This document shows positions 1 to 64,000 of a stretch of 64,000 nucleotides of DNA, one piece after another. Each line of letters opens with the position of its first letter. Position 1 is the stretch's first letter. The stretch lies in the NCBI GenBank assembly GCA_016177845.1, contig JACOUO010000014.1, positions 62,001 through 126,000 on the forward strand, in the 5' to 3' direction. The position numbers and the translations under genes were made by a program. Source of the stretch: Deltaproteobacteria bacterium (GTDB taxonomy: Bacteria > Desulfobacterota > GWC2-55-46). Under the pieces are notes generated by a model, which saw only the letters and a program-made list of their open reading frames with translations, searched no databases and was not told the origin of the DNA.

Positions 1-1
1 C

Positions 2-388
2 GCGGCAACGCTTCTTGGCAGGAATTTCAAGATAAAAGGCAAGGTAGTGCGTGGAAAGGATATTGGAAAAGAGATAGGCTTTCCTACGGCTAATCTGAAG
101 GTCTCAAGCGAGATAATCCCGGAAAACGGTGTTTATGTGGCTTATGCCTCTGTGGCAGGCAAGAGCCACCCGGCAGTTTTAAACATCGGCACAGCCCCTA
201 CCTTCGGAGGCAAGGAGAGATGCGTAGAAGTGCACATCCTTGATTTTAAAAATAACATATACGGGAAAAAGATGGAGGTCTCTTTTGTAAAGAGGCTCAG
301 GAGCGAGAAGACCTTCAAATCCAAAGAGGCTCTCGTAACTCAGATAAGAAAAGATACCGAGAAGGCAAGGCAGACCCTCCATGTGTAA
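2..388 (+). CDS. ribF: Riboflavin kinase/FAD synthetase RibF, 3' part
   Basis: C-terminal flavokinase part of the bifunctional enzyme that phosphorylates riboflavin to FMN and adenylates FMN to FAD. The reading frame is open to the left window edge (frame 2), so the N-terminal adenylyltransferase domain lies outside. The visible 128 residues begin with an LLGRNF segment and contain the diagnostic flavokinase signature GFPTANL, then NIGTAPTFGG and a VEVHILDF segment, as in the RibF kinase barrel. It ends in TAA 12 bases before the aroE start, so the two are probably co-transcribed. The internal GTG at 47 is only an apparent start. Confidence 0.93.
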   Translation, partial: AATLLGRNFKIKGKVVRGKDIGKEIGFPTANLKVSSEIIPENGVYVAYASVAGKSHPAVLNIGTAPTFGGKERCVEVHILDFKNNIYGKKMEVSFVKRLRSEKTFKSKEALVTQIRKDTEKARQTLHV

Positions 389-400
389 GCGGAGTTTATT

Positions 401-1252
401 TTGAAGATAGACGGCTCTACAAAAGTCCTTTGCATAATAGGAGATCCTATTGAGCATTCGCTCTCGCCCGCTATCCAGAACGCGGCATTTAGAGAGCTTG
501 GGCTTGATATGGTCTATGTGCCTTTCCGAGTAGCCCAGGACAGGCTTGAGGAGGCTGTAAACAGCATCCGAGCCCTAAATATGGCGGGTATGAATGTTAC
601 CATCCCTCATAAAGAGAAGGTAATGATGTACCTTGACAGGGTAGATGAGCTTGCAAGGTTCATCGGCGCGGTAAATACCATCGTAAACAGGGACGGAGAG
701 CTTATCGGATATAATACGGACGCTGACGGCTACCTTGAGAGCCTTGCCGTTGAGGCAGGATTCGACCCAAAGGGCAAGAATGTCATAATAGTGGGCGCAG
801 GGGGCGCGGGCAGGGCGATACTGTGCGCATTTCTTGCGGCAGAGGTAAACTCTGTCGTAATAGCCAACAGGACCTTTGACAGGGCGAAAAAACTTGCCGA
901 TGAGTTCAGGATAAAGAATGAAAGCATAGAGGCTGTTGATTTTGACGGCATTTATCCCTATATGAAGACAGCTGACCTTATCGTAAATACCACTTCTCTG
1001 GGTATGATGGACAAGGGCAGCCTTGACCTGCCCCTTGGCCTTTTGCCAAAGGGCTCGGTAGTCTCCGATATCGTCTATAGGCCTCTAAAGACAGAGTTTT
1101 TGAAGAAGGCTGAAGCAATCGGGCTTAAGACACACGGAGGCCTTGGAATGCTTGTTTATCAGGGCGCCATCGGCTTTGAGCTGTGGACAGGCAGAAAGGC
1201 CCCGGTAGAGGCCATGAAAAAGGCAGCCCTTGAGGCGCTCAAGGAAAAATGA
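401..1252 (+). CDS. aroE: Shikimate dehydrogenase
   Basis: NADP-dependent reduction of 3-dehydroshikimate to shikimate in the chorismate pathway. The 283 residues are the normal family length. The substrate-binding signature SLSPAIQNAAF is near residue 20, NVTIPHKEK with the catalytic Lys near 65, NTDADGY near 104, the Rossmann loop GAGGAGRA near 133 and NTTSLGM near 198. The start is TTG with GGAG about 7 bases upstream. The stop overlaps the start of the next gene (ATGA), indicating translational coupling. Confidence 0.96.
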   Translation: MKIDGSTKVLCIIGDPIEHSLSPAIQNAAFRELGLDMVYVPFRVAQDRLEEAVNSIRALNMAGMNVTIPHKEKVMMYLDRVDELARFIGAVNTIVNRDGELIGYNTDADGYLESLAVEAGFDPKGKNVIIVGAGGAGRAILCAFLAAEVNSVVIANRTFDRAKKLADEFRIKNESIEAVDFDGIYPYMKTADLIVNTTSLGMMDKGSLDLPLGLLPKGSVVSDIVYRPLKTEFLKKAEAIGLKTHGGLGMLVYQGAIGFELWTGRKAPVEAMKKAALEALKEK

Positions 1253-1956
1253 GAACAGTCTTTATAGCTGACGCCCACCTAAAGGGGCTTGACGACCCCA
1301 ATCAGAAGAGCCTCGTAGAGTTCCTCGACAAATTAAAAGCAGATAACCTTGTAGTCCTCGGAGACCTCTTTGACTTCTGGACAGGCGGGAATAAGGTCGT
1401 GCTTCGCAACTACCGCCCAGTGCTCGATAGTCTCCTGAGATTGACAAAACGGGGCACGAAGATAATATACCTTGAGGGAAACCATGATTTTGACATGGGG
1501 AGGTTTTTTACCAAGGACCTCAAGGCCTCGGTTTATACGGAATCCGCCGACCTTACCATAGATAATAAAAGGTTTTACCTTGCCCACGGGGACATGGTCT
1601 CCATGACAACCGGATATACTGTCTGGAGGGCGTTTTTAAGAAGCCCCTTTTACCGCGTCATTGCCTGGCTGGCTACGCCGTACGGAGTCTGGAGCATAGC
1701 TGACCGGCTCTCAAAGAACAGCCGTAAAAAGAGCCGTAAACATAAGAGGGACGGGAGCGCAATCGACATCCGCCTGAAAGAATTTGCAGGGGTAAAGATA
1801 TCAGATGGGTTTGACTGTGTAGTTTTTGCGCACTCCCATGTGGCTGGCGTGCAGGTTCTGGGAAAAGCCGTTTACGCCAACCCGGGCAGCTGGCTTGAGA
1901 GAAATTACCTCGTTTATGATGGGCGGCAGTTCAGGGTGGAGAGGCATAAGGGGTAG
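1249..1956 (+). CDS. lpxH: UDP-2,3-diacylglucosamine diphosphatase (LpxH-like)
   Basis: Calcineurin-like metallophosphoesterase expected to hydrolyse UDP-2,3-diacylglucosamine to lipid X in lipid A synthesis on the cytoplasmic face of the inner membrane. Metal-binding blocks are in order: DAH at residues 7-9, GDLFDFW near 38, GNHD near 77, HGD near 114 and HSHV near 196. Length 235 aa suits LpxH. It overlaps aroE by 4 bases. It implies an outer membrane with LPS, in agreement with gmhA and the lptM-like gene in this window. LpxG/LpxI-type alternatives are less likely given these motifs. Confidence 0.85.
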   Translation: MRTVFIADAHLKGLDDPNQKSLVEFLDKLKADNLVVLGDLFDFWTGGNKVVLRNYRPVLDSLLRLTKRGTKIIYLEGNHDFDMGRFFTKDLKASVYTESADLTIDNKRFYLAHGDMVSMTTGYTVWRAFLRSPFYRVIAWLATPYGVWSIADRLSKNSRKKSRKHKRDGSAIDIRLKEFAGVKISDGFDCVVFAHSHVAGVQVLGKAVYANPGSWLERNYLVYDGRQFRVERHKG

Positions 1957-2108
1957 GGCAGATTAGTAAATTTTAAAACTTTCTTTAAGGGTATTTTAAT
2001 CTTAATAAGAGATAATTATTCCGCTGTGAGAAACTTTTTCTCAATTTTATAAAAATATTGACGAAGAGAGATTGTTCCGGGTTTCTTAATGCGGATAGGA
2101 TTGGCAAA

Positions 2109-2789
2109 ATGCGTTACTATCCGGTGTTCCTTGACATAAAAGGCAAGCCCTGCGTTATTGTGGGCGGCGGTGAGGTGGCTGAGAGAAAGGCGTTAAGCCT
2201 GCTTTCAGCAGGCGCATCCGTAAAGGTCATAAGCCCGAATGCAACTAAGACGCTTAATACCCTTGTAAAAGAGGGTAGTATTGAGAGGCTTAGAAGGAAG
2301 TATAAAAAGGGCGACCTTAACGGGGCCGTACTTGCCATAAGCGCTTCTGACTCAAAAGAGGTCAATAAGGCTGTCTACGAAGAGGCTCAGGAGGCAAGGA
2401 TACCTGTAAATGTGGTTGATGACCCTGCGCACTGCGGCTTCATAGTCCCTTCGGTAGTCCAAAGAGGGGGGCTTACGATAGCGATATCTACCGGCGGCAG
2501 GAGCCCGCTCCTTGCAAAGACCATCAGGCAGGAGCTTGAGAAATCATACGGTGAAGAATACGAAACCTTTGTAGAGGTGCTCGGGGCTGTTAGGAAGAAG
2601 CTGTTGAAAAGCGGGGTGAATCGTGTTAAAAAAGAGAGAGTTATCAAGGATTTGATAGCTTCGCCCATGCCCGGCTGGATTAAGGAAAACGCGGATAGAG
2701 AGATAAACAGTTTTCTTAAAGGTTTACTTGGCCAAGGGTACTCTTTATCGAGCCTTGGCGTGAAGCTCAAAGATAAAGATAAAAAATAG
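2109..2789 (+). CDS. Precorrin-2 dehydrogenase / sirohydrochlorin ferrochelatase (Met8p/CysG N-domain type)
   Basis: Oxidises precorrin-2 to sirohydrochlorin with NAD and may insert iron to give siroheme. The protein begins MRYYPVFLDI followed by the Rossmann motif VIVGGGEVAERK and has PVNVVDDPAHCGFIVPS and STGGRSPLLAK, all typical of the CysG N-terminal/Met8p family. It is a stand-alone domain of 226 aa; the methyltransferase activity is in the cobA-hemD fusion at 40.3 kb. The ATG at 2109 is chosen because AGGA lies 8-9 bases upstream; an in-frame TTG at 2058 would add 17 residues that do not resemble the family. First gene of the ccsA-hemA-hemC block. Confidence 0.9.
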   Translation: MRYYPVFLDIKGKPCVIVGGGEVAERKALSLLSAGASVKVISPNATKTLNTLVKEGSIERLRRKYKKGDLNGAVLAISASDSKEVNKAVYEEAQEARIPVNVVDDPAHCGFIVPSVVQRGGLTIAISTGGRSPLLAKTIRQELEKSYGEEYETFVEVLGAVRKKLLKSGVNRVKKERVIKDLIASPMPGWIKENADREINSFLKGLLGQGYSLSSLGVKLKDKDKK

Positions 2790-2820
2790 AGATAACAGGA
2801 ATTGGAGCAAAGATTCATAA

Positions 2821-3639
2821 GTGAGTGAAATTTTTTTCCATATAACCGTGTTGGTGTATCTGGTGGCTACTTGCGTCTACACAGCTTATTTGTTTGCCCG
2901 TAAGGACAATCTCATATCGATTGCCCAGGGCGCACTTGTTGCCGGTTTTGCCACCCATACGGCAACGATTTTAAGCCGCTGGTTCGAGGCCGGGCATACC
3001 CCTGCCACAAATCTCCACGAATCCCTTACATTCTTTTCATGGGTAATAATCGGGCTTTATCTGTTCCTTTTAATCAAATACCGGCAAAAGGTGCTTGGCG
3101 CGTTCGTAAGCCCCTTTGCCCTGATGCTTATAATCACGGCCTCTCTCCTTCCAAAAGAGATAATGCCGCTTGCGCCGGTGCTTGAGAGCTACTGGCTGCC
3201 TGTCCATGTAATAATAGCATTCCTTGGCAATGCCTTCTTCGCCCTCGCCTTCTTTCTGGGCATCATGTATATCATTCAGGAACGCTATCTTAAGAGCCGC
3301 AAATTGAGGGGGCTTTACTTCATACTCCCCTCGCTTGATGTAATAGACGAGCTTAATTACAGGTGCCTGCAGTTCGGTTTTGTCTTTCTTTCCGTTGCCA
3401 TCATCACAGGCGCGGTATGGTCTGAATACGCCATAGGCAGCTACTGGAACTGGCAGCCGAGGCAGATATGGTCGATAATCACATGGTTCCTTTATGCCGC
3501 TCTTCTGCACGGCAGGCTCACAGCAGGCTGGCGCGGCAGAAAGGCCGCCATATTCTCAGGCGTTGCATTCGTGACCCTTATTGGCTCATTCATCATCATT
3601 AACCTCGTTTCAGGCGGGGCGCATGGTTTGACGGATTAG
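2821..3639 (+). CDS. ccsA: Cytochrome c assembly protein CcsA/HemX family
   Basis: Integral membrane protein with about eight hydrophobic segments, related to the CcsA/ResC heme-handling subunit of System II cytochrome c maturation and to HemX beside hemA. The conserved tryptophan-rich stretch is near residue 205 (GSYWNWQPRQIW), with GGAHG near the C-terminus. The usual WWD-type core reads WxWDPKE; here the Asp position is Gln and the Lys-Glu is Arg-Gln, so heme transport or a HemX-like role in tuning HemA are both possible. GTG start; 31 bases after the siroheme gene and 70 before hemA. Confidence 0.85.
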   Translation: MSEIFFHITVLVYLVATCVYTAYLFARKDNLISIAQGALVAGFATHTATILSRWFEAGHTPATNLHESLTFFSWVIIGLYLFLLIKYRQKVLGAFVSPFALMLIITASLLPKEIMPLAPVLESYWLPVHVIIAFLGNAFFALAFFLGIMYIIQERYLKSRKLRGLYFILPSLDVIDELNYRCLQFGFVFLSVAIITGAVWSEYAIGSYWNWQPRQIWSIITWFLYAALLHGRLTAGWRGRKAAIFSGVAFVTLIGSFIIINLVSGGAHGLTD

Positions 3640-3709
3640 ATTTTTAGTTACGGCGGTTTTCAGTTTTTTGCATTAAAAAATCTGGCAGAGATCCATCCAA
3701 TAGAAAAGT

Positions 3710-5017
3710 ATGAACCTAATCGTAGTAGGACTGAACCATAAGACCTCACCCGTTGAAATAAGGGAGAAGCTGTCCTTCCCGGCTGCCACTATCGGGGAGC
3801 CCCTTAAAAGGCTTACAAACCACTTCGGGCTCAATGAGGGAGTAATACTTTCGACCTGCAACAGGGTTGAGGTGCTTGCCATTACCAACGACATGGAGCA
3901 GGGCGTCTGGAAGACAAAGAGGTTCCTTTCAGAGTTCCACAGCATACCGCTTGAAAAGCTCGATGAGCATCTCTATGTCCACTGCGGAGAGGATGCGGTA
4001 AAACACCTTTTCAGGGTTGCGGCAGGTCTTGACTCAATGGTCATGGGCGAGCCCCAGATACTCGGTCAGGTAAAGGATTCCTACGGCTATGCCGTTGAGC
4101 ATAATACGGCAGGCGTTATCGTAAATAAGCTCTACCATAAGGCATTCCAGGTTGCCAAGAGGGTCAGGACAGAGACAAAGATAGGCGAATCAGCCGTTTC
4201 AATAAGCTTTGCCGCTGTTGAGCTTGCAAGAAAGATATTCGGCGACCTTAAAGGCAAATCCGCAATGCTCATAGGCGCGGGCGAGATGGCAGAGCTTGCC
4301 GCCAAGCACCTTATCAATAACGGCATCCATGAGATACTGGTTGCCAACAGGACCTATGAGAAGGCAATAGAGTTTGTAAAAGGCTTCGGCGGAACAGCCA
4401 TCATGTTCAGGGAATTTCCGCATTACCTCAAGAATGTCGATATCGTCATCGCATCGACCGGCTCTCCGACATTTATCATAAAGCCTGACCAGATACAGGA
4501 AGTGATGAAGGAGAGGAAACAGAAGCCGATGTTCTTCATCGACATCTCTGTCCCCAGGAATATCGACCCGCTCGTCAATAATGTAGATAACTGCTATTTA
4601 TATGATGTTGACGACCTTCAGGGCGTTGTGGTAGCCAACCTTCAGGAGAGGAACAAGGAGGCCCAGCAGGCTGAGGCCATCATCGAAGAAGAGATAGAGA
4701 AGTTCTACCGCTGGATCAAATCCCTTGATGTGGTGCCCACCATTATCGCGCTCAGGCAGACATGCGACCAGATAAGGAAGGCAGAGCTTGCCAAGGCGCT
4801 TGCCTCAATGAACAATCTCTCCGACAAGGAGAAAAAAGCGCTTGAGGCAATGACATCAGCCATAGTCAATAAGATACTCCATCATCCTGTGCTGCATCTT
4901 AAGAAGGAAGCCAACAAGATAGAAGGCGACCTCTACATCGATACAATAAGAAAGCTATTCGATCTTACCATTGACGAAGAGGCGCTTAAAAAGGCTGCCC
5001 AGAGTAATGACGATTAG
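3710..5017 (+). CDS. hemA: Glutamyl-tRNA reductase
   Basis: First committed step of C5-pathway tetrapyrrole synthesis: NADPH reduction of glutamyl-tRNA(Glu) to glutamate-1-semialdehyde. The 435 residues are normal length. It begins IVVGLNHKTSPVE; the catalytic cysteine is in LSTCNRVEV near residue 50; GEPQILGQVK is near 108; the NADP-binding loop GAGEMAELAAKHL is near 188; the C-terminal helical dimerisation region is complete. Preceded by ccsA and followed after 28 bases by hemC, a typical porphyrin cluster. No hemL is in the window. Confidence 0.97.
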   Translation: MNLIVVGLNHKTSPVEIREKLSFPAATIGEPLKRLTNHFGLNEGVILSTCNRVEVLAITNDMEQGVWKTKRFLSEFHSIPLEKLDEHLYVHCGEDAVKHLFRVAAGLDSMVMGEPQILGQVKDSYGYAVEHNTAGVIVNKLYHKAFQVAKRVRTETKIGESAVSISFAAVELARKIFGDLKGKSAMLIGAGEMAELAAKHLINNGIHEILVANRTYEKAIEFVKGFGGTAIMFREFPHYLKNVDIVIASTGSPTFIIKPDQIQEVMKERKQKPMFFIDISVPRNIDPLVNNVDNCYLYDVDDLQGVVVANLQERNKEAQQAEAIIEEEIEKFYRWIKSLDVVPTIIALRQTCDQIRKAELAKALASMNNLSDKEKKALEAMTSAIVNKILHHPVLHLKKEANKIEGDLYIDTIRKLFDLTIDEEALKKAAQSNDD

Positions 5018-5045
5018 CCGAATAAGGTAAAGGAAAGGTAAAAAT

Positions 5046-5990
5046 TTGAAGAAGAAAGTAGTCATAGGAACCCGCGGCAGCATGCTTGCGCTCTGGCAGG
5101 CAAACTGGGTCAAATCAGAGCTTGAGAAGAGATACCCCGACATCGAGGTCTCCCTTGAGAAGATAAAGACAACAGGGGATAAGATACTTGATGTGCCGCT
5201 TGCAAAGGTCGGCGGCAAAGGGCTGTTCGTAAAAGAGATAGAAGAGGCTCTCCTTGAGGGCAGGGTCCATCTTGCCGTTCATTCAATGAAAGATGTGCCG
5301 ACATTCTTCCCCGAAGGGCTCCATCTAAGGTGCATAACCGAGAGGGAAGACCCGAGGGACGCTGTATTCAGCAGGAATAATGTAAAGCTCCTTGACCTGC
5401 CCAAAGGCGCAAGGATAGGGACTTCAAGCTTAAGAAGGCAGGCCCAGCTCCTCCATGCAAGGCCTGACTTTGAGATTCTCCAGCTGAGGGGCAACCTTGA
5501 TACCCGCATGAAGAAGCTTGATGACGGCGAATATGACGCAATCATCCTCGCCGGCGCAGGCGTGAACAGGCTTGGATGGTCAGCAAGGATCACAGAGCTT
5601 CTTCCGGTTGAATTGAGCCTTCCGGCAATCGGTCAGGGCGCGCTCGGCATTGAGACACCCACAAACGATGAATTCATAAATAATCTGGTCGCGTTCTTTG
5701 ACCATCCGCCGACATCATACGCGGTAAGGGCTGAAAGGGCGCTCCTTAAGAGACTTGAGGGCGGCTGCCAGGTGCCTATCGCGGCATACGGACAGCTTTC
5801 AGGCGATACTCTTACGCTTAGGGGACTTGTGGCAAGCCCGAACGGAAAGACCTTTGTAAGGGATTCCATCTCAGGGCATAAGGACACAGCCGAGGCAATG
5901 GGAGCGGAACTTGGCGAGAGGCTCCTTAAGGCAGGCGCATACGATATCCTTAAAGAGCTCTATGAGGTAAGCCCTCCGGGCTCAGCATAA
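5046..5990 (+). CDS. hemC: Hydroxymethylbilane synthase
   Basis: Condenses four porphobilinogens into hydroxymethylbilane. The N-terminal IGTRGSMLALWQAN, the AVHSMKDVP segment near residue 80, RRQAQLLHARPD near 130 and the dipyrromethane cofactor cysteine in GGCQVPIAAYG near 240 are all present; 314 aa is normal. TTG start preceded by AAAGG. A strong terminator hairpin follows at 6003-6033, closing this half of the heme cluster. The uroporphyrinogen-III synthase needed next is encoded about 34 kb away. Confidence 0.96.
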   Translation: MKKKVVIGTRGSMLALWQANWVKSELEKRYPDIEVSLEKIKTTGDKILDVPLAKVGGKGLFVKEIEEALLEGRVHLAVHSMKDVPTFFPEGLHLRCITEREDPRDAVFSRNNVKLLDLPKGARIGTSSLRRQAQLLHARPDFEILQLRGNLDTRMKKLDDGEYDAIILAGAGVNRLGWSARITELLPVELSLPAIGQGALGIETPTNDEFINNLVAFFDHPPTSYAVRAERALLKRLEGGCQVPIAAYGQLSGDTLTLRGLVASPNGKTFVRDSISGHKDTAEAMGAELGERLLKAGAYDILKELYEVSPPGSA

Positions 5991-6002
5991 AAAAGAACAC
6001 CC

Positions 6003-6033
6003 AAGCCCATGCCTTAAAAGGCATGGGCTTTTT
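6003..6033 (+). terminator. Rho-independent terminator after hemC
   Basis: Perfect 11-bp stem AAGCCCATGCC / GGCATGGGCTT with loop TTAAAA, the right arm running into a T tract. It lies 13 bases after the hemC stop. Confidence 0.9.
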
Positions 6034-6150
6034 AATTACGGGCAGAAAAAGCCGAACTTTGGCCGCGGAATGGTTCGCCTTTGCTTCGAACGGTTGGACA
6101 ATCCTATTTTACGGGCTTATAATCTATAAAACTGCTTTGGAGGGACAGAA

Positions 6151-6897
6151 TTGACCTCGTTAATCGCCTTTCTCTTTGTATTTACGATAGTTGTCCTCGT
6201 ACACGAGTTCGGGCATTTTATCGCCGCAAGAAGGCTTGGGATAAAGGCTTACGAGTTTTCAGTAGGCTTTCCCCTGAGCCCGAAGATAATTACCTTTTTC
6301 AGGCATAAGGAGACGCATTTTACCTTAAGGCTATTGCCCCTTGGCGGTTTTGTAAGGTTTTCAAAGGAAGAGGATGACGAGAAAGACGATGTTATCCCTG
6401 AATTCCTCAAGGAAGAGAGATGGAAGAGGGCAATAATCGCTTCAGCCGGTTCAGCCTTTAACATTGCCTTTGCCTTAATCTTTCTGACACTGGCCTTTAT
6501 GATAGGAAAGCACCTGTCACTTGCAGATTCCATTCTGGCAAGTTTTGGTTCATTCAAGAATGTTATTGTTGGCACATTTGGCATGTTCTCGGGAAAAGGG
6601 CTTGAGAGCCTCTCCGGTCCCATTGGCATAGCGATGATTGCGGGCAAGGCCGCTCAAGCTGGTATGGGAGAGCTGTTTTTCTTTACGGGAATGCTCAGCT
6701 TAAGCCTTGGGATTTTCAATCTTCTGCCCCTGCCTGCCCTTGACGGAGGCCAGCTTGTGATACTTGCCATAGAAACGCTGAAACGCAGGACTTTGAGCCT
6801 GCGTTCTTATACCGTTGTCGGCGCAGTCGGCATAATGGTATTTGTGCTGCTTACCGTTGTTGTCAGTTATCAGGATATTTTAAGGCTTATGGCATAA
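6151..6897 (+). CDS. M50-family (site-2 type) membrane zinc metalloprotease lacking PDZ domain
   Basis: Intramembrane protease of the RseP/S2P clan. HEFGH, the zinc site, is at about residues 18-22 inside the first membrane segment. The second metal ligand motif LLPLPALDGGQLV is near residue 190, and NxxxA and GPIGI motifs are present. At 248 aa it is 100-200 residues shorter than RseP: the segment between the second transmembrane helix and GPIGI is only about 30 residues, so no PDZ domain fits. The TTG start is supported by GGAGG about 8 bases upstream. Stands alone between a terminator and a repeat-rich gap; the substrate cannot be inferred from neighbours. Confidence 0.85.
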   Translation: MTSLIAFLFVFTIVVLVHEFGHFIAARRLGIKAYEFSVGFPLSPKIITFFRHKETHFTLRLLPLGGFVRFSKEEDDEKDDVIPEFLKEERWKRAIIASAGSAFNIAFALIFLTLAFMIGKHLSLADSILASFGSFKNVIVGTFGMFSGKGLESLSGPIGIAMIAGKAAQAGMGELFFFTGMLSLSLGIFNLLPLPALDGGQLVILAIETLKRRTLSLRSYTVVGAVGIMVFVLLTVVVSYQDILRLMA

Positions 6898-6900
6898 GGG

Positions 6901-6973
6901 ATTGCCTCGGGGCAAGCCCCGGCAATGACAAAATTGTTTCCTCTTCTCTTACAGGGTGGGTTGTGCCCACCCT
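6901..6973. repeat. Two palindromic intergenic repeats
   Basis: 6901-6926 is a nested palindrome (ATTGCC, GGGGC, AA, GCCCC, GGCAAT). 6953-6973 is a hairpin with arms AGGGTGGG / CCCACCCT and loop TTGTG. They resemble the dispersed intergenic hairpins elsewhere in this window. Neither is followed by a clear T tract. The rest of the 310-base gap 6898-7207 shows no gene; a candidate promoter is listed separately. Confidence 0.6.
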
Positions 6974-7053
6974 TACGATGCTGTGCTCCTGAGTTTCAAA
7001 TTGCCTGTTACCTACTTTATTGCTCCCCTTTCCTGAATTCTGCCATATATGTA

Positions 7054-7082
7054 TTGACTTCTCTTTTTTTTGTTGCTACTTT
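7054..7082 (+). promoter_or_regulatory. Candidate sigma70 promoter for mgtE
   Basis: TTGACT, 17-base spacer, TACTTT with a TGC extension just before the -10. The mRNA leader would be about 120 bases. No recognisable magnesium riboswitch core was seen in the leader. A weak -10 match keeps confidence low. Confidence 0.4.
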
Positions 7083-7207
7083 TTAAATTACAGAGTAAAA
7101 ACCGCTATCTATAGCCTTCCAAAGCATTTAAAAAAACAGCACTCTTCCGGGTTTTTACGAAACAATCCTTTAATTTGTAACTGTAATTTTGTTCCTCTGA
7201 GGGTTTT

Positions 7208-8566
7208 ATGACTACTGAAGTCAAAAATGACCATATTGAGGAGATTAGAGCTCTTCTTGAGGCCCAGAACGAAGACGCTATAACCCATCTTCTTTCCGAC
7301 CTCCACGCCTCTGACATCGGCAGGATGCTCATGTCAATGGAGGAGGAAGAGGCTATAGCTGTCTTTAAGCTCCTTGACCCTGAGATGGCCTCCGCAGTGC
7401 TGCTTGAAGTCGATGAGCACATGAGAAAGGCGCTCATCTCTTCAATCTCCTCCGAGGAACTCATCGAGGTTGTCCATGAAATGGAAACGGACGACGCGGC
7501 TGACGTTATCTCCGAGTTGCCCCTTGAAGAGGCCAAGCAGGTCCTTGACGGTATCGACAAGCAGGAATCCATCGAGGTACAGAAGCTCCTGGTCTATCCT
7601 GAAGACACTGCCGGCGGTAAGATGCAGGCCGAGCTTGTCTCTGTCCACCAGGATTCAACCGTTGAAGAGACTATCGAAGAGGTCAGGAAAAAGAGCAAGC
7701 TGATAGAGAACATATCAAATGTGTTCGTAGTCGATTCGTTCCACAGGCTCGTGGGCACGGTCGCCCTTGATAAGCTCATACTCGCGGGCCCAAAGGTAAA
7801 GATAAAAGATATCGCTGAGCCGGACCCGATTACCGTAAGGACGGATGTTGACCAGGAAGATGTCGCCAAGATATTCCAGAGATATGACCTGTTGTCGCTG
7901 CCTGTTGTGGATTCCGAGGACAGGCTTGTGGGAAGGATCACGGTAGATGACGTAGTCGATGTCATCGAAGAGGAAATCTTCGAGGACTTTTATAAAATGG
8001 CGGGCTTGAATATCGAGGCAAGGGTGTTCGACCCACCGAAACGCTCCATTAAGATGCGCTTGCCTTGGCTTTTCATCAACCTCATTACAGCCGCGCTTTC
8101 CGCAAGCGTAGTAAGGGTATTTCAGGGCACAATCGAGCAGCTTGTAATTCTTGCCGTGCTTATGCCGATAGTAGCCGGCATGGGCGGCAATGCCGCCACG
8201 CAAACCATCACTGTCGTAGTAAGGGGGCTTGCCCTTGGCGAGCTCAATCTAAAAAATGCCAGATGGGTGCTCTTTAAAGAGGCGCTTGTAGGGCTTGCCA
8301 ACGGGCTTATGACAGGGTCTGTCGCAGGCTTTATCGCGTATATGCTTGGGGCAAAGCCCATTGTGGGCTTGCTGCTTTTCATGGCCATGACAGCTAACAT
8401 GGTCATTGCGGGCCTTGTCGGCTCTCTCATGCCTTTAATATTGAAATGGTTTAAGTTCGACCCTGCCATCTCTTCCAGCATATTCGTTACCGCATGCACT
8501 GACATCGGCGGTTTCTTTACATTTTTGGGCCTTGCCACAGCCTTTATGAAGATGGGCCTATTATGA
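7208..8566 (+). CDS. mgtE: Magnesium transporter MgtE
   Basis: Mg2+ channel/transporter of the inner membrane. Order: acidic helical MgtE N domain (residues 1-130), two CBS domains (about 135-260, with DSFHRLVG and DSEDRLVG segments), then five transmembrane helices with the conserved pore segment PIVAGMGGNAATQ near 320 and a final TDIGGFFTFLGLA segment. 452 aa is normal. GAGGG lies about 6 bases before the ATG. The stop overlaps recO by ATGA. Confidence 0.95.
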   Translation: MTTEVKNDHIEEIRALLEAQNEDAITHLLSDLHASDIGRMLMSMEEEEAIAVFKLLDPEMASAVLLEVDEHMRKALISSISSEELIEVVHEMETDDAADVISELPLEEAKQVLDGIDKQESIEVQKLLVYPEDTAGGKMQAELVSVHQDSTVEETIEEVRKKSKLIENISNVFVVDSFHRLVGTVALDKLILAGPKVKIKDIAEPDPITVRTDVDQEDVAKIFQRYDLLSLPVVDSEDRLVGRITVDDVVDVIEEEIFEDFYKMAGLNIEARVFDPPKRSIKMRLPWLFINLITAALSASVVRVFQGTIEQLVILAVLMPIVAGMGGNAATQTITVVVRGLALGELNLKNARWVLFKEALVGLANGLMTGSVAGFIAYMLGAKPIVGLLLFMAMTANMVIAGLVGSLMPLILKWFKFDPAISSSIFVTACTDIGGFFTFLGLATAFMKMGLL

Positions 8567-9330
8567 AAAGGGGGCTCTACAGGGCTGAAGCAGTGGTGCT
8601 CAACTCCCTTGATTACAGCGAGTCTGACCGCATACTTACCTTCTACACCCTTGAGCATGGCAAGATAAGGGGCATAGCAAAGGGCGCAAGACGCTCCAAA
8701 AAAAGGTTTGTCGGCAACCTTGACCCGACTTCCCATATAAATCTCATATTCTTCCACTCTGAAAAAAGCGAACTTATGAGGGTGGAGGAAGCGCACCTTA
8801 TAGACGGCTTCAATAATCTCAAGGTCGATATTGATAAGCTCTCACAGGCGTGTTACCTCATTGAGCTTGTCTCAGAGATGACGAGGGAAGGCCAGGCCGC
8901 CCCTCAGGTGCTCCATTTACTGGTAAATTTCCTTAAGATGCTTGATGACGGCGGTGAGGACTGCCTTTTGAGGTTTTTTGAGATAAGGCTTCTTGCGATT
9001 TTAGGATATCTGCCGCACTTAAGCGGCTGTGTTACCTGCAGGCAGCCTCTATCAGCTGATTCAAAGGCTTACTTCAGCTCTGAGAAGGGCGGGGCCGTCT
9101 GCAAAAAGTGCTCATTCGGTGCCGGCAGTGTTATCCCTATCTCGCTCGGCACAGCCGGTTTTCTCTCCATGGCGGCAAAGTTCGACACTGCAAAGCTCGG
9201 CAGGCTTAAGCCCAATGCCGTATTCCTTGAGGAAAGCGAAAGGATACTCTACGACTTCATAAAGCACCAGATAGGCAAGGAGCTTAAGACAAAAAAGTTT
9301 CTCGATAAGATGAGAAACGCTTCCCTTTGA
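8563..9330 (+). CDS. recO: DNA repair protein RecO
   Basis: RecF-pathway mediator that binds ssDNA and SSB and helps load RecA. The N-terminal OB-fold begins YRAEAVVLNSLDYSESDRI, followed by IRGIAKGARRSKKRF. The C-terminal zinc module is CVTC near residue 152 and CKKC near 178. Length 255 aa matches the family. Translationally coupled to mgtE by a 4-base overlap. Confidence 0.93.
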   Translation: MKRGLYRAEAVVLNSLDYSESDRILTFYTLEHGKIRGIAKGARRSKKRFVGNLDPTSHINLIFFHSEKSELMRVEEAHLIDGFNNLKVDIDKLSQACYLIELVSEMTREGQAAPQVLHLLVNFLKMLDDGGEDCLLRFFEIRLLAILGYLPHLSGCVTCRQPLSADSKAYFSSEKGGAVCKKCSFGAGSVIPISLGTAGFLSMAAKFDTAKLGRLKPNAVFLEESERILYDFIKHQIGKELKTKKFLDKMRNASL

Positions 9331-9393
9331 CCTGCAGGCTTTTTTTATGTAAAATCAAATTATACTTTTCATTATGCTCATCAGGAGGAGCAG

Positions 9394-10278
9394 ATGCATT
9401 TTCAGGATGTAATTTTAAACCTACAGAAGTTCTGGGCCCGGAAAGGCTGCATAATCCAGCAGCCCTATGATGTCGAGAAAGGCGCGGGCACATTCAACCC
9501 GGCCACTTTCTTACGGGTGCTTGGCCCTGAGCCGTGGAAAGCAGCCTATGTGGAGCCCTCAAGAAGGCCTACTGACGGGCGGTACGGAGAAAACCCGAAC
9601 AGGCTTCAGCACTACTATCAGTTTCAGGTGATACTTAAACCTTCACCCGATGACATACAGGACCTTTACCTTGACAGCCTTAAGGTTCTGGGAATTGACC
9701 CGCTTGCCCATGACATAAGGTTTGTGGAAGATGACTGGGAATCTCCTACGCTCGGCGCATGGGGCCTGGGCTGGGAGGTCTGGCTTGACGGCATGGAGAT
9801 AACACAGTTCACCTACTTCCAGCAGGCAGGCGGAATCGATTTAAGCCCTGTCTCAGGCGAGATAACCTACGGGCTTGAACGCATCACCATGTACCTTCAG
9901 GGCGTAGATAATGTCTATGACCTTAAATGGAACGAGCACCTGACCTATGGGGATGTGCACTTAAGGGGCGAGGTCGAGTTCTCAACATACAATTTCGAAG
10001 AGGCTGACATTGATATGCTCTTTAAGCTCTTTGACATGTATGAGAAGGAGTCCTTTAAGCTGCAGGAAAAGGGCTTGGTGCTGCCAGCCTATGACCTCTG
10101 CATGAAGTGTTCGCACACCTTTAACCTCCTTGACGCAAGGGGCGCCATAAGTGTTGCCGAGAGGACAAGGTTTATCGGAAGGGTAAGGGCCCTTGCAAGA
10201 GGATGCGCCGAAGGGTATCTTAAAACAAGGGAACAGTTAGGGTTTCCGCTTCTTAAGGGCGCGGGAGTCACATTATAA
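9394..10278 (+). CDS. glyQ: Glycyl-tRNA synthetase alpha subunit
   Basis: Catalytic alpha chain of the bacterial alpha2beta2 glycyl-tRNA synthetase. It begins [12 protein letters not shown], then [43 protein letters not shown] and the class II motif near [12 protein letters not shown]; 294 aa is standard. It has a strong AGGAGGAG ribosome site. The beta subunit gene glyS, nearly always immediately downstream, is absent; a terminator and a SemiSWEET gene follow instead. Confidence 0.96.
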
Positions 10279-10285
10279 AAAACTT

Positions 10286-10322
10286 AAGCGGAGTGAACTG
10301 CTAAAGGCTGCTCCGCTTTTCA
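10286..10322 (+). terminator. Terminator-like hairpin after glyQ
   Basis: Stem AAGCGGAG / CTCCGCTT with a 17-base loop, the right arm ending in TTTTC. It lies 8 bases after the glyQ stop. Confidence 0.65.
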
Positions 10323-10400
10323 ATCGGGTGCTCGGCGGATTGCCGCCCTTGAAATGGCGGGTCAAAGCCGAGCAATAAAAAAGAAAAAACCACCTGCCGA

Positions 10401-10428
10401 CAATTCCCGCCATGAATGGCGGGAATTG
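10401..10428. repeat. Perfect 13-bp palindromic hairpin upstream of the SemiSWEET gene
   Basis: Arms CAATTCCCGCCAT / ATGGCGGGAATTG separated by GA, no T tract. Its core resembles the ATTCCCG...CGGGAAT dispersed hairpins in this window. It sits 18 bases before the start codon, so it could influence translation. Confidence 0.6.
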
Positions 10429-10445
10429 AATTTGAATGAGATAAA

Positions 10446-10700
10446 ATGGAATTGCCTACCATACTCGGCATAATCGCCGGCACTATTACAACCACCTCTT
10501 TTGTACCGCAATTCTTAAAGGCATACAGAACAAAGCACACAAAAGACATCTCTGTCTATATGTTCTCAATGCTTTTTATCGGCATCTCGCTCTGGCTTAT
10601 CTACGGGCTGATAAAACAAGACCTTCCGATAATACTTGCCAACGGAATTTCGCTTGTCTTTGTAACAGCGATACTGCTGCTGAAGTTCAAGCTGGGGTAA
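10446..10700 (+). CDS. SemiSWEET-type sugar transporter (PQ-loop)
   Basis: 84-residue protein with three transmembrane helices and the PQ motif in TSFVPQFLKAYRTK near residue 20, followed by a conserved ISVYMF segment and a middle helix with SLWLIYG. This is a half-SWEET (MtN3/saliva family) unit that dimerises to move small sugars across the inner membrane. No strong ribosome site is visible. Monocistronic between two hairpins and a repeat region; the substrate is unknown. Confidence 0.85.
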   Translation: MELPTILGIIAGTITTTSFVPQFLKAYRTKHTKDISVYMFSMLFIGISLWLIYGLIKQDLPIILANGISLVFVTAILLLKFKLG

Positions 10701-10768
10701 ATGCAATGACAACTTCTGCCGGTTCTGTCATTGCCGCGAAAGCGGACAGTCCAGATACCTTTTAAATG

Positions 10769-10800
10769 GGATTCCCGATATATACATTCGGGAATGACGG
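10769..10800. repeat. Dispersed hairpin repeat copy 1 (GGATTCCCGA...TCGGGAATGACGG)
   Basis: ATTCCCGA and TCGGGAAT arms flank a 9-base loop. The same unit recurs at 29301-29332, 29446-29477 and, inverted, 39421-39452. It is followed at about 10819-10858 by a CCCTCTCCCC...GGGAGAGGG stretch that also recurs. No gene is seen in 10701-10871. Confidence 0.75.
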
Positions 10801-10871
10801 GCTAATAAGGAGTTTGCTTTCCCTCTCCCCTTATGGGAGAGGGCGGGTGAGGGGGAGTTAATCAGGCCAAA

Positions 10872-10900
10872 TAAAAAACGGGCCTTCCGGCCCGCTTTGA
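10872..10900 (-). terminator. Terminator of the GGDEF gene (possibly bidirectional)
   Basis: CGGGCC / GGCCCG stem with TTCC loop. On the minus strand the stem is followed by a run of six T residues, so it terminates the minus-strand gene ending at 10931. Confidence 0.8.
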
Positions 10901-10930
10901 TTTTAATTTGTATTATAGCAGTATTATTTT

Positions 10931-12376
10931 CTAAACTTCCGCAACCTTAACGCAATTCTTCCCACTCCATTTTGCCTTGTACAACGCATCATCCGCATAA
11001 TTTACAAGGTCTCCTGAGTTCATCGCGCCTTTCTGCGGATATGACGCCACTCCTATGCTCATCGTTATCTTATCTGTCACAAGACCTGCATAGGCATGGC
11101 TTTCAATGAGTTCTCTGAGCCTTTCAGCCTCATCGACAGCGCCTTTAAGGAGCGTATGAGGCAGTATGACAGCGAATTCCTCGCCTCCGTATCGCGCTAC
11201 GATATCGGTCTTTCTCACACCCCTTTTTATCATGGCCGATATTTCGCGAAGCACCACATCGCCTACCCTGTGCCCATAGGTATCATTGACCTGCTTAAAA
11301 TTGTCAATGTCCATCATTATGAGCGAAAGGGGGGTCTCATACCTTACAGCCCTTTCAAACTCTTCCTCAAGCCTTGAATAGAAGAAGTTATGGTTGTAAA
11401 GAGAGGTCAGCTGGTCTTTTACAGCTATCTCCTTGAGATAATCCTTCTCCCTCGTTACCTTCTCGAAAAGCCTCGCGTTCTTAAGCGCATGGAAGGTGGA
11501 GTTCGCTATGATCCTGCAGAAATCAATGTCCTTCTTAGTGAATCCGCGCTCCCTTTTGCGGGTTCTCAGGAAGAGAGTCCCAAGCACCTCGTCATTAAAA
11601 ACAATAGGAACGATAAGGATGCTCATCTCCTTCAGGTCTTTTATATTGTCTTTGACAGCCTGCATAAGGGGATGACTGATAATGTCATCCATTGCAAGCG
11701 GGGTCTTTGTCTCTATTACCTTTTTTATTTCAGGATACTTTGAGAGGTCAAGCCTGAGTTCCTTTACGGCAGGGTCCTCATGGGAGGCAAGCACATACCC
11801 TTCGTCTTCCTTGACGATAAGGACTATTGAGCAGCGGACAGCCGCGGTTGCACCGGCTACCTTTGTGACAATGGTATTGAGCACCTCTGACGGGTCGAGG
11901 GTCGCTGAGAGGGCGTTTGTAATCTCAAGGATAGTCTCAAGATTTCTCTTATCTTCTTCAAGCTCCTTGTAGAATTCATTTATCCTTATCTGCGCCCTTA
12001 CCCTTGCAATAAGCTCCGACTCATTTATGGGCTTTGCTATGAAGTCATCCGCCCCTTTGGCGAGCGAATCAACAATGGTGCTCTTATCACCCTTAATAGA
12101 GACGATGATGATTGAAGGCCTTGAAGGCAGTTTAAGCTTTCTTATCTCTTCGCATACCCTGATACCGTCCATTCCGGGCATCACAAGGTCTAAAAGTATT
12201 ACCGAAGGCTGCCACTCCTCAACGATCTTAAGCCCTTCTAATCCGTCAAGCGCATACCTTGTCTGATACCCGTTGGCGTTCAGGATGTCCTCAAGAATGC
12301 TTTTGTTCGTCAGATTGTCATCTATGATAAGGACCTTATTCTGAGTTTCCATCCCGTTAATCAGGTTTACTCCCAT
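10931..12376 (-). CDS. Response regulator with GAF and GGDEF domains (diguanylate cyclase)
   Basis: Cytoplasmic c-di-GMP synthase controlled by phosphorylation. Receiver domain (residues 15-130) with acidic pair IDD, phospho-acceptor Asp63 in LLDLVMPGMDG and Lys in FIAKPIN. A GAF-like sensor lies at about 150-300. The GGDEF domain (315-481) has the active-site variant GGEEF at 397-401 and an inhibitory-site RxxD (RKTD 388-391) exactly five residues before it, so product inhibition is expected. An in-frame ATG at 12352 is an alternative start. No cognate kinase lies next to it. Confidence 0.93.
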   Translation of the reverse strand: MGVNLINGMETQNKVLIIDDNLTNKSILEDILNANGYQTRYALDGLEGLKIVEEWQPSVILLDLVMPGMDGIRVCEEIRKLKLPSRPSIIIVSIKGDKSTIVDSLAKGADDFIAKPINESELIARVRAQIRINEFYKELEEDKRNLETILEITNALSATLDPSEVLNTIVTKVAGATAAVRCSIVLIVKEDEGYVLASHEDPAVKELRLDLSKYPEIKKVIETKTPLAMDDIISHPLMQAVKDNIKDLKEMSILIVPIVFNDEVLGTLFLRTRKRERGFTKKDIDFCRIIANSTFHALKNARLFEKVTREKDYLKEIAVKDQLTSLYNHNFFYSRLEEEFERAVRYETPLSLIMMDIDNFKQVNDTYGHRVGDVVLREISAMIKRGVRKTDIVARYGGEEFAVILPHTLLKGAVDEAERLRELIESHAYAGLVTDKITMSIGVASYPQKGAMNSGDLVNYADDALYKAKWSGKNCVKVAEV

Positions 12377-12444
12377 TTTTCATTTACTCTTTTCAGGTGT
12401 TTTAGTGAAAACTGTCTGAATTTGCCTTTAACTCTCTAAAAATC

Positions 12445-12473
12445 TTGACAAAACCAGACCCTTGACTTACTAT
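12445..12473 (+). promoter_or_regulatory. Promoter of tRNA-Thr
   Basis: TTGACA, 17-base spacer, TACTAT. The predicted start falls about 5 bases before the mature tRNA 5' end. Confidence 0.75.
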
Positions 12474-12483
12474 TTTTATTTCA

Positions 12484-12558
<75 letters not shown>

Positions 12559-12800
12559 TTTCTTCAATCCCACCCTAAACTTTAAAAATGCAAGCCTACC
12601 TTTTTTGTAGTCCTTTTGGCTGATTTTATCAGCCTGCAGACTATGATTCTGTAATATAATTAACCACAAAAAAAGTCAAGTTAATTTCTTTAGATATTAC
12701 AAGGGTATTGGCCGTTTTTGAGGCGGAGGATTGCCCCGTATCAACATGTCCTGATAAGATTATCGGCAATTTCAGTCATATTCTTCAATTCTTTTGTGGA

Positions 12801-12830
12801 AAAGCCCCTGTCCTTTCAGACAGGGGCTTT
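12801..12830 (-). terminator. Terminator of the dsbC-like gene
   Basis: Perfect 12-bp stem AAAGCCCCTGTC / GACAGGGGCTTT with a 6-base loop; T residues follow on the minus strand. It lies 13 bases beyond the stop of the minus-strand gene. Between the tRNA and this hairpin (12559-12800) no gene is seen. Confidence 0.8.
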
Positions 12831-12842
12831 CAAAGGTTTGCT

Positions 12843-13610
12843 CTATTGGGGATTGTCGAGGAGACCTAAAATAGCCTCAGAAGGCACATAGCCCGGCAGC
12901 AGTCTTCCGTCAGGGAAAACAAGGGCGGGTGTGCCTCTCAGGCCTAAATCTTCGGCAAGCTTTATATTGTTATCAAGTTCCTGTGTCTCGCACTCAGCCT
13001 TGGGCAGCTTCTTGCCTGTGAAGGCGTCGTTTAAAAGCTTTGCCGATTTGTTGCATACGATTGCCTTGCTCTTCTCGTACGCCTCCGGGTGTATGGCGAG
13101 CGGATACATCTTTATATAAAATGCGACATCATTTCTCTTGGCAAGTATCTTTTTAACCTCGTCATGGAGCTTTGCGCAGTACGGGCAGTCCGGGTCATCG
13201 AATATTATTATCTTTTTCTCTGCCTTGGGGTTGCCCATCACTACGGCGTTCTCAAGCGGTATCTTTTTAAGATCGACCTTCTTTAAAGATTCGCTCTCCT
13301 TTATCTTCTCAAGCGAGGTAAATCTGCCCTCAACAAGGTACTTCTTGGAGAAGTCCATGTAAACTATAAAGACTTTGTCATCCTGCGTAAGCTCGATTTC
13401 CCAGAGTCCCTTCACAGGGCTCATCCTGATGTCTTTGACCTGCGCCTTGTATCTCTCAAGATTAAGCGCCTTGCCTACCTCTTCTTTTGTAAGGGTATGG
13501 CAATCCGAACATTTGCCCGCGGTTGCCCCCTGAAAAGCTGAGGCTGTGCCCGCCGGCGCTATTAAACAGATGGACGAAAATGCCAAAGCCAGAAACAATT
13601 TTCTAATCAT
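12843..13610 (-). CDS. DsbC/DsbG-like periplasmic thiol isomerase with N-terminal CxxCH motif
   Basis: Exported thioredoxin-fold protein. A signal peptide covers residues 1-25 (hydrophobic, ends TASA). A CSDCH heme-c-type motif is at 34-38, then a DsbC-like dimerisation segment (about 50-125). The thioredoxin domain has active site CPYC at 142-145 and the cis-proline loop GTPALV near 234. The DsbC role is disulfide isomerisation in the periplasm; the single CxxCH could bind one heme c or act as an extra redox pair. Good GGAG ribosome site. It follows dapB after a hairpin. Its likely clients are the many cytochromes here (inference). Confidence 0.85.
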   Translation of the reverse strand: MIRKLFLALAFSSICLIAPAGTASAFQGATAGKCSDCHTLTKEEVGKALNLERYKAQVKDIRMSPVKGLWEIELTQDDKVFIVYMDFSKKYLVEGRFTSLEKIKESESLKKVDLKKIPLENAVVMGNPKAEKKIIIFDDPDCPYCAKLHDEVKKILAKRNDVAFYIKMYPLAIHPEAYEKSKAIVCNKSAKLLNDAFTGKKLPKAECETQELDNNIKLAEDLGLRGTPALVFPDGRLLPGYVPSEAILGLLDNPQ

Positions 13611-13646
13611 CTTCTCTCCTGCCTTTTTTATTTTTTAGGAGTTAAT

Positions 13647-13667
13647 GCCCGGCTACTTAAGCCGGGC
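13647..13667. terminator. Hairpin between dapB and the dsbC-like gene
   Basis: GCCCGGCT / AGCCGGGC stem with ACTTA loop. Only a weak T run follows on the minus strand, so it may reduce rather than stop read-through from dapB. Confidence 0.5.
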
Positions 13668-13756
13668 GTTTTGTTGTTTAAGAACGGAGAAAATACTGCG
13701 GGAGAACAGAGGTCATCAAATTCCAATTCATTCAGAGGAGTATTATAAAGTCAGGT

Positions 13757-14563
13757 TCAGTCTTTGAGGCCGAGCACATCCTGCATGTCATAGAGGCCGT
13801 TCGGTTTTCCCGTAAGCCATATGGCAGCTTTGACCGAGCCCATTGCAAAGGTGCTCCTTGAAGAGGCCTTATGGGTAAGCTCTATCCTCTCGCCAATGCC
13901 GCCGAAAAGCACCGTATGGTCGCCGACAATATCTCCGGCGCGTATGGTCTGTATGCCTATCTCTTCGGGCTTGCGCTCTCCGATTATCCCTTTTCTCTCA
14001 TAGACAGCGACTTTCTCCAAATCCCTGTTTACCGCATTCGCGATTACTTCAGCTATGCGGATGGCAGTGCCTGAAGGCGCGTCTTTTTTAAGCCTGTGGT
14101 GGGCTTCTATTATCTCGATGTCATAGTCCTGCGCAAGGACTCTTGCGGCGTCATGGACAAGCTTAAGAAGGAGATTGACGCCTATGCTCATGTTCGGCGC
14201 CATGACTACCCTTGTCTTAAGGCTCAGTTCCTTTATCTCGTCCCGCTGGTGATGGGAAAAGCCTGTTGTGCCTATAACAATGGCCTTATTATTTTCAACG
14301 GCATATTCAATATGCCGCATGGATGCTTCGGGTGCGGTAAAGTCTATTATGACGCTTGCCTTTTTAAAGGCCTTCTCTATATCAGAAGTAATCTTGACCC
14401 CGAGCTTTCCCGCCCCTGAGACATCGCCTGCGTCCTTGTTTAAATATGGAGAATCTTCCCTTTCAAGGGCCCCGCTCAGTTCAACGGCAGGATTTTCCTT
14501 TATGGCGTTTATGATTGCCTGGCCCATGCGGCCTGCGGCGCCCGTCACTGCGATAGATATCAT
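13757..14563 (-). CDS. dapB: 4-hydroxy-tetrahydrodipicolinate reductase
   Basis: NAD(P)H reduction in the diaminopimelate/lysine pathway. N-terminal Rossmann motif VTGAAGRMGQ, central VIGTTGFS, the catalytic block EAHHRLKKDAPSGTA near residue 155 (His/Lys pair), and 268 aa overall. It starts 4 bases after the dapA stop. Last biosynthetic gene of the minus-strand lysA-dapF-dapA-dapB run; the next pathway aminotransferase (dapL or others) is not in the window. Confidence 0.96.
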   Translation of the reverse strand: MISIAVTGAAGRMGQAIINAIKENPAVELSGALEREDSPYLNKDAGDVSGAGKLGVKITSDIEKAFKKASVIIDFTAPEASMRHIEYAVENNKAIVIGTTGFSHHQRDEIKELSLKTRVVMAPNMSIGVNLLLKLVHDAARVLAQDYDIEIIEAHHRLKKDAPSGTAIRIAEVIANAVNRDLEKVAVYERKGIIGERKPEEIGIQTIRAGDIVGDHTVLFGGIGERIELTHKASSRSTFAMGSVKAAIWLTGKPNGLYDMQDVLGLKD

Positions 14564-14567
14564 GGCA

Positions 14568-15452
14568 TTAGCTCCTTGTCACTCCAAGCCCGTAATTTTT
14601 AAGCGTATTTATGAGTTTATTCCTGTTTGCCTCACTCATCCTCGTAAGCGGAAGCCTGAACTCTTCTTCGCACATGCCCATCAGGGCAAGCGCGGTCTTT
14701 ACAGGTATCGGGTTCGTCTCAATGAACATGGAACGGTGGAGGCTCTGAAGCCTGAAATGCAGACCCTTTGCCTCTTCGGTCTTACCCTCAAGGAAAAGCC
14801 TTATCATATCAGACATGTCTTTCGGGGCTATGTTCGAAGTAACTGAAATTACACCGTGGCCGCCTATGGAAAGCATGGGCAGTGTTGTGAAATCATCGCC
14901 TGAAAGTATTATGAAGCCCTTCTTCGAGTATTCGATAAGATCGCTTACCTGCTGTAAATTGCCGGTTGCTTCCTTTATGCCGATAATGTTTTTTATCTCT
15001 GAGAGCCTCGCAACCGTCTCAGGCAGCATGTTTACGCTTGTCCTGCCCGGTACATTATAAAGCACAATGGGGATATCGACTGCTTCGGCTACTTTTTTAT
15101 AATGCTCATAGAGCCCCTGCTGCGTGGGCTTGTTGTAGTACGGAGTAATAAGGAGCGCCGCATCCGCGCCTGCCTTTTTGGCATGCTTGGTGAGGAATAT
15201 GGTCTCTTCTGTTGAGTTTGAGCCGGTCCCGGCTATTACAGGCACCCGTTTTGCCGCTGTCTCTATGGTAAGCTCTATTACGCGGTTATGTTCCTCATAA
15301 CTTAGGGTAGCGGATTCTCCGGTTGTACCGCACGGCACAACTCCGTTGGTCCCGTTTGTTATCTGGAACTCTATAAGTCTTTTTAGATTCGCCTCATCTA
15401 CTTTACCGTCCTTAAATGGCGTTACAAGGGCGGTAATTGAGCCGCTGAACAT
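14568..15452 (-). CDS. dapA: 4-hydroxy-tetrahydrodipicolinate synthase
   Basis: Condenses pyruvate with aspartate semialdehyde. TIM-barrel aldolase of 294 aa: PCGTTGESATLSYEEH near residue 42, catalytic Tyr in the NVPGRTSVNM region near 133, Schiff-base Lys in GIKEATGN near 161, and SGDDFTTLP near 186. AGGAGG precedes the start on the minus strand. Lies 84 bases after dapF. Confidence 0.96.
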   Translation of the reverse strand: MFSGSITALVTPFKDGKVDEANLKRLIEFQITNGTNGVVPCGTTGESATLSYEEHNRVIELTIETAAKRVPVIAGTGSNSTEETIFLTKHAKKAGADAALLITPYYNKPTQQGLYEHYKKVAEAVDIPIVLYNVPGRTSVNMLPETVARLSEIKNIIGIKEATGNLQQVSDLIEYSKKGFIILSGDDFTTLPMLSIGGHGVISVTSNIAPKDMSDMIRLFLEGKTEEAKGLHFRLQSLHRSMFIETNPIPVKTALALMGMCEEEFRLPLTRMSEANRNKLINTLKNYGLGVTRS

Positions 15453-15536
15453 TGGTTCCTCCTATAAAAACACTGCACATATAAATTTACAGCTAAATTC
15501 AAAAAAAGCAAATAAAAATAACGGACTGCGCCGTTT

Positions 15537-16355
15537 TTAAAACTCAAGGCTGCCTGAGAACACCTCTTGGGCAGGCCCTGTCATATACACATGGCCGTCC
15601 TTTGCCCATTCTATATTAAGGGTGCCGCCTTTTAATATGACATTTACCTTTTTGTCCACAAAACCCTGCAATTGGGAAGCAACAGCCGCGGCTGATGCGC
15701 CTGTGCCGCAGGCAAGCGTTTCTCCCGCGCCCCTCTCCCAAACCCTCATCTTTATCTTTTTCCTGTTTACGACCTCTATGAACTCTACATTGGTCTTTTT
15801 GGGGAAGAACTTGTTGATCTCTATTAGAGGCCCGTACTTCTCCACAGGGAACTCATCCACATCATCGACAAAGATGACGCAGTGCGGGTTTCCCATTGAT
15901 ACGCAGGTAATCTTAAAGCTCTTGTCATTGATGGCAAGGGGCATATCAAATATCCTGCCCTCGGCTATCGTTGGGATAAGCTTGCCCTCAAGTATCGGCT
16001 CTCCCATGTCAACCCTTACAAGGTCGCCGTCCCTCTCCGGCCTGATTATCCCGGCAAGCGTTTCAATGTCAAGACGCTTCTTTTTTGAGAGCTTCTTTGA
16101 CCAGATGTACTGCGCAAAGCAGCGTATGCCGTTGCCGCACATCTCTACCTTTGAACCATCGCTGTTGTATATATCCATCCTGAAGTCGGCAACCTTTGAC
16201 TTCTTAAGTATGAGGGCCTGGTCAAACCCAATTCCGAACCTTCTGTCAGAGACCTTTTTAAGGAACTTGACTATATTGGGCACATCTTTTGCGCGTGAAT
16301 CAACCAGTATGAAATCGTTTCCGAGGCCGTGCATCTTGGTGAAATTTATCTTCAT
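15537..16355 (-). CDS. dapF: Diaminopimelate epimerase
   Basis: Converts LL- to meso-diaminopimelate, precursor of lysine and peptidoglycan. Cofactor-free two-base mechanism: first catalytic Cys in MCGNGIRCFA near residue 73, second in GETLACGTGA near 220; N-terminal FTKMHGLGNDF. 272 aa. Starts 28 bases after the lysA stop. Confidence 0.96.
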   Translation of the reverse strand: MKINFTKMHGLGNDFILVDSRAKDVPNIVKFLKKVSDRRFGIGFDQALILKKSKVADFRMDIYNSDGSKVEMCGNGIRCFAQYIWSKKLSKKKRLDIETLAGIIRPERDGDLVRVDMGEPILEGKLIPTIAEGRIFDMPLAINDKSFKITCVSMGNPHCVIFVDDVDEFPVEKYGPLIEINKFFPKKTNVEFIEVVNRKKIKMRVWERGAGETLACGTGASAAAVASQLQGFVDKKVNVILKGGTLNIEWAKDGHVYMTGPAQEVFSGSLEF

Positions 16356-16382
16356 CTCATCTATCCTGAAAAGTTTTTTCCG

Positions 16383-17675
16383 TTATTTCTTCTTTGCCGC
16401 TTTTTTCTTTGCTGCGGGTTTTGGGTCAGCCACAAGTACCTCATTTTTAAGGAGGTCTGCCATTGTCTCGCGCTTCCTTATGACGGAGTACTCTTTACCC
16501 TTTACCATGACCTCAGCCGCGCGCGGCCTTGTATTATAGTTGCTTGACATGGAAAACCCGTAGGCGCCCGCGCTCATTACCGCAAGGAATTCCCCTGCCT
16601 TGAGCTTGGGAAGGATCCTGTCCTTTGCCAGAAAATCGCCTGATTCGCATATCGGGCCGACTACATCAGCGGTTATCTCTTCCTTTGCGCTGTTCTTAAC
16701 TGCCTTGATTGCGTGATATGAACCGTAGAGGCTCGGCCTTGCAAGGTCGTTCATCGCGGCATCTACTATCACGAAGTTTTTCTCAGTGCCTTCCTTTGTA
16801 TAGACTACCTTTGTTGCCAGTATTCCGGCATTGCCTACCATTGACCTGCCCGGCTCGAAAATAAGGGTCACGCCAAGGCCTTTTGTGCCTTCGATTACAG
16901 CCTCGCCGTATTTGCTCGGGTGAGGGGGCTCTTCAGTGTCATATGTGATGCCAAGCCCGCCGCCCATGTCAAGGTACTTGATATCAAGCCCCTGCGCCCT
17001 GAGCTCTGAGAGAAGCTCCTTTGTCTTATTGAGCGCATCGACAAAAGGTGTCAACTGGGTTATCTGCGAGCCGATGTGGCAGTCTATCCCGATTGGCGCT
17101 ACATTTTTAAGCTTATTCTTTGCGTTGATATATTCCTTTATGGCCTGAGCCGTCTCTATGCCGAATTTATTCTTCTTAAGCCCTGTTGAGATGTAGGGGT
17201 GGGTCTTCGGGTCGACATTCGGGTTTACCCTTATGGCGATTCCGGCCTTCTTTTTAAGCCTGCCTGCTATTGAATCTATTGCCGCAAGCTCCTGGGGTGA
17301 CTCCACATTGAACATCAGGATATTGCTCTTAAGCGCGTACTCTATCTCGTCTTCCCTTTTGCCTACGCCGGAAAATACAATCTTCTTCGGGTCTGCCCCG
17401 GCTTTGAGCGCCCTGTAAAGCTCTCCGCCTGAGACTATGTCAAAGCCGCTGCCCTCTTCGGCAAACGCCTTTAATACCGATATATTCGAGTTCGCCTTAA
17501 TGGAATAGCAGATAAGGTGCGGCACCTTGGCGAATGAGGCATCGTATGCCTTGTAATGCCTTTTAAGCGTCTTCTGGCTGTAGATATATACAGGTGTCCC
17601 CACCTCTTTTATTATCTTTTCAACAGAAACACCCTCAGCATAGAAGTTCTTTCCCTTGTAATCAAAAAAATGCAT
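16383..17675 (-). CDS. lysA: Diaminopimelate decarboxylase
   Basis: PLP-dependent decarboxylation of meso-DAP to lysine. PLP Lys in CYSIKANSN near residue 60, SGGELYRAL near 82, a His in IDCHIGSQI near 200, glycine loop GGGLGI near 240, and CESGDFLA (active-site Cys) near 345. The C-terminus has an odd Lys/Ala-rich tail (PKPAAKKKAAKKK). Length 430 aa. The MITE-like hairpin lies between its start and the upstream lipoprotein gene. Confidence 0.96.
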   Translation of the reverse strand: MHFFDYKGKNFYAEGVSVEKIIKEVGTPVYIYSQKTLKRHYKAYDASFAKVPHLICYSIKANSNISVLKAFAEEGSGFDIVSGGELYRALKAGADPKKIVFSGVGKREDEIEYALKSNILMFNVESPQELAAIDSIAGRLKKKAGIAIRVNPNVDPKTHPYISTGLKKNKFGIETAQAIKEYINAKNKLKNVAPIGIDCHIGSQITQLTPFVDALNKTKELLSELRAQGLDIKYLDMGGGLGITYDTEEPPHPSKYGEAVIEGTKGLGVTLIFEPGRSMVGNAGILATKVVYTKEGTEKNFVIVDAAMNDLARPSLYGSYHAIKAVKNSAKEEITADVVGPICESGDFLAKDRILPKLKAGEFLAVMSAGAYGFSMSSNYNTRPRAAEVMVKGKEYSVIRKRETMADLLKNEVLVADPKPAAKKKAAKKK

Positions 17676-17720
17676 ATCCTGCTGTCCTCCTCAACACTCG
17701 CGAATAATTTTTTATTTTCT

Positions 17721-17859
17721 TAAGGAACCTCTGATTAATTCATTGAGTAGTCTTTGCGAGCGCAGCGAAGCAATCTCGTTTTCAGGTAAATCAAGCAGTT
17801 AGAGATTGCTTTGTCGTTTCACTTCTCGCCAGAAACGAGAATTAATCAGAGCTTCCTTT
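17721..17859. repeat. MITE-like element with terminal and internal inverted repeats
   Basis: Terminal arms AAGGAACCTCTGATTAATTC and GAATTAATCAGAGCTTCCTT are inverted with one mismatch. Inside, GCGAAGCAATCTCG faces AGAGATTGCTTTG. The internal motif belongs to the GCGAAGCAATCTC family dispersed elsewhere in this window. About 139 bases, able to fold into one long hairpin, no coding capacity; located between lptM-like and lysA genes. Confidence 0.75.
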
Positions 17860-17867
17860 AATAAAAA

Positions 17868-18023
17868 CTATTTTACAGGCTCTGCTGTCCCTGATGCGCC
17901 GGTTGCAGATTCTATGTGCGGCTCATCAGGCGGCTCGGGCGGGCCTTTTTTGCCGCAGCCTGCGTTTACCAGCACAACTGCGCAAAGAAGCGTTATCAGC
18001 AAGAGCGAAAACTTCTTTTTCAT
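17868..18023 (-). CDS. LptM-like (YifL family) small lipoprotein
   Basis: 51-residue protein read on the minus strand: a charged MKKK start, a hydrophobic signal segment, a lipobox-like VNAGC with the lipidated Cys near residue 23, then GKKGPPEPPDEP and a short polar tail ending EPVK. The C-G-K-K-G-P signature and its place beside lysA/argH match the LptM (formerly YifL) lipoprotein, a helper of LptD oxidation and assembly in E. coli. Asn at the -3 lipobox position is atypical. The ATG comes one base after the argH stop, so translation is probably coupled. Confidence 0.75.
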   Translation of the reverse strand: MKKKFSLLLITLLCAVVLVNAGCGKKGPPEPPDEPHIESATGASGTAEPVK

Positions 18024-18024
18024 C

Positions 18025-19416
18025 TCAGCAGCACCCGCACTGCTCAAATTCTTTCTTTACCTCTTCAAGGCGTTTCTTGACTGTCTCAAGGGCAGTGCCG
18101 CCGTATATCTTCCTTGTGTTCAAAGAGTTCTTTATCGAGACCGTTTTTTTTATGTCAGCCTCAAAGAGCTTTGAGAACTTCTGCCACTCATCAAGCTCAA
18201 GTTCCTCAAGGGTCTTGTTATTCTCAACACAGTAAGCAACCGCGCTCCCTACGGCATGGTGCGCCTCACGGAAGGGAAGCCCTTTTTTGGTGAGGTAATC
18301 TGCGGCGTCAGTTGCGTTAAGGAAGCCCGCGCCCGTTGCCTTGAACATGGCATCACTTTTTACACGCATGGTCTTAAGCATGGGGCCGTAGACTTTAAGT
18401 ATTACCTTTACGGTATCAATGGTGTCGAACAGAGGCTCTTTGTCCTCCTGCATGTCTTTGTTATACGCAAGCGGCAGCGATTTCATTGTGGTCAAAAGAG
18501 ACATAAGGTTTCCGTACACCCGTCCGGTTTTGCCCCTTGCAAGCTCGGCAACATCCGGGTTTTTCTTCTGCGGCATGATGGAAGAGCCTGTTGAGAACGC
18601 GTCAGACAGTTCTATGAAAGCGAATTCCTGTGATGACCAGAGTATTATCTCTTCTGATAGCCTTGAGAAGTGCATCATCAGGATAGAAGCGGCGGATATG
18701 AACTCAATGGCAAAATCCCTGTCGCTTACGCTGTCAAGGCTGTTTGCGGTTATCTCTGAAAAATTGAGCGCCTTTGCCGTAAGTTTCCTGTCCAGTTTAT
18801 ACGGGCTTCCTGCCAATGCGCCTGCGCCAAGCGGCATGGCGTCCATCCTGATAAGGCAATCGACAAGCCTGCCTGTGTCTCTCTGGAACATTTCGTAGTA
18901 GGCAAGCAGGTGATGGCTCAACAATACCGGCTGCGCCCTCTGCAGGTGCGTGTAGCCCGGCATTATGCAGTCAATGTGCTTCTCGGCGACTTCGACAAGG
19001 GCCTTTTTGAAATCATGTATAAGGTCGAGTATGGCAAATATCTCTTCCCTCAGATAAAGCCTTATATCAAGGGCAACCTGGTCGTTGCGGCTCCTGCCTG
19101 TGTGGAGCTTTCCTCCAAGCGGGCCGACAAGCTCAGTTAGCCTCATCTCAACCGCCATATGGATATCTTCCATGGCAGAGGTGAACTCTATTTTGCCTTC
19201 CGATATTTCCTTCTCAACGGTCTTAAGGCCTTTTATAATCTTTTTTGATTCGCTCTCGGTAAGGATGCCTGCTTTTACAAGCGTCTGCGCATGGGCGATT
19301 GAGCCCTGTATGTCATGCCTGTAGAGCCTCTTGTCAAATGAAATGGAGGCATTAAATTCCTCCACGAGCTTATCCGTGCCTTCTTTAAACCGTCCTGACC
19401 AAGCCTTGTTCTTCAT
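18025..19416 (-). CDS. argH: Argininosuccinate lyase
   Basis: Cleaves argininosuccinate to arginine and fumarate. N-terminal AWSGRFKEGTD, TGRSRNDQVALD near residue 107, and the superfamily signature GSSIMPQKKNPD near 277 that carries the mobile catalytic loop. 463 aa is standard. The C-terminus ends in two Cys residues. Only 2 bases separate it from the upstream deoxyhypusine-synthase-like gene; the lptM-like gene follows by 1 base. Confidence 0.97.
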   Translation of the reverse strand: MKNKAWSGRFKEGTDKLVEEFNASISFDKRLYRHDIQGSIAHAQTLVKAGILTESESKKIIKGLKTVEKEISEGKIEFTSAMEDIHMAVEMRLTELVGPLGGKLHTGRSRNDQVALDIRLYLREEIFAILDLIHDFKKALVEVAEKHIDCIMPGYTHLQRAQPVLLSHHLLAYYEMFQRDTGRLVDCLIRMDAMPLGAGALAGSPYKLDRKLTAKALNFSEITANSLDSVSDRDFAIEFISAASILMMHFSRLSEEIILWSSQEFAFIELSDAFSTGSSIMPQKKNPDVAELARGKTGRVYGNLMSLLTTMKSLPLAYNKDMQEDKEPLFDTIDTVKVILKVYGPMLKTMRVKSDAMFKATGAGFLNATDAADYLTKKGLPFREAHHAVGSAVAYCVENNKTLEELELDEWQKFSKLFEADIKKTVSIKNSLNTRKIYGGTALETVKKRLEEVKKEFEQCGCC

Positions 19417-19418
19417 GA

Positions 19419-20357
19419 TTATTTCTCTAACCCTTCCATAATCGCCGCGTAAAGGAGCGGCACCATTATCTCGTGATGCCCTGTAAGCCTGTAGCCTGCG
19501 CCCCCTCCGAGGGTGGGCCTCCTGACTACATTTGTAAGCGGCCTATAGTGCTGTATGAAATCCATATTCACTGTTGAAAAATTAATTACCTCATGCCCCA
19601 GATTGCGAACAAGGGTAAGGGCTTTTAAAAATACCTCAGGCAGTATTACCGCGGAGCCGATATTTATATAAACGCCTTTCTCAAGGGTTGATACAACGGA
19701 TGCGAATAGCTGAAAATCTTTTATAGAGGCTTCGCCTGTAGCCGCGCCGCTCATGTGCGGGTGTATGTGCAGAATATCTGTGCCAAGCGCGACATGCACT
19801 GTTACTGGTATGTCGAGCCTTGCGCCCGCGGCCAGTATGCTCTTATTCTTATGGGGGAATCTTGATTTGTTTATCATCTCCCCGACAGCCCTGCCAAGCC
19901 CTGATTTTGAGCCGTTCTTTATTGCCTTATTAAGGAGGCGCCCTGTCTCCTCAGCCATGCCGAATGCGCCTGCTCCAAGCTCTTTGTCAACATCTTCAGA
20001 GGTGCATCCTGCGTAGGCTGTCTCAAAGTCATGGACAACGCACGCCCCGTTCATGGATACCGAGTTGATGATGCCTCTTTCCATCATGTCGATGATAAGG
20101 GGGCCGAGCCCGACCTTGATCACATGGGCGCCCATGCCGAGGGCAATCGTCTTGCCGCCCTTGTGGGCTGTGATGATGGCCTTTGCGACAGACTTTAGGT
20201 CTTTTGCCGCCAGAATGTCAGGCAGGGTATTTAAAAAATCCATGAAGCTTCCGCCGGGCTTTGGAATGCCCGCGAAGTCTTCTACTTTTACCTTGCTCTG
20301 TCTATCCTTGATTGAATAGGTCTTGATGCCTTTGGAAGAGAGGGGTTTGAACTTCAT
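19419..20357 (-). CDS. Deoxyhypusine-synthase-like protein of unknown role
   Basis: 312-residue protein. The N-terminal half carries GMGAHVIKVGLGPLIIDMMERG followed by a NGACVVHDFE segment, resembling the NAD-binding fold of deoxyhypusine synthase (where a tGAxLvHD motif follows). The usual active-site GGGxPKHH-type lysine motif is replaced by LGGGAGYRLTGHHE, with no lysine, so classic spermidine-dependent chemistry is doubtful. HIHPHMSGAATGE near residue 205 may be another functional site. Tightly placed between gmhA and argH. The family call is from pattern memory only; a distinct DHS-fold family is likely. Confidence 0.5.
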   Translation of the reverse strand: MKFKPLSSKGIKTYSIKDRQSKVKVEDFAGIPKPGGSFMDFLNTLPDILAAKDLKSVAKAIITAHKGGKTIALGMGAHVIKVGLGPLIIDMMERGIINSVSMNGACVVHDFETAYAGCTSEDVDKELGAGAFGMAEETGRLLNKAIKNGSKSGLGRAVGEMINKSRFPHKNKSILAAGARLDIPVTVHVALGTDILHIHPHMSGAATGEASIKDFQLFASVVSTLEKGVYINIGSAVILPEVFLKALTLVRNLGHEVINFSTVNMDFIQHYRPLTNVVRRPTLGGGAGYRLTGHHEIMVPLLYAAIMEGLEK

Positions 20358-20384
20358 CCGTTGCGTCTGGTCCTTTTAAGGTTA

Positions 20385-20999
20385 TCAGCTCTTCTGGAGT
20401 TCGGCGTTTTTTTCTAACTTAAGGCCGACCTGAAAGAGCATATGGTCTACAAGCTCGCAGAGGATATGGCACACTGTAATGTGCACCTCCTGTATCCTCG
20501 CGGTTGTCTTGAAGTCAACATTTAAAAGTATATCGGTCTTATCAGCCATAAGGCCGCCGCCCTTGCCGGTAAGGCCGACTGTCTTCATCCCGATTGCCTT
20601 GGCAGCTTCTATTGCCTTTAAGATGTTGGGCGAATTCCCGCTGGTTGAGATGGCAAGCAGCACATCGGACTCTTTCCCGAGCGCCCTGACCTGCTTTGAG
20701 AATATCTGGTCAAATGAGTAATCATTGCCGATGCTTGTGATATTTGAAGTATCGGTAGTAAGAGCGAGCGCCGGAAGAGGAGGCCTTTCAATCTCAAACC
20801 TGTTTACGAATTCAGCCGCAAGGTGCTGGGCGTCAGCTGCCGAGCCCCCGTTGCCTGCTATGATGAGCTTGCCCCCTGCCTTGAAGGACTCTACTATTAT
20901 CTCCGCTGTCTGGACAATCAGAGCAGTGTTTTTTTTGTTAAAAAACTTCTCTTTTGCCTTGATGCTGTCTTTCGATGATTTAAGGACTATCTCTTCCAT
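20385..20999 (-). CDS. gmhA: Phosphoheptose isomerase (sedoheptulose-7-phosphate isomerase)
   Basis: Makes D-glycero-D-manno-heptose-7-phosphate, first step toward LPS core heptose. SIS-domain protein of 204 aa with GNGGSAADAQHLAAEF near residue 50, ISTSGNSPNIL near 118 and IQEVHITVCHILCE near 168, where the Glu/His residues suit GmhA zinc and substrate sites. DiaA is a paralogous alternative but the motifs fit GmhA better. It heads the argH/lysA operon. Confidence 0.88.
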   Translation of the reverse strand: MEEIVLKSSKDSIKAKEKFFNKKNTALIVQTAEIIVESFKAGGKLIIAGNGGSAADAQHLAAEFVNRFEIERPPLPALALTTDTSNITSIGNDYSFDQIFSKQVRALGKESDVLLAISTSGNSPNILKAIEAAKAIGMKTVGLTGKGGGLMADKTDILLNVDFKTTARIQEVHITVCHILCELVDHMLFQVGLKLEKNAELQKS

Positions 21000-21168
21000 G
21001 GACTTCTCTTCTAAAGGGTTATTTGAACTACATTATTCAGAGCTTATGATAATATCTTCTGTAAAATAGGGTGTCAAGGACTTTCGGCGGCATAAGCGTA
21101 TGAATAGATTAAAAAAACAGGTCGGAAGAGCCTGAGGGTGGAAGAGGGTTTCTGGGGCGAGTTTTTTA

Positions 21169-21198
21169 TAGCCCTCTCCCGTTTCAGGGAGAGGGCTA
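21169..21198. repeat. Perfect 12-bp hairpin (TAGCCCTCTCCC / GGGAGAGGGCTA)
   Basis: Six-base loop GTTTCA. The only T run lies 5' of the stem on the plus strand, so it is not a normal terminator for the minus-strand aminopeptidase gene. The sequence belongs to the CCCTCTCCC intergenic repeat class. Confidence 0.6.
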
Positions 21199-21209
21199 CG
21201 AACCGCTTG

Positions 21210-22280
21210 TCAGATGAGGAATTTACCATTTTTCTGTATCGCTTTTCCGTCTAAATAGATTGCACCATTTTTTCTCAAATCTTTTATCATATCCCAGTGT
21301 ATCGCGGATATGTTCTTTCCTCCCGCTTGTTCATAAGACCTGCCCACGGCAAGGTGTACGGTGCCGCCTATCTTTTCATCAAAGAGTATATCCTTTGAGA
21401 ACTGCTGGATCCCGTAATTTACCCCTATTCCCAATTCCCCAAGAAACCTTGCACCCTTATCGGTATCAAGCATTGTCAGAAGGAATTTTTCATTTTTATC
21501 GGCCTTTGCCTCAACGACCTTGCCTTTACTGAACTTAAGCCTTATGCCCGTGACCTCGCGGCCCTGATAGATTGCAGGCATTTCATAAAAAATATGGCCT
21601 TCGGCAGAGTCCTCGACAGGTGAAAGGAACACCTCTCCGTCAGGCATGTTCCTCTCCCCGTAGCAGGGGATTGCCTTTCTGCCCTTTATGCTGAGTTTTA
21701 AGTCTGTGTCCTTGCCGACAAGATGCACCTCGTTTGCCTTATCGAGCACATTCTTAAGCTTCATCTCCTTCTGCTTGACCTTTTTCCAGTCAACATTGGT
21801 CGCGCCGTATAAAAAGTCCTCGTATTCCTCAAGGCTCATGTCAGCTTCCTGCGCAAGCGCGTTTGTGGGGAAGTTGCACAGAATCCAGCGTTTGTTGTTT
21901 ACTATCTCTTCGCTGATGGGCCTTACTACCTTGCTCCTCTCAGCTATGATCTTCGGGTCTATATTGGACATGGCCTTTTTATTTGCCGCTGCCCTGATGG
22001 TGACGAAGCAGTCGATGTTTTTTGCCTCGAACATTTTTATCTTAGGGAAGTTGGCTATCTGCTCTTTTGTGGCGTGCGCATAATAGATATTTGAAGTCTC
22101 TTCAAAATTAATGCTGGTCATCGGGTGAGCGCCTGCCCTCATTACCTCTTTATAGACCTCAAGCACGAGCGGCTTGGCAAGCTCGGATGAGGCGCTTATA
22201 AGGACTGTTTCCCCCTTTTTTACGCTAATGGAATGATGGACAAGGATTGAGGCAAGCTTTTTAATGCGCGGGTCTGCCAT
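21210..22280 (-). CDS. M29-family aminopeptidase (AmpS/aminopeptidase T type)
   Basis: Co/Zn-dependent leucyl-type aminopeptidase. 356 aa: N-terminal KKGETVLISAS segment; the metal-binding C-terminal half contains GRKAIPCYGERNMPDGEVFLSPVE near residue 205, EGHIFYEMPAIY near 232, a Glu-rich NEKFLLT helix, LGELGIGVN near 280, DEKIGGTVHLAVGRSY near 300 and HWDMI near 327. All M29 landmarks (Glu, Glu, His, Tyr, His, Asp) appear present. Last gene of the minus-strand set beginning with the NFACT gene. Confidence 0.9.
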   Translation of the reverse strand: MADPRIKKLASILVHHSISVKKGETVLISASSELAKPLVLEVYKEVMRAGAHPMTSINFEETSNIYYAHATKEQIANFPKIKMFEAKNIDCFVTIRAAANKKAMSNIDPKIIAERSKVVRPISEEIVNNKRWILCNFPTNALAQEADMSLEEYEDFLYGATNVDWKKVKQKEMKLKNVLDKANEVHLVGKDTDLKLSIKGRKAIPCYGERNMPDGEVFLSPVEDSAEGHIFYEMPAIYQGREVTGIRLKFSKGKVVEAKADKNEKFLLTMLDTDKGARFLGELGIGVNYGIQQFSKDILFDEKIGGTVHLAVGRSYEQAGGKNISAIHWDMIKDLRKNGAIYLDGKAIQKNGKFLI

Positions 22281-22323
22281 AGAACCTCCGTTTTAGGAAT
22301 TTTTTATCAGCTTTATCAGCAAA

Positions 22324-22563
22324 TCAGCTCAGGCTGTACTTTTCAATCAAGAGCCTCTTGAACCTCGGCCCGTACACAAGGTCAAACACATCACCTTTTC
22401 CGGGGAAGAGGGTCAAGGCATAATTCCTTACTCCCTCAACATGCCTCTGTGCGTCTTCAAGGCCCATGTCGCTGTCTATGATAAGGTACATGGTGAGGTC
22501 TACCATACGTCTTAAGTACCTTATCCTTTTGTCTTCGTCTTTTATCTGTTCCTGTGTAGGCAT
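22324..22563 (-). CDS. Conserved-looking small protein of unknown function
   Basis: 79 residues from the ATG at 22563, which has TAGGG six bases upstream; a TTG at 22584 overlapping the previous stop would add seven residues and is less convincing. Soluble, helical and charged, with MVDLTMYLIIDSDMGLEDAQRH and a C-terminal FDLVYGPRFKRLL segment. No known motif recognised. It is 17 bases after the YhcC-type gene and 43 before the aminopeptidase gene, so it is part of that operon. Confidence 0.7.
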   Translation of the reverse strand: MPTQEQIKDEDKRIRYLRRMVDLTMYLIIDSDMGLEDAQRHVEGVRNYALTLFPGKGDVFDLVYGPRFKRLLIEKYSLS

Positions 22564-22580
22564 AAAGCACCCTACATTAA

Positions 22581-23492
22581 TCAATGGTTATTTGCGCCCT
22601 GAAAGGTATTCTTAGCTTTCAGTATCTCAGTTATCTTATCCATTATAATGAATTTATTCGCGCCCCACTTCGGGGCGACGATGAACTGCTTTGGGGCATC
22701 CCCGCTAAGCCTGTGAATGATCGTTGTTTTCGGCAGCATCTCAAGACATTCTACCATGAGATTTGCGTATTCTTCAAGTTCGAGCAGCCTTACTTTGCCC
22801 TCATTGTAAAGCTCTTCAAGGCGTGTTCCCTTTATTACCTGAAGCTGATGGAACTTGATGCCCCACACATTTAATTCTGCCAGAAATTTTATTGTTTTAA
22901 ATACGGACTGCCTGTCTTCATGCGGAAGTCCGATTATTACATGGGCGCAGGTGTCTATCCCCCTTGCCTTGGCCTTTGTAATCGCCTCTTCAAAATCCTT
23001 TGCCGTATGCCCCCTGTTTATATATGCAAGTGTAGAGTCGTTTGCCGACTGAAGCCCAAGCTCAAGCCAGACATATCTCTCCTTCTTAAGCCTCTCTATA
23101 AGGTCAAGCACACTGTCATCTACGCAGTCAGGCCTTGTTGAGATGGCTATGCCGACCACATCAGGGTGCAGGGCTTGCCTGTAGAGCTTCTCAAGATATT
23201 CTGCAGGGGCGTGCGTGTTGGTATTTATCTGGAAGTAGGCAATGAACTTTTGAGCCTTATGCCTTTTTCTTACCTTCTCGATGCCTGCCGCAAGCTGGCT
23301 TTTTATATCGACATCTCCCGAATACTCTTTAGGCATGAGCGTAGAAGATTCGCAGTAGATGCAGCCGCCAACGCCTTTTGTGCCGTCCCTGTTTGGGCAG
23401 GTAAAGCCTGCGTTAAGGGTCACTTTAAAGACCTTGCAGCCGAACTTCTCTTTTAGGAAATCCGATAGGGTATTGTATGGTTTGGTAATCAA
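22581..23492 (-). CDS. Radical SAM protein, YhcC family (TIGR01212-like)
   Basis: 303-residue iron-sulfur enzyme with the extended YhcC cluster motif TCPNRDGTKGVGGCIYC near residue 35. Followed by QKFIAYFQINTNTHAP, a GIAISTRPDCVDD segment and LELGLQSANDSTL, with HVIIGLPHEDR near 190. The reaction is unknown. The TTG at 23492 is preferred because it overlaps the stop of the upstream gene (TTGA) and has AGG about 7 bases upstream; the ATG at 23531 would force a 43-base overlap. Confidence 0.88.
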   Translation of the reverse strand: MITKPYNTLSDFLKEKFGCKVFKVTLNAGFTCPNRDGTKGVGGCIYCESSTLMPKEYSGDVDIKSQLAAGIEKVRKRHKAQKFIAYFQINTNTHAPAEYLEKLYRQALHPDVVGIAISTRPDCVDDSVLDLIERLKKERYVWLELGLQSANDSTLAYINRGHTAKDFEEAITKAKARGIDTCAHVIIGLPHEDRQSVFKTIKFLAELNVWGIKFHQLQVIKGTRLEELYNEGKVRLLELEEYANLMVECLEMLPKTTIIHRLSGDAPKQFIVAPKWGANKFIIMDKITEILKAKNTFQGANNH

Positions 23493-23956
23493 TGCAGTGC
23501 CTGGTTTGTCCGAAGCAGTTCCGCTGACCATGACGAGAGACGAGTGGAGCCCTGCATTGCAAAGCCCCTTGCCCTGTAATTAATGTCACTTATTCTAAGG
23601 AGATATTCAGCCCCGCTGAACTCATTATTCTCAGATGTGAAGGTCGATATGATGGAGTCATCGACAACTACAAACTTCCCGAAGAGCTTTCCGAGGGAAG
23701 GGTTATGGGACTCCCATACGGTAGAGAGCTTTCCGCTCTCAAACGGAGTTATCCTGTAATTGTTCTGCAGCTCTATTGCCTTTCCATCAGGCATAAGGAG
23801 TTTCATGTAACCCTTATTGAGCCACAGCCCCTCAGTGTGCATGATGCGGTTACTGCCTTCAACAGGGATTGCATTATTATCTTTGTCAATGAATGTGCCT
23901 GCGGCTACCCAAAGCCCGTCCTGAAAAAGAAAGGTGTGATCGATATTCAAGCTCAT
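23489..23956 (-). CDS. Unknown 155-residue beta-rich protein
   Basis: No family recognised. Alternating hydrophobic pattern with GLWVAAGTFID, MHTEGLWLNKGY and SGAEYLLRISDINYRARGFAMQGS suggests a beta barrel or lipocalin-like sandwich. No signal peptide, so cytoplasmic. Its start overlaps the NFACT gene by 4 bases (ATGA) and its stop overlaps the preferred yhcC-type start, so expression is coupled on both sides. Possible link to ribosome-associated functions only through neighbours. Confidence 0.75.
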   Translation of the reverse strand: MSLNIDHTFLFQDGLWVAAGTFIDKDNNAIPVEGSNRIMHTEGLWLNKGYMKLLMPDGKAIELQNNYRITPFESGKLSTVWESHNPSLGKLFGKFVVVDDSIISTFTSENNEFSGAEYLLRISDINYRARGFAMQGSTRLSSWSAELLRTNQALH

Positions 23957-25395
23957 TCCATCCCCTTTGGCCTTACCAGTATGCTCTTATGCTCTTTGAC
24001 AGTCACCATGCCGGGTTTTGCGCCTTTGGGCTTTCTTACATGCTTTGCCTCTGCGTAGATGACCTCAACCTTGCCTGCGTTCTGCGCCTTGCTGTGCCAT
24101 GCGGCAAGGGCTGCTGCCTCTTCAATGGTCTTTTTAGTCAGCTCCTTGGCCCTGCCGGCAACCTTTATCAGCACATGGGAACCGGGCATATGAGCTATAT
24201 GGAACCAGATGTCCTCATTTGCGGCATGCCTCTGGACAATCATGTCGTTGCCTGCCCCGCTTTTTCCGCACAGTATCTCAAAGCCCTCTGATGAGGTATA
24301 TCTTCTTATGGGCTCTGCTTTTTTCTCTTCTTCCTTTATATGGCCGGCCTCTTCAGGCATTTTCTTTACATACCCTCCCTTTGCAAGCTCATCTTCTATA
24401 AGCCTTAAGTCCTCTCTGTTCCTTGCGGCCTCTATCTCATAGAGCACATTCCCCATATACTCGATGTCTGTCTCGACCTGCGGTATCCTGTCCTTTAAAA
24501 GATTAAGCGCTGTTTTTGCCTTTTTCGACCTCTTGAAGTACTTCTCGGCATTTTCTTTTGGGGAGAGCTTTTCATCGAGGGCGACTTTTACCTTCTCAGG
24601 AGGGTAAACCGTATAGTCATCCAGCTCTACCTCCTTCATCCCCCTCTTCATCTTATTAAGATTATATATAAGGATATCTCCAAGCTTTGAGAACTCCCGT
24701 TCCCTTTCAGCCCTGTCTTTATCGCCATTCAGGTTGAGAAGCTTCTTTTTTAACTTCTTTTCAGCATCAAGCGCAACCCTTCTGAAGCGGTTCCTCTCGG
24801 ATATGAACTCTTCTTCTTTTATAAAGGAAGAGTAATAGGCATCAGTAGCCTCATTCCATGTAATGTAAGGCTCTTTTGGGAACTCCTCTTGCCTGAAAGC
24901 CTCTTTATGCGGGGGAAGGGGCTCTAAGACAACACCCGGCATAACTACCCTTAAAGACCCATCAGGAGGAAAATACCGAATCGCATCGAGAACGATGCCC
25001 GACTCATCCACTAATATAATGTTGCTCGATTTGCCGGTAAGCTCAGCGATAAGAGTGAATTTTTCAATGATTTCATCGTGTTTCCTGGCAAGGGCGACTT
25101 CCAATACCCTTTCATCATCCTTTTGCCTGAACTCCTCGATGCGGGCATTCGTTATCCTGCTCCTTAAATAAGCGCAGAAGCGAAGAGGCGAGGGAGGGTT
25201 ATAAAAAACCGCCTCAGTAAGATGGATTCTCGGATATTTATGGTGGGCTGAGATAATAAGCCTTTCTTCTCTGCCCCTTGCGAATATCCTTAGAATGATA
25301 TTTCTCTCATCGCTCTGGTGGATTTTGGAGATGATGCTGCCTGAGAGCAACTCATTCAGTTCAGAGATTATATCCTTAAGAAGTTTCGGGCTCAT
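23953..25395 (-). CDS. NFACT-family RNA-binding protein (RqcH/FbpA-like)
   Basis: 480 residues with the NFACT-N domain (about 1-200; IHQSDERNIILRIF, HLTEAVFYNPPSPLRFC), a charged coiled-coil middle (about 200-335), and a C-terminal NFACT-R domain with NDMIVQRHAANEDIWFHI, MPGSHVLIK and the KHVRKPKGAKPGMVTV end. In Bacillus, RqcH adds alanine tails to stalled peptides on 50S subunits. This protein is shorter than RqcH (about 570 aa) mostly in the coiled-coil region, so activity is not assured. First gene of a five-gene minus-strand operon. Confidence 0.88.
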   Translation of the reverse strand: MSPKLLKDIISELNELLSGSIISKIHQSDERNIILRIFARGREERLIISAHHKYPRIHLTEAVFYNPPSPLRFCAYLRSRITNARIEEFRQKDDERVLEVALARKHDEIIEKFTLIAELTGKSSNIILVDESGIVLDAIRYFPPDGSLRVVMPGVVLEPLPPHKEAFRQEEFPKEPYITWNEATDAYYSSFIKEEEFISERNRFRRVALDAEKKLKKKLLNLNGDKDRAEREREFSKLGDILIYNLNKMKRGMKEVELDDYTVYPPEKVKVALDEKLSPKENAEKYFKRSKKAKTALNLLKDRIPQVETDIEYMGNVLYEIEAARNREDLRLIEDELAKGGYVKKMPEEAGHIKEEEKKAEPIRRYTSSEGFEILCGKSGAGNDMIVQRHAANEDIWFHIAHMPGSHVLIKVAGRAKELTKKTIEEAAALAAWHSKAQNAGKVEVIYAEAKHVRKPKGAKPGMVTVKEHKSILVRPKGME

Positions 25396-25446
25396 AAGTC
25401 AAAAATTATACCACAAAGCCCCTATTTCTACCCGTAAAAACTGTCC

Positions 25447-25475
25447 TTGACAACGGGTAATGATTGTTATACTAT
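25447..25475 (+). promoter_or_regulatory. Promoter for the Tat/FeS/NrfD/cytochrome operon
   Basis: TTGACA, 17-base spacer, TACTAT: the same elements as the tRNA-Thr promoter in this window. Predicted start near 25482, giving a structured leader of about 170 bases. Confidence 0.6.
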
Positions 25476-25507
25476 TTAGGCACACTCAAAGTTACACTTT
25501 TTATATT

Positions 25508-25530
25508 AAAAGGGCGATACGCCCTTTTTT
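25508..25530 (+). terminator. Intrinsic terminator inside the redox operon leader
   Basis: AAAAGGGC / GCCCTTTT stem, GATAC loop, ending in six T residues. No plus-strand gene lies upstream, so it can act only on transcripts begun at the promoter at 25447. Two more hairpins follow: TAGCC / GGCTA at 25564-25576 and GCGGG / CCCGC at 25578-25594 with a T run. This suggests attenuation. Confidence 0.7.
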
Positions 25531-25651
25531 GAAAGTCCTATCTTCTCTATGGCCGGAGGGCTGTAGCCTTCGGCTAAGCGGGTTAAAACCCCGCAATCGT
25601 TTTTCATTCAAAAATTCCATTTTCTGCTGGTTTATAGACCGGAGGTAAAGC

Positions 25652-25963
25652 ATGTCAGATAAGAAAGCTCCAGAAAGCCTCGATACAATAAAGGACGGAG
25701 TTGAGAATAAGGTCAAAAAGCATGTCTCAAGGAGGAGCTTCTTCAAGAAAGCCCTCGTTACCACTGTAGCGGTGACAGCTACCGCGGGACTTGCAAAAAA
25801 GGCCTCAACCCTCATACCCACTGAAAATTTTGAGAAACTCTATTTAAACGATGTGCTTCCCGGAGACATTGAGCTTGCCAAAAGGCAGTATGTCCTGATG
25901 ACAGAACAGGAAAAGGCGGCTCTTGTCAGGGATTTGGAATCAAATTATAAAAATAAAGCCTGA
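25652..25963 (+). CDS. Small Tat-signal protein preceding the FeS subunit
   Basis: 103 residues with a long charged N-region, a twin-arginine motif SRRSFFKKA near residues 26-34 and a hydrophobic stretch TTVAVTATAGLA. The mature part is about 55 residues, without cysteines. Its C-terminus has YVLMTEQEKAALVRDLESNY, closely matching the YRLMTDEEKKDAIERLEKRY segment just after the signal of the next protein. GGAGG ribosome site. It is probably a periplasmic accessory or structural subunit of the FeS/NrfD complex (inference). Confidence 0.8.
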   Translation: MSDKKAPESLDTIKDGVENKVKKHVSRRSFFKKALVTTVAVTATAGLAKKASTLIPTENFEKLYLNDVLPGDIELAKRQYVLMTEQEKAALVRDLESNYKNKA

Positions 25964-25981
25964 TAAAGCAGGGGGCTAACT

Positions 25982-27019
25982 GTGTCCAGCGACGAAAAGA
26001 AAAAACCGGAAGACAATAAGGAAGTAAAAGAGACCTCGCGCCGCGAATTCTTTAAAGATGCCGGCGGAGGTATGTTGACCACAGCCGCCATAGCGGGCGC
26101 GGCAACTCTTTTGACTGACTCTGAGGACGCACAGGCAAAGGCCACATGGTCCGAATGGTTCCAGAAGAACTATCGCCTGATGACGGATGAAGAGAAGAAA
26201 GATGCTATTGAAAGGCTTGAGAAGAGGTATTCCGAGGAATACGGAAAATCAGTCTCCGTTGACGGCACTCCTGCAATGGAAGGCGTTCTCTTCGGATATG
26301 CCCTCAATATCCAGAAGTGCATAGGCTGCAGAAGATGCGTCTATGCCTGCGTGAAAGAGAACAACCAGTCACGCAATAACCCTGAGATACAGTGGATAAG
26401 GGTTATAAAGATGGAGAAGGGCAACTTCTCAACCGAGAACATGAAGAACGGCTACCCTGACCCCAATGGGATCCAGGTCGGCGGCAATGCTTACCAGAAT
26501 GCCGGAGTTACCCTTGAGGGCGAGCACTATTATCAGCCCGAAGAAGTGCCTGAGAAGGGCTACTTCTACTTCCCGATGCAGTGCATGCAGTGCGAAAAGC
26601 CGCCCTGCGTAAAGGTCTGCCCGGTAAGGACGACCTATAGGGAGCCGGACGGAGTAGTCGTTATAGATTACAACTGGTGCATAGGCTGCAGGATGTGCGT
26701 ATCAGCTTGCCCGTACTGGGCAAGAAGGTTTAACTGGGGCGAGCCCAATCTCCCGGCTGAAGAGATGAACCCTGTTACCCATTACCTCGGCAACAGGCCA
26801 AGGATGAAGGGTGTTGCGGAGAAATGCACCTTCTGCCTTCAGAGAACAAGGCAGGGCAGGTACACCGCTTGCGTTGAGGTATGCCCGGTAGGAGCAAGGA
26901 AGTTCGGAAACCTCCTTGACCCTGAAAGCGAAGTCAGGAAGATACTTGAGAAAAAGAGGGTCTTCAGGCTTAAGGCTGATCTCAACACTTACCCGAAGTT
27001 CTTCTACTTTATAGATTAA
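25982..27019 (+). CDS. Tat-exported 4Fe-4S ferredoxin-like subunit (DmsB/DsrO/QrcC type)
   Basis: Periplasmic electron-transfer subunit, 345 aa. Twin-arginine motif SRREFFKD at residues 19-26, then a hydrophobic signal. Four cysteine clusters: CIGCRRCVYAC from residue 113, CMQCEKPPCVKVC near 202, CIGCRMCVSAC near 234, and CTFC with CVEVC near 282-303, enough for up to four [4Fe-4S] centres. GTG start. Followed after 10 bases by the NrfD-type quinone subunit and then a tetraheme cytochrome, implying a quinone/cytochrome oxidoreductase without a molybdopterin subunit here. Confidence 0.88.
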   Translation: MSSDEKKKPEDNKEVKETSRREFFKDAGGGMLTTAAIAGAATLLTDSEDAQAKATWSEWFQKNYRLMTDEEKKDAIERLEKRYSEEYGKSVSVDGTPAMEGVLFGYALNIQKCIGCRRCVYACVKENNQSRNNPEIQWIRVIKMEKGNFSTENMKNGYPDPNGIQVGGNAYQNAGVTLEGEHYYQPEEVPEKGYFYFPMQCMQCEKPPCVKVCPVRTTYREPDGVVVIDYNWCIGCRMCVSACPYWARRFNWGEPNLPAEEMNPVTHYLGNRPRMKGVAEKCTFCLQRTRQGRYTACVEVCPVGARKFGNLLDPESEVRKILEKKRVFRLKADLNTYPKFFYFID

Positions 27020-27029
27020 GGGGTACATA

Positions 27030-28301
27030 ATGAGACCTATAATAAGTTTTATAACGGACTTCGCGTCCTACGCGCTGAAAGGCGGGAGTAAATTCCGCAT
27101 CTGGATGCTGTTTCTGGGTTTCCTGACCCTTCTGATGTTTTTCGGGGCTTATGAGCAGTTCACAAAGGGAATGATAGTGACAAACTACAATGACCAGGTG
27201 AGCTGGGGCCTTTATGAGGCCCAGTTCGTCTTTCTGGTAGGTGTTGCGGCTGCTGCCGTTACAGTCGTCTTTCCCTCCTATATCTATCATCATCAAGACC
27301 TGAAGAAGATAGTAGTGCTTGGCGAGATGCTTGCTGTTTCAGCGGTTTTCATGGTCATTATCTTCATCATGTTCCACATGGGACGCCCTGACAGGCTCTG
27401 GCACATACTTCCCGGCATCGGTATTTTCAACTGGCCCAATTCAGTGCTTACATGGGATGTTCTGGTACTTAACGGATACCTTGGCCTCAATGCTGTCTGC
27501 GGTTTCTATTATCTTTATAAGAAGTATACGCATCAGGAAGTAAACAAGCTTTTCTACATGCCCCTTGTTTACATCTCAATAGTATGGGCCGCCAGCATCC
27601 ACACAGTAACGGCGTTCCTCATCAACACAATGCCTTCAAGGCCGATGTGGTTCCATTCAATGATGCCCATTAAGTTCATCTCCACGGCTTTTGCCGCGGG
27701 CCCTTCAATGATCATCATTGCCTTCCTCGTAATCAGGAAGAACACAAAGCTTGAGATAACAGATAATGCAATCAACTTCATGTCGCAGATTGTAACATGG
27801 TGCCTTGGCATAGCGATATTCCTCTCGATGTCAGAGGTAGTAACAGAGCTTTATCCCTCAACAGAGCATTCGGCCTCGCTCCATTACCTCATGTTCGGCA
27901 AGCATGGGCTCTTCGGCCTCGTGCCCTGGTACTGGGTATCGGTCTTAATGATGCTCGGCGGTTTCACCATCCTTCTTATCCCGAAGTTAAGGAAAGAGTA
28001 CTCCCTTTTCCTTCCCATAGCTTGCGTGCTCACATTCTTCGGCATCTGGATAGATAAGGGAATGGGCCTTGTAGTGCCAGCCTTTATTCCGACACCGATT
28101 GGAGAGTTTTCCGAATACACACCTTCAATATATGAAATAATCAACTCCCTGGGCGGCTGGGCAATGGGCCTTGCGCTCTTCACCCTGCTCGTAAAGGGAG
28201 CCACAGGAGTCCTCCTTGGTGAAGTAAAATACAAGGGTAAACTCGCAAGCGCAGGATGGGAGCCGATTATTCATTCCAAAGAGGAGACTTACCGTGGATA
28301 G
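27030..28301 (+). CDS. NrfD/PsrC-family integral membrane quinone-interacting subunit
   Basis: 423 residues with about nine or ten hydrophobic helices and little else, matching the NrfD/PsrC (polysulfide-reductase-like) family that exchanges electrons between the quinone pool and an FeS partner. Conserved-type segments: SWGLYEAQFVFLVGVAA near residue 52, RPDRLWHILPGIGIFNWPNSVLTWD near 115, MPSRPMWFHSMMPIKF near 200. Overlaps the tetraheme cytochrome gene by 8 bases. Direction of electron flow cannot be read from sequence. Confidence 0.9.
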   Translation: MRPIISFITDFASYALKGGSKFRIWMLFLGFLTLLMFFGAYEQFTKGMIVTNYNDQVSWGLYEAQFVFLVGVAAAAVTVVFPSYIYHHQDLKKIVVLGEMLAVSAVFMVIIFIMFHMGRPDRLWHILPGIGIFNWPNSVLTWDVLVLNGYLGLNAVCGFYYLYKKYTHQEVNKLFYMPLVYISIVWAASIHTVTAFLINTMPSRPMWFHSMMPIKFISTAFAAGPSMIIIAFLVIRKNTKLEITDNAINFMSQIVTWCLGIAIFLSMSEVVTELYPSTEHSASLHYLMFGKHGLFGLVPWYWVSVLMMLGGFTILLIPKLRKEYSLFLPIACVLTFFGIWIDKGMGLVVPAFIPTPIGEFSEYTPSIYEIINSLGGWAMGLALFTLLVKGATGVLLGEVKYKGKLASAGWEPIIHSKEETYRG

Positions 28302-29115
28302 GAAAAAATTCTCCAGGTTATTATATATTCCTGTACTTGCTGGCCTTCTGTTCAGCGCGCAGGCATATGCAGAGAACGCGCCTGCTCCTGCGGAGCAAGA
28401 GCCCACAGAATGCTTTGAGAGCCGTGAAGGCTACACAACAGTACAAAAGACAGAGATAAAGCCCGGACTGCCTAATGTTAAATGCTCAAAGAGAACTGGC
28501 GGAGTCCTGTGGTGGGGCGACCCGTATGACGGCACGCAGGAGATGGGCCCCATGCCTGTTGAGGCTGACTACACCCATGAGCCTGCTGTGGTAAAGCCAA
28601 GGACAAGCCAGCTTAAATACTATGCTCCATGCACTACCTGCCATAACGGCTCAATGGTGCCTTATCCGAAAGACAAGAAGCCCCGTCCTCTTGCAATGCA
28701 TCAGGACATAGTTCCTGATGCAATGGACCTTCAGCACGGCAGGGGCGCAATATGGTGCCTTGACTGCCACAACGCAAAGAATCGCAATACGCTTATCTCC
28801 CATCAGGGCGATGAGATAGATTTTAACCAGCCCCAGAAGCTCTGCGGAAAATGCCACGGTGAAGTCTACTCTGACTGGAGGGATGGCATCCACGGCAAAA
28901 GGATAGGCAGCTGGAAAAAAGGCGGCCAAAAGAGGTGGTGGGTATGCACAGAGTGCCACAATCCTCACATGGTGCAGACAAAGAGGTTCCAGCCCTTAAA
29001 GCCTGAGCCCGCACCCCAGTTCCCAAGGACAAGAAAGAACGCTGACCATGAGAAGCACGGCCACGGCGCAAGCCACGATACAGGGCATGCAGAACAGGCC
29101 GCAGCGCATAAGTAA
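28294..29115 (+). CDS. Tetraheme c-type cytochrome
   Basis: 273-residue exported protein. N-terminal signal peptide (about 1-26, ending AQAYA). Four CxxCH heme sites: CTTCH at 113, CLDCH at 155, CGKCH at 184 and CTECH at 218; His residues between them could be distal ligands. The mature N-terminal part is Pro/Glu rich with two unpaired Cys (residues 40 and 64). The C-terminus is His-rich (HEKHGHGASHDTGH). Last gene of the Tat/FeS/NrfD/cytochrome operon; probably the periplasmic electron exit or entry. Confidence 0.92.
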   Translation: MDRKKFSRLLYIPVLAGLLFSAQAYAENAPAPAEQEPTECFESREGYTTVQKTEIKPGLPNVKCSKRTGGVLWWGDPYDGTQEMGPMPVEADYTHEPAVVKPRTSQLKYYAPCTTCHNGSMVPYPKDKKPRPLAMHQDIVPDAMDLQHGRGAIWCLDCHNAKNRNTLISHQGDEIDFNQPQKLCGKCHGEVYSDWRDGIHGKRIGSWKKGGQKRWWVCTECHNPHMVQTKRFQPLKPEPAPQFPRTRKNADHEKHGHGASHDTGHAEQAAAHK

Positions 29116-29140
29116 TCATAATCAGTACAGAGTGATTTTT

Positions 29141-29173
29141 AAAGCCGGACAGTGAAAACTGTCCGGCTTTTTT
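29141..29173 (+). terminator. Terminator of the cytochrome operon
   Basis: Perfect 13-bp stem AAAGCCGGACAGT / ACTGTCCGGCTTT with GAAA tetraloop and a T tract, 26 bases after the cytochrome stop. Confidence 0.95.
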
Positions 29174-29230
29174 ATTAGCTTTTAATAATCAATTTTTTCA
29201 CCCTCCACTCTATCCCCTCCCATCAAGGTA

Positions 29231-29477
29231 GGGGAGGTATTTGTTTTTGGTTTTGTTTTTCAAACACATAGCAAGGGGGCAGTTCAAAATCTTTAATACT
29301 GGATTCCCGATAGAGGCATTCGGGAATGACGGTTTGATTGGGTGAGGGGGATTAAATACTTTCCCCTTCATCAAGGGAGGGGTATTTGTTTTTGGTTTTG
29401 TTTTTCAAACACATACCAAGGGGGCAGTTCAAAATCTTTAATACTGGATTCCCGATAGAGACATACGGGAATGACGC
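29231..29477. repeat. Tandem direct repeat of a ~102-bp unit (145-bp period)
   Basis: Copies 29231-29332 and 29376-29477 are nearly identical. Each has GTATTTGTTTTTGGTTTTG, CAAGGGGGCAGTTCAAAATC and ends with the ATTCCCGA...CGGGAATGAC hairpin. A degenerate third start follows at about 29495. No coding sequence is visible from 29116 to 30111 apart from these repeats. Confidence 0.85.
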
Positions 29478-29509
29478 TTGATACCCCCTCATCAAGGAAG
29501 GGGGCTTTT

Positions 29510-29970
29510 TTATTTGTGTCTCGTTTTGTTTTTAAAACACCACACCAAGGGGCATTGCGTAGTGAATAAAGGAGAGGAAGAGAGCGAGCTTCAGTAATTC
29601 TTAGCGAACGGACTCGACAGCGAACGGAGTTCAATGCCCCGAGGAGCGAACGGCAGTTCGCAAAAGCAAACAGGCAACAAAGCTTTTACTGCAAGTCTCA
29701 TTTTTTAAGTTCAGTGCTGTTTTAACTTTAACGCCCTGCCGGGCTCTTTTGGGCGAATGGCTCGCCACCCCGCACCTCTCCAATCCGCTCGCTTCGCCTC
29801 TTAAGTCGCTTACGCTCGGCTCGCTCGCACTTCTCCCTTAGGGGATGCTTCGCCATTGGCGCCCTTGGGGTTTGTAGACAATACAAAAAAAGATTGCCTT
29901 GTCACTTCGCTCCTCGCAATGACAATAGTTTTTTCCCTCTCCCCTTGTGGGAGAGGGCTGGGGTGAGGGG
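29510..29970. repeat. Modular long repeat, copy A
   Basis: Matches the reverse complement of 39541-40042 along almost its whole length. Shared blocks in order: AAACACCACACCAAGGGGCA, GACAGCGAACGGAGT, CCTGCCGGGCTCTTT, CCGCTCGCTTCGCCTCTTAA, AGGGGATGCTTCGCCATT, CTTCGCTCCTCGCAATGACA and CCCTCTCCCCTTG with GAGAGGGCTGGGGTGAG. Internally rich in short palindromes. No credible protein. Confidence 0.85.
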
Positions 29971-30111
29971 ATTAGATATGTTCAAGGAAGGGGAAAGTGA
30001 AAACAGATTGCTTCACTTCGTTCGCAATGACAACTTGCCCCCTCTCATCATCCCTCTTTTTTTCTGCTATACTCCAGTAGGGAAACTCTAAACAGAGAGA
30101 ATCGGGGAACC

Positions 30112-30717
30112 ATGCCTGAAAATCCTGAGGAAAAGAATAAGTCTCTGATAACTCGCCGCTCCTTTATCACCAAGGCTACGGCTGCCATTGGCCTCGTAGG
30201 AGTGGGGTTTGCGGCTGTGCCGTTTATAAGGTCGATGAGCCCCACAAAAGACCTTCTTGCGGCAGGCGTTCTTGAGGCGGATATCTCCGGCATCAAGGAA
30301 GGCGAGCTTCGTACCATAATCTGGCGTAAACAGCCGGTCTTCATACTTAAAAGAACGCCGGAGATGATACAGAAGGCAGCGGCAATCGACCCCAAAAACC
30401 TATCTGACCCTGCTACAACCGAGCAGAGGACAATAACACCGGATCTGCTTGTAACTATCGGAATCTGCACGCATTTAGGCTGTGTGCCGAAGTTCAGGCC
30501 TGAAGGAGTGCCGGACAGCGACCAGCCCGGATTCTACTGCCCATGCCACGGAGGAAAATATGATTCTCTTGGCAGGAGGCTCGGCGGCCCTCCGCCCGAA
30601 AACCTGCACCTTGTGCCTTACCGGATTCAGGATGAGACTAAGCTCATAATAGGCACTGAGACCTTCCCGGGCTATGGGGCAAATATAAGGACAATTGAGA
30701 AGCTCCCGAAAATCTAA
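30112..30717 (+). CDS. Rieske 2Fe-2S protein of bc-type complex
   Basis: Quinol-oxidising complex subunit, 201 aa. Tat-type N-terminus (TRRSFITKATAAIG, residues 14-27) serving as membrane anchor. The 2Fe-2S ligands are in CTHLGC near residue 121 and CPCHGGKYD near 142, with GGPPPENL after. A sequence of one Rieske, one full-length b and one monoheme c follows, as in bacterial bc1-like complexes. A TATACT -10-like element is present about 40 bases upstream. Confidence 0.95.
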   Translation: MPENPEEKNKSLITRRSFITKATAAIGLVGVGFAAVPFIRSMSPTKDLLAAGVLEADISGIKEGELRTIIWRKQPVFILKRTPEMIQKAAAIDPKNLSDPATTEQRTITPDLLVTIGICTHLGCVPKFRPEGVPDSDQPGFYCPCHGGKYDSLGRRLGGPPPENLHLVPYRIQDETKLIIGTETFPGYGANIRTIEKLPKI

Positions 30718-30726
30718 GGAGAGGAA

Positions 30727-31932
30727 ATGTCCAAGGTTCTTGATTGGGTAAATAAGAGGTTCCCGCTTTCAGAGTTCATTGAAAAGCATGTCACAAAATA
30801 CCCGACACCCAAAAACCTCAATTACTGGTGGAACTTTGGCTCGCTTGCAGGTGCTTTTTTCGTGGTGCAGTTCCTTACAGGCGTGTGGCTTGCCATGTAC
30901 TACAAGCCCGATGTGAACCTTGCCTTTGACAGCGTCCAGCACATAATGAGGGATGTGCACTGGGGCTGGCTTTTAAGATACCTCCACGCAATCGGCCCGA
31001 CAGGGATTTTCTTTGCCATCTATGTGCACATGGGCAGGGCGCTCTACTACGGCTCTTACAAAGGCCCAAGGGAACTGCTCTGGTGGCTGGGGCTTCTTTT
31101 GTTCGTTAGCTTTATGGCAGAATCTTTCATGGGATATCTCCTGCCATGGGGAGCGATGTCATACTGGGGCGCTACTGTCATAACCAATCTCTTTACAGCT
31201 ATTCCCGTTATAGGGTCTGACCTGACCATTTGGCTCAGGGGGGATTTCGCCATAGGGGACGCGACGCTCACAAGGTTTTTCTCCCTGCATACTACATTCA
31301 TGCCTCTGGCGGTAATAGGAGTGCTGCTGGTATTTCACCTTGCCGCACTCCATAAAGTCGGCTCAAACAACCCTGACGGAATAGAACTTGATAAAAAAGG
31401 GCCTGATGTCATCCCTTTCTCGCCCTACTTTATTACGAAAGACCTCTGGTTCATAAGCCTGATATTTACCATTTTTTTCTATTTCGTGTTCTTCAAGCCT
31501 GATTTTTTCCTGGAGCCAATAAATAATGAGCCTGCAAGCAGCCTTAAGACCCCTCTGCACATAGTGCCTGAATGGTACTTTCTGCCATTTTACGCAATCT
31601 TACGGTCGATTCCATTTAAGATAGGCGGGGTTATCGCTATGGCAGGCTCGATACTAATACTCTTCATACTCCCTTATCTTGACCGCTCAGAGGTAAGGAG
31701 CGCAAGGTACAGACCAATAAAACGCGTCCTGACCTATATTTTCTATCTGAATTTCATAATGTTAGGCTATGTAGGCATAAAAGCACCTGATGCTATGTCG
31801 CCTATAGGCCTGAGAATGTCCACTATCGGGTTTGCAGGCGCGGCCTATTATTTCCTGTATTTCCTTACAATGCCATTTATTTCAAGGGTAGAGCCGGTAA
31901 AAAAGGTGCGGTTCCATCCTGAGGAGGGGTAG
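30727..31932 (+). CDS. Cytochrome b of bc-type complex
   Basis: 401-residue polytopic protein that binds two b hemes and oxidises quinol. Single-chain form (cyt b6 and subunit IV parts joined). Heme-ligand helices: RYLHAIGPTGIFFAIYVHMG near residue 84 and LHTTFMPLAVIGVLLVFHL near 187. The Qo-site PEWY motif is at VPEWYFLPFYAIL near 282. It starts 9 bases after the Rieske gene and its stop abuts the cytochrome c gene, so one operon. Confidence 0.95.
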   Translation: MSKVLDWVNKRFPLSEFIEKHVTKYPTPKNLNYWWNFGSLAGAFFVVQFLTGVWLAMYYKPDVNLAFDSVQHIMRDVHWGWLLRYLHAIGPTGIFFAIYVHMGRALYYGSYKGPRELLWWLGLLLFVSFMAESFMGYLLPWGAMSYWGATVITNLFTAIPVIGSDLTIWLRGDFAIGDATLTRFFSLHTTFMPLAVIGVLLVFHLAALHKVGSNNPDGIELDKKGPDVIPFSPYFITKDLWFISLIFTIFFYFVFFKPDFFLEPINNEPASSLKTPLHIVPEWYFLPFYAILRSIPFKIGGVIAMAGSILILFILPYLDRSEVRSARYRPIKRVLTYIFYLNFIMLGYVGIKAPDAMSPIGLRMSTIGFAGAAYYFLYFLTMPFISRVEPVKKVRFHPEEG

Positions 31933-32517
31933 ATGAGAAAACTCATCCTTTTTATACTCCTCATCTTCATGCCTTTCGGGGCCTTTGCCTCTGACCAGCC
32001 CGAAGTATCGAGAAGGCTTGATTTAAGCCCTGAGGCAATCGAGCGGGGCAAAGCAGCTTTCATGGCGCACTGCATGGCCTGCCACGGGCTCAAATACGCG
32101 GGCATACAGCCCGCAATGGATGCGGCAACCGCGCAGGCATCTTTCGGAGTAGTGCCCCCTGACCTAAGCCTTATGGCAAGCGCACGCGGAAAAGGAACTG
32201 AAGGAGCCATTTATATCTACAGGCTCCTTACTACTTATTATGTTGATGAAAAGGGGCAGGTAAAAAACCTTGCCTTTAAAGAGGAGACCCAGGGGGACGG
32301 TACTATAGCCATGCCCCAGCCCATAGCTTCAGACGACCCGCAATTGCAGGAAAAAGCAATGGACATAGCCGCTTATCTCCATAGAACTGCTGACCCCTAT
32401 GAAGTCGGAAGGGTGCGTATCGGAAAATATGTAATTGCCTATATGGTCATTCTCACTGCCTTTCTTTTTGCACTTAACAGGATTACCTGGAAAAATGTAA
32501 AAAAGCCCAAGGAATAA
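31933..32517 (+). CDS. Membrane-anchored monoheme cytochrome c (c1-like subunit)
   Basis: 194 residues: N-terminal signal (about 1-20), one heme site CMACH near residue 48, a probable Met ligand in TIAMPQPIA near 121, and a single C-terminal transmembrane helix (YVIAYMVILTAFLFAL) followed by a basic tail. Architecture is that of cytochrome c1 or of short c subunits in bacterial bc complexes. Starts on the base after the cytochrome b stop. No good terminator follows before the dnaK promoters. Confidence 0.9.
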   Translation: MRKLILFILLIFMPFGAFASDQPEVSRRLDLSPEAIERGKAAFMAHCMACHGLKYAGIQPAMDAATAQASFGVVPPDLSLMASARGKGTEGAIYIYRLLTTYYVDEKGQVKNLAFKEETQGDGTIAMPQPIASDDPQLQEKAMDIAAYLHRTADPYEVGRVRIGKYVIAYMVILTAFLFALNRITWKNVKKPKE

Positions 32518-32590
32518 CCCTCCTCTCAAATATAGAGGCAAGCACACCTTAAATCCCTTCGATTTTCTTTAAAAAAAAGCCCGACTTTCC

Positions 32591-32619
32591 TTGACATTGT
32601 AAAACGTCAACCCTATATT
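32591..32619 (+). promoter_or_regulatory. dnaK upstream promoter P1
   Basis: Consensus TTGACA, 17-base spacer, TATATT. No CIRCE inverted repeat was found around it. Confidence 0.7.
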
Positions 32620-32682
32620 ATCTTCAAGATTATCCCAAGCATTTCAAGGGAAAATGCCTGTAAAAACATGCTTTTCCCCAAA

Positions 32683-32711
32683 TTGACAAGATAATTAAAA
32701 AAGACTATAGT
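32683..32711 (+). promoter_or_regulatory. dnaK downstream promoter P2
   Basis: TTGACA, 17-base spacer, TATAGT; predicted start about 20 bases before the ATG, which has GGGAGGA. Between P1 and P2 lies GGGAAAATGC...GCTTTTCCCC, an imperfect inverted repeat at about 32648-32680 that could be a terminator-like or regulator site. Confidence 0.7.
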
Positions 32712-32735
32712 TTAAATTCGGGAGGATTAGAAAAA

Positions 32736-34637
32736 ATGGGAAAAATTATCGGCATAGACCTCGGCACCACGAATTCCGTTGTGGCTGTCATGGAAGCCGG
32801 GGAGCCGAAGGTAATCGTAAACGAAGAGGGCAGCAGGATAACACCCTCAGTAGTGGCATTTACAAAGGATAAGGAAATTCTTGTAGGTCAGGTTGCAAAA
32901 AGGCAGGCAGTTACAAACCCGGAAAACACCATCTTCTCCATCAAGAGATTCATGGGCAGGACCTTTGACGAGGTCAATGAAGAGATGAAGATGGTTCCAT
33001 ATAAAGCGGAAAGGGACTCAAACGGCAGGGCTGTAGTGAAATCCGACAACATGGGCAAGGACTTTCTGCCCCCTGAGATATCCGCGTTTATACTTCAGAA
33101 GCTCAAAAGGTCTGCCGAGGCATATCTCGGAGAGACAGTAACAGAGGCTGTCATCACGGTTCCGGCTTACTTCAATGACGCTCAGAGGCAGGCTACAAAG
33201 GACGCCGGAAGGATTGCAGGCCTTGAAGTAAAAAGAATCATTAACGAACCTACGGCATCTTCACTCGCTTACGGCCTTGATAAGAAAAAGGACGAAGTAA
33301 TCGTTGTTTACGATTTTGGCGGAGGCACATTCGATGTGTCCATTCTTGAAGTTGGCGAAGGCGTATTCGAAGTAAAATCAACAAACGGAGACACTCATCT
33401 TGGCGGAGACAACTTTGACCAGAAGATAATTGACTGGCTCATCTCCGAGTTCAAGAAGGACCAGGGAATCGACCTTTCAAAGGACAGGATGGCCCTGCAG
33501 AGATTGAAGGAAGCGGCTGAAAAGGCAAAGATAGAGCTTTCTTCAACACTTGAGACAGAGATAAACCTTCCGTTTGTCACCGCTGACGCAACAGGCCCCA
33601 AGCACCTTGTAATGAGGCTTTCAAGGGCCAAGCTTGAGCAGCTCTGCTCCGACCTCGTGGAAAGAAGCCACAGGCCCTGCGAACAGGCACTTAAAGACGC
33701 AGGACTTAAGCCCTCTGACATTAGCGAAGTTGTCCTTGTAGGCGGTATGACAAGGATGCCCGCGATACAGCAGTTCGTAAAGCAGTTCTTCGGGAAAGAG
33801 CCGCACAAGGGCGTAAACCCGGATGAGGTCGTAGCAATTGGAGCCGCCATTCAGGGAGCAGTGCTTGCAGGAGAAGTTAAGGATGTCGTTCTCCTTGATG
33901 TCACCCCGCTCTCACTTGGCGTAGAGACGCTTGGCGGAGTAATGACAACACTGATACCGAGGAATACCACTATACCCTCAAAGAAAAAAGAGGTATTTAC
34001 CACTGCCGCCGATAACCAGACACAGGTTGAGATACATATTCTTCAGGGCGAAAGGCCAATGGCAAGGGACAACAGGACACTCGGAAAATTCCATCTTATG
34101 GGCATTCCGTCCGCGCCAAGGGGAGTGCCGCAGGTAGAGGTCGCATTCGATATAGACGCTAACGGCATACTGAATGTCTCTGCTAAAGACCTTGCCACAA
34201 ACAAGGAGCAGAAGATAACGATTACCGCTTCAAGCGGCCTTGTCAAAGACGAAGTCGAAAAGATGGTCAAGGAAGCAGAAGCGCATGCCGAAGATGATAA
34301 AAAGAGAAAAGAGGTAATTGAGACAAGGAACCAGCTCGATTCCCTCGTATACTCAACCGAGAAGCTCTTGAACGAGAACCGCGCCAAGGTACCTGATGAG
34401 GACGCAAAGGCAGTTGAAGAAGCGTTGGCCGAAGGGAAAAAGGCCCTTGAGCAGAACGAACTTGAGCCTTTAAAGGAAGCCCTCGGTAAAATAAATGCAG
34501 CTTCCCATAAAGTAGCCGAAGTAATGTATAAGAGCGCAGCTGAAGCTCAGCAGGGCGCGCCTCAGGCAGGTGGTGCGCAGGAAGGCGCCAAGCAGGGCGA
34601 TGTAGTTGACGCAGAGGTTGTGGATGAACAGAAGTAG
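32736..34637 (+). CDS. dnaK: Molecular chaperone DnaK (Hsp70)
   Basis: ATP-dependent chaperone, 633 aa. N-terminal [40 protein letters not shown] near residue 135, [13 protein letters not shown] near 190, [13 protein letters not shown] near 330, and the substrate domain with the [12 protein letters not shown] start near 390. The lid ends in a Gly/Gln/Ala-rich tail and VVDAEVVDE. It has two promoters; grpE and hrcA are not adjacent. A DnaJ-like gene follows after a terminator. Confidence 0.98.
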
Positions 34638-34713
34638 TTGTTCTTATTCACAAAATAAGCCGCAACCGGCCGGGGAACCAAAAAGGGCGGGAAGGTTATT
34701 AAAGGGATATGTA

Positions 34714-34744
34714 TCAGGGCCGCCAATATGGCGGCCCTGATTTT
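34714..34744 (+). terminator. dnaK terminator
   Basis: Perfect 11-bp stem TCAGGGCCGCC / GGCGGCCCTGA, loop AATAT, then TTTT. The rest of the gap to 34932 shows no gene. Confidence 0.9.
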
Positions 34745-34932
34745 CAATTCCCGTTAGACCTTCCCCAACACCCCTTTGAGCTTTCCCTGATTCTCTACAT
34801 ACGGCAACTTAAAATTTGAACCGGCAGGCCAAAAGCCCGGCAGGTTTACTCTGAAAACTGTAAAAATTATAAAACGGCTTTCTCACAACCGCTATTTTAT
34901 AGGCTATAATCAAATAAGAGGTTATCCCGCCA

Positions 34933-35871
34933 ATGAGCGCAGTGCGGGATTTTAAAATTAGGATGGCTAAAGACTATTATCAAATCCTCGGGGTGCCGAG
35001 GAGTGCATCGGAAGAAGATATAAAAAAGGCGTACAGGAATTTAGCCAGAAAGTATCATCCTGACCTCCATCCGAACAATAAGAAAGAGATGGAGGCAAAG
35101 TTCAAGGAGATAAACGAGGCTTACGGCGTCTTAAGCGACCCGAAAAAGAAGTCAGATTACGACCTTACGGGTGGAGTGACCTATGAGCCGGGCATGGGCG
35201 GCTACGGCGGATACCCTCCCCAGGGCGGGGGCGTACATTTCGAGGATTTCGGGTTCGGAGGGGGAGGGGGCTTCGAAGATATCTTTGGGGAGATATTCGG
35301 AGGACGGGCAAGAAGACGGGGGCCTGCAAAAGGGCCTGATATCGAATACTCGCTTGAACTTGATTTTTTAAGCGCTGCCAAGGGCGCAGAGGTCAGGGTC
35401 AATGCGGCAAGACGCTCCGGTCTTGAAACGCTTACCGTGAAAATCCCTCCGGGGGTAAAGACGGGCTCAAAGGTAAGGGTCTCTGGCAAAGGCGAGACAG
35501 GGGCTGAAGGCGGGCCAAGCGGTGACTTGTATATTGTAGTAAAAGTATTGCCCCATCAGTATTTTAAGAGAGTAGATAATGATATTTATGTCGATGTGCC
35601 TGTAACAATTAAGGAAGCCGTGCTCGGAGCCGAAATACAGGTACCTACAATTGACGGACTGACAAAGATAAAGATACCCCCCTGCACTCAGGGAGGGCAA
35701 AAACTCCGCATAAAGGGCAAAGGAGTTTACGCAGCGCGCTCAGCCCCGCGCGGAGACCAGTATGTTTTAATACACATTACAGTACCGAAAAAGGTTGACG
35801 AAAAGACAAAGGAGCTTATTGAGGAATTAGAAAAGATAAATCCCTATGACCCGAGGAAGGGATTATGGTAA
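34933..35871 (+). CDS. DnaJ-family co-chaperone without zinc finger (CbpA/class II type)
   Basis: Stimulates DnaK ATPase. J domain with [20 protein letters not shown] and the HPD tripeptide near residue 46. Gly/Phe-rich linker at about 85-125, then two C-terminal beta domains. The four CxxCxGxG zinc repeats of classical DnaJ are absent; a single Cys occurs in PPCTQGGQ near 235. 312 aa. The ATG at 34963 (MAKDYYQ) is the conventional start, but it has no spaced ribosome site, while the ATG at 34933 has AGAGGT upstream. Confidence 0.92.
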
Positions 35872-36042
35872 AATAGAAAATGTGTTGTTCGGCAGAGCAT
35901 TTTCTCCACAGGTTTACCGGTTTACCAGTCTTATTCCACAGCTCGTTCAGGGATTTAAATTAACGAACTGAATAAGCCATTTGGCTTGTCAGCCCAACCC
36001 GCGTTCCGGTTTTTGCTTCTGCCGGACGATAAAGAGGTTAAA

Positions 36043-38325
36043 ATGACAGAACTGGATGATATAAAAGAAAAGCTTACGCCGGCTGCACGAAAGGTTTTGG
36101 AAGCGGCTATCGAGGAAAGCAAGACCCGCCAGCACTACTACCTCGGTGTCGAGCACCTTTTTCTGGCCTTCTCAAAAGTTGAGGAAAACTTCTTCAGGGA
36201 AGTTATGGAAGACCTCAATCTCGATGTATACCACGTCATAAATTTCCTTAACGAACATTTGAATGTTTCACGCCAGTACATCGGGCTGGGGCTTAAGATA
36301 CCTCCTGCCACGCGCAATGTATTCAGGCTTGCCCGCGAAGAGGCGCAGAGATGGGGTAGGGAGGAGCTCGACTCCACCGACCTCTTCATCGCCATCTTTC
36401 AGGAGAACCACAGCCTTCCTGCAAAGGTATTCCGCAGCTTCGGGCTTGACCCCGATTATGTGATGCGCCGGATAACCGTAAAGGTCAGGAGCAAGGAAGA
36501 GATGGAAGAGGAGCTTAAAAAGAAATACGAACTCCCTCCGAACCTCAAGCATTTTGCCGTAAATCTCAATAAGCTCGCAAGGTTTGACAAGCTGCCGATA
36601 ATAGTCGGCAGGGACCATGAGATAGAACAGATAATGGAGATACTCTGCCATGTGGACAGGTCCAACTCCGTCATGATAGTCGGAGAGCCCGGAGTCGGCA
36701 AGACCGCTGCCGTTGAAGGACTGGCAAGGAGGATAGAGCTTGAGCCCAAGAGGGTTCCAAAGAGGCTCAGGGATAAGCAGATAGTAAACCTCCAGATGAA
36801 CTCCGTTGTCGCAGGCACTATCTTCAGAGGTATGTTTGAGGACAGGATAGAGAAGATAATCAAGGAGATAAAAGAGAAAAAGAACATTATCTTCTTCATA
36901 GATGAAGCGCACACCCTGATAGGCGCGGGAAGCGCAATGGGAGTGCCCAGTGACGCTGCAAATATCTTCAAATCAACCCTGTCAAGGGGAGAGGTGCAGA
37001 TAATAGGCGCCACAACCCTCTCTGAGTACAAGGAATTCATTGCGGAAGACGAGGCGCTGGCAAGGAGATTCCGCCTTGTCAATATTGCCGAACCTTCAGT
37101 AGATGAGACTCGAAAGATACTCTACGGCATAAGGCAGAGGCTTGAGAAGAACTACTCTGTACAGATTACCGATGAGGCAATAGAGACCGCGCTCGATATG
37201 AGCCAGAGGTATATGAGAAGCCTTAAGATGCCTGATAAGGTAATAGGCTGGCTTGATACCTCCTGCGTAAAGGTAGAGATAAACAGGCCTGATGAGCCCG
37301 TTAAATCAGACGATGTAATCGAAGTTATATCTCAGGAGACGAAGATACCCAAGGATATGATATTCAGGGATACTACGGGCCGGTTTAAGGATATGGAAAA
37401 GTCCTTGAGCAAAAGAGTCGTAGGCCAGAGAGAGGCTATAAACGCGCTTTCCAAGAGGCTGAGGCTCAATAAAGGCCCGCTTAAGGAGAACTACGCGCGG
37501 CCTGACGGTGTGCTTCTGTTCCTTGGCCCTACGGGTGTAGGAAAGACCGAGCTTGCAAAGTCTTTGGCTGAATTCCTCTTTGGCGATGAGAAGAAGATGA
37601 TACGCATAGACATGAGCGAATACAAGGACTCGGCTATAGCAGTCGACAAGCTCATAGGCATGCCAAGGGGCATAGTAGGGTCTGAAAGAGGCGGACTGCT
37701 TTCAAATCCGGTGCGTGAGAACCCATATTCAGTGGTACTGCTTGATGAGATTGAAAAGGCCCACCCCTTTGTCCTCAACCTCTTCCTTCAGGTATTTGAT
37801 GAAGGGTGGCTTACGGACGGCAGGGGCAAGAGGGTGTATTTCAGCGATACCGTTATAATCATGACCTCAAACCTGGGGGCAGAGGTATTCAAGAAGTTTG
37901 TCAAACCGCTCGGGTTCCTTTCTGAAGGACAGAACCACACGGATACCTACAAAAAAGATATAATGAAAGATATAGAAAATGTCCTGTCCCCCGAGTTCTT
38001 AAACAGAATAGATGATATAATAGTATTCACGCCTCTTACGAGGGACGAGGTCAAGCAGCTTACGAATATGTATATTGAAAGAATACGCGAACACATGGAA
38101 GGATACGGTAAGCATATGGTCGTAACTGACAACGCAATAGAAAAACTTGTTGAAAAAGGCTACAACCAGAAGTACGGCGCAAGGTTCTTGAAGCGTCATG
38201 TAGATGAAAAGGTCAAAGTGCCCATCACCCTCAAATGGAAAGATGGGGATTTCTTCAAGGTGGATGTGGGCGGCGGAGACATCGTGGTTGAATCCTCATC
38301 AGTAAGTGAGCCGGCCCTTATATGA
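36043..38325 (+). CDS. ATP-dependent Clp protease ATP-binding subunit (ClpA/ClpC-like)
   Basis: Double AAA+ unfoldase, 760 aa. The Clp N domain (about 1-140) contains TPAARKVLEAAIEES and YLGVEHLFLAF. First AAA has Walker A GEPGVGKT near 214 and Walker B IIFFIDEAHTL; the second has GPTGVGKT near 495 and VVLLDEIEKAH. No ClpB-type middle coiled coil fits between them. An LGF tripeptide near 623 sits where ClpA/ClpC/ClpX bind ClpP. The ATG at 36043 is chosen for GAGG upstream; an ATG at 35986 would add 19 unrelated residues. Overlaps the next gene by ATGA. Confidence 0.9.
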   Translation: MTELDDIKEKLTPAARKVLEAAIEESKTRQHYYLGVEHLFLAFSKVEENFFREVMEDLNLDVYHVINFLNEHLNVSRQYIGLGLKIPPATRNVFRLAREEAQRWGREELDSTDLFIAIFQENHSLPAKVFRSFGLDPDYVMRRITVKVRSKEEMEEELKKKYELPPNLKHFAVNLNKLARFDKLPIIVGRDHEIEQIMEILCHVDRSNSVMIVGEPGVGKTAAVEGLARRIELEPKRVPKRLRDKQIVNLQMNSVVAGTIFRGMFEDRIEKIIKEIKEKKNIIFFIDEAHTLIGAGSAMGVPSDAANIFKSTLSRGEVQIIGATTLSEYKEFIAEDEALARRFRLVNIAEPSVDETRKILYGIRQRLEKNYSVQITDEAIETALDMSQRYMRSLKMPDKVIGWLDTSCVKVEINRPDEPVKSDDVIEVISQETKIPKDMIFRDTTGRFKDMEKSLSKRVVGQREAINALSKRLRLNKGPLKENYARPDGVLLFLGPTGVGKTELAKSLAEFLFGDEKKMIRIDMSEYKDSAIAVDKLIGMPRGIVGSERGGLLSNPVRENPYSVVLLDEIEKAHPFVLNLFLQVFDEGWLTDGRGKRVYFSDTVIIMTSNLGAEVFKKFVKPLGFLSEGQNHTDTYKKDIMKDIENVLSPEFLNRIDDIIVFTPLTRDEVKQLTNMYIERIREHMEGYGKHMVVTDNAIEKLVEKGYNQKYGARFLKRHVDEKVKVPITLKWKDGDFFKVDVGGGDIVVESSSVSEPALI

Positions 38326-39158
38326 TAAAAAAAATATTGATTGCCCAGGATGGGTCCGTTTACACTAAGTCAACCGTTGATTACGGAATCTGGCTCGCGA
38401 AAAAATTTGAGGCAGGCCTCATCGGTTTCAATGTAGTAGACATCGTATCTCTTGAAGGCCCGTTCCTTCATGATCTTTCAGGTTCCCTTGGTTTCGAGCC
38501 TTTCCTCAACTTCTCAACAAGAATGAGGGAGGCGCTCGAAACAAGGGGAAAGACTATTTTAGGGGCCTTTGAAGATTCCTGCACAAATGAAAAACTTGAT
38601 TGCGAGACGGAAATTGCCTTCGGTGTAGTAGCCAATGAGATATGCGAGAAAGCAAAGGTAGCCGATATCGTAATCATAGGCAGAAGGGGCGTGAATGCCC
38701 AGTTTGAGTACGGTCTTTTAGGCTCTACAACTGAAAGCGTCCTTAGAAGGTCGCCCAAACCAGTTCTTATAGTGCCGGATAAGTTCAGCGAGCCTAAAAA
38801 GCCTCTGCTTGCCTATGACGGCAGCCCGACCGCAAGCAGGGCCATGCACTCAGCAGCAGAATGGGCAAAGACGCTTAAGCTGCCGCTTACTGTTATAACC
38901 GTAACTCCGTCCGGTGAGGACAATTCCCTTCTTGCGGAGGCCGATGATTATCTGAGGCCTTACAAGCTTGAAACAAGGCTTGAGCATATCACTGATAACG
39001 ACCCTCCAATAGCAATCGAGAAGTACTACAAACAGCACGGGCACGACCTCCTCTTTATGGGCGCTTCCCATCATTCAAGGCTCGTTGAGATGGTAATAGG
39101 AAGCACAACAGAGCATGTGATGAGGACTGTTGACGGCCCATTCTTCCTTGAAAGATAA
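38322..39158 (+). CDS. Tandem universal stress protein (two Usp domains)
   Basis: 278-residue cytoplasmic protein. The N-terminal Usp domain (1-150) begins KILIAQDGSVYTKSTVDY and ends with the ATP-binding type loop GRRGVNAQFEYGLLGSTTESVLRRSPKPVLIVP. The second domain (about 160-278) starts LLAYDGSPTASRAMHSA and ends GASHHSRLVEMVIGSTTEHVMR. Both carry the G-x9-G(S/T) nucleotide signature. Translationally coupled to the Clp gene, suggesting a joint stress role. Confidence 0.92.
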   Translation: MIKKILIAQDGSVYTKSTVDYGIWLAKKFEAGLIGFNVVDIVSLEGPFLHDLSGSLGFEPFLNFSTRMREALETRGKTILGAFEDSCTNEKLDCETEIAFGVVANEICEKAKVADIVIIGRRGVNAQFEYGLLGSTTESVLRRSPKPVLIVPDKFSEPKKPLLAYDGSPTASRAMHSAAEWAKTLKLPLTVITVTPSGEDNSLLAEADDYLRPYKLETRLEHITDNDPPIAIEKYYKQHGHDLLFMGASHHSRLVEMVIGSTTEHVMRTVDGPFFLER

Positions 39159-39420
39159 TTTCCCAAAGAAAAAATGACAGGATTGCTTTACTTTTGTCGC
39201 AATGGCTGACTGTTGTGGTCATTGCGAGGGGCTTTAGCCCCGAAGCAATTGGGTATTTCGGTAAGTACCCTCAGAATTGTTTGGTGGACTGTGCCCACTA
39301 TATCACTGTAGTTTTTTAACTTTTGCGAACTGGATTCGCTCCTCGGGGCATGGCTCCGTTCGCTGTCGGGCTCATTTGCAATAGATACTGATGCCCACTT
39401 TCTCCCTACTCAAGCTCAAG

Positions 39421-39452
39421 CCGTCATTCCCGAATGTCTCTATCGGGAATCC
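39421..39452. repeat. Dispersed ATTCCCGA/TCGGGAAT hairpin, inverted copy
   Basis: Reverse complement of the units at 29301 and 29446, and it carries the same flank (AGTATTAAAGATTTT corresponds to AAAATCTTTAATACT). A partial module with TTCGCTGTCGGGCTCATTTG precedes it and recurs at about 39930. Confidence 0.8.
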
Positions 39453-39540
39453 AGTATTAAAGATTTTGGCCTGCCCCCCTTTCGTTGGAAAAAATACCAA
39501 GGTCGTCATTGTGAAGAGAGTGAAAGCAATCTGTTTTCTA

Positions 39541-40042
39541 CCCTCTCACCCCAGCCCTCTCCCGCAAGGGGAGAGGGAGAAAATCGCTGTCATTGCGAGG
39601 AGCGAAGCGACGAGGCAATCTTTTTTTGTATTTTGTCTTTACAAAAACCCCGAGGGCGCAAATGGCGAAGCATCCCCTAAGGGAGGCAGGGCGAGCGAGC
39701 CGAGGCTGCAGGAGCGCAGCGACTTAAGAGGCGAAGCGAGCGGATTGGGGAGGAGTGGGGTGGCGAGCCATTCGCCCGAAAGAGCCCGGCAGGGCGTTAG
39801 AGTTAAAACAGCATAGAGCTGACTAAATATTTTTTTCCTCTCATCTTTGCTTTTAAGGGGGGCTGCGCCGGCCACAGTGCTTATTTTACTTTTGCGCGCT
39901 GCCGCGCGCCCTTCGGGGCATTGGACTCCGTTCGCTGTCGGGCTCATTCGCAATAGATACTGATACTTGCTCTTTCGCCCTCCTTTATGCTCTCTGCGCA
40001 ATGCCCCTTGGTGTGGTGTTTTAAAAACAAAACAAATAAAAA
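39541..40042. repeat. Modular long repeat, copy B (inverted relative to copy A)
   Basis: Reverse-complement counterpart of 29510-29970. Includes CATTGCGAGGAGCGAAGCGA, GGCGAAGCATCCCCTAAGGG, TTAAGAGGCGAAGCGAGCGG, AAAGAGCCCGGCAGGGCGTT and TGCCCCTTGGTGTGGTGTTT. The whole gap 39159-40347 contains only repeats and a promoter near its end; apparent reading frames here are low-complexity and mirror the repeat. Confidence 0.85.
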
Positions 40043-40170
40043 TCCTCTCACCCCAGCCCTCTCGCAAGGGGAGAGGGAGTCGTTTTAAGGCGGGTTATGC
40101 CGCCACTTATTTTAACTTCCATTCTCCTGAAATTAATCCCATTCCCCCCTGATCCCACGGACAAACCCGA

Positions 40171-40200
40171 TTGATAATATCCTTCCCATTTTGTTATAAT
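40171..40200 (+). promoter_or_regulatory. Promoter for cobA-hemD
   Basis: TTGATA, 18-base spacer, perfect TATAAT. Leader of about 140 bases; no riboswitch recognised in it. Confidence 0.65.
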
Positions 40201-40347
40201 AACAGGATTGCTGATTTATCTTCAAAATGAATGGCGTTCGTTGCAAAATCGTTTTAAAATCCCTGAGTTTCTTAATTTTTTTTAATCCAAAAATAAAAAT
40301 TCCCTTAATCTGGCTTTGATATAAGGGAGTAGAGGAGAATTTACTTC

Positions 40348-41886
40348 ATGCCTAAAGCAGGTAAAGTCTATTTGGTAGGCGCAGGGCCCGGAGAGCCCGG
40401 CTTGATAACCGTAAAAGGCCTCAATGCAATAAAAGAGGCTGACTGCATTATTTATGATTTTCTGGCAAGCTCGCGGCTGCTGGAGTTTGCCAAACCAGGC
40501 GCAGAGACTATTTATGTAGGCAAAAAAGGAAACCAGAAGACTATTGCACAGGAAGAGATAAACAAGCTCATTATTGAGAAAGCGAAAAAGGGCAAAACAG
40601 TTGTCAGGCTCAAGGGCGGAGACCCGTTCATTTTTGGCAGAGGCGGTGAAGAGGCCGAGGAAGCCATCAATGCGGGGCTTGAGTTTGAGGTTATACCGGG
40701 GGTCACTTCCGCGGTGGCGGCCCCTGCGTACGCTGGCATTCCCCTGACTCACAGGGATTTATCATCTGCGGTTACTTTTATAACAGGACAGGAAAACCCT
40801 TTAAAAGAAAGGACCAATATCGCCTGGGACAGGCTTTCTACAGGCAGGGGTACTCTCGTATTCCTTATGGGATGGAAGAACCTGCCCCTTATAGCATCAA
40901 AACTCCTTGAGAACGGCTGGGAGCCCTCAACCCCTGTAGCTTTGATAAGGTGGGGCACTCTGACCAAGCAGAAATCAGTTACAGGCAGGCTCGACAACAT
41001 AGTCGAGCTTGCTCAAAAGGAAGGGATAAGGCCACCCGTCATAACAGTCGTAGGGGATGTGGTAGGACTGAGGGAGAGGCTTAACTGGTTTGAGACAAAG
41101 CCCCTTTTCGGCAAACGCGTACTTGTCACAAGGGCGCTTGAGCAGGCAGGGGATTTTGCGAAACTGCTTGAAAAATACGGGGCAGAGCCCATCTCATTCC
41201 CGACCATCAAGACCGTTGCGCCACCGAGCTGGAAGCCTCTGGATGCTGCCATCAAAAGGCTTTCGACCTATGATTGGGCTATTTTTACAAGCGTAAATGG
41301 TGTAAAATACTTTTTCGAAAGGCTAAGGGCCCTTGATAAGGATGTAAGGGAGCTAAAGGGTGTAAAGATATGCGCCGTTGGCTCCATGACCGCAAAGGCC
41401 ATATCAGCCTTTGGTCTAAAAGTTGACCTTACCCCAAAAGAGTTCAAGGCGGAAGGGCTGCTTGAGACACTTGGCAAGAGAAGGATAAACGGCAAGAAGT
41501 TTCTCCTTGCAAGGGCAATGGTAGCAAGGGAAATACTGCCGGATGAAATAAAAAGGCTTGGCGGCAAAATAGATGTAGTGCCGACCTATAAGACGATAAA
41601 GCCTAAGAAGGCGGCGGACGAGATTAAAAACCTGTTGCTTGAAAATGAGGTAGATGTCGTGACATTCACTTCAGCGTCAACAGTAGCCAATCTCGCAGGC
41701 ATGTTTAAAAAATCCGAACTGCCTTTACTCTTTAAATCCGTAACAGTTGCCTGTATCGGCCCGATAACGGCGGATAAGGCTAAAGAATACGGAATAAAAG
41801 TCGATATTATGCCAAAGGATTACACGATACCCGCGCTGACCGAGGCAATGGCGGATTACTTCACGGCCCGGCAAGCTAAAAAATAA
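40348..41886 (+). CDS. Fused uroporphyrinogen-III C-methyltransferase / uroporphyrinogen-III synthase
   Basis: Bifunctional CobA-HemD protein, 512 aa. The SAM-dependent methyltransferase domain (1-245) starts KVYLVGAGPGEPGLITVKGL, then VVRLKGGDPFIFGRGGEEAE and VIPGVTSAVAAPAYAGIPLTHR, making precorrin-2 from uroporphyrinogen-III. The HemD domain (about 250-510) has RVLVTRALEQAGDFAKLLE, a WAIFTSVNGVKYFF segment and a VVTFTSASTVANL end, closing hydroxymethylbilane. One polypeptide thus makes and methylates uroporphyrinogen-III, feeding the siroheme route. hemB follows after 17 bases. Confidence 0.96.
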   Translation: MPKAGKVYLVGAGPGEPGLITVKGLNAIKEADCIIYDFLASSRLLEFAKPGAETIYVGKKGNQKTIAQEEINKLIIEKAKKGKTVVRLKGGDPFIFGRGGEEAEEAINAGLEFEVIPGVTSAVAAPAYAGIPLTHRDLSSAVTFITGQENPLKERTNIAWDRLSTGRGTLVFLMGWKNLPLIASKLLENGWEPSTPVALIRWGTLTKQKSVTGRLDNIVELAQKEGIRPPVITVVGDVVGLRERLNWFETKPLFGKRVLVTRALEQAGDFAKLLEKYGAEPISFPTIKTVAPPSWKPLDAAIKRLSTYDWAIFTSVNGVKYFFERLRALDKDVRELKGVKICAVGSMTAKAISAFGLKVDLTPKEFKAEGLLETLGKRRINGKKFLLARAMVAREILPDEIKRLGGKIDVVPTYKTIKPKKAADEIKNLLLENEVDVVTFTSASTVANLAGMFKKSELPLLFKSVTVACIGPITADKAKEYGIKVDIMPKDYTIPALTEAMADYFTARQAKK

Positions 41887-41903
41887 TCAGAGAGGAATAA
41901 GAG

Positions 41904-42878
41904 ATGAGTTTTCCATTCTATCGCCCCAGAAGGCTCAGGAAAGGTGAAGTGCTCCGCAGGATGGTAAGGGAGACAAACCTTACGCCTGATGACTTCATCC
42001 TGCCGCTTTTCGTCACCTACGGAAAGGGTATAAAAAATCCGATAAAATCAATGCCGGGAATCTTCCAGTTATCAGTTGATAACATCAAAAAAGAGGCAAA
42101 GGAGATAAAATCTCTCGGGATACCCTCGGTAATCCTCTTTGGAATACCTGAGCACAAGGATGAGGTAGGCTCATCGGCAAACGACCCGCACGGGCCTGTG
42201 CAGGAAGCTATAAAGGCAATAAAAGACAAAGTGCCTGACCTTGTGGTTATAACAGATGTCTGTATGTGCGAATATACTTCCCACGGCCATTGTGGTATCA
42301 TAAAAAACAAAGATGTGGATAATGACGCCACACTTGAACTGCTCTCAAATGAGGCGCTTTCCCATGCCGAGGCAGGCGCCGACATGGTCGCCCCCTCTGA
42401 CATGATGGACGGCAGGGTAGGCTCAATCAGGGAAGCCCTTGACGATAACGGCTTCACCAATATCCCGATTATGAGCTACGCGGCAAAGTATTCAAGCGCG
42501 TTCTACGGGCCTTTCAGGGACGCGGCTGAGTCCACCCCGAAGTTCGGGGACAGGAGAAGCTACCAGATGGACCCCGCCAATTCCAATGAGGCGATAAGGG
42601 AAGTCATCCTCGATATAGAGGAAGGCGCGGATATAGTGATGGTAAAGCCCGCGCTTCCGTACCTCGATATCATCAGGAGGATAAAGGAAGACTTCGGTTA
42701 TCCTCTTGCGGCTTACAATGTAAGCGGCGAGTACTCGATGATAAAGGCGGCTGCTGAAAAGGGCTGGCTCGACGGGGACAAGGCGATGATGGAGTCCCTG
42801 ATATCGATAAAGCGCGCAGGCGCGGACATGATATTGACATACTTTGCGAAGGACGCGGCAAAGATACTCAACAAATAG
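41904..42878 (+). CDS. hemB: Porphobilinogen synthase (delta-aminolevulinate dehydratase)
   Basis: Condenses two 5-aminolevulinates to porphobilinogen. 324 aa. Catalytic zinc site with the cysteines in [14 protein letters not shown] near residue 117. Schiff-base lysines in [17 protein letters not shown] near 195 and [11 protein letters not shown] near 248. The retained cysteine triad indicates the zinc-dependent type. Operon with cobA-hemD and the radical SAM gene. Confidence 0.97.
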
Positions 42879-42915
42879 CACGATAATAATTTCGGTTTTT
42901 TAAAAGGAGAATAGT

Positions 42916-44097
42916 ATGCATATGCACGGGAGTATGCCAAAAGGCCACCCGCACGAAGTACCGGGAATGCAGAAGGGGCCGGATAAAAGCGGCGGGAGAA
43001 AATGGCTGCCTAAGCTTATAGCCTGGGAACTTACAAGGTCATGTAACCTTGATTGCATTCATTGCAGGGCTGCTGCGCGTTTCGGCCCTTATCCGAATGA
43101 GCTTACAACAAAAGAATGTTTCGATTTCCTCGATGATGTCGCTTCATTTTCAAACCCCATCATCATCATGACAGGCGGAGAGCCGATGCTGCGTGATGAT
43201 ATCTGGGATATAGCCAAATACGGCACAAAGCTTGGTTTAAGAATGGTTATGGCGCCGTGCGGGTTCCTTGTAACCGAAGAGACCGCCAGGAAGATGATCG
43301 AGTCCGGCATACAGAGATTGAGCTTCTCAATAGACGGGGCTACGGCTGAGAGCCATGACAACTTCAGAAGGGTTAAAGGCGCGTTTGACAGCGTAATGAA
43401 GGCAATCGAGAATGTCAAAAAGGTCGGCCTTGATTTCCAGGTCAATACGACAATCACAAAGCACAACCTTGCAGAGCTTCCCAAGATTCTTGAGCTTGTC
43501 ATAAGCCTTGGGGCGGTAGCGCACCATCCGTTCCTGCTTGTTCCTACAGGAAGGGGCGCGCAGCTTAAAGACCAGGAGATTGCGCCTGAAGAGTACGAGA
43601 AGACCCTTACATGGTTCTACGAGATGAGGGACAAGGTACCTCTTCAGTTCAAGCCTACATGCGCGCCTCACTACTACAGGATATTCAGGCAGAAAGAGCG
43701 TGAGAAGGGCATCACGGTAACTCCTGAGACACACGGCCTTGACGCCATGAGCAAAGGCTGCATGGGCGGCCAGTCATTTGCCTTTGTATCAAACACAGGC
43801 AAGGTGCAGATTTGCGGCTTTCTTGAGACAGAGTGCGGCGACATCCGTAAGGAAGCGTTCCACCAGATATGGGATACCTCAAAGGTCTTCCAGCAGATGA
43901 GGGCATGGGACGACTACAACGGCAGGTGCGGCTACTGCGAGTACAGGAAGGTCTGCGGCGGCTGCAGGGCAAGGGCGTTTGCGTTCACAGCCAACTACAT
44001 GGACGAAGAGCCGTTCTGCACATACCAGCCGACAGAGGCCGCGAAAAAAGCAAGGGATGAGAAAAAGGCAGCCGAGAAAAAAGAGCCGTTAGTATAA
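42916..44097 (+). CDS. AhbD-like radical SAM heme synthase (alternative heme pathway)
   Basis: 393 residues. SAM cluster CNLDCIHC at 43-50, TGGEPMLRDD near 78, SFSIDGATAESHDNFR near 137. The C-terminal SPASM-type cluster has Cys residues in CMGGQ, ICGF, RCGYCEYRKVCGGC and a late FCTY. These features and the hemB/cobA-hemD context fit AhbD (Fe-coproporphyrin III decarboxylation to heme b) in the siroheme-dependent pathway; AhbC or NirJ-like paralogues are alternatives. Odd His-rich N-terminus (MHMHGSMPKGHPHE). AGGAG ribosome site. Confidence 0.8.
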   Translation: MHMHGSMPKGHPHEVPGMQKGPDKSGGRKWLPKLIAWELTRSCNLDCIHCRAAARFGPYPNELTTKECFDFLDDVASFSNPIIIMTGGEPMLRDDIWDIAKYGTKLGLRMVMAPCGFLVTEETARKMIESGIQRLSFSIDGATAESHDNFRRVKGAFDSVMKAIENVKKVGLDFQVNTTITKHNLAELPKILELVISLGAVAHHPFLLVPTGRGAQLKDQEIAPEEYEKTLTWFYEMRDKVPLQFKPTCAPHYYRIFRQKEREKGITVTPETHGLDAMSKGCMGGQSFAFVSNTGKVQICGFLETECGDIRKEAFHQIWDTSKVFQQMRAWDDYNGRCGYCEYRKVCGGCRARAFAFTANYMDEEPFCTYQPTEAAKKARDEKKAAEKKEPLV

Positions 44098-44122
44098 TGG
44101 CAGAGTAAAGCGGCATTTAGAT

Positions 44123-44154
44123 AAGGCGGGGTTCAGATGAGCCCCGCCTTAATT
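44123..44154 (+). terminator. Terminator after the radical SAM gene
   Basis: AAGGCGGGG / CCCCGCCTT stem (inner TTC/GAG pairs extend it around an AGAT loop) followed by an AT-rich tract. Confidence 0.8.
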
Positions 44155-44225
44155 TATATTTCCGGCAGGGAAAGACACAAAGACAGTTCATCTAAACCCT
44201 TTGACTTAAAAACCGGTGTTATAAT

Positions 44226-44402
44226 ATGCTTACATATAAAGTAGTGGAGCTGAGCATTGTAACGGATGAAGAGATTGAAAAGGCTCTTAATGTCCAGGTA
44301 AAGGACGGCTGGAGCCTCGACGGAATTCACTTTGCGATGCGTGAGGCTTCAAAGCGGCCTGCAATGGCGTTTATCCTGTTTACAAAAGAGATGCCCGAGT
44401 AA
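44226..44402 (+). CDS. DUF4177-like small protein
   Basis: 58-residue protein beginning MLTYKVVELSI, with LNVQVKDGWSLDGIHFAM in the middle and AFILFTKEMPE at the end. The Y-K-V-V ... L-N ... G-W-x-L-x-x-I pattern is that of short DUF4177 proteins; function unknown. No strong ribosome site. It lies 23 bases before the RDD gene. Confidence 0.7.
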   Translation: MLTYKVVELSIVTDEEIEKALNVQVKDGWSLDGIHFAMREASKRPAMAFILFTKEMPE

Positions 44403-44425
44403 GAAAAAAATCTCAGGGGGAGTAA

Positions 44426-44911
44426 GTGGCTGAAGAGTTGCCTTATAAGGGGTTTGACGCGGAAGGCGAGATAGAGGACCTGCCAAAGGCAGATGTGCTG
44501 GAGCGGTTTCTGGCAAAGCTCATTGATTTTCTCATTGTCGGCGCGTTCTTCGCTTTTCCGACATTTATCGGGCCTCTTGCGGGCACTACCTATATTTTGA
44601 TTTCAGACGGGCTTCTAAACGGGCAGAGCCTCGGCAAAAGGGTCATAGGGCTTAGAGTAGTCTCAATGGTCACGGGGATGCCATGCGACTTTAAACAGTC
44701 CATCATAAGAAACGCGATCTTTGGCGTCCTTATTGCCATCTACTTCATACTCGGCTGGATTCCGTATCTTGGAAAGCTCCTTGTATTTGCCGCATGGTCT
44801 GTTGTCGTAGGGGTAGAGATGATACTGGTCTATACTGATGAGCTTGGCTCAAGATTTGGGGACAGGATCGCAGGAACTCATGTGATGCCCCGCAAAGGGA
44901 TTGGGTTCTGA
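44426..44911 (+). CDS. RDD-family membrane protein
   Basis: 161 residues with three or four hydrophobic segments. The RDD block LERFLAKLIDFLIVGAFF near residue 25 has the Arg/Asp pattern. LLNGQSLGKRVIGLRVV near 72 and a C-terminal GSRFGDRIAGTHVM are typical of the family (Na+/H+ antiport in a few studied cases, otherwise unknown). GTG start with AGGGGGAG upstream. Confidence 0.85.
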   Translation: MAEELPYKGFDAEGEIEDLPKADVLERFLAKLIDFLIVGAFFAFPTFIGPLAGTTYILISDGLLNGQSLGKRVIGLRVVSMVTGMPCDFKQSIIRNAIFGVLIAIYFILGWIPYLGKLLVFAAWSVVVGVEMILVYTDELGSRFGDRIAGTHVMPRKGIGF

Positions 44912-44997
44912 AGGGGCTTTTCGCGGTAACGCTCTTCGGGATTTGAAAGAACAAAAAAATCAAAGAGAACCCATTGGCTTGAATCAAGCTGCGCAGT

Positions 44998-46440
44998 TCA
45001 GGTTTTTATAAGACCTTCCTTTAATTCCTCAACGCTCTTTTCAAAAACCTTTTCATTCCCGAATATATCCGAGATGATGATTCTTATCTTCTCTGTAATC
45101 TTTTCTGCCGAAATCCGTAATTCAAAATTGTTCTCTTTCAAATCCTCTAAAGTATGAAACTCATCTATCCTGAAGAAATCTTCGGTTGGATTGTAATCGA
45201 GCATGACTGAAGAAAGCATTTCAGGCTTTTCGATTTTCAAAATAAATTCACTTCCGACTGCGTTGAAATAAAAATCGTACTCAAAAACGGGCTCAGTATT
45301 TTCGGGTTGCTTGGCTGTATAGACCTCAAATGGGCTGCATTGGCGTGAGTAAGTCTTTTTGATCTCCTCCAGGTCCTTTGATTCTGAAATCTTAAGAAGC
45401 CTTCTTTCAATCGTATGGATGGAAAGCCTTCCAAAGTCTATCCCTATCCATTTTCTTCCAAGCTTCTCAGAGGCTAACAGTGTTGTGCCTGCGCCTGCGA
45501 AAGCGTCCAGCACAATATCGCCGGAGGTCGATGATGCCCTGATGATACGGGCAAGAAGGGCCTCAGGCTTCTGGGTCGGGTAGTCAGTCTTTTCCGCAAA
45601 GGGCAGGTGCATGGCATCAGGGATGTCGTCCCATACATCGCCTACGAGCTTATCCTCTATTATGTAATCTCCGTCCTCTTTCAGGAAGTATTTTATACGG
45701 ATAGTGCCTGTCCGGGTCCTGTAAATCCTGTTCTCTTTTGAGAGCATGGCTATGCTCTCATCGGTGTAGTCACCCCTTGGCGAGGTCTTGAACCACTTGC
45801 CGTCTTCATCCATCATGTAGCCGGGCTCACCTTTTTTAATTTTTTTCCCGAAAGAGAGTTGATTGAAGATATGCCGTTCTCCCTTTTTGTACCAAAGGAT
45901 GATATCGTGGTTGCGGGAGAACTGGCCTGCTATTGCCTTTGCGCCCCTGCCGCCGTAATGCCAGATGATATCATTGAGAAAGTTATCCTCCCCAAATACC
46001 TCATCCATTATGGCCTTTACATAATGTGCCTTTTTCCAGTCAAGGTGGACATAGATGGAGCCGTCATCGGATAAAAGCCCGCGCATGAGGATGAGCCGTT
46101 TCCTGAGGAACTCAATGAACTCCGCCCCTACGATTTTATCGTGGTAGGCCTTCTGGTTTTTTTTGCCTTTGAATTCAAGGTTTGTGGAAAAAGGAGGGTC
46201 GATGTAGATGAGCTTTATGCCGTCTGAATTATCGGCGTTTTTAAGTCTGCCCTCGTTTTTCATCTTAATGAGGACTTTCAGTACGGAAAGATTATCTCCG
46301 AAGAAGAGCTTATTTGGGGCGTCTCCCTCTCCGAATGCCCTGGTTTTTCTTATATCGGGCAGGTTTTCAAGCGAAAGGATTTTATCTTCAGGCTCTTTGC
46401 CCTGATAAATAAGCTCGTATTCGTTTTTGCCGTTTTTCAA
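44998..46440 (-). CDS. Orphan adenine-specific DNA methyltransferase (type III Mod-like)
   Basis: 480 residues. N6-adenine methyltransferase of beta order: catalytic IYIDPPFSTN near residue 82 comes before the SAM-binding VLDAFAGAGTTLLASEKLGRKWIGID near 305. An early FFGDNLSVLK and a DYPTQKPEALL segment are also typical. The C-terminal 110 residues may form an extra recognition domain. No res or other nuclease gene lies beside it, so it may be a regulatory or anti-restriction methylase. The TTG start is uncertain. Confidence 0.88.
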   Translation of the reverse strand: MKNGKNEYELIYQGKEPEDKILSLENLPDIRKTRAFGEGDAPNKLFFGDNLSVLKVLIKMKNEGRLKNADNSDGIKLIYIDPPFSTNLEFKGKKNQKAYHDKIVGAEFIEFLRKRLILMRGLLSDDGSIYVHLDWKKAHYVKAIMDEVFGEDNFLNDIIWHYGGRGAKAIAGQFSRNHDIILWYKKGERHIFNQLSFGKKIKKGEPGYMMDEDGKWFKTSPRGDYTDESIAMLSKENRIYRTRTGTIRIKYFLKEDGDYIIEDKLVGDVWDDIPDAMHLPFAEKTDYPTQKPEALLARIIRASSTSGDIVLDAFAGAGTTLLASEKLGRKWIGIDFGRLSIHTIERRLLKISESKDLEEIKKTYSRQCSPFEVYTAKQPENTEPVFEYDFYFNAVGSEFILKIEKPEMLSSVMLDYNPTEDFFRIDEFHTLEDLKENNFELRISAEKITEKIRIIISDIFGNEKVFEKSVEELKEGLIKT

Positions 46441-46598
46441 AGGCTTTGCCCCGCTTCAAAAGTGGTTTTATTATATCAGAAAAAGCCTTTAAAGTTGCAT
46501 TCCAAGTTGGAGGGGCGGAGATTATGACATTTTTCCTTGATTTGGCGGGTCTAATATTGGAATATATCTTATAAAATCGAGTAAGGAGGCTTTCTTAG

Positions 46599-46919
46599 AT
46601 GAACCCTTACAGGCTGCATATATTTGTGTGCCTTGGCAAGAGATGTCAGGCAAAAGGCTCTGAGGACTTTCTTGAAGACCTCAAGGAGCGCGTAAAAAAA
46701 GAAGGGCTTAAAGGCGAAGTGCGCATCTCAAGGTCGGGATGTCTGCAGGTCTGCAAAGAGACAGAGATGGAAGGCGAATATTCCCCGGCAATGGTAATAT
46801 ATCCTGAGGGCGTTTGGTACAGAAATATCAGCCATGCGGATATAGATGATATTGTCGAGAAACACCTTAAAAAAGGTGAGATTGTAGAGAGGCTTGTGCA
46901 TTTCAAGCTCTCAAAGTAA
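46599..46919 (+). CDS. Thioredoxin-like [2Fe-2S] ferredoxin
   Basis: 106 residues. Four cysteine ligands: C11 and C16 in VCLGKRC, and C48 and C52 in SGCLQVC, spaced as in the thioredoxin-fold ferredoxin family (Azotobacter-type, related to NuoE). The C-terminal VIYPEGVWYRNI and helix ending in VEKHL are family features. Soluble electron carrier with unknown partner. AAGGAGG ribosome site. Alone between convergent and parallel neighbours. Confidence 0.9.
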   Translation: MNPYRLHIFVCLGKRCQAKGSEDFLEDLKERVKKEGLKGEVRISRSGCLQVCKETEMEGEYSPAMVIYPEGVWYRNISHADIDDIVEKHLKKGEIVERLVHFKLSK

Positions 46920-47008
46920 ATGACGCGACAGGAAAAACGCTTGACTCCAAACGTGGGAAAGTGTTTAAAATTACCGAAACTTTTTAACTCAAAGGCATTG
47001 GTTTAACA

Positions 47009-48622
47009 ATGAAAAAAAGCTCCTTCGGCATTAAATTAAGTCTGCTGTTTTTAGTTCTTCTCCTCATCCCCTCATACGGCTGGTCTGAAACCTCAAAGAT
47101 AGCGGTGCTGCCCTGGAAGGTGAACTCGGCTGAGAACATGGATTTTGTAAAAAATGCCATGTCCGATATGCTCACCTCCCGAATCGGGGCAACTCAGACA
47201 GTGGAGATGGTGACGGCAGATGCAGTAAAAGGGGCTGTAGGCGAAAAGGCCTCTGAGATATCAGACAGCCTTGCCGCCTCCATTGCTAAAAAACTTCGGG
47301 CTGATTATGTCATATATGGGAGCATCACTATCTTCGGCAACTCCGTAAGCCTTGATGCCAAGGTGCTTGGCACTAAAGACGGCAAGGTCACGCCGTTCTA
47401 CTCAAAGTCTCAGGGCATGGACTCCATAATCGGGCTCACTGAAAAGCTGGCATCTGATGTGGTTGGCCTCACAAGCGGAATAGCTGCCCCCGCTGTTCCT
47501 GTCGTCGCAGCCCCTGCACAGGTGATTACGCCTGTAGCGGTCGTAGCCCCTGCCCCGCAGGGAGAGGACGGGTTCATAGTAACGCCCAAAGAGGGGGAGA
47601 AAAAACCGGTATTACTGAGGACAAAACCCGTAAAAGGCATGCTTAAGGCTGTAGCCGCGGCAGACTTGAATAAGGATAATGTAAAAGAGCTGTTCCTTAT
47701 ATCTGATTCAAGCCTCATCATTGCCAAGCTTGGCGCAAACGGACTTGATATAATTAAGGAAATCAAGAATGAGACAGGCATCGTCAATATAGCCGTTGCT
47801 GCGTTTGACTCTGACAATGACGGAGCGCAGGAGATTTATGTCTCAAAAATAAATGATAATAAGCCCTTAGGCTCTGTGATAGAGTTCAGGAATAATGATT
47901 ACCAGACAACAATAAACGGAGTAGAGTGGGCTGTAAGGACGATACAGGTTGGAAAGAATGAGCCTGTGCTTATTGGCCAGAGTTTTAGAAAGGGCGATGG
48001 TTTTTACGGCCCCATAAGGGTTTTGAAAAAGGAAGGGAATAAGGTAGTTGATAAGGGCGCATTTGAGATAACCCTGCCGAGGAAGGTGGGTATCTACAGT
48101 TTCGATGTGTTCAAGTTTACCGATAATGGCGAGATTGACCTCCTTGTGCTCGATGACAGGAATTACCTTAAGATATACAAAAAAGACAAGAACAGCTGGG
48201 AGCAGGACTGGAAGAGCCACGACTTCTTCGGGGGTACGCTCAATAATATATTTTTCACGGATGAACGCCCGGGCGCAACCGAGGCGGAGCCTGTTGCTGT
48301 TGAGGGCAGGTTCTTCCATGCTGACCTTGATAATGACGGCAAGGCAGAGCTTATCATAAAGAAAAATACGCCCGGCGGCTTCGGGCGCCACGCGGAAAGG
48401 CCAAGCTCATTTACCAACGGAGAGGTCTACAGCTTCTTCTGGGACGGCGCGCTCATGGAGAACTGGAAGACAAAGCAGGTCGGCGGATACATGGCGGACT
48501 TCTTTATAGATGACCTCAATAATGACGGCGCGCCTGAGATAAATATGCTGGTAGTGGAAGGTACGGAAAAACTTTTCGGAGATTTAAAAAGTTATATACT
48601 TTCTTATAAAATTGCTTTATAA
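47009..48622 (+). CDS. Exported FG-GAP/VCBS-repeat protein with N-terminal FlgO/CsgG-like domain
   Basis: 537 residues. Signal peptide about 1-26. Domain 1 (27-150) starts KIAVLPWKVNSAENMDFV and contains LRADYVIYGSIT, a pattern seen in lipoprotein-like TolB/FlgO/CsgG-type domains. An Ala/Pro/Val-rich linker spans 155-185. The C-terminal beta-propeller part has repeated D-x-D-N/D-x-D motifs (DLNKDNVKE, DSDNDGAQE, DLDNDGKAE, DLNNDGAPE), likely Ca-binding. Role probably envelope-associated; the substrate is unknown. Confidence 0.75.
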   Translation: MKKSSFGIKLSLLFLVLLLIPSYGWSETSKIAVLPWKVNSAENMDFVKNAMSDMLTSRIGATQTVEMVTADAVKGAVGEKASEISDSLAASIAKKLRADYVIYGSITIFGNSVSLDAKVLGTKDGKVTPFYSKSQGMDSIIGLTEKLASDVVGLTSGIAAPAVPVVAAPAQVITPVAVVAPAPQGEDGFIVTPKEGEKKPVLLRTKPVKGMLKAVAAADLNKDNVKELFLISDSSLIIAKLGANGLDIIKEIKNETGIVNIAVAAFDSDNDGAQEIYVSKINDNKPLGSVIEFRNNDYQTTINGVEWAVRTIQVGKNEPVLIGQSFRKGDGFYGPIRVLKKEGNKVVDKGAFEITLPRKVGIYSFDVFKFTDNGEIDLLVLDDRNYLKIYKKDKNSWEQDWKSHDFFGGTLNNIFFTDERPGATEAEPVAVEGRFFHADLDNDGKAELIIKKNTPGGFGRHAERPSSFTNGEVYSFFWDGALMENWKTKQVGGYMADFFIDDLNNDGAPEINMLVVEGTEKLFGDLKSYILSYKIAL

Positions 48623-48664
48623 TACAAAGCTCAATTCGCTTTGTTCCTTTCAAACTCCCCAAAC

Positions 48665-48740
48665 GGCGGTGTAGCTCAGTTGGCAGAGCAGGGGTCTCAT
48701 AAGCCCCGCGTCCGTGGTTCGACTCCACGCACCGCCACCA
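48665..48740 (+). tRNA. tRNA-Met (anticodon CAT)
   Basis: Acceptor GGCGGTG / CACCGCC, D arm AGCTCAGTTGGCAGAGC, anticodon stem GGGGT / GCCCC with loop CTCATAA, T arm CGTGG TTCGACT CCACG, encoded CCA. Probably the elongator; a lysidine-modified tRNA-Ile2 cannot be excluded by sequence alone. Its 3' end borders the integrase gene and is the likely island attachment site. Confidence 0.95.
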
Positions 48741-48810
48741 AAATCACTACGAAAATCAACTAGTTAGAGCAACTCAAGCTTAGTTTGGATTTTCAAAATC
48801 CCAAAATGTA
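48741..48810. other. Putative attachment/arm-site region of the island
   Basis: Between tRNA-Met and the integrase stop: AGAGCAACT facing AGTTGCTCT (48764 and about 48823), hairpin GGATTTTCAAAATCC at about 48786, and direct repeat GTACTAAATTTGTACTA. Such clusters are usual for integrase arm sites. No second copy of the tRNA 3' end is in the window, so the right border is beyond 64000. Confidence 0.5.
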
Positions 48811-49854
48811 CTAAATTTGTACTAGTTGCTCTGCGGCGCGTGGTTTGAAATCCAGAACATCAACCCCGTCCCTCAGGCTTTCAGGATAATGATGGGCATA
48901 GCGCTGTGTTGTTTTATTATCCCTGTGGCCGAGGAGCTTTTGAACCTTGTAGAGATCTATTCCCCGCTGGACCAGCCTTGTGGCAAATGTATGCCTCAGG
49001 TCATGAAAACAGAATTCCGTTATCCCGGCCTTCTTCAATGCTTTCATGAAATCAGTCCTAAGGTTTCCACCGTCCATTTTCGTGCCCACATCGCTTGTAA
49101 AGACATAATCGCTTGCAAGGTATCTCACCCTTGCTTTCGCCTTTAAAAGCTCCCAGACAGTCTTGTTGAGGGGAACGGCTCTCTTATCGCCATTCTTGGT
49201 CATCTCAAGAATGACAATCCCGCTGAACAGGTTTACATCCTTCCACCGGATGGAAAGAATCTCTCCCTGCCGCATGCCTGTGTTCAGGGCAAATGTGACG
49301 ATCTCATGAAGCCAATCTGGACAGGCATCAAGGAGCTTTTTTTCTTCCTCGTAGGTCAGCCACCTGTCACGCGGAGGCGGTTCTTTTTCCATCCTCATGC
49401 GCATAACAGGGTTGTCCCTACACCACTCCCATTCTTTAACTGCCATCGTATACATATGCTTCATAATGGTCAGTTCTCGGTTAATCGTGGCAGGGCTGAT
49501 ATCCTTTTTATATCTGTGTCCCTTGTATGCGGAGATAACTTTAGGTGTTATCTCCGTAACGACCATGTCACCGAAAAAGGGAATGAGATGGTTATTGAGG
49601 CGCTCCTCGTCCTTCTTCCAAGACCTTTTGTTTAGCTTTGCGTACTCGTTTATATACTTGTCCGCAAGCTCTTTAAAGGTCTTGTCCTCTCCTTCCAGCC
49701 TGTCCAGCCACTTGCCTTCGGCTATTTGCGTGATGACCTTTGCATGAATCTTCTCGGCAAGCTTCTTGTCCTTTGTTTCAGTGGACTTCATCATCTGCTT
49801 GCCTTTGTAGCTAAACCTCATCCACCAGACTTGGCCTCTTTTATACAGTCCCAT
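48811..49854 (-). CDS. Tyrosine recombinase (phage/ICE-type integrase)
   Basis: 347 residues. The N-terminal AP2-like arm-binding part starts YKRGQVWWMRFSYKGK. A core-binding domain spans about 60-160. The catalytic domain has Arg in NTGMRQGEILSIRW near 193, Lys in TKNGDKRAVP, His-x-x-Arg in CFHDLRHTFATRL near 281, HRDNKTT and the nucleophile Tyr in TQRYAH near 316. Read toward tRNA-Met, whose 3' end it presumably recognises. GGAGG ribosome site; overlaps the excisionase-like gene by 14 bases. Confidence 0.95.
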   Translation of the reverse strand: MGLYKRGQVWWMRFSYKGKQMMKSTETKDKKLAEKIHAKVITQIAEGKWLDRLEGEDKTFKELADKYINEYAKLNKRSWKKDEERLNNHLIPFFGDMVVTEITPKVISAYKGHRYKKDISPATINRELTIMKHMYTMAVKEWEWCRDNPVMRMRMEKEPPPRDRWLTYEEEKKLLDACPDWLHEIVTFALNTGMRQGEILSIRWKDVNLFSGIVILEMTKNGDKRAVPLNKTVWELLKAKARVRYLASDYVFTSDVGTKMDGGNLRTDFMKALKKAGITEFCFHDLRHTFATRLVQRGIDLYKVQKLLGHRDNKTTQRYAHHYPESLRDGVDVLDFKPRAAEQLVQI

Positions 49855-50170
49855 CCGGAACCTCCTTCCTGAGGCCTTGATTCAGGCTGGTTTCCCGTTT
49901 GGAAGGATTATACCTTTTGCCTTTTACACCCTCAATAGCCTTTTTTATGATGCTATTTATGTCCTGGTCTTCAGGTTTTTTTATGGAAAGGGATCTCTGA
50001 GGCTTTATTATCTTAGAGCTATTTACCCATTCTAATATCTCATCCAGATTAAAGCGAAGGAGCCCATTGAGCTTATAGAAAGGAATGGTTCCTTCATGCA
50101 CCCAGGAATATAAGGTGGACTCCTTTACCTTAAGGAATACAGATAGGTCTTTTATGGTGACAAGGTTCAT
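49841..50170 (-). CDS. Excisionase-like HTH protein (AlpA/MerR-type)
   Basis: 109 residues. The N-terminal winged helix is LVTIKDLSVFLKVKESTLYSW with GTIPFYKLNGLLRFNLDEILEW, as in the HTH_17 excisionase family. The basic C-terminal part is low-complexity. It overlaps the integrase start, the usual xis-int arrangement, so it probably sets excision direction or represses integrase. Confidence 0.85.
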   Translation of the reverse strand: MNLVTIKDLSVFLKVKESTLYSWVHEGTIPFYKLNGLLRFNLDEILEWVNSSKIIKPQRSLSIKKPEDQDINSIIKKAIEGVKGKRYNPSKRETSLNQGLRKEVPDGTV

Positions 50171-50237
50171 ATTCTTCTTTTCTGGTTTCTAATATGGACA
50201 TTTATTTACGACAGAATTCCCAGAACATATTGATAAA

Positions 50238-52334
50238 TCAAAGGAATCGGCAGAAATCATAGACAAGCCCTGAAAGGATTTTTTGACGGTCTTCTTCAGG
50301 GAAAGCCTTTCCGATATGGTTCTGAAATTCTTCCACTTTGGCTTCTTCGAGAAACAGGGCGACTACTTTGCCATATCCGGCATTAAGGCACTTGGCCGCG
50401 TTGCATGATTCATGTCCAATGCCCGTAGTTATCGAGACCTCAACTGCAATCCGTAATCCGTCCCGCTCAAGGCCGAGGTCTATCGTTTCCTTGCCCTCCG
50501 GAATCGACTTCTCGATTGCAGCCAGGTAGCCCTTGCTTTCGGCATAGGACTTTATGACCGATTGCCAGTATCGATGCTGAATCCCTCCTTTGCCTTCCTT
50601 GCCGGGCTCTATTCCAAGGGCATTGAAACCTGATGGCGTAAGGAGAAGGAACTTGGCAATACGGGAGTCCTGGCCGAGGTGCGTTGTGACCTCGCGGATA
50701 AGCCCCTTTTCCTTGAGAGCGCTTTTGATCTTGTCACCCATGTAGGCGCTCAACTCCTGCTTCTTATAGATTGAAGTAACCGAAAGCAAGGGGTTGTTGT
50801 AGGCACACTCCAAGAAGGCCCTTTCCTGTACTGTTATCGACGGAATCTTATCTATGGGCGTTATGGCCTTCTGTGCTGGCTTACTCTGTCTCACATGTTG
50901 GTACTTATTAGAGGCCGTATATTTTTCCCGTGAACGGGCTATAATCTCATCCGCATAGTTCATGTCCGGCGGCTCCGGTGCCTTTTCCGTTACCATATTG
51001 AAGGTGCTGCTTACCATTTTGACCAGGGTTTCGCCGCGCCTAAGCTGGCCGATTTCCTCGGCCTTGAATTTACGCGAAAGATTCTTTTCCATAAGGAGCT
51101 GGTCATTCGGCGAATCGCTCGCAAAGAAAACCATAGTTGATGCATTAAACACATGGCGAAGAATATAGTCCGGAATATCACCTATCATCTGGTTTGCAAG
51201 ACAGAGATGCAGGCCGAATTTTCTTGCTCCTGATAGGATATCCGCCATGCTCGGGCAAGCCATATGCTGGAACTCGTCTATGAATAGATAGAAGTCAGGA
51301 CAAGCGCCCTCCCTTCTCATAGCGGCAATCTGGATTTTAGAGACAAGGAGCTTGCCAAGCAACTGGCTGTTCCTCTTGCCAATGTCTCCATGCGACAGAT
51401 TGCAGAGAAAGACTTTGCTCCTGTCCATGATCTCCAGAAAATCTATCTTGTTCTCACGGTTTGAAAGCATTGGGTCTATGGTTGAGTCAGGAAGAATTAA
51501 GGGACTCAGCTTATTGGTTATGGCCGTAGCTATCCCGCGCCGCTCAAGTGAAGGAAACTCCAGCTCCCAGAAGGCCAGAACCCGCTCATTCTCGATTCCG
51601 TCAAGGAATTCCTTCCTGAATCCCTTGTCTATCATGAGCCTTTCCATATCGAGCAAGGTCGAAGCATGGCGCGAAAGGAGCGTGACCAGTAGGAAGTTGA
51701 GCGTATGCTGGACATTTACGCCAAGAGGTGCCTCGAAAAGATCTTCGAAGAAGTTCAGGAGGTCGGTTCTGATATGCTCCTTTTCCAGCTTGCTTCCACT
51801 GTGGGCAAGAGGGTTGATCGCCATTGGAAATCCAAAGTCTCCAGCGCTGAAGTAAATCGTATCGTTCTTTCTTTCAGCCGGAATTCTTGGGAGTATGCCT
51901 TGCCTTACAAGTGAGCCGTGGGGATCTATTATCGCAACTCCGTCTCCGGCTTCTATCCTTTGAATTACGGTTTGAAGTATCAAATTCGATTTGCCGTAGC
52001 CGCTCTTGCCAGCTTGATAGCAGTGCCGGTTCGGTAAATTTCGGGAATGGCAGACCTGCTTTCTAATTCCCCTGTACACGTTAATGCCGAGTACAGGGCC
52101 GTCATTGGTAAACTCCTCAGGCACAGGATAGGCTGCCCTGGCTGTACTTAGGCTGTGAGTGGCAGAAACCAACTCCTGAGAAGGAAGGTGGACCAGGGAT
52201 GCCAACTCTTCAGAATTCAATATGGCCCCGTGCACGAAAGTGTTCCGGCTGAGGATACTTTGAGGAGGATACGAGCCACTTATACGATCTATTCCGTTTT
52301 CAGCCGTACTGAATTGGTTGAAAAAGCTCTCCAT
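50238..52334 (-). CDS. Coupling-protein-like AAA ATPase (TraD/VirD4/HerA type), C-terminal fragment of an interrupted gene
   Basis: 698 residues. Walker A GKSGYGKSN near 112 in a CYQAGKSGYGKSNLILQ context; IIDPHGSLVRQGIL near 135; Walker B LFIDEFQHMA near 338; LCLANQM near 365. This is the TraG/TraD-type motor used to feed DNA into conjugation channels. The last 120 residues contain IDLGLERDGLRIAVEVS, vaguely like a PD-(D/E)xK fold but with Ser for the expected Lys. It is in the same frame as the upstream 247-aa reading frame; only one TGA separates them. Confidence 0.8.
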   Translation of the reverse strand: MESFFNQFSTAENGIDRISGSYPPQSILSRNTFVHGAILNSEELASLVHLPSQELVSATHSLSTARAAYPVPEEFTNDGPVLGINVYRGIRKQVCHSRNLPNRHCYQAGKSGYGKSNLILQTVIQRIEAGDGVAIIDPHGSLVRQGILPRIPAERKNDTIYFSAGDFGFPMAINPLAHSGSKLEKEHIRTDLLNFFEDLFEAPLGVNVQHTLNFLLVTLLSRHASTLLDMERLMIDKGFRKEFLDGIENERVLAFWELEFPSLERRGIATAITNKLSPLILPDSTIDPMLSNRENKIDFLEIMDRSKVFLCNLSHGDIGKRNSQLLGKLLVSKIQIAAMRREGACPDFYLFIDEFQHMACPSMADILSGARKFGLHLCLANQMIGDIPDYILRHVFNASTMVFFASDSPNDQLLMEKNLSRKFKAEEIGQLRRGETLVKMVSSTFNMVTEKAPEPPDMNYADEIIARSREKYTASNKYQHVRQSKPAQKAITPIDKIPSITVQERAFLECAYNNPLLSVTSIYKKQELSAYMGDKIKSALKEKGLIREVTTHLGQDSRIAKFLLLTPSGFNALGIEPGKEGKGGIQHRYWQSVIKSYAESKGYLAAIEKSIPEGKETIDLGLERDGLRIAVEVSITTGIGHESCNAAKCLNAGYGKVVALFLEEAKVEEFQNHIGKAFPEEDRQKILSGLVYDFCRFL

Positions 52335-52373
52335 TGCCTCAAGAACGGAAATATCGGTAGCAAGCGCCCTGAT

Positions 52374-52376
52374 TCA
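52374..52376 (-). other. In-frame TGA interrupting the coupling ATPase
   Basis: On the minus strand the frame reads K-P-L-F-A-V-TGA-I-R-A-L-A-T-D-I-S-V-L-E-A-M-E-S. Frame continuity is exact and no other stop occurs between 53117 and 50238. A CGA (Arg) to TGA transition would explain it. Confidence 0.85.
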
Positions 52377-53117
52377 GACGGCAAAGAGGGGCTTTGATAT
52401 TTTCTTTTCCACGAGCTTAGGAAGATGCGGAAGGTCGGCAAATGGCGACTGGCTAGGGTCGTATTGGCTTCTGGACGCAAGATAAAGGTTGTCTTTCCAG
52501 TCATGCCTGACCGGTATAAAAGACACCTGGAACGCGGCAAGGCCGGAGCCGATATTATCAAAGACGCCGAAAAGCGCCCTATATGGGTCGAACCCTGTAC
52601 CCTGGCCCAAGGGGAAGAAGTGCGAAGCCCTGAGCCTGTAGGCGCGTGCAAGGAGGTGCTGCCCTTTTGCCTCTTCAAATAAATCTCTTTCCTCTACCAT
52701 AGCATCGGCTCCGGGGAAATGAGCTCTTATCTGGGCGGCTATGTTTTCTGTTTGCTCCTTATTAATCGCAAGCTGGAATCTGATCTGTTTCCCTGTGCAA
52801 ACAATCTCCAGAAATGCTGGGAAACCGTCTGGAAATGAAGTCAGAAACTGCTCTGCATTCACTATCGTGCATTTTTCATCCCTTGCCGGGAGTATCCTGA
52901 TGAAACCGGAATTAAAGGAATTGATTTTGGCCTGAACGCTTCGGCTCTCGACTTTCCGGCCAAAAAGATTTTGAATAAATAAGCGCTTCTCCAGCTTATG
53001 GGTAAATGGCTTGAAAGGCGGCTCCAACTCGACAGGATAGGGCAGCACGGCAGCCGAGCCCTGTCCTTTTTCCATCTCCTCAATTATTTTTTTCCTTTTT
53101 TCTTCGAGGACTCTCAT
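52374..53117 (-). CDS. N-terminal part of the coupling-type ATPase (interrupted by TGA)
   Basis: 247 residues ahead of the TGA. Charged helix at the N-terminus, then a beta-rich region (FTSFPDGFPAFLEIVC, GKQIRFQLAINKEQ) and FFPLGQGTGFDPYRALFGVFDN, QVSFIPVRHDWKDNLYLASRSQYDPSQSPFADLP. This domain layout normally precedes the motor domain in one long conjugal ATPase; joined with the downstream frame the protein would be about 959 aa. Starts 2 bases after the upstream gene's stop. Confidence 0.7.
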   Translation of the reverse strand: MRVLEEKRKKIIEEMEKGQGSAAVLPYPVELEPPFKPFTHKLEKRLFIQNLFGRKVESRSVQAKINSFNSGFIRILPARDEKCTIVNAEQFLTSFPDGFPAFLEIVCTGKQIRFQLAINKEQTENIAAQIRAHFPGADAMVEERDLFEEAKGQHLLARAYRLRASHFFPLGQGTGFDPYRALFGVFDNIGSGLAAFQVSFIPVRHDWKDNLYLASRSQYDPSQSPFADLPHLPKLVEKKISKPLFAV

Positions 53118-53119
53118 AC

Positions 53120-53491
53120 TCAGACCGGTATTGATGTCTCACAATATGGGCAAACCATAAAAAGGAACCTTTTGCCACAATTAGGGCATGGACTGAAGAC
53201 ATGCCTATCCTTATATGGAATAAAGCCACAACCACATTTATATCTGCCTACAAGCTCAATACTTGTGCCGCAGCCAAAACAAGGGGCTTCAGGGATATGC
53301 CGTTCCTGAAGCCTCCTGGATACAGGGACCACCTTGAACGTGAGGGCATGGAATATGAGAAGGGCGATAGCGCTCTGGAAGACGAGCTCGCTTCCAAAAG
53401 CGATGCCTGCCTTCGCCCCTGCATAGCTCACAGTAATTACGGAGCAATGATAGGCGGCAGCTATCAACCGGCGCTTCAGCCTTATACCCAT
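53120..53491 (-). CDS. Small membrane protein with zinc-ribbon C-terminus
   Basis: 123 residues: a hydrophobic region of one or two helices (about 10-55), then zinc-ribbon-like cysteines CFGC, CGCG, CPNC and CPYC between residues 72 and 118. No named family recognised. Its ATG follows directly on the stop of the preceding 61-aa gene, so the two are coupled within the conjugation-like operon. Confidence 0.75.
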   Translation of the reverse strand: MGIRLKRRLIAAAYHCSVITVSYAGAKAGIAFGSELVFQSAIALLIFHALTFKVVPVSRRLQERHIPEAPCFGCGTSIELVGRYKCGCGFIPYKDRHVFSPCPNCGKRFLFMVCPYCETSIPV

Positions 53492-53677
53492 TCACTGCCT
53501 CCATCTCATCCGCGTCTGCCTTATAACTGCCCCGCCTTTCCTTTCAGCCTGGCCCCAGAGCCAGCCTGCAAACCCTTTTAAAAACCGGATTACAAGTCTC
53601 TTAAGGAGCTTGTAGATGTTCGGGAGCCATTTTTTCATGGCGTAGATCGCAATTAGGGCTATAAGCAGGGTAAGCAA
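53492..53677 (-). CDS. Small basic membrane protein
   Basis: 61 residues: hydrophobic N-terminus (LTLLIALIAIYAM) followed by a basic amphipathic region ending RQTRMRWRQ. TTG start with GGAG six bases upstream. The stop is immediately followed by the next start. Unknown function; retained mainly for its operon context. Confidence 0.55.
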   Translation of the reverse strand: MLTLLIALIAIYAMKKWLPNIYKLLKRLVIRFLKGFAGWLWGQAERKGGAVIRQTRMRWRQ

Positions 53678-53693
53678 GACGGCTCCTTTGCCC

Positions 53694-54563
53694 CTAATCT
53701 GTCACCAGTGCTGCTACTCCTATTGCAGCAGCTACGCCAAAGATTGAACTCAACCCTGAATTACTGTTTTGTGACGCCTTCGTAGCTGAAAGCGGCAGAT
53801 GGAATCTGATCAGCCGTTTTCCTCTGATATCTTCGACAATAAAGAATTCAACATTATCTTTCTCGATAAGGGCAACGGCAAAGGTCTTGTCTACGTTATT
53901 ACTGCCATCCAAAACCTGAGCCTTGGTTTCGCTCCATTTTTTCCCATGCTTCTCCTGGACAGCGAGCGGATAGGCTATCTCACCCCAATGGAGATTCAGT
54001 GCGCCTCCTTTGATGTCCTGGGGCTCGTGATCTAAAACCGCAAGCCTTCTCGCGCTGTGCACGGATACTTTTCTTCGTGCAATATGGAGTGCATCGGCAT
54101 TGAGGAGATTGTCCCTTATCGCCCTGGAGCTTTGGGGCTCGATAAAATCGCCGAGTGCTTCTATGAGCCAGGCAGAAGAGCGCCTGCCCTGATCATCTCC
54201 TTTGGTGATTGTGCCGCTTAGCCCTATTACCGCTTCGTTCGCTCCAGTGCCGCGAGCCAAGAGCTGCCATTGGGTAGGCACGCGGTCTGTATTTATAATC
54301 TGCGCCATTGGCTTGAGCGTATCTATGGATAGAATTGTCCTATCCGGCATGATTTTCTCGATTGCCGTTTCACACGGCTCCTTCAAGCCCGTAGCAGGAA
54401 CGCCGTTATTGCTCCAGGCCAGGGCCAGTCTTTCCGCCCGTTCCTCTTTTGGATCTGCGATAATGATCTGGTTAGTCGCGTCAAAGAAGCCTCCTGCCAG
54501 GACAGCTTCCGAAACAGCGCTGCCGCCACGATGAGCGCCGCCGATGAAAAGTGTCTTTCCCAT
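53694..54563 (-). CDS. Unknown island protein with N-terminal nucleotide-binding-like motif
   Basis: 289 residues. Begins KTLFIGGAHRGGSAVSEAVL, a glycine-rich beta-alpha start resembling a Rossmann fold, then QIIIADPKEERAERLA. Middle part with GLSGTITKGDDQGRRSSAWLIEAL. The C-terminal 20 residues are hydrophobic and may anchor it to the membrane. Strong AAGGAGG ribosome site. Not recognised as a known conjugation protein; sits between the membrane/VWA-like gene and the small membrane genes. Confidence 0.7.
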   Translation of the reverse strand: MGKTLFIGGAHRGGSAVSEAVLAGGFFDATNQIIIADPKEERAERLALAWSNNGVPATGLKEPCETAIEKIMPDRTILSIDTLKPMAQIINTDRVPTQWQLLARGTGANEAVIGLSGTITKGDDQGRRSSAWLIEALGDFIEPQSSRAIRDNLLNADALHIARRKVSVHSARRLAVLDHEPQDIKGGALNLHWGEIAYPLAVQEKHGKKWSETKAQVLDGSNNVDKTFAVALIEKDNVEFFIVEDIRGKRLIRFHLPLSATKASQNSNSGLSSIFGVAAAIGVAALVTD

Positions 54564-54576
54564 ATTGTCCTCCTTC

Positions 54577-56382
54577 TTAGTTGAAGCTACACACTTCAGA
54601 TATATCAGCCCTTACGCCCCACCTACTAAACACTTCAGCCCAAAGGTCAATGAGCCGTTCATAATTCTCCGTCGTCATCGTGGACGTATTGTCCAACGTA
54701 TATGGATGAAGGCCGCAGGCCGTGAGTCTTGTTCCCGGCGCGAATTTGGGCTTTATGGATTTCGAATCAAGCCACTTAATAAATTCCGCTTTACCTGGCA
54801 CTTTTCTTTCAAAGTTGAAGGCTCCATTTACCTGGCGCATGTCCGAAAGTATGTAGATTAGTGTTGTGCCGCCTTGAGAAATCCGTAAGGAAGCCCGGTA
54901 TATGGCTTCGGCAATAGCCGATCTCTTGTTTTCCGGTAAGTCTTCAGCCTTTTTCGAGAGCCTTTCCATAAATTGGCCTGTCCATTTTTTCTTATTGAGC
55001 GTCACTGGCCCTGGGAATTGTTCAGGGTACTTTTCCGAAAAGGCGATTTCTGCTGAATCAAAGCCGGTATCAATTATGACGACCTCGAAAGAGCCGCCTC
55101 CGGCATCTCCAGCCCCTCCGATCCAAAGCTTGGCTACCTTTTCCAGATTCTCTTTTGAGCAGGCGTATTCTCCGGCTGAGCTACTCCGGTCGCATATGGC
55201 TATTAGGTTGAAACCTCCAGAAGCCAAGGCTGGCTGAGAAAAGGCCACTAGGAAGAAAGCTATAAATGCCGGAAGGTATCTCTTGCCGGTACTCCGGCCT
55301 TCCCTTATTGCTGACCGCTTCCAGCCGCACCAAAAAAGGTAAGCGATATGCAGCTCGGCAAGATAGTTTTCAGTAAAGCGGACATATTTTTCCCAGTCAG
55401 CCTTTTGCCTTTCTTTATCCCTTTTAGCCTTTTGGTAATGGCTTACGTATTCGGCAATCAGACGATCGAATTCCTTTTCCGTCTGCTTAAGATGCTGCTC
55501 GTTTTTTCCGAGTCGTTCCTCATAAGTCCTTTCCAGCGCTTCAATGCCCTTAAGCTTTGCGTTGTCTTTCGCAATCGCAATTGAAGCCGCCCTCCACCTA
55601 TTTATGAAGTAGGCTGCCGCAAGAGGAAAGGAGAAGGCTGTAAAGCTGAAGATAAAAGGCATAAGCCATGCTCCAACTGTCATCTCATCTTGCAAGGCAA
55701 ATATCTGCCTTGCCCTCATCCAGCCTATGCCAATGGCCAGAACCGCGAGTGCGATTATCCAGGAATTACGCCTCCTTCCTGCCAGAACCATTTCCGCAAT
55801 CAATAAAGACGCTATGAAAAAGCCGAAAGAGGGTAAAAGGGCCACCAAGAAGGCCGTTGGCTCCTTTAAAAAGGCTTTGGACAGCCGTGTCGGATCAATG
55901 CCAAAGAAATCAGCGAAAAGGGTAAAGACGGAACCTATCTCCCCGAGAGCGAGAATCGTAAATAGTATGAGACTGCCTAAGGCCTCTCTCCGCTTCAAAT
56001 GCAACTCATAATTGTTTTTGATATTGAGATTGCGTCTATGTTTCTCATCCCTTATCGCTTCGGATGTCACCCTTATATCCAGCTCACAGGTCGAGATTCT
56101 CTCTATTACTCCTTGGGCTTTCTTCTGAAGGGTGTCCGCGTACTTGTCTCCCATCTCGGCTCGAAGCGCTAATTCATCGAGCATGTCCTTGCCCTCATCC
56201 TGGACCTCGGTCCTTAAGAGACCTCCATCCTGTTGAACGGAGATATAATAGGGCGGCTCGCCTTGAGGAGCGTGCTTCACAAGCGCCCTTGCCTTTGCCT
56301 TCAGAAATTCCGGAAGGGGTATGCCGCTGCGCTCAGCAAGGTATGCTTCTCCATAAACTCTAAATTTGGTTATAATATTCAT
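54577..56382 (-). CDS. Large membrane protein with coiled coil and VWA-like C-terminal domain
   Basis: 601 residues. N-terminal cytoplasmic region (1-130) with charged helices; hydrophobic helices at about 135-270; a Lys/Glu-rich coiled coil (270-345); another hydrophobic segment near 375-390 ending SQPALASGG. It is followed by NLIAICDRSSSAGEY, a D-x-S-x-S metal-site pattern of von Willebrand A domains. IYILSDMRQVNG near 525 fits the later Asp of such a domain. GAGGG ribosome site. First gene of the minus-strand operon; function unknown. Confidence 0.75.
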   Translation of the reverse strand: MNIITKFRVYGEAYLAERSGIPLPEFLKAKARALVKHAPQGEPPYYISVQQDGGLLRTEVQDEGKDMLDELALRAEMGDKYADTLQKKAQGVIERISTCELDIRVTSEAIRDEKHRRNLNIKNNYELHLKRREALGSLILFTILALGEIGSVFTLFADFFGIDPTRLSKAFLKEPTAFLVALLPSFGFFIASLLIAEMVLAGRRRNSWIIALAVLAIGIGWMRARQIFALQDEMTVGAWLMPFIFSFTAFSFPLAAAYFINRWRAASIAIAKDNAKLKGIEALERTYEERLGKNEQHLKQTEKEFDRLIAEYVSHYQKAKRDKERQKADWEKYVRFTENYLAELHIAYLFWCGWKRSAIREGRSTGKRYLPAFIAFFLVAFSQPALASGGFNLIAICDRSSSAGEYACSKENLEKVAKLWIGGAGDAGGGSFEVVIIDTGFDSAEIAFSEKYPEQFPGPVTLNKKKWTGQFMERLSKKAEDLPENKRSAIAEAIYRASLRISQGGTTLIYILSDMRQVNGAFNFERKVPGKAEFIKWLDSKSIKPKFAPGTRLTACGLHPYTLDNTSTMTTENYERLIDLWAEVFSRWGVRADISEVCSFN

Positions 56383-56454
56383 TGCGCACCCTCGACAGCC
56401 TTACTCTTTATAGGACAAAGATGACATATAATTCATGGATTTAAAATTTTGTAA

Positions 56455-56472
56455 TTTCACAATTTTTCACAA
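56455..56472. promoter_or_regulatory. Direct repeat TTTCACAA-N2-TTTCACAA
   Basis: Two perfect 8-base copies with 10-base periodicity (one helical turn), 5 bases before the TPR gene start and within the 95-base divergent spacer. Candidate operator. No Shine-Dalgarno is visible for the TPR gene. Confidence 0.45.
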
Positions 56473-56477
56473 ACACT

Positions 56478-57755
56478 ATGAAATCTAAGCGCAGACCGGC
56501 AGGACCAAAAAGGCTTTTTGTAAGCATAAAGGACTTAGAAATAAGGACAGCGGATGAATTCGTATATCCGCTAACGAAGCAATTTTTATATTTCTACTGT
56601 TATCTAGTCTTTTCGAAGCTAAAAGACGAGAAGCACATGGGAGGGTTTGTATCAACAGAGGAAGTAATCTCTTTACCTTATTGGGAAAATAATACTCTTA
56701 CGAGCATAGGCAAGCAGGTTAGACGGCATATCGTCCAAATGGAAAAAATTGGGCGCAACATTATAGAAGCCAAGCAAAAGATCTATGGACCGTTTCGACT
56801 GATCCTTCCTGTAGACCAGATAGAGCTAGACGTAACTATTCCCTCCTTAATGGAATTTTTGAATTTAATTCACGTTGGCAGGCTTGATTCAGATCAGGAA
56901 CAAAGATTTTATAAATATGTTGAATATATGTGGGAAGGGGATGCTAATTTCGATGATGGGCTATTAAAAAGGGCATTGTCATTATATAAAAAGGCGGCTA
57001 AAGTAGCCTTGAATCCTGCACAGAAGATTACGGTCAATCAAAAAATTGGTCGGACCTTGGGTCGGCTTGGGAATACCGATGAGGCACTTATTGTTTTCTG
57101 GAAGCTGCTTGAAAATAAGTGGCTCAACGAGTATGAGAGGGCTTCAACCTGTACTCATTACGCCTGGATCGAGTACCGGAAGGGCAATTTAAGCAAAGCG
57201 GAAGAGTTTTATTATAGAGCTTTAGAATCGTCCCGTGGCAATAAATACTTCAAAGTGCTCGGTGAGATATACAATGGCTTAGGTCTAATAAGAAAAGAAT
57301 ACGGACATTATCAGGAATCCTTAACCTTTTATCAACGCGCCTTGGAATGCTGGTCCTTGGTTGACTATTTTTATGGAATTCAGGCGGTCTACTTTAATAT
57401 TGGAAATCTCCATAGAATCTGGGGTGATCATACAAGCGATAACCATCCAGCCCTGAAAAATTCACATTATCGAAACGCTAAGGAATGGACACTAAGGTGC
57501 ATTTCACTGTGTCAAAAGATCGGTATCGCCTATGAGACAAGCCTAGATCATATTCTGTTATCAGAACTATTCTTGAAGGCAGGCGCTCCGGATAAAGCGA
57601 TTGAATATGCCAAAATTGCGAATGAGATGGCAATAGCTGCAGGAAACAAAAATGATATTCGTTATTCGTACAAAGCTCTTTTTGAGGCATATACGGCCAA
57701 AGGAGAAACTGCATTGGCAAAAGCTGCCTCTCTAAAGTTACAGGAGAGTATTTAG
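56478..57755 (+). CDS. TPR-repeat protein with N-terminal winged-helix-like domain
   Basis: 425 residues. The N-terminal 120 residues resemble a winged helix (LTKQFLYFYCYLVF, VSTEEVISLPYWENN, IGKQVRRHIVQME), as in OmpR/SARP-type effector domains. From about 160 to the end there are some seven tetratricopeptide-like repeats (for example KYFKVLGEIYNGLGLIRKEYG and LTFYQRALECWSLVD). Probably a regulator or peptide-sensing switch for the island (inference). It diverges from the conjugation-like operon and its base composition is more AT-rich than the host genes. Confidence 0.75.
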   Translation: MKSKRRPAGPKRLFVSIKDLEIRTADEFVYPLTKQFLYFYCYLVFSKLKDEKHMGGFVSTEEVISLPYWENNTLTSIGKQVRRHIVQMEKIGRNIIEAKQKIYGPFRLILPVDQIELDVTIPSLMEFLNLIHVGRLDSDQEQRFYKYVEYMWEGDANFDDGLLKRALSLYKKAAKVALNPAQKITVNQKIGRTLGRLGNTDEALIVFWKLLENKWLNEYERASTCTHYAWIEYRKGNLSKAEEFYYRALESSRGNKYFKVLGEIYNGLGLIRKEYGHYQESLTFYQRALECWSLVDYFYGIQAVYFNIGNLHRIWGDHTSDNHPALKNSHYRNAKEWTLRCISLCQKIGIAYETSLDHILLSELFLKAGAPDKAIEYAKIANEMAIAAGNKNDIRYSYKALFEAYTAKGETALAKAASLKLQESI

Positions 57756-58107
57756 CTATATTACTACGCTTTCTTATCCATGAGCCGTGTCGAGGTGACG
57801 TTTTTAAGTAAATCTTTTTTTCAGGTCGGCGAAGACATAAATAGCTTAAAGGCTTTTAGCCCAGTTGAGGCATTCCGCAATTACCCTCAAAGAGCTCATC
57901 CTGGAATTCGCCTAATTTCTCCTCAATCAGCCTCTATGGTTAAGGCATAGTTTTCATGTTCATATGTACAAAAAATAAACTCTCTTGTCTAAAATTTCAG
58001 GCTAATTTATTTAGAATGATGAAGAAATGGATAGAGTATAGAAGTAATATTGTAAAAATGCTATTCTAAATATTGTCTTTGTTTAATCAGTGGAGGATAT
58101 TTTATTT
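57756..58107. other. AT-rich intergenic region before the OLD-helicase operon
   Basis: 352 bases without a credible gene. A GGAGG lies at 58092-58096. No clear promoter or repeat could be assigned; the composition is AT-rich like the following genes. Confidence 0.5.
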
Positions 58108-60342
58108 ATGTATTTAGACGCATATAAAATAAAAAATTTTCGCCGTCTTAAAGATGTGCTTATTACTCTTGAGAAGGATATATCAATTTACGTTGGTGCT
58201 AATAATAGCGGAAAGACGTCAGCAACCCATCTTGTACAACTTTTTATACAGGGATCAAAGGAAAGGCTAACAATACACGATTTTAGTGCTGATTGTTGGG
58301 ATAAGATCAACGAAATTGGAAAAGAGAAAGAATCCGGTGGCACCAGTACAGTTGCAGATCAGTTTCCTCATATTAGCCTCGATCTGTGGTTTAGCGTTCA
58401 AGAAAATGATCTTGGTAAGGTTATTGATTTGCTGCCAGGTCTAGAATGGTCGGGTGCTCTAGTTGGTCTTCGCATCTCCTTTGGTCCTTCCGATGCTGAT
58501 TCTATGCTTCAACGTTATCTCGATTCAAGGGCAAAGCTTCCCAAAAGAGTAGAAGGAGAGGACCAGTTAAGTTATTCACCAACAAGCTTATTTGATTATA
58601 TTAAAGAAAATATCGGAAAAGAGTTCAGTTTTAAATATTACGTTCTTGATAGGAGTTTTTTTGATGATAATTTTAACCAAAAGCCAGGCTATGAGCCGTC
58701 GCCTCTGATCTCTGAAAAAGGCAGGTCTGGTCCTCAAATACTGAGAAGTCTGCTTAGGGTTGATTGCCTTGATGCCCAGAGACATCTCTCTGATAATTCT
58801 GCTGCTCGGTCCGAAAATCTTTCAAGGTGTCTGTCGCGTTTCTATACTAGAAATTTCAAGAAGAAAGAAGATGATCCGGAGGTGCAAGAGGCTCTTGCAA
58901 GAGCAAAGGCAGGACTAGATTCTCACTTTGCTACTGTCTTTGGGCCTACTCTTGATAAGTTGAGTGACATAGGATACCCGGGATTAGGTAATCCGAGACT
59001 TATGATACGTTCTGCACTCAACCCGTCAGCAGTAATGGCGAGTCAAGATGGAGCAACTGTGCACTATGCGTTAGAAAAAAATACTGGCGGTGCTTGCGAA
59101 TCCTATATTCTTCCTGATAGATACAACGGTTTAGGTTTTAAAAACCTAATATATATGGTTATCGAGCTTTTGGATCTCCATGCTCAATGGTTAGACCCAG
59201 AAGATGACAATCAGCCATCTCTTCATCTAGTGTTCATTGAAGAACCAGAAGCACATTTGCATACTCAGTTACAGCAAGTATTCACTCGCAAGATACTTGA
59301 TATATTGAAAATTGAGCAAGAACAAGCTGATTATTTTTCCAGCCAGCTTGTGATAACAACTCATTCTCCCCATATTTTGTTTGAGCGAGGGTTTAGGCCA
59401 ATTCGCTACTTCAGAAAATTACATACAGATGATTTTCAAATTTCCGAAGTTTTGAACATGTCTAAGCTTTATGAAGAAATGGGTGCGCCCGACCGAGATT
59501 TTTTGGAGCGTTATATGAGGCTCTCACACTGCGATCTTTTTTTCGCAGATGCGGCAATATTGGTCGAGGGAAATGTTGAGCGATTATTAATACCGATCAT
59601 GATAGAAAAAGCTGCTCCGAATTTAAAGTCTAGCTCAATTTGTATTTTGGAAATAGGAGGTGCATTCGGTCATCGATTTAAAAAGCTAATTGAATATCTT
59701 GGAATCGTAGCTTTGATTATAACTGACCTGGATAGTATTGGTGCCGATGCTGAGAGTGGGGCTTCACCTGATGAAGACAATGAGGAGGAAGGAGACAGCG
59801 CCGCATTGAAAGCTTGTCTCGTCTCAACAGCTGGAGCTGTTACGTCAAATCAGACCTTGAAACAATGGCTACCCGGAATGGAAAATATCTCCGATCTTAT
59901 ATCGGCTACCGATGAGCAGAAAACACGTAAACCTGATGCAATTTCTCCTTCACATATAAGAGTCGCTTACCAGAAGCCACGTGTTGTGACCTGGGGTGAG
60001 GATTCCATAGGAATTGCAGGCAGGACATTTGAGGAGGATTTTGCTTATGAAAATTTGGCCTGGTGTCAAAATCCAGCAAATAAGAGTGTCAAATTATTTG
60101 TCTCAAAAAATGCAGAGAAAAATCTGTCAGAAATGAGCAAAAAAATATTCTCCAGAGTTAAAAGCCCAGGCTTTAATAAGACAGACTTCGCTTTAGCGGT
60201 TCTTGAAAAAAAGCCAAGCGAATGGCAGGTCCCAAGCTATATTAGTGAGAGTTTAAAATGGCTTGAGGAGCAACTTCCTCCTTCAACAGAGGCAATAAAG
60301 ACCAAAGTCGACAAGGTATCTACGACTGAGGTTGAAAAATAA
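58108..60342 (+). CDS. OLD-family ATPase/Toprim nuclease (GajA-like)
   Basis: 744 residues. ABC-type ATPase: YKIKNFRRL start, Walker A GANNSGKT at 30-37, Walker B with LVFIEEPEAHLH near 382 and VITTHSPHILFERG after. The Toprim domain has Glu in ILVEGNVERLLIP near 487 and the acidic pair in IITDLDSIG near 538. OLD proteins cut DNA under ATP control; those paired with UvrD helicases (class 2, Gabija) give phage resistance. Larger than GajA of Bacillus (about 580 aa). ATG preferred over the GTG at 58090, which overlaps the GGAGG site. AT-rich. Confidence 0.85.
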   Translation: MYLDAYKIKNFRRLKDVLITLEKDISIYVGANNSGKTSATHLVQLFIQGSKERLTIHDFSADCWDKINEIGKEKESGGTSTVADQFPHISLDLWFSVQENDLGKVIDLLPGLEWSGALVGLRISFGPSDADSMLQRYLDSRAKLPKRVEGEDQLSYSPTSLFDYIKENIGKEFSFKYYVLDRSFFDDNFNQKPGYEPSPLISEKGRSGPQILRSLLRVDCLDAQRHLSDNSAARSENLSRCLSRFYTRNFKKKEDDPEVQEALARAKAGLDSHFATVFGPTLDKLSDIGYPGLGNPRLMIRSALNPSAVMASQDGATVHYALEKNTGGACESYILPDRYNGLGFKNLIYMVIELLDLHAQWLDPEDDNQPSLHLVFIEEPEAHLHTQLQQVFTRKILDILKIEQEQADYFSSQLVITTHSPHILFERGFRPIRYFRKLHTDDFQISEVLNMSKLYEEMGAPDRDFLERYMRLSHCDLFFADAAILVEGNVERLLIPIMIEKAAPNLKSSSICILEIGGAFGHRFKKLIEYLGIVALIITDLDSIGADAESGASPDEDNEEEGDSAALKACLVSTAGAVTSNQTLKQWLPGMENISDLISATDEQKTRKPDAISPSHIRVAYQKPRVVTWGEDSIGIAGRTFEEDFAYENLAWCQNPANKSVKLFVSKNAEKNLSEMSKKIFSRVKSPGFNKTDFALAVLEKKPSEWQVPSYISESLKWLEEQLPPSTEAIKTKVDKVSTTEVEK

Positions 60343-60345
60343 CTT

Positions 60346-62223
60346 ATGACTATTCGTATAACACAACCTGATACGCAAGCTGACGTTGATCTAAGAGAAT
60401 GTCTCGATGCTGATAAACCTATTAGTTTTGTTATGGTTGCCGGAGCGGGATCAGGAAAGACAACTTCTTTAATTAAAGCATTGGATCATGTTGGCAAAAA
60501 GTATGGCGCTGAACTAAATAGGAGAAAGCAAAAGGTTGTTTGCATTACATATACCGAAATTGCCCAGCAGGAGATTTGGAATGATGTAGGACAAAATCTA
60601 CTTTTTCACGTTTCAACCATACATAGTTTTTTATGGACAGTAATACGGCCATTCCAGTCTGACATTAAAAAGTGGGTGTTCGAGAGAATTAATGAAAAGA
60701 TTACCGAGGCTCAAGAGCGCATAGAAAAACCACGCACAAGACCTGCAACAATTGAAAAACTCAAAGAAGAGATTGCTGAATATGGCGAGATCTTAGATAG
60801 CCTTGCGTCGGTATCTCGCTTTACTTATGGCACTGGAAGTAGTTATGATAAAGGTATTTTAGGTCATGATGATATAATAAAAATGGTTCCAGTGCTTATT
60901 GTGAGCCGACCTTTATTGCGGTCGATAATTATTGATAAATACCCATATATTTTTATTGATGAGAGTCAGGATACAACAGAAGTAGTCGTTGAGGCTATGA
61001 AAGCTATTGAAAGCCAAGGAAGAGGGAAATTTTGTTTAGGATTCTTCGGGGATCCAATGCAGAAAATTTATTCAAACGGCATTGGCGATATACCTATGGA
61101 AAAAGGGTGGATAAGAATTGAAAAACCGGAAAACTTTCGATGCCCTGCTAGCGTCCTATCTGTGATTAACAATATACGAGCAGGTGGCGATGCCTTGGTT
61201 CAAGTTTCTGGCAAGGCCGGGATCGATGGAACAGCAAGGATGTTTATAATCCCTGCTGACGAACATAGGAGTGAGCGCCTGCATGGTGTTAAGAAATGGT
61301 TGGCTGAATCTAACAATGATCAACTCTGGATTTCTGATGATAAGGATGCTGATGTAAAAGTTTTGGTTACTCTTCATAGGGTAGCTGCTTCCCGTTTGGG
61401 TTTTGCCGAGCTTTATGCCGCTTTTAATGATAATGACGCACCATCATCACTTAAAACAGGATTCATTGATGGAGGTAGTTGGGCGCTCACGCCGATTCTT
61501 TCTTACATTTTACCTTTATACGAATTAGCCAAAAAAAAGAAAGAATTCGAGATCGTTACTTTTCTTAGGAAAAATTCACCCCTACTTTCAGAAGAAAGCT
61601 TAAAAAAAATTAAAGTCAGTAAAATTTTGACGGAACTCAGTAATGCTGTCACTAAGCTTGTTGAGCTTATAGATTCTGTTGATCATACTATAATTGAGGT
61701 GCTTTTGCATGCGAGAGAGAGTCAAATATTTCTCTTCGAAGATCGCCTTAATGATTATTTGAATGCTTATGAGTCAGGTGTTTTGGCAAGCAAAGAAGGT
61801 TTGAGTGATGAAATGTTTGGGTCATCTGATGCGATGATGGCGTTTTTTAAATGCCCAGCTTCTCAACTCATTGCATATAAAGTTTATATTATAAATGAAT
61901 CTCCATTTGCGACACAGCAAGGCATTAAGGGAGCAGAATTTGCTCGAGTGCTTGCCGTCTTAGATGATGAAGAAGGACAACATATTATGTTTTCTTATAA
62001 TAAATTTTTTGGCATCGCTCCTCTTTCTCCTACGGATAGAGATAATTTAACTAATGGCAAGGAAACAGTGCTAGACCGAACAAGGCGATTATTTTATGTT
62101 ATTTGTTCTCGTGCAACAAAAGACCTTGCAGTCGTACTGTATGCCGTTGATCCTGATTCTGTTTATCGACAAATTATTTCAGAAGGAATTTTTCCAGAAA
62201 AGGATGTTTTTGTGTTAAAATGA
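60346..62223 (+). CDS. UvrD/Rep-family helicase (GajB-like)
   Basis: 625 residues, 3 bases after the OLD gene. Superfamily 1A motifs: Walker A VAGAGSGKTTSLI near 32, CITYTEIAQQEI (motif Ia), YIFIDESQDTTEVV (II) near 203, FGDPMQKIY (III) near 236, ENFRCPASVL (IV) near 263. Late motifs KGAEFARVLAVLDDEE near 528 and RRLFYVICSRATKDLAVVLY near 585 stand for V and VI. In Gabija the helicase-like GajB senses DNA ends and cooperates with GajA. Longer than GajB (about 500 aa). Confidence 0.88.
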   Translation: MTIRITQPDTQADVDLRECLDADKPISFVMVAGAGSGKTTSLIKALDHVGKKYGAELNRRKQKVVCITYTEIAQQEIWNDVGQNLLFHVSTIHSFLWTVIRPFQSDIKKWVFERINEKITEAQERIEKPRTRPATIEKLKEEIAEYGEILDSLASVSRFTYGTGSSYDKGILGHDDIIKMVPVLIVSRPLLRSIIIDKYPYIFIDESQDTTEVVVEAMKAIESQGRGKFCLGFFGDPMQKIYSNGIGDIPMEKGWIRIEKPENFRCPASVLSVINNIRAGGDALVQVSGKAGIDGTARMFIIPADEHRSERLHGVKKWLAESNNDQLWISDDKDADVKVLVTLHRVAASRLGFAELYAAFNDNDAPSSLKTGFIDGGSWALTPILSYILPLYELAKKKKEFEIVTFLRKNSPLLSEESLKKIKVSKILTELSNAVTKLVELIDSVDHTIIEVLLHARESQIFLFEDRLNDYLNAYESGVLASKEGLSDEMFGSSDAMMAFFKCPASQLIAYKVYIINESPFATQQGIKGAEFARVLAVLDDEEGQHIMFSYNKFFGIAPLSPTDRDNLTNGKETVLDRTRRLFYVICSRATKDLAVVLYAVDPDSVYRQIISEGIFPEKDVFVLK

Positions 62224-62251
62224 TAATACTCTAAAAAATAAATTTAAATTT

Positions 62252-62617
62252 ATGTCAAAAGAAAACAAGGGCTGGCCTAGAAATGAATCTACTGGACCCT
62301 TAGGCGGTTTTTCAACAGGTCCTGGAGGAGGGCTGTCCACAGGCCCTGGCGGAGGAGCTTCAACGGGTCCAGGAGGTGGCATGTCTACTGGCCCCGGTGG
62401 AGGGTTATCTACTGGTCCTGGAGGAGGTCTCTCTACAGGCCCAGGGGGTGGGCTTTCAACTGGACCTGGCGGAGGTTTGTCTACTGGCCCTGGTGGGGGC
62501 TTGTCAACCGGTCCAGGAGGCGGACTGTCCACAGGTCCTGGTGGTGGATTGTCTACTGGCCCCACACCTTACTACAGCAATATACCTCCAAGAGAGGTCT
62601 ATCTGAAATATTTATAA
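62252..62617 (+). CDS. Octad-repeat protein (STGPGGGx)10 with conserved-looking C-terminal tail
   Basis: 121 residues: a 12-residue polar leader, one degenerate octad STGPLGGF, ten perfect STGPGGGx octads (x is Leu eight times, Ala and Met once each; 62312-62551), a final STGP, and a non-repetitive tail TPYYSNIPPREVYLKYL. The 24-base units differ at many third positions while the amino acids do not change, so it is translated and selected. No signal peptide or Cys. It starts 28 bases after the helicase stop, same strand, with no clear ribosome site. Unknown function; probably the third gene of the defence-like operon. Confidence 0.75.
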   Translation: MSKENKGWPRNESTGPLGGFSTGPGGGLSTGPGGGASTGPGGGMSTGPGGGLSTGPGGGLSTGPGGGLSTGPGGGLSTGPGGGLSTGPGGGLSTGPGGGLSTGPTPYYSNIPPREVYLKYL

Positions 62618-62789
62618 AGAGTACGGATACGATTGGGCATATAATATTCTTAAAAAAGCGTGGCGGTTATAGAATGGGAGAGGGCGAGATTTTTTTTGGA
62701 GCCTTTCTCTTTAAAAAATGACATTTAAATCAAATTTTCCCTCCTTGCTCATCTTTTCCGAACAGGATACATTAAGAAAGTAAGAACGA

Positions 62790-64000
62790 TCACGCTTCGA
62801 GGTTGTTTTTTTCTGCCAGATTGTCATCGTTCAAATTGAAATCATCACAAGAAATAATTTCTTTTAGGCTCGGCAAAATATTTGTTGGTGCCGTTTTAAA
62901 ATATTCACAAATGGCCTCAAATAGTTTTTCAAGCATTTCAGTTCGAGGTCTGATTCGATACGGGCCACCGTTTTGATTTTTTTGAGCTTCAGCCACTGTT
63001 ACGAATGGATTTTTTAGCTGAAGTTCCACATTTTTTCCTTCAATATAGCGGTTCGAGGTCAGAATTTTCAGCAAATCCCGTTTTTGTTCGACAGTGCCCA
63101 TTTTAAAGCTAACGTAAGCGCTCTTTGTGAGTTCGAGGAATTTTCTTACCTCGTCCGGCACGGAGCCAGTTACAGGTGTTTTCAGCCCGGCTATTTTGTC
63201 CTCCAATCCTTTTCTCTGCATCAACAGTTCTGTTTTTCTTTCTTCAAAGAGATCCCTTTCAAGCACTCCATCAATATAGGCATCCGTAATTCGTCGGAGC
63301 CTGTCATTGAGCTGGCTTTGATTTAGCTCGATAGAGGCGATAAGGTCCTTCTTATTTTTATTCCAATTCTGCTCAAATATTGCGAGCATTTCCATTAGAC
63401 ATTTGAGTGAAGTACTATCAATTTGCGTATATGACAACTCCTGAACGATGCTCTCTTCTACAATATCTTCTCGAATGCCTATTGTCGGACAGTCCTTTGT
63501 ATGGCATCGATAATAAACATTACCTTTTTGCATCTCTCCTATAAGAGTATATTCACAATACTTGCAGGTGAGCATTCTTCTAAACAGAAAGTCGTGTTTT
63601 TGAATCTTTGACACACCCTTGCCGCTTAGAATTCCTTGTACTTGGTCAAAGAGGGATTTGCTTATAAGCGGCACGTGCGCACCCTGAAAAATCTCGCCGG
63701 TTTTATTCAGGCTAATTAAGCCGATATAAAAAGGGTTCTTTAGGAGCATAGCAAGTCCATTTTTTGAGACTTTGCCTCCGTGTCGATTTTTTAGTCCTAG
63801 TGCCTCCAACTCCTCTTTTAGAGAATCCAATGTATATTTTCCGCTCGCATATAATTCGAAAGCTTTTTTAATTAATGGCGCTTTTACAGGATCGGGTATT
63901 TTTGGCTTCGCTTTTCCGGCATCCAAATATCCTAAGGGAGCCGGTAAAGGGAAAAATCCCTGTTTTATGCGGCCATAAAATCCCTTTCTGGTCTCCTCAC
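62790..64000 (-). CDS. Large serine recombinase, 5' end outside the window
   Basis: The frame stays open to the right edge, giving 403 residues read from beyond 64000. The part preceding the first TTG contains EETRKGFYGRIKQGFFP and PLPAPLGYLDAGK, the typical start of the Recombinase domain after the resolvase catalytic domain, which lies off-window. Then the Recombinase domain with LLKNPFYIGLI; a zinc beta-ribbon with CKYC near 63560 and YYRCHTKDC; and a long coiled coil. Such proteins integrate or excise phages and mobile islands. The 172-base spacer to the octad gene shows nothing else. Confidence 0.9.
   Translation of the reverse strand, partial: EETRKGFYGRIKQGFFPLPAPLGYLDAGKAKPKIPDPVKAPLIKKAFELYASGKYTLDSLKEELEALGLKNRHGGKVSKNGLAMLLKNPFYIGLISLNKTGEIFQGAHVPLISKSLFDQVQGILSGKGVSKIQKHDFLFRRMLTCKYCEYTLIGEMQKGNVYYRCHTKDCPTIGIREDIVEESIVQELSYTQIDSTSLKCLMEMLAIFEQNWNKNKKDLIASIELNQSQLNDRLRRITDAYIDGVLERDLFEERKTELLMQRKGLEDKIAGLKTPVTGSVPDEVRKFLELTKSAYVSFKMGTVEQKRDLLKILTSNRYIEGKNVELQLKNPFVTVAEAQKNQNGGPYRIRPRTEMLEKLFEAICEYFKTAPTNILPSLKEIISCDDFNLNDDNLAEKNNLEA

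Follow-up and report, generated by a model that had tools for sequence, protein, structure and literature searches.

The window, the whole 64,000-nucleotide stretch of DNA that was analyzed, carries a cassette of three consecutive genes on the forward strand near its end, followed by a convergent recombinase gene. The features are as follows.

58108–60342, + strand: GajA, a class-2 OLD nuclease (ABC ATPase plus Toprim), 744 amino acids; PADLOC PDLC00095, Pfam AAA_15 and OLD-like_TOPRIM
60346–62223, + strand: GajB, a UvrD-like SF1 helicase, 625 amino acids; PADLOC PDLC00143, Pfam UvrD-helicase
62252–62617, + strand: octad-family ORF with a GWPRN head, 11 octads, and a shortened tail, 121 amino acids; assigned by family architecture
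62616–62672, + strand: remnant of the octad-family C-terminal tail in the next frame; its 18 codons resemble the tail of an intact relative, L063
62790–64000, – strand, continuing past the window end: large serine recombinase; Pfam Recombinase and zinc ribbon

The Gabija pair and its island

The order, strand, and spacing of the three ORFs given in the first-pass annotation were confirmed, with 3 nt between GajA and GajB and the octad ORF beginning 28 nt past GajB on the same strand. For GajA, the ATG at 58108 is preferred as the start because an in-frame GTG at 58090 falls inside a GGAGG ribosome-binding-like site. The nuclease matches the 752-residue PADLOC GajA model over residues 1–737 (E = 6e-253) and the helicase matches the 632-residue GajB model over residues 1–623 (E = 2e-229). 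GajA combines an N-terminal ABC-type ATPase, with Walker A GANNSGKT (residue 30), IEEPEAHLH (377), and THSPH (418), with a C-terminal Toprim domain that is matched by solved GajA chains. The class-2 OLD set of E, G, and DxD is kept as Glu-487, Gly-517, and Asp-540/Asp-542, which align with Glu-379, Gly-409, Asp-432, and Asp-434 of Bacillus GajA (PMC10781630). Directly adjoining it, GajB carries the SF1 motifs GAGSGKTTS (33), FIDESQDT (203), GDPMQ (235), FRCP (264), GIKGAEFA (526), and RRLFYVICSRA (580). The earlier reading of complete OLD ATPase/Toprim and SF1 helicase motifs, as in Gabija, is thus borne out by the motifs and by the full-length PADLOC matches.

When compared with the Gabija system of Bacillus cereus VD045, for which the GajA–GajB complex has been solved (PMC10781630), the pair has the same composition of class-2 OLD nuclease and UvrD-like helicase and the same catalytic residues, whereas sequence identity beyond the motifs is low and both proteins are longer (744 versus 578 residues for GajA and 625 versus 494–499 for GajB). 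The first-pass annotation was correct in noting this extra length, but it is not new, as PADLOC already holds models of ~750 and ~630 residues. The long-form PADLOC models (PDLC00095/PDLC00093 for GajA and PDLC00143/PDLC00111 for GajB) share with the window pair its genes, order, domains, length, and Toprim residues; the two proteins differ from them only by sequence divergence, and the additional gene behind GajB does not constantly accompany the system. Plasmid relatives show ~45–50% identity and have the long architecture throughout, and a search of viral contigs with GajA as the query found no related loci. Judged from these comparisons, positions 58108–62223 are predicted to encode a complete two-gene Gabija of the long GajA/GajB type, a kind that is already recognized. 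By analogy with the published mechanism of the family, GajA would form a tetrameric Toprim nuclease core onto which GajB would dock as the helicase subunit, and the complex would cleave invading phage DNA.

This Gabija is carried by a mobile island. The GC content drops from ~49% to 39–40% across the cassette, in agreement with the AT-rich composition noted before, and the serine recombinase, convergent with the octad gene, belongs to the island; its full length is 536 amino acids, as read from an ORF at 14790–16400 in L011. The window and a genome of a sister genus (G263) share one collinear element, with 83% identity at 50207–56357 and 87% at 57837–62500. Positions 56357–57837, between these two conserved blocks, look like a variable cargo site: they hold a TPR gene in the window, but the sister genome has ~3 kb of other sequence there. 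Promoter and terminator scanning across the cassette yielded values close to the shuffled expectation.

Architecture and distribution of the octad family

Searches of Pfam, NCBIfam, PADLOC, and PHROGs left the octad ORF of the window without a match, the relatives tested had no Pfam match above curated cut-offs and none in PHROGs, and a literature search on the octad repeat string or a third Gabija gene returned nothing relevant. Tblastn of the window octad against plasmids, and of another octad against phages, gave no matches, probably as a result of low-complexity filtering, which masks the repeats; the tail of an octad relative used as the query did recover plasmid members. Viral contigs and GTDB genomes were scanned with a degenerate DNA pattern that matches a pair of adjacent TGPGGG units, which gave 19 viral contigs and at least 119 GTDB genome stretches. 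After removal of unrelated glycine-rich ORFs, most of the pattern matches listed form one family, with a W-P/V-R-N head, the octads, a Y-x-S-N-x-P-P motif, and an amphipathic tail. Exactly 11 octads are present in 67 of the 109 cytosolic-type ORFs listed, some of which are cut by contig ends. The units are position-specific rather than interchangeable: of these 67 ORFs, 62 have alanine at the end of unit 3, and 62–65 have leucine at the ends of units 6, 9, and 10. The window copy has the GWPRN head, 11 units, and a third unit ending in alanine.

Comparison of ten units of the window ORF counted 259 nucleotide differences in codons whose residue is unchanged and 37 in codons whose residue differs, and selection therefore acts on the octad protein. 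As most of the divergence between units is synonymous, neither recent slippage of the DNA nor an element acting at the DNA level accounts for the repeats. A proline-rich antisense ORF at 62215–62565 (– strand) is an artifact, a shadow of the octad repeats. AlphaFold modeling of L063 gave two confident helices for the tail, whereas the repeats had a pLDDT of ~32 with no resolved structure. In a second flavor of octad protein (L013, L048, L076, L108, L119, L135, and others), which may be exported, a signal peptide is combined with ends that contain cysteines (CVGYSGPGGPC ... TDKWNRPNPNC).

According to the organism names of the records, the family occurs in Pseudomonadota, Bacillota, Bacteroidota, Actinomycetota, Chloroflexota, Planctomycetota, Myxococcota, and candidate phyla; its plasmid and chromosome members rule out a phage-only family. 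The nearest upstream genes of the octads listed encode phage terminase, portal, Fic, Xre with IrrE-Fic, SocA/MqsA-like proteins, integrase, reverse transcriptase, AIPR, TIR, and HIRAN proteins, as well as the non-defense products P450, permease, and DctM. Pfam assigned 7 integrases, 6 Fic, 5 IrrE-like, and 3 HNH proteins among the 133 nearest neighbors listed, together with 2 each of YhaV, RloB, DUF4062, and YaaC. PADLOC assigned Drt4/Drt6, ThsB, SIR2, PD-Lambda-1, SoFic, AbiU, PDC-M03, and others, one or two each. These counts are without a matched control, and no enrichment is claimed from them. Bacilli and Clostridia metagenome-assembled genomes (L061, L073, L078, L107, and L141) share a conserved trio of Xre-type regulator, IrrE-Fic fusion, and octad gene. 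On plasmids of Enterococcus faecium and Aerococcus (L176 and L180) a YjzC family gene immediately precedes the octad gene, with IS6-type elements close by.

The defense matches upstream of octad genes (Drt4/Drt6, ThsB, SoFic, AbiU, PDC-M03, and SIR2) would fit a general defense-island accessory that partners many defense systems, Gabija included. We consider this unlikely, since many octad neighbors are P450, permease, DctM, and other genes outside defense, the neighbor counts come without a matched control, and octads can stand alone. The 2365-bp Weissella cibaria plasmid pJY33 (L175) is annotated with a replication gene and the octad gene only. The octads resemble prophage cargo ("moron") genes, being likewise small extras beside integrase, terminase, and portal genes with no fixed partner (L017, L025, L029, and L185–L187), but they also occur on plasmids and in chromosomal islands. 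Our best guess, put forward tentatively, is that the octad protein serves mobile elements as a small accessory or competition factor, working on its own and with no need of a fixed partner. Equally tentative is the wider proposal that the octads form a pan-bacterial mobile family in which the fixed head, 11 octads, and helical tail make up a new structural module, serving as a stand-alone or partner-promiscuous factor in anti-phage or inter-element competition, with the adjacency to Gabija incidental.

The octad gene beside Gabija: linkage and damage

Every ORF of the octad loci was searched with hidden Markov models built from 14 GajA and 13 GajB sequences. Among the loci listed, matches were confined to the window and to G263 of the sister genus, except that the GajA model also gave two weak, partial hits. 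At least 600 nt of upstream DNA, enough for GajB to show, is present at 112 of the 125 other octad loci listed, a few of them near-duplicates; none of these ~112 loci among the matches listed has a GajA or GajB neighbor. No GajA of the window's kind was found in 16 whole octad-carrying genomes, a search run without a positive control. In the other direction, 0 of 18 other GajA loci (11 on plasmids and 7 chromosomal with GajA and GajB) has an octad ORF. Within the window's own family, this GajA is present in 2 of 30 genomes, and the octad gene in the same 2. The second of these is G263, and as both loci lie in one collinear element they count as one event; the GajB–octad DNA is as conserved between them as the rest of the element up to an IS break. 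A constant octad link in independent loci, as expected of a three-component Gabija, was thus not observed.

Both Gabija-linked octad genes are damaged. The window copy changes frame at ~62615, soon after SNIPPREVYL, and then meets a stop, so that the ORF lacks most of the C-terminal helical hairpin that follows SNxPP in the family. Its nearest intact relative among the matches listed, L063 of Candidatus Buchananbacteria, shares the GWPRN head, 11 octads, and SNIPPREVYL tail start, but in the window copy the rest of the tail lies past the frame change; the 18 tail codons readable in the next frame resemble the L063 tail. An assembly error could account for the frame change. In G263 the octad gene runs for nine units and is then cut by a sequence that is present in three copies in that genome and in one copy, at 90%, in the genome of the window, and that overlaps the end of a transposase ORF we take to be IS3-like. 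The octad gene thus appears to be decaying in both carriers. The same IS-like element also cuts a gene for a large ATPase in the sister genome (L184, 727 onward, – strand), which we presume is possibly BREX-like, and the two insertions suggest recent IS activity.

The first-pass annotation had proposed a Gabija variant with the octad protein as a third subunit, and had named beforehand, as the outcome that would speak against it, octad genes occurring mostly without OLD/UvrD neighbors. Among the loci listed, the family does occur almost entirely without GajA and GajB, and the octad protein as a third Gabija subunit is rejected on the linkage in both directions and on the damage to both copies: if Gabija needed it as a subunit, its gene would not be expected to be disrupted in each carrier with GajA and GajB still intact. 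A narrower version, in which this Gabija lineage recently recruited the protein from the wider family as a dedicated subunit or regulator, could draw on the 28-nt same-strand gap and an arrangement conserved in two genera, but is improbable given the damage, the lack of a second independent GajA–GajB–octad link among the loci listed, and the absence of GajA/GajB from the upstream DNA seen at L063, the closest full-length relative among the matches listed. Also improbable is an intact window gene expressed by programmed +1 frameshifting at the ORF end, for although the tail is readable for 18 codons and resembles L063, the other surveyed members encode theirs in a single frame with no such site seen, and the sister copy is already interrupted ahead of the frame-change point.

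Most probably, and with considerable confidence, the window holds an ordinary two-gene Gabija on a mobile island together with an unrelated, decaying octad gene carried as mobile cargo. As separate cargo, the octad gene would have inserted behind GajB in a single ancestral element and would then have decayed, by the frameshift in the tail in the window and by the IS3-like interruption in the sister genus. The 28-nt same-strand gap, the co-occurrence of GajA and octad in the same 2 of 30 genomes, and the even conservation of the GajB–octad DNA up to the IS break are points against this cargo reading, and a lineage-specific octad role before the damage is possible.

With the three-subunit Gabija removed as a false lead, the octad family is the part worth pursuing. 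The analysis exposes a gap, namely a small protein with a conserved repeat number, spread over many phyla, prophages, and a 2.4-kb plasmid, that is unnamed in the four family libraries searched. As it recurs beside defense genes and integrases, its function can be tested directly in laboratory Escherichia coli. In this species 18 of 5426 genomes carry an octad gene. The gene is without annotation in two of the three E. coli genomes that were read (L185–L187); in all three it is intact and lies between an integrase gene and rcdA in P2-like prophages.
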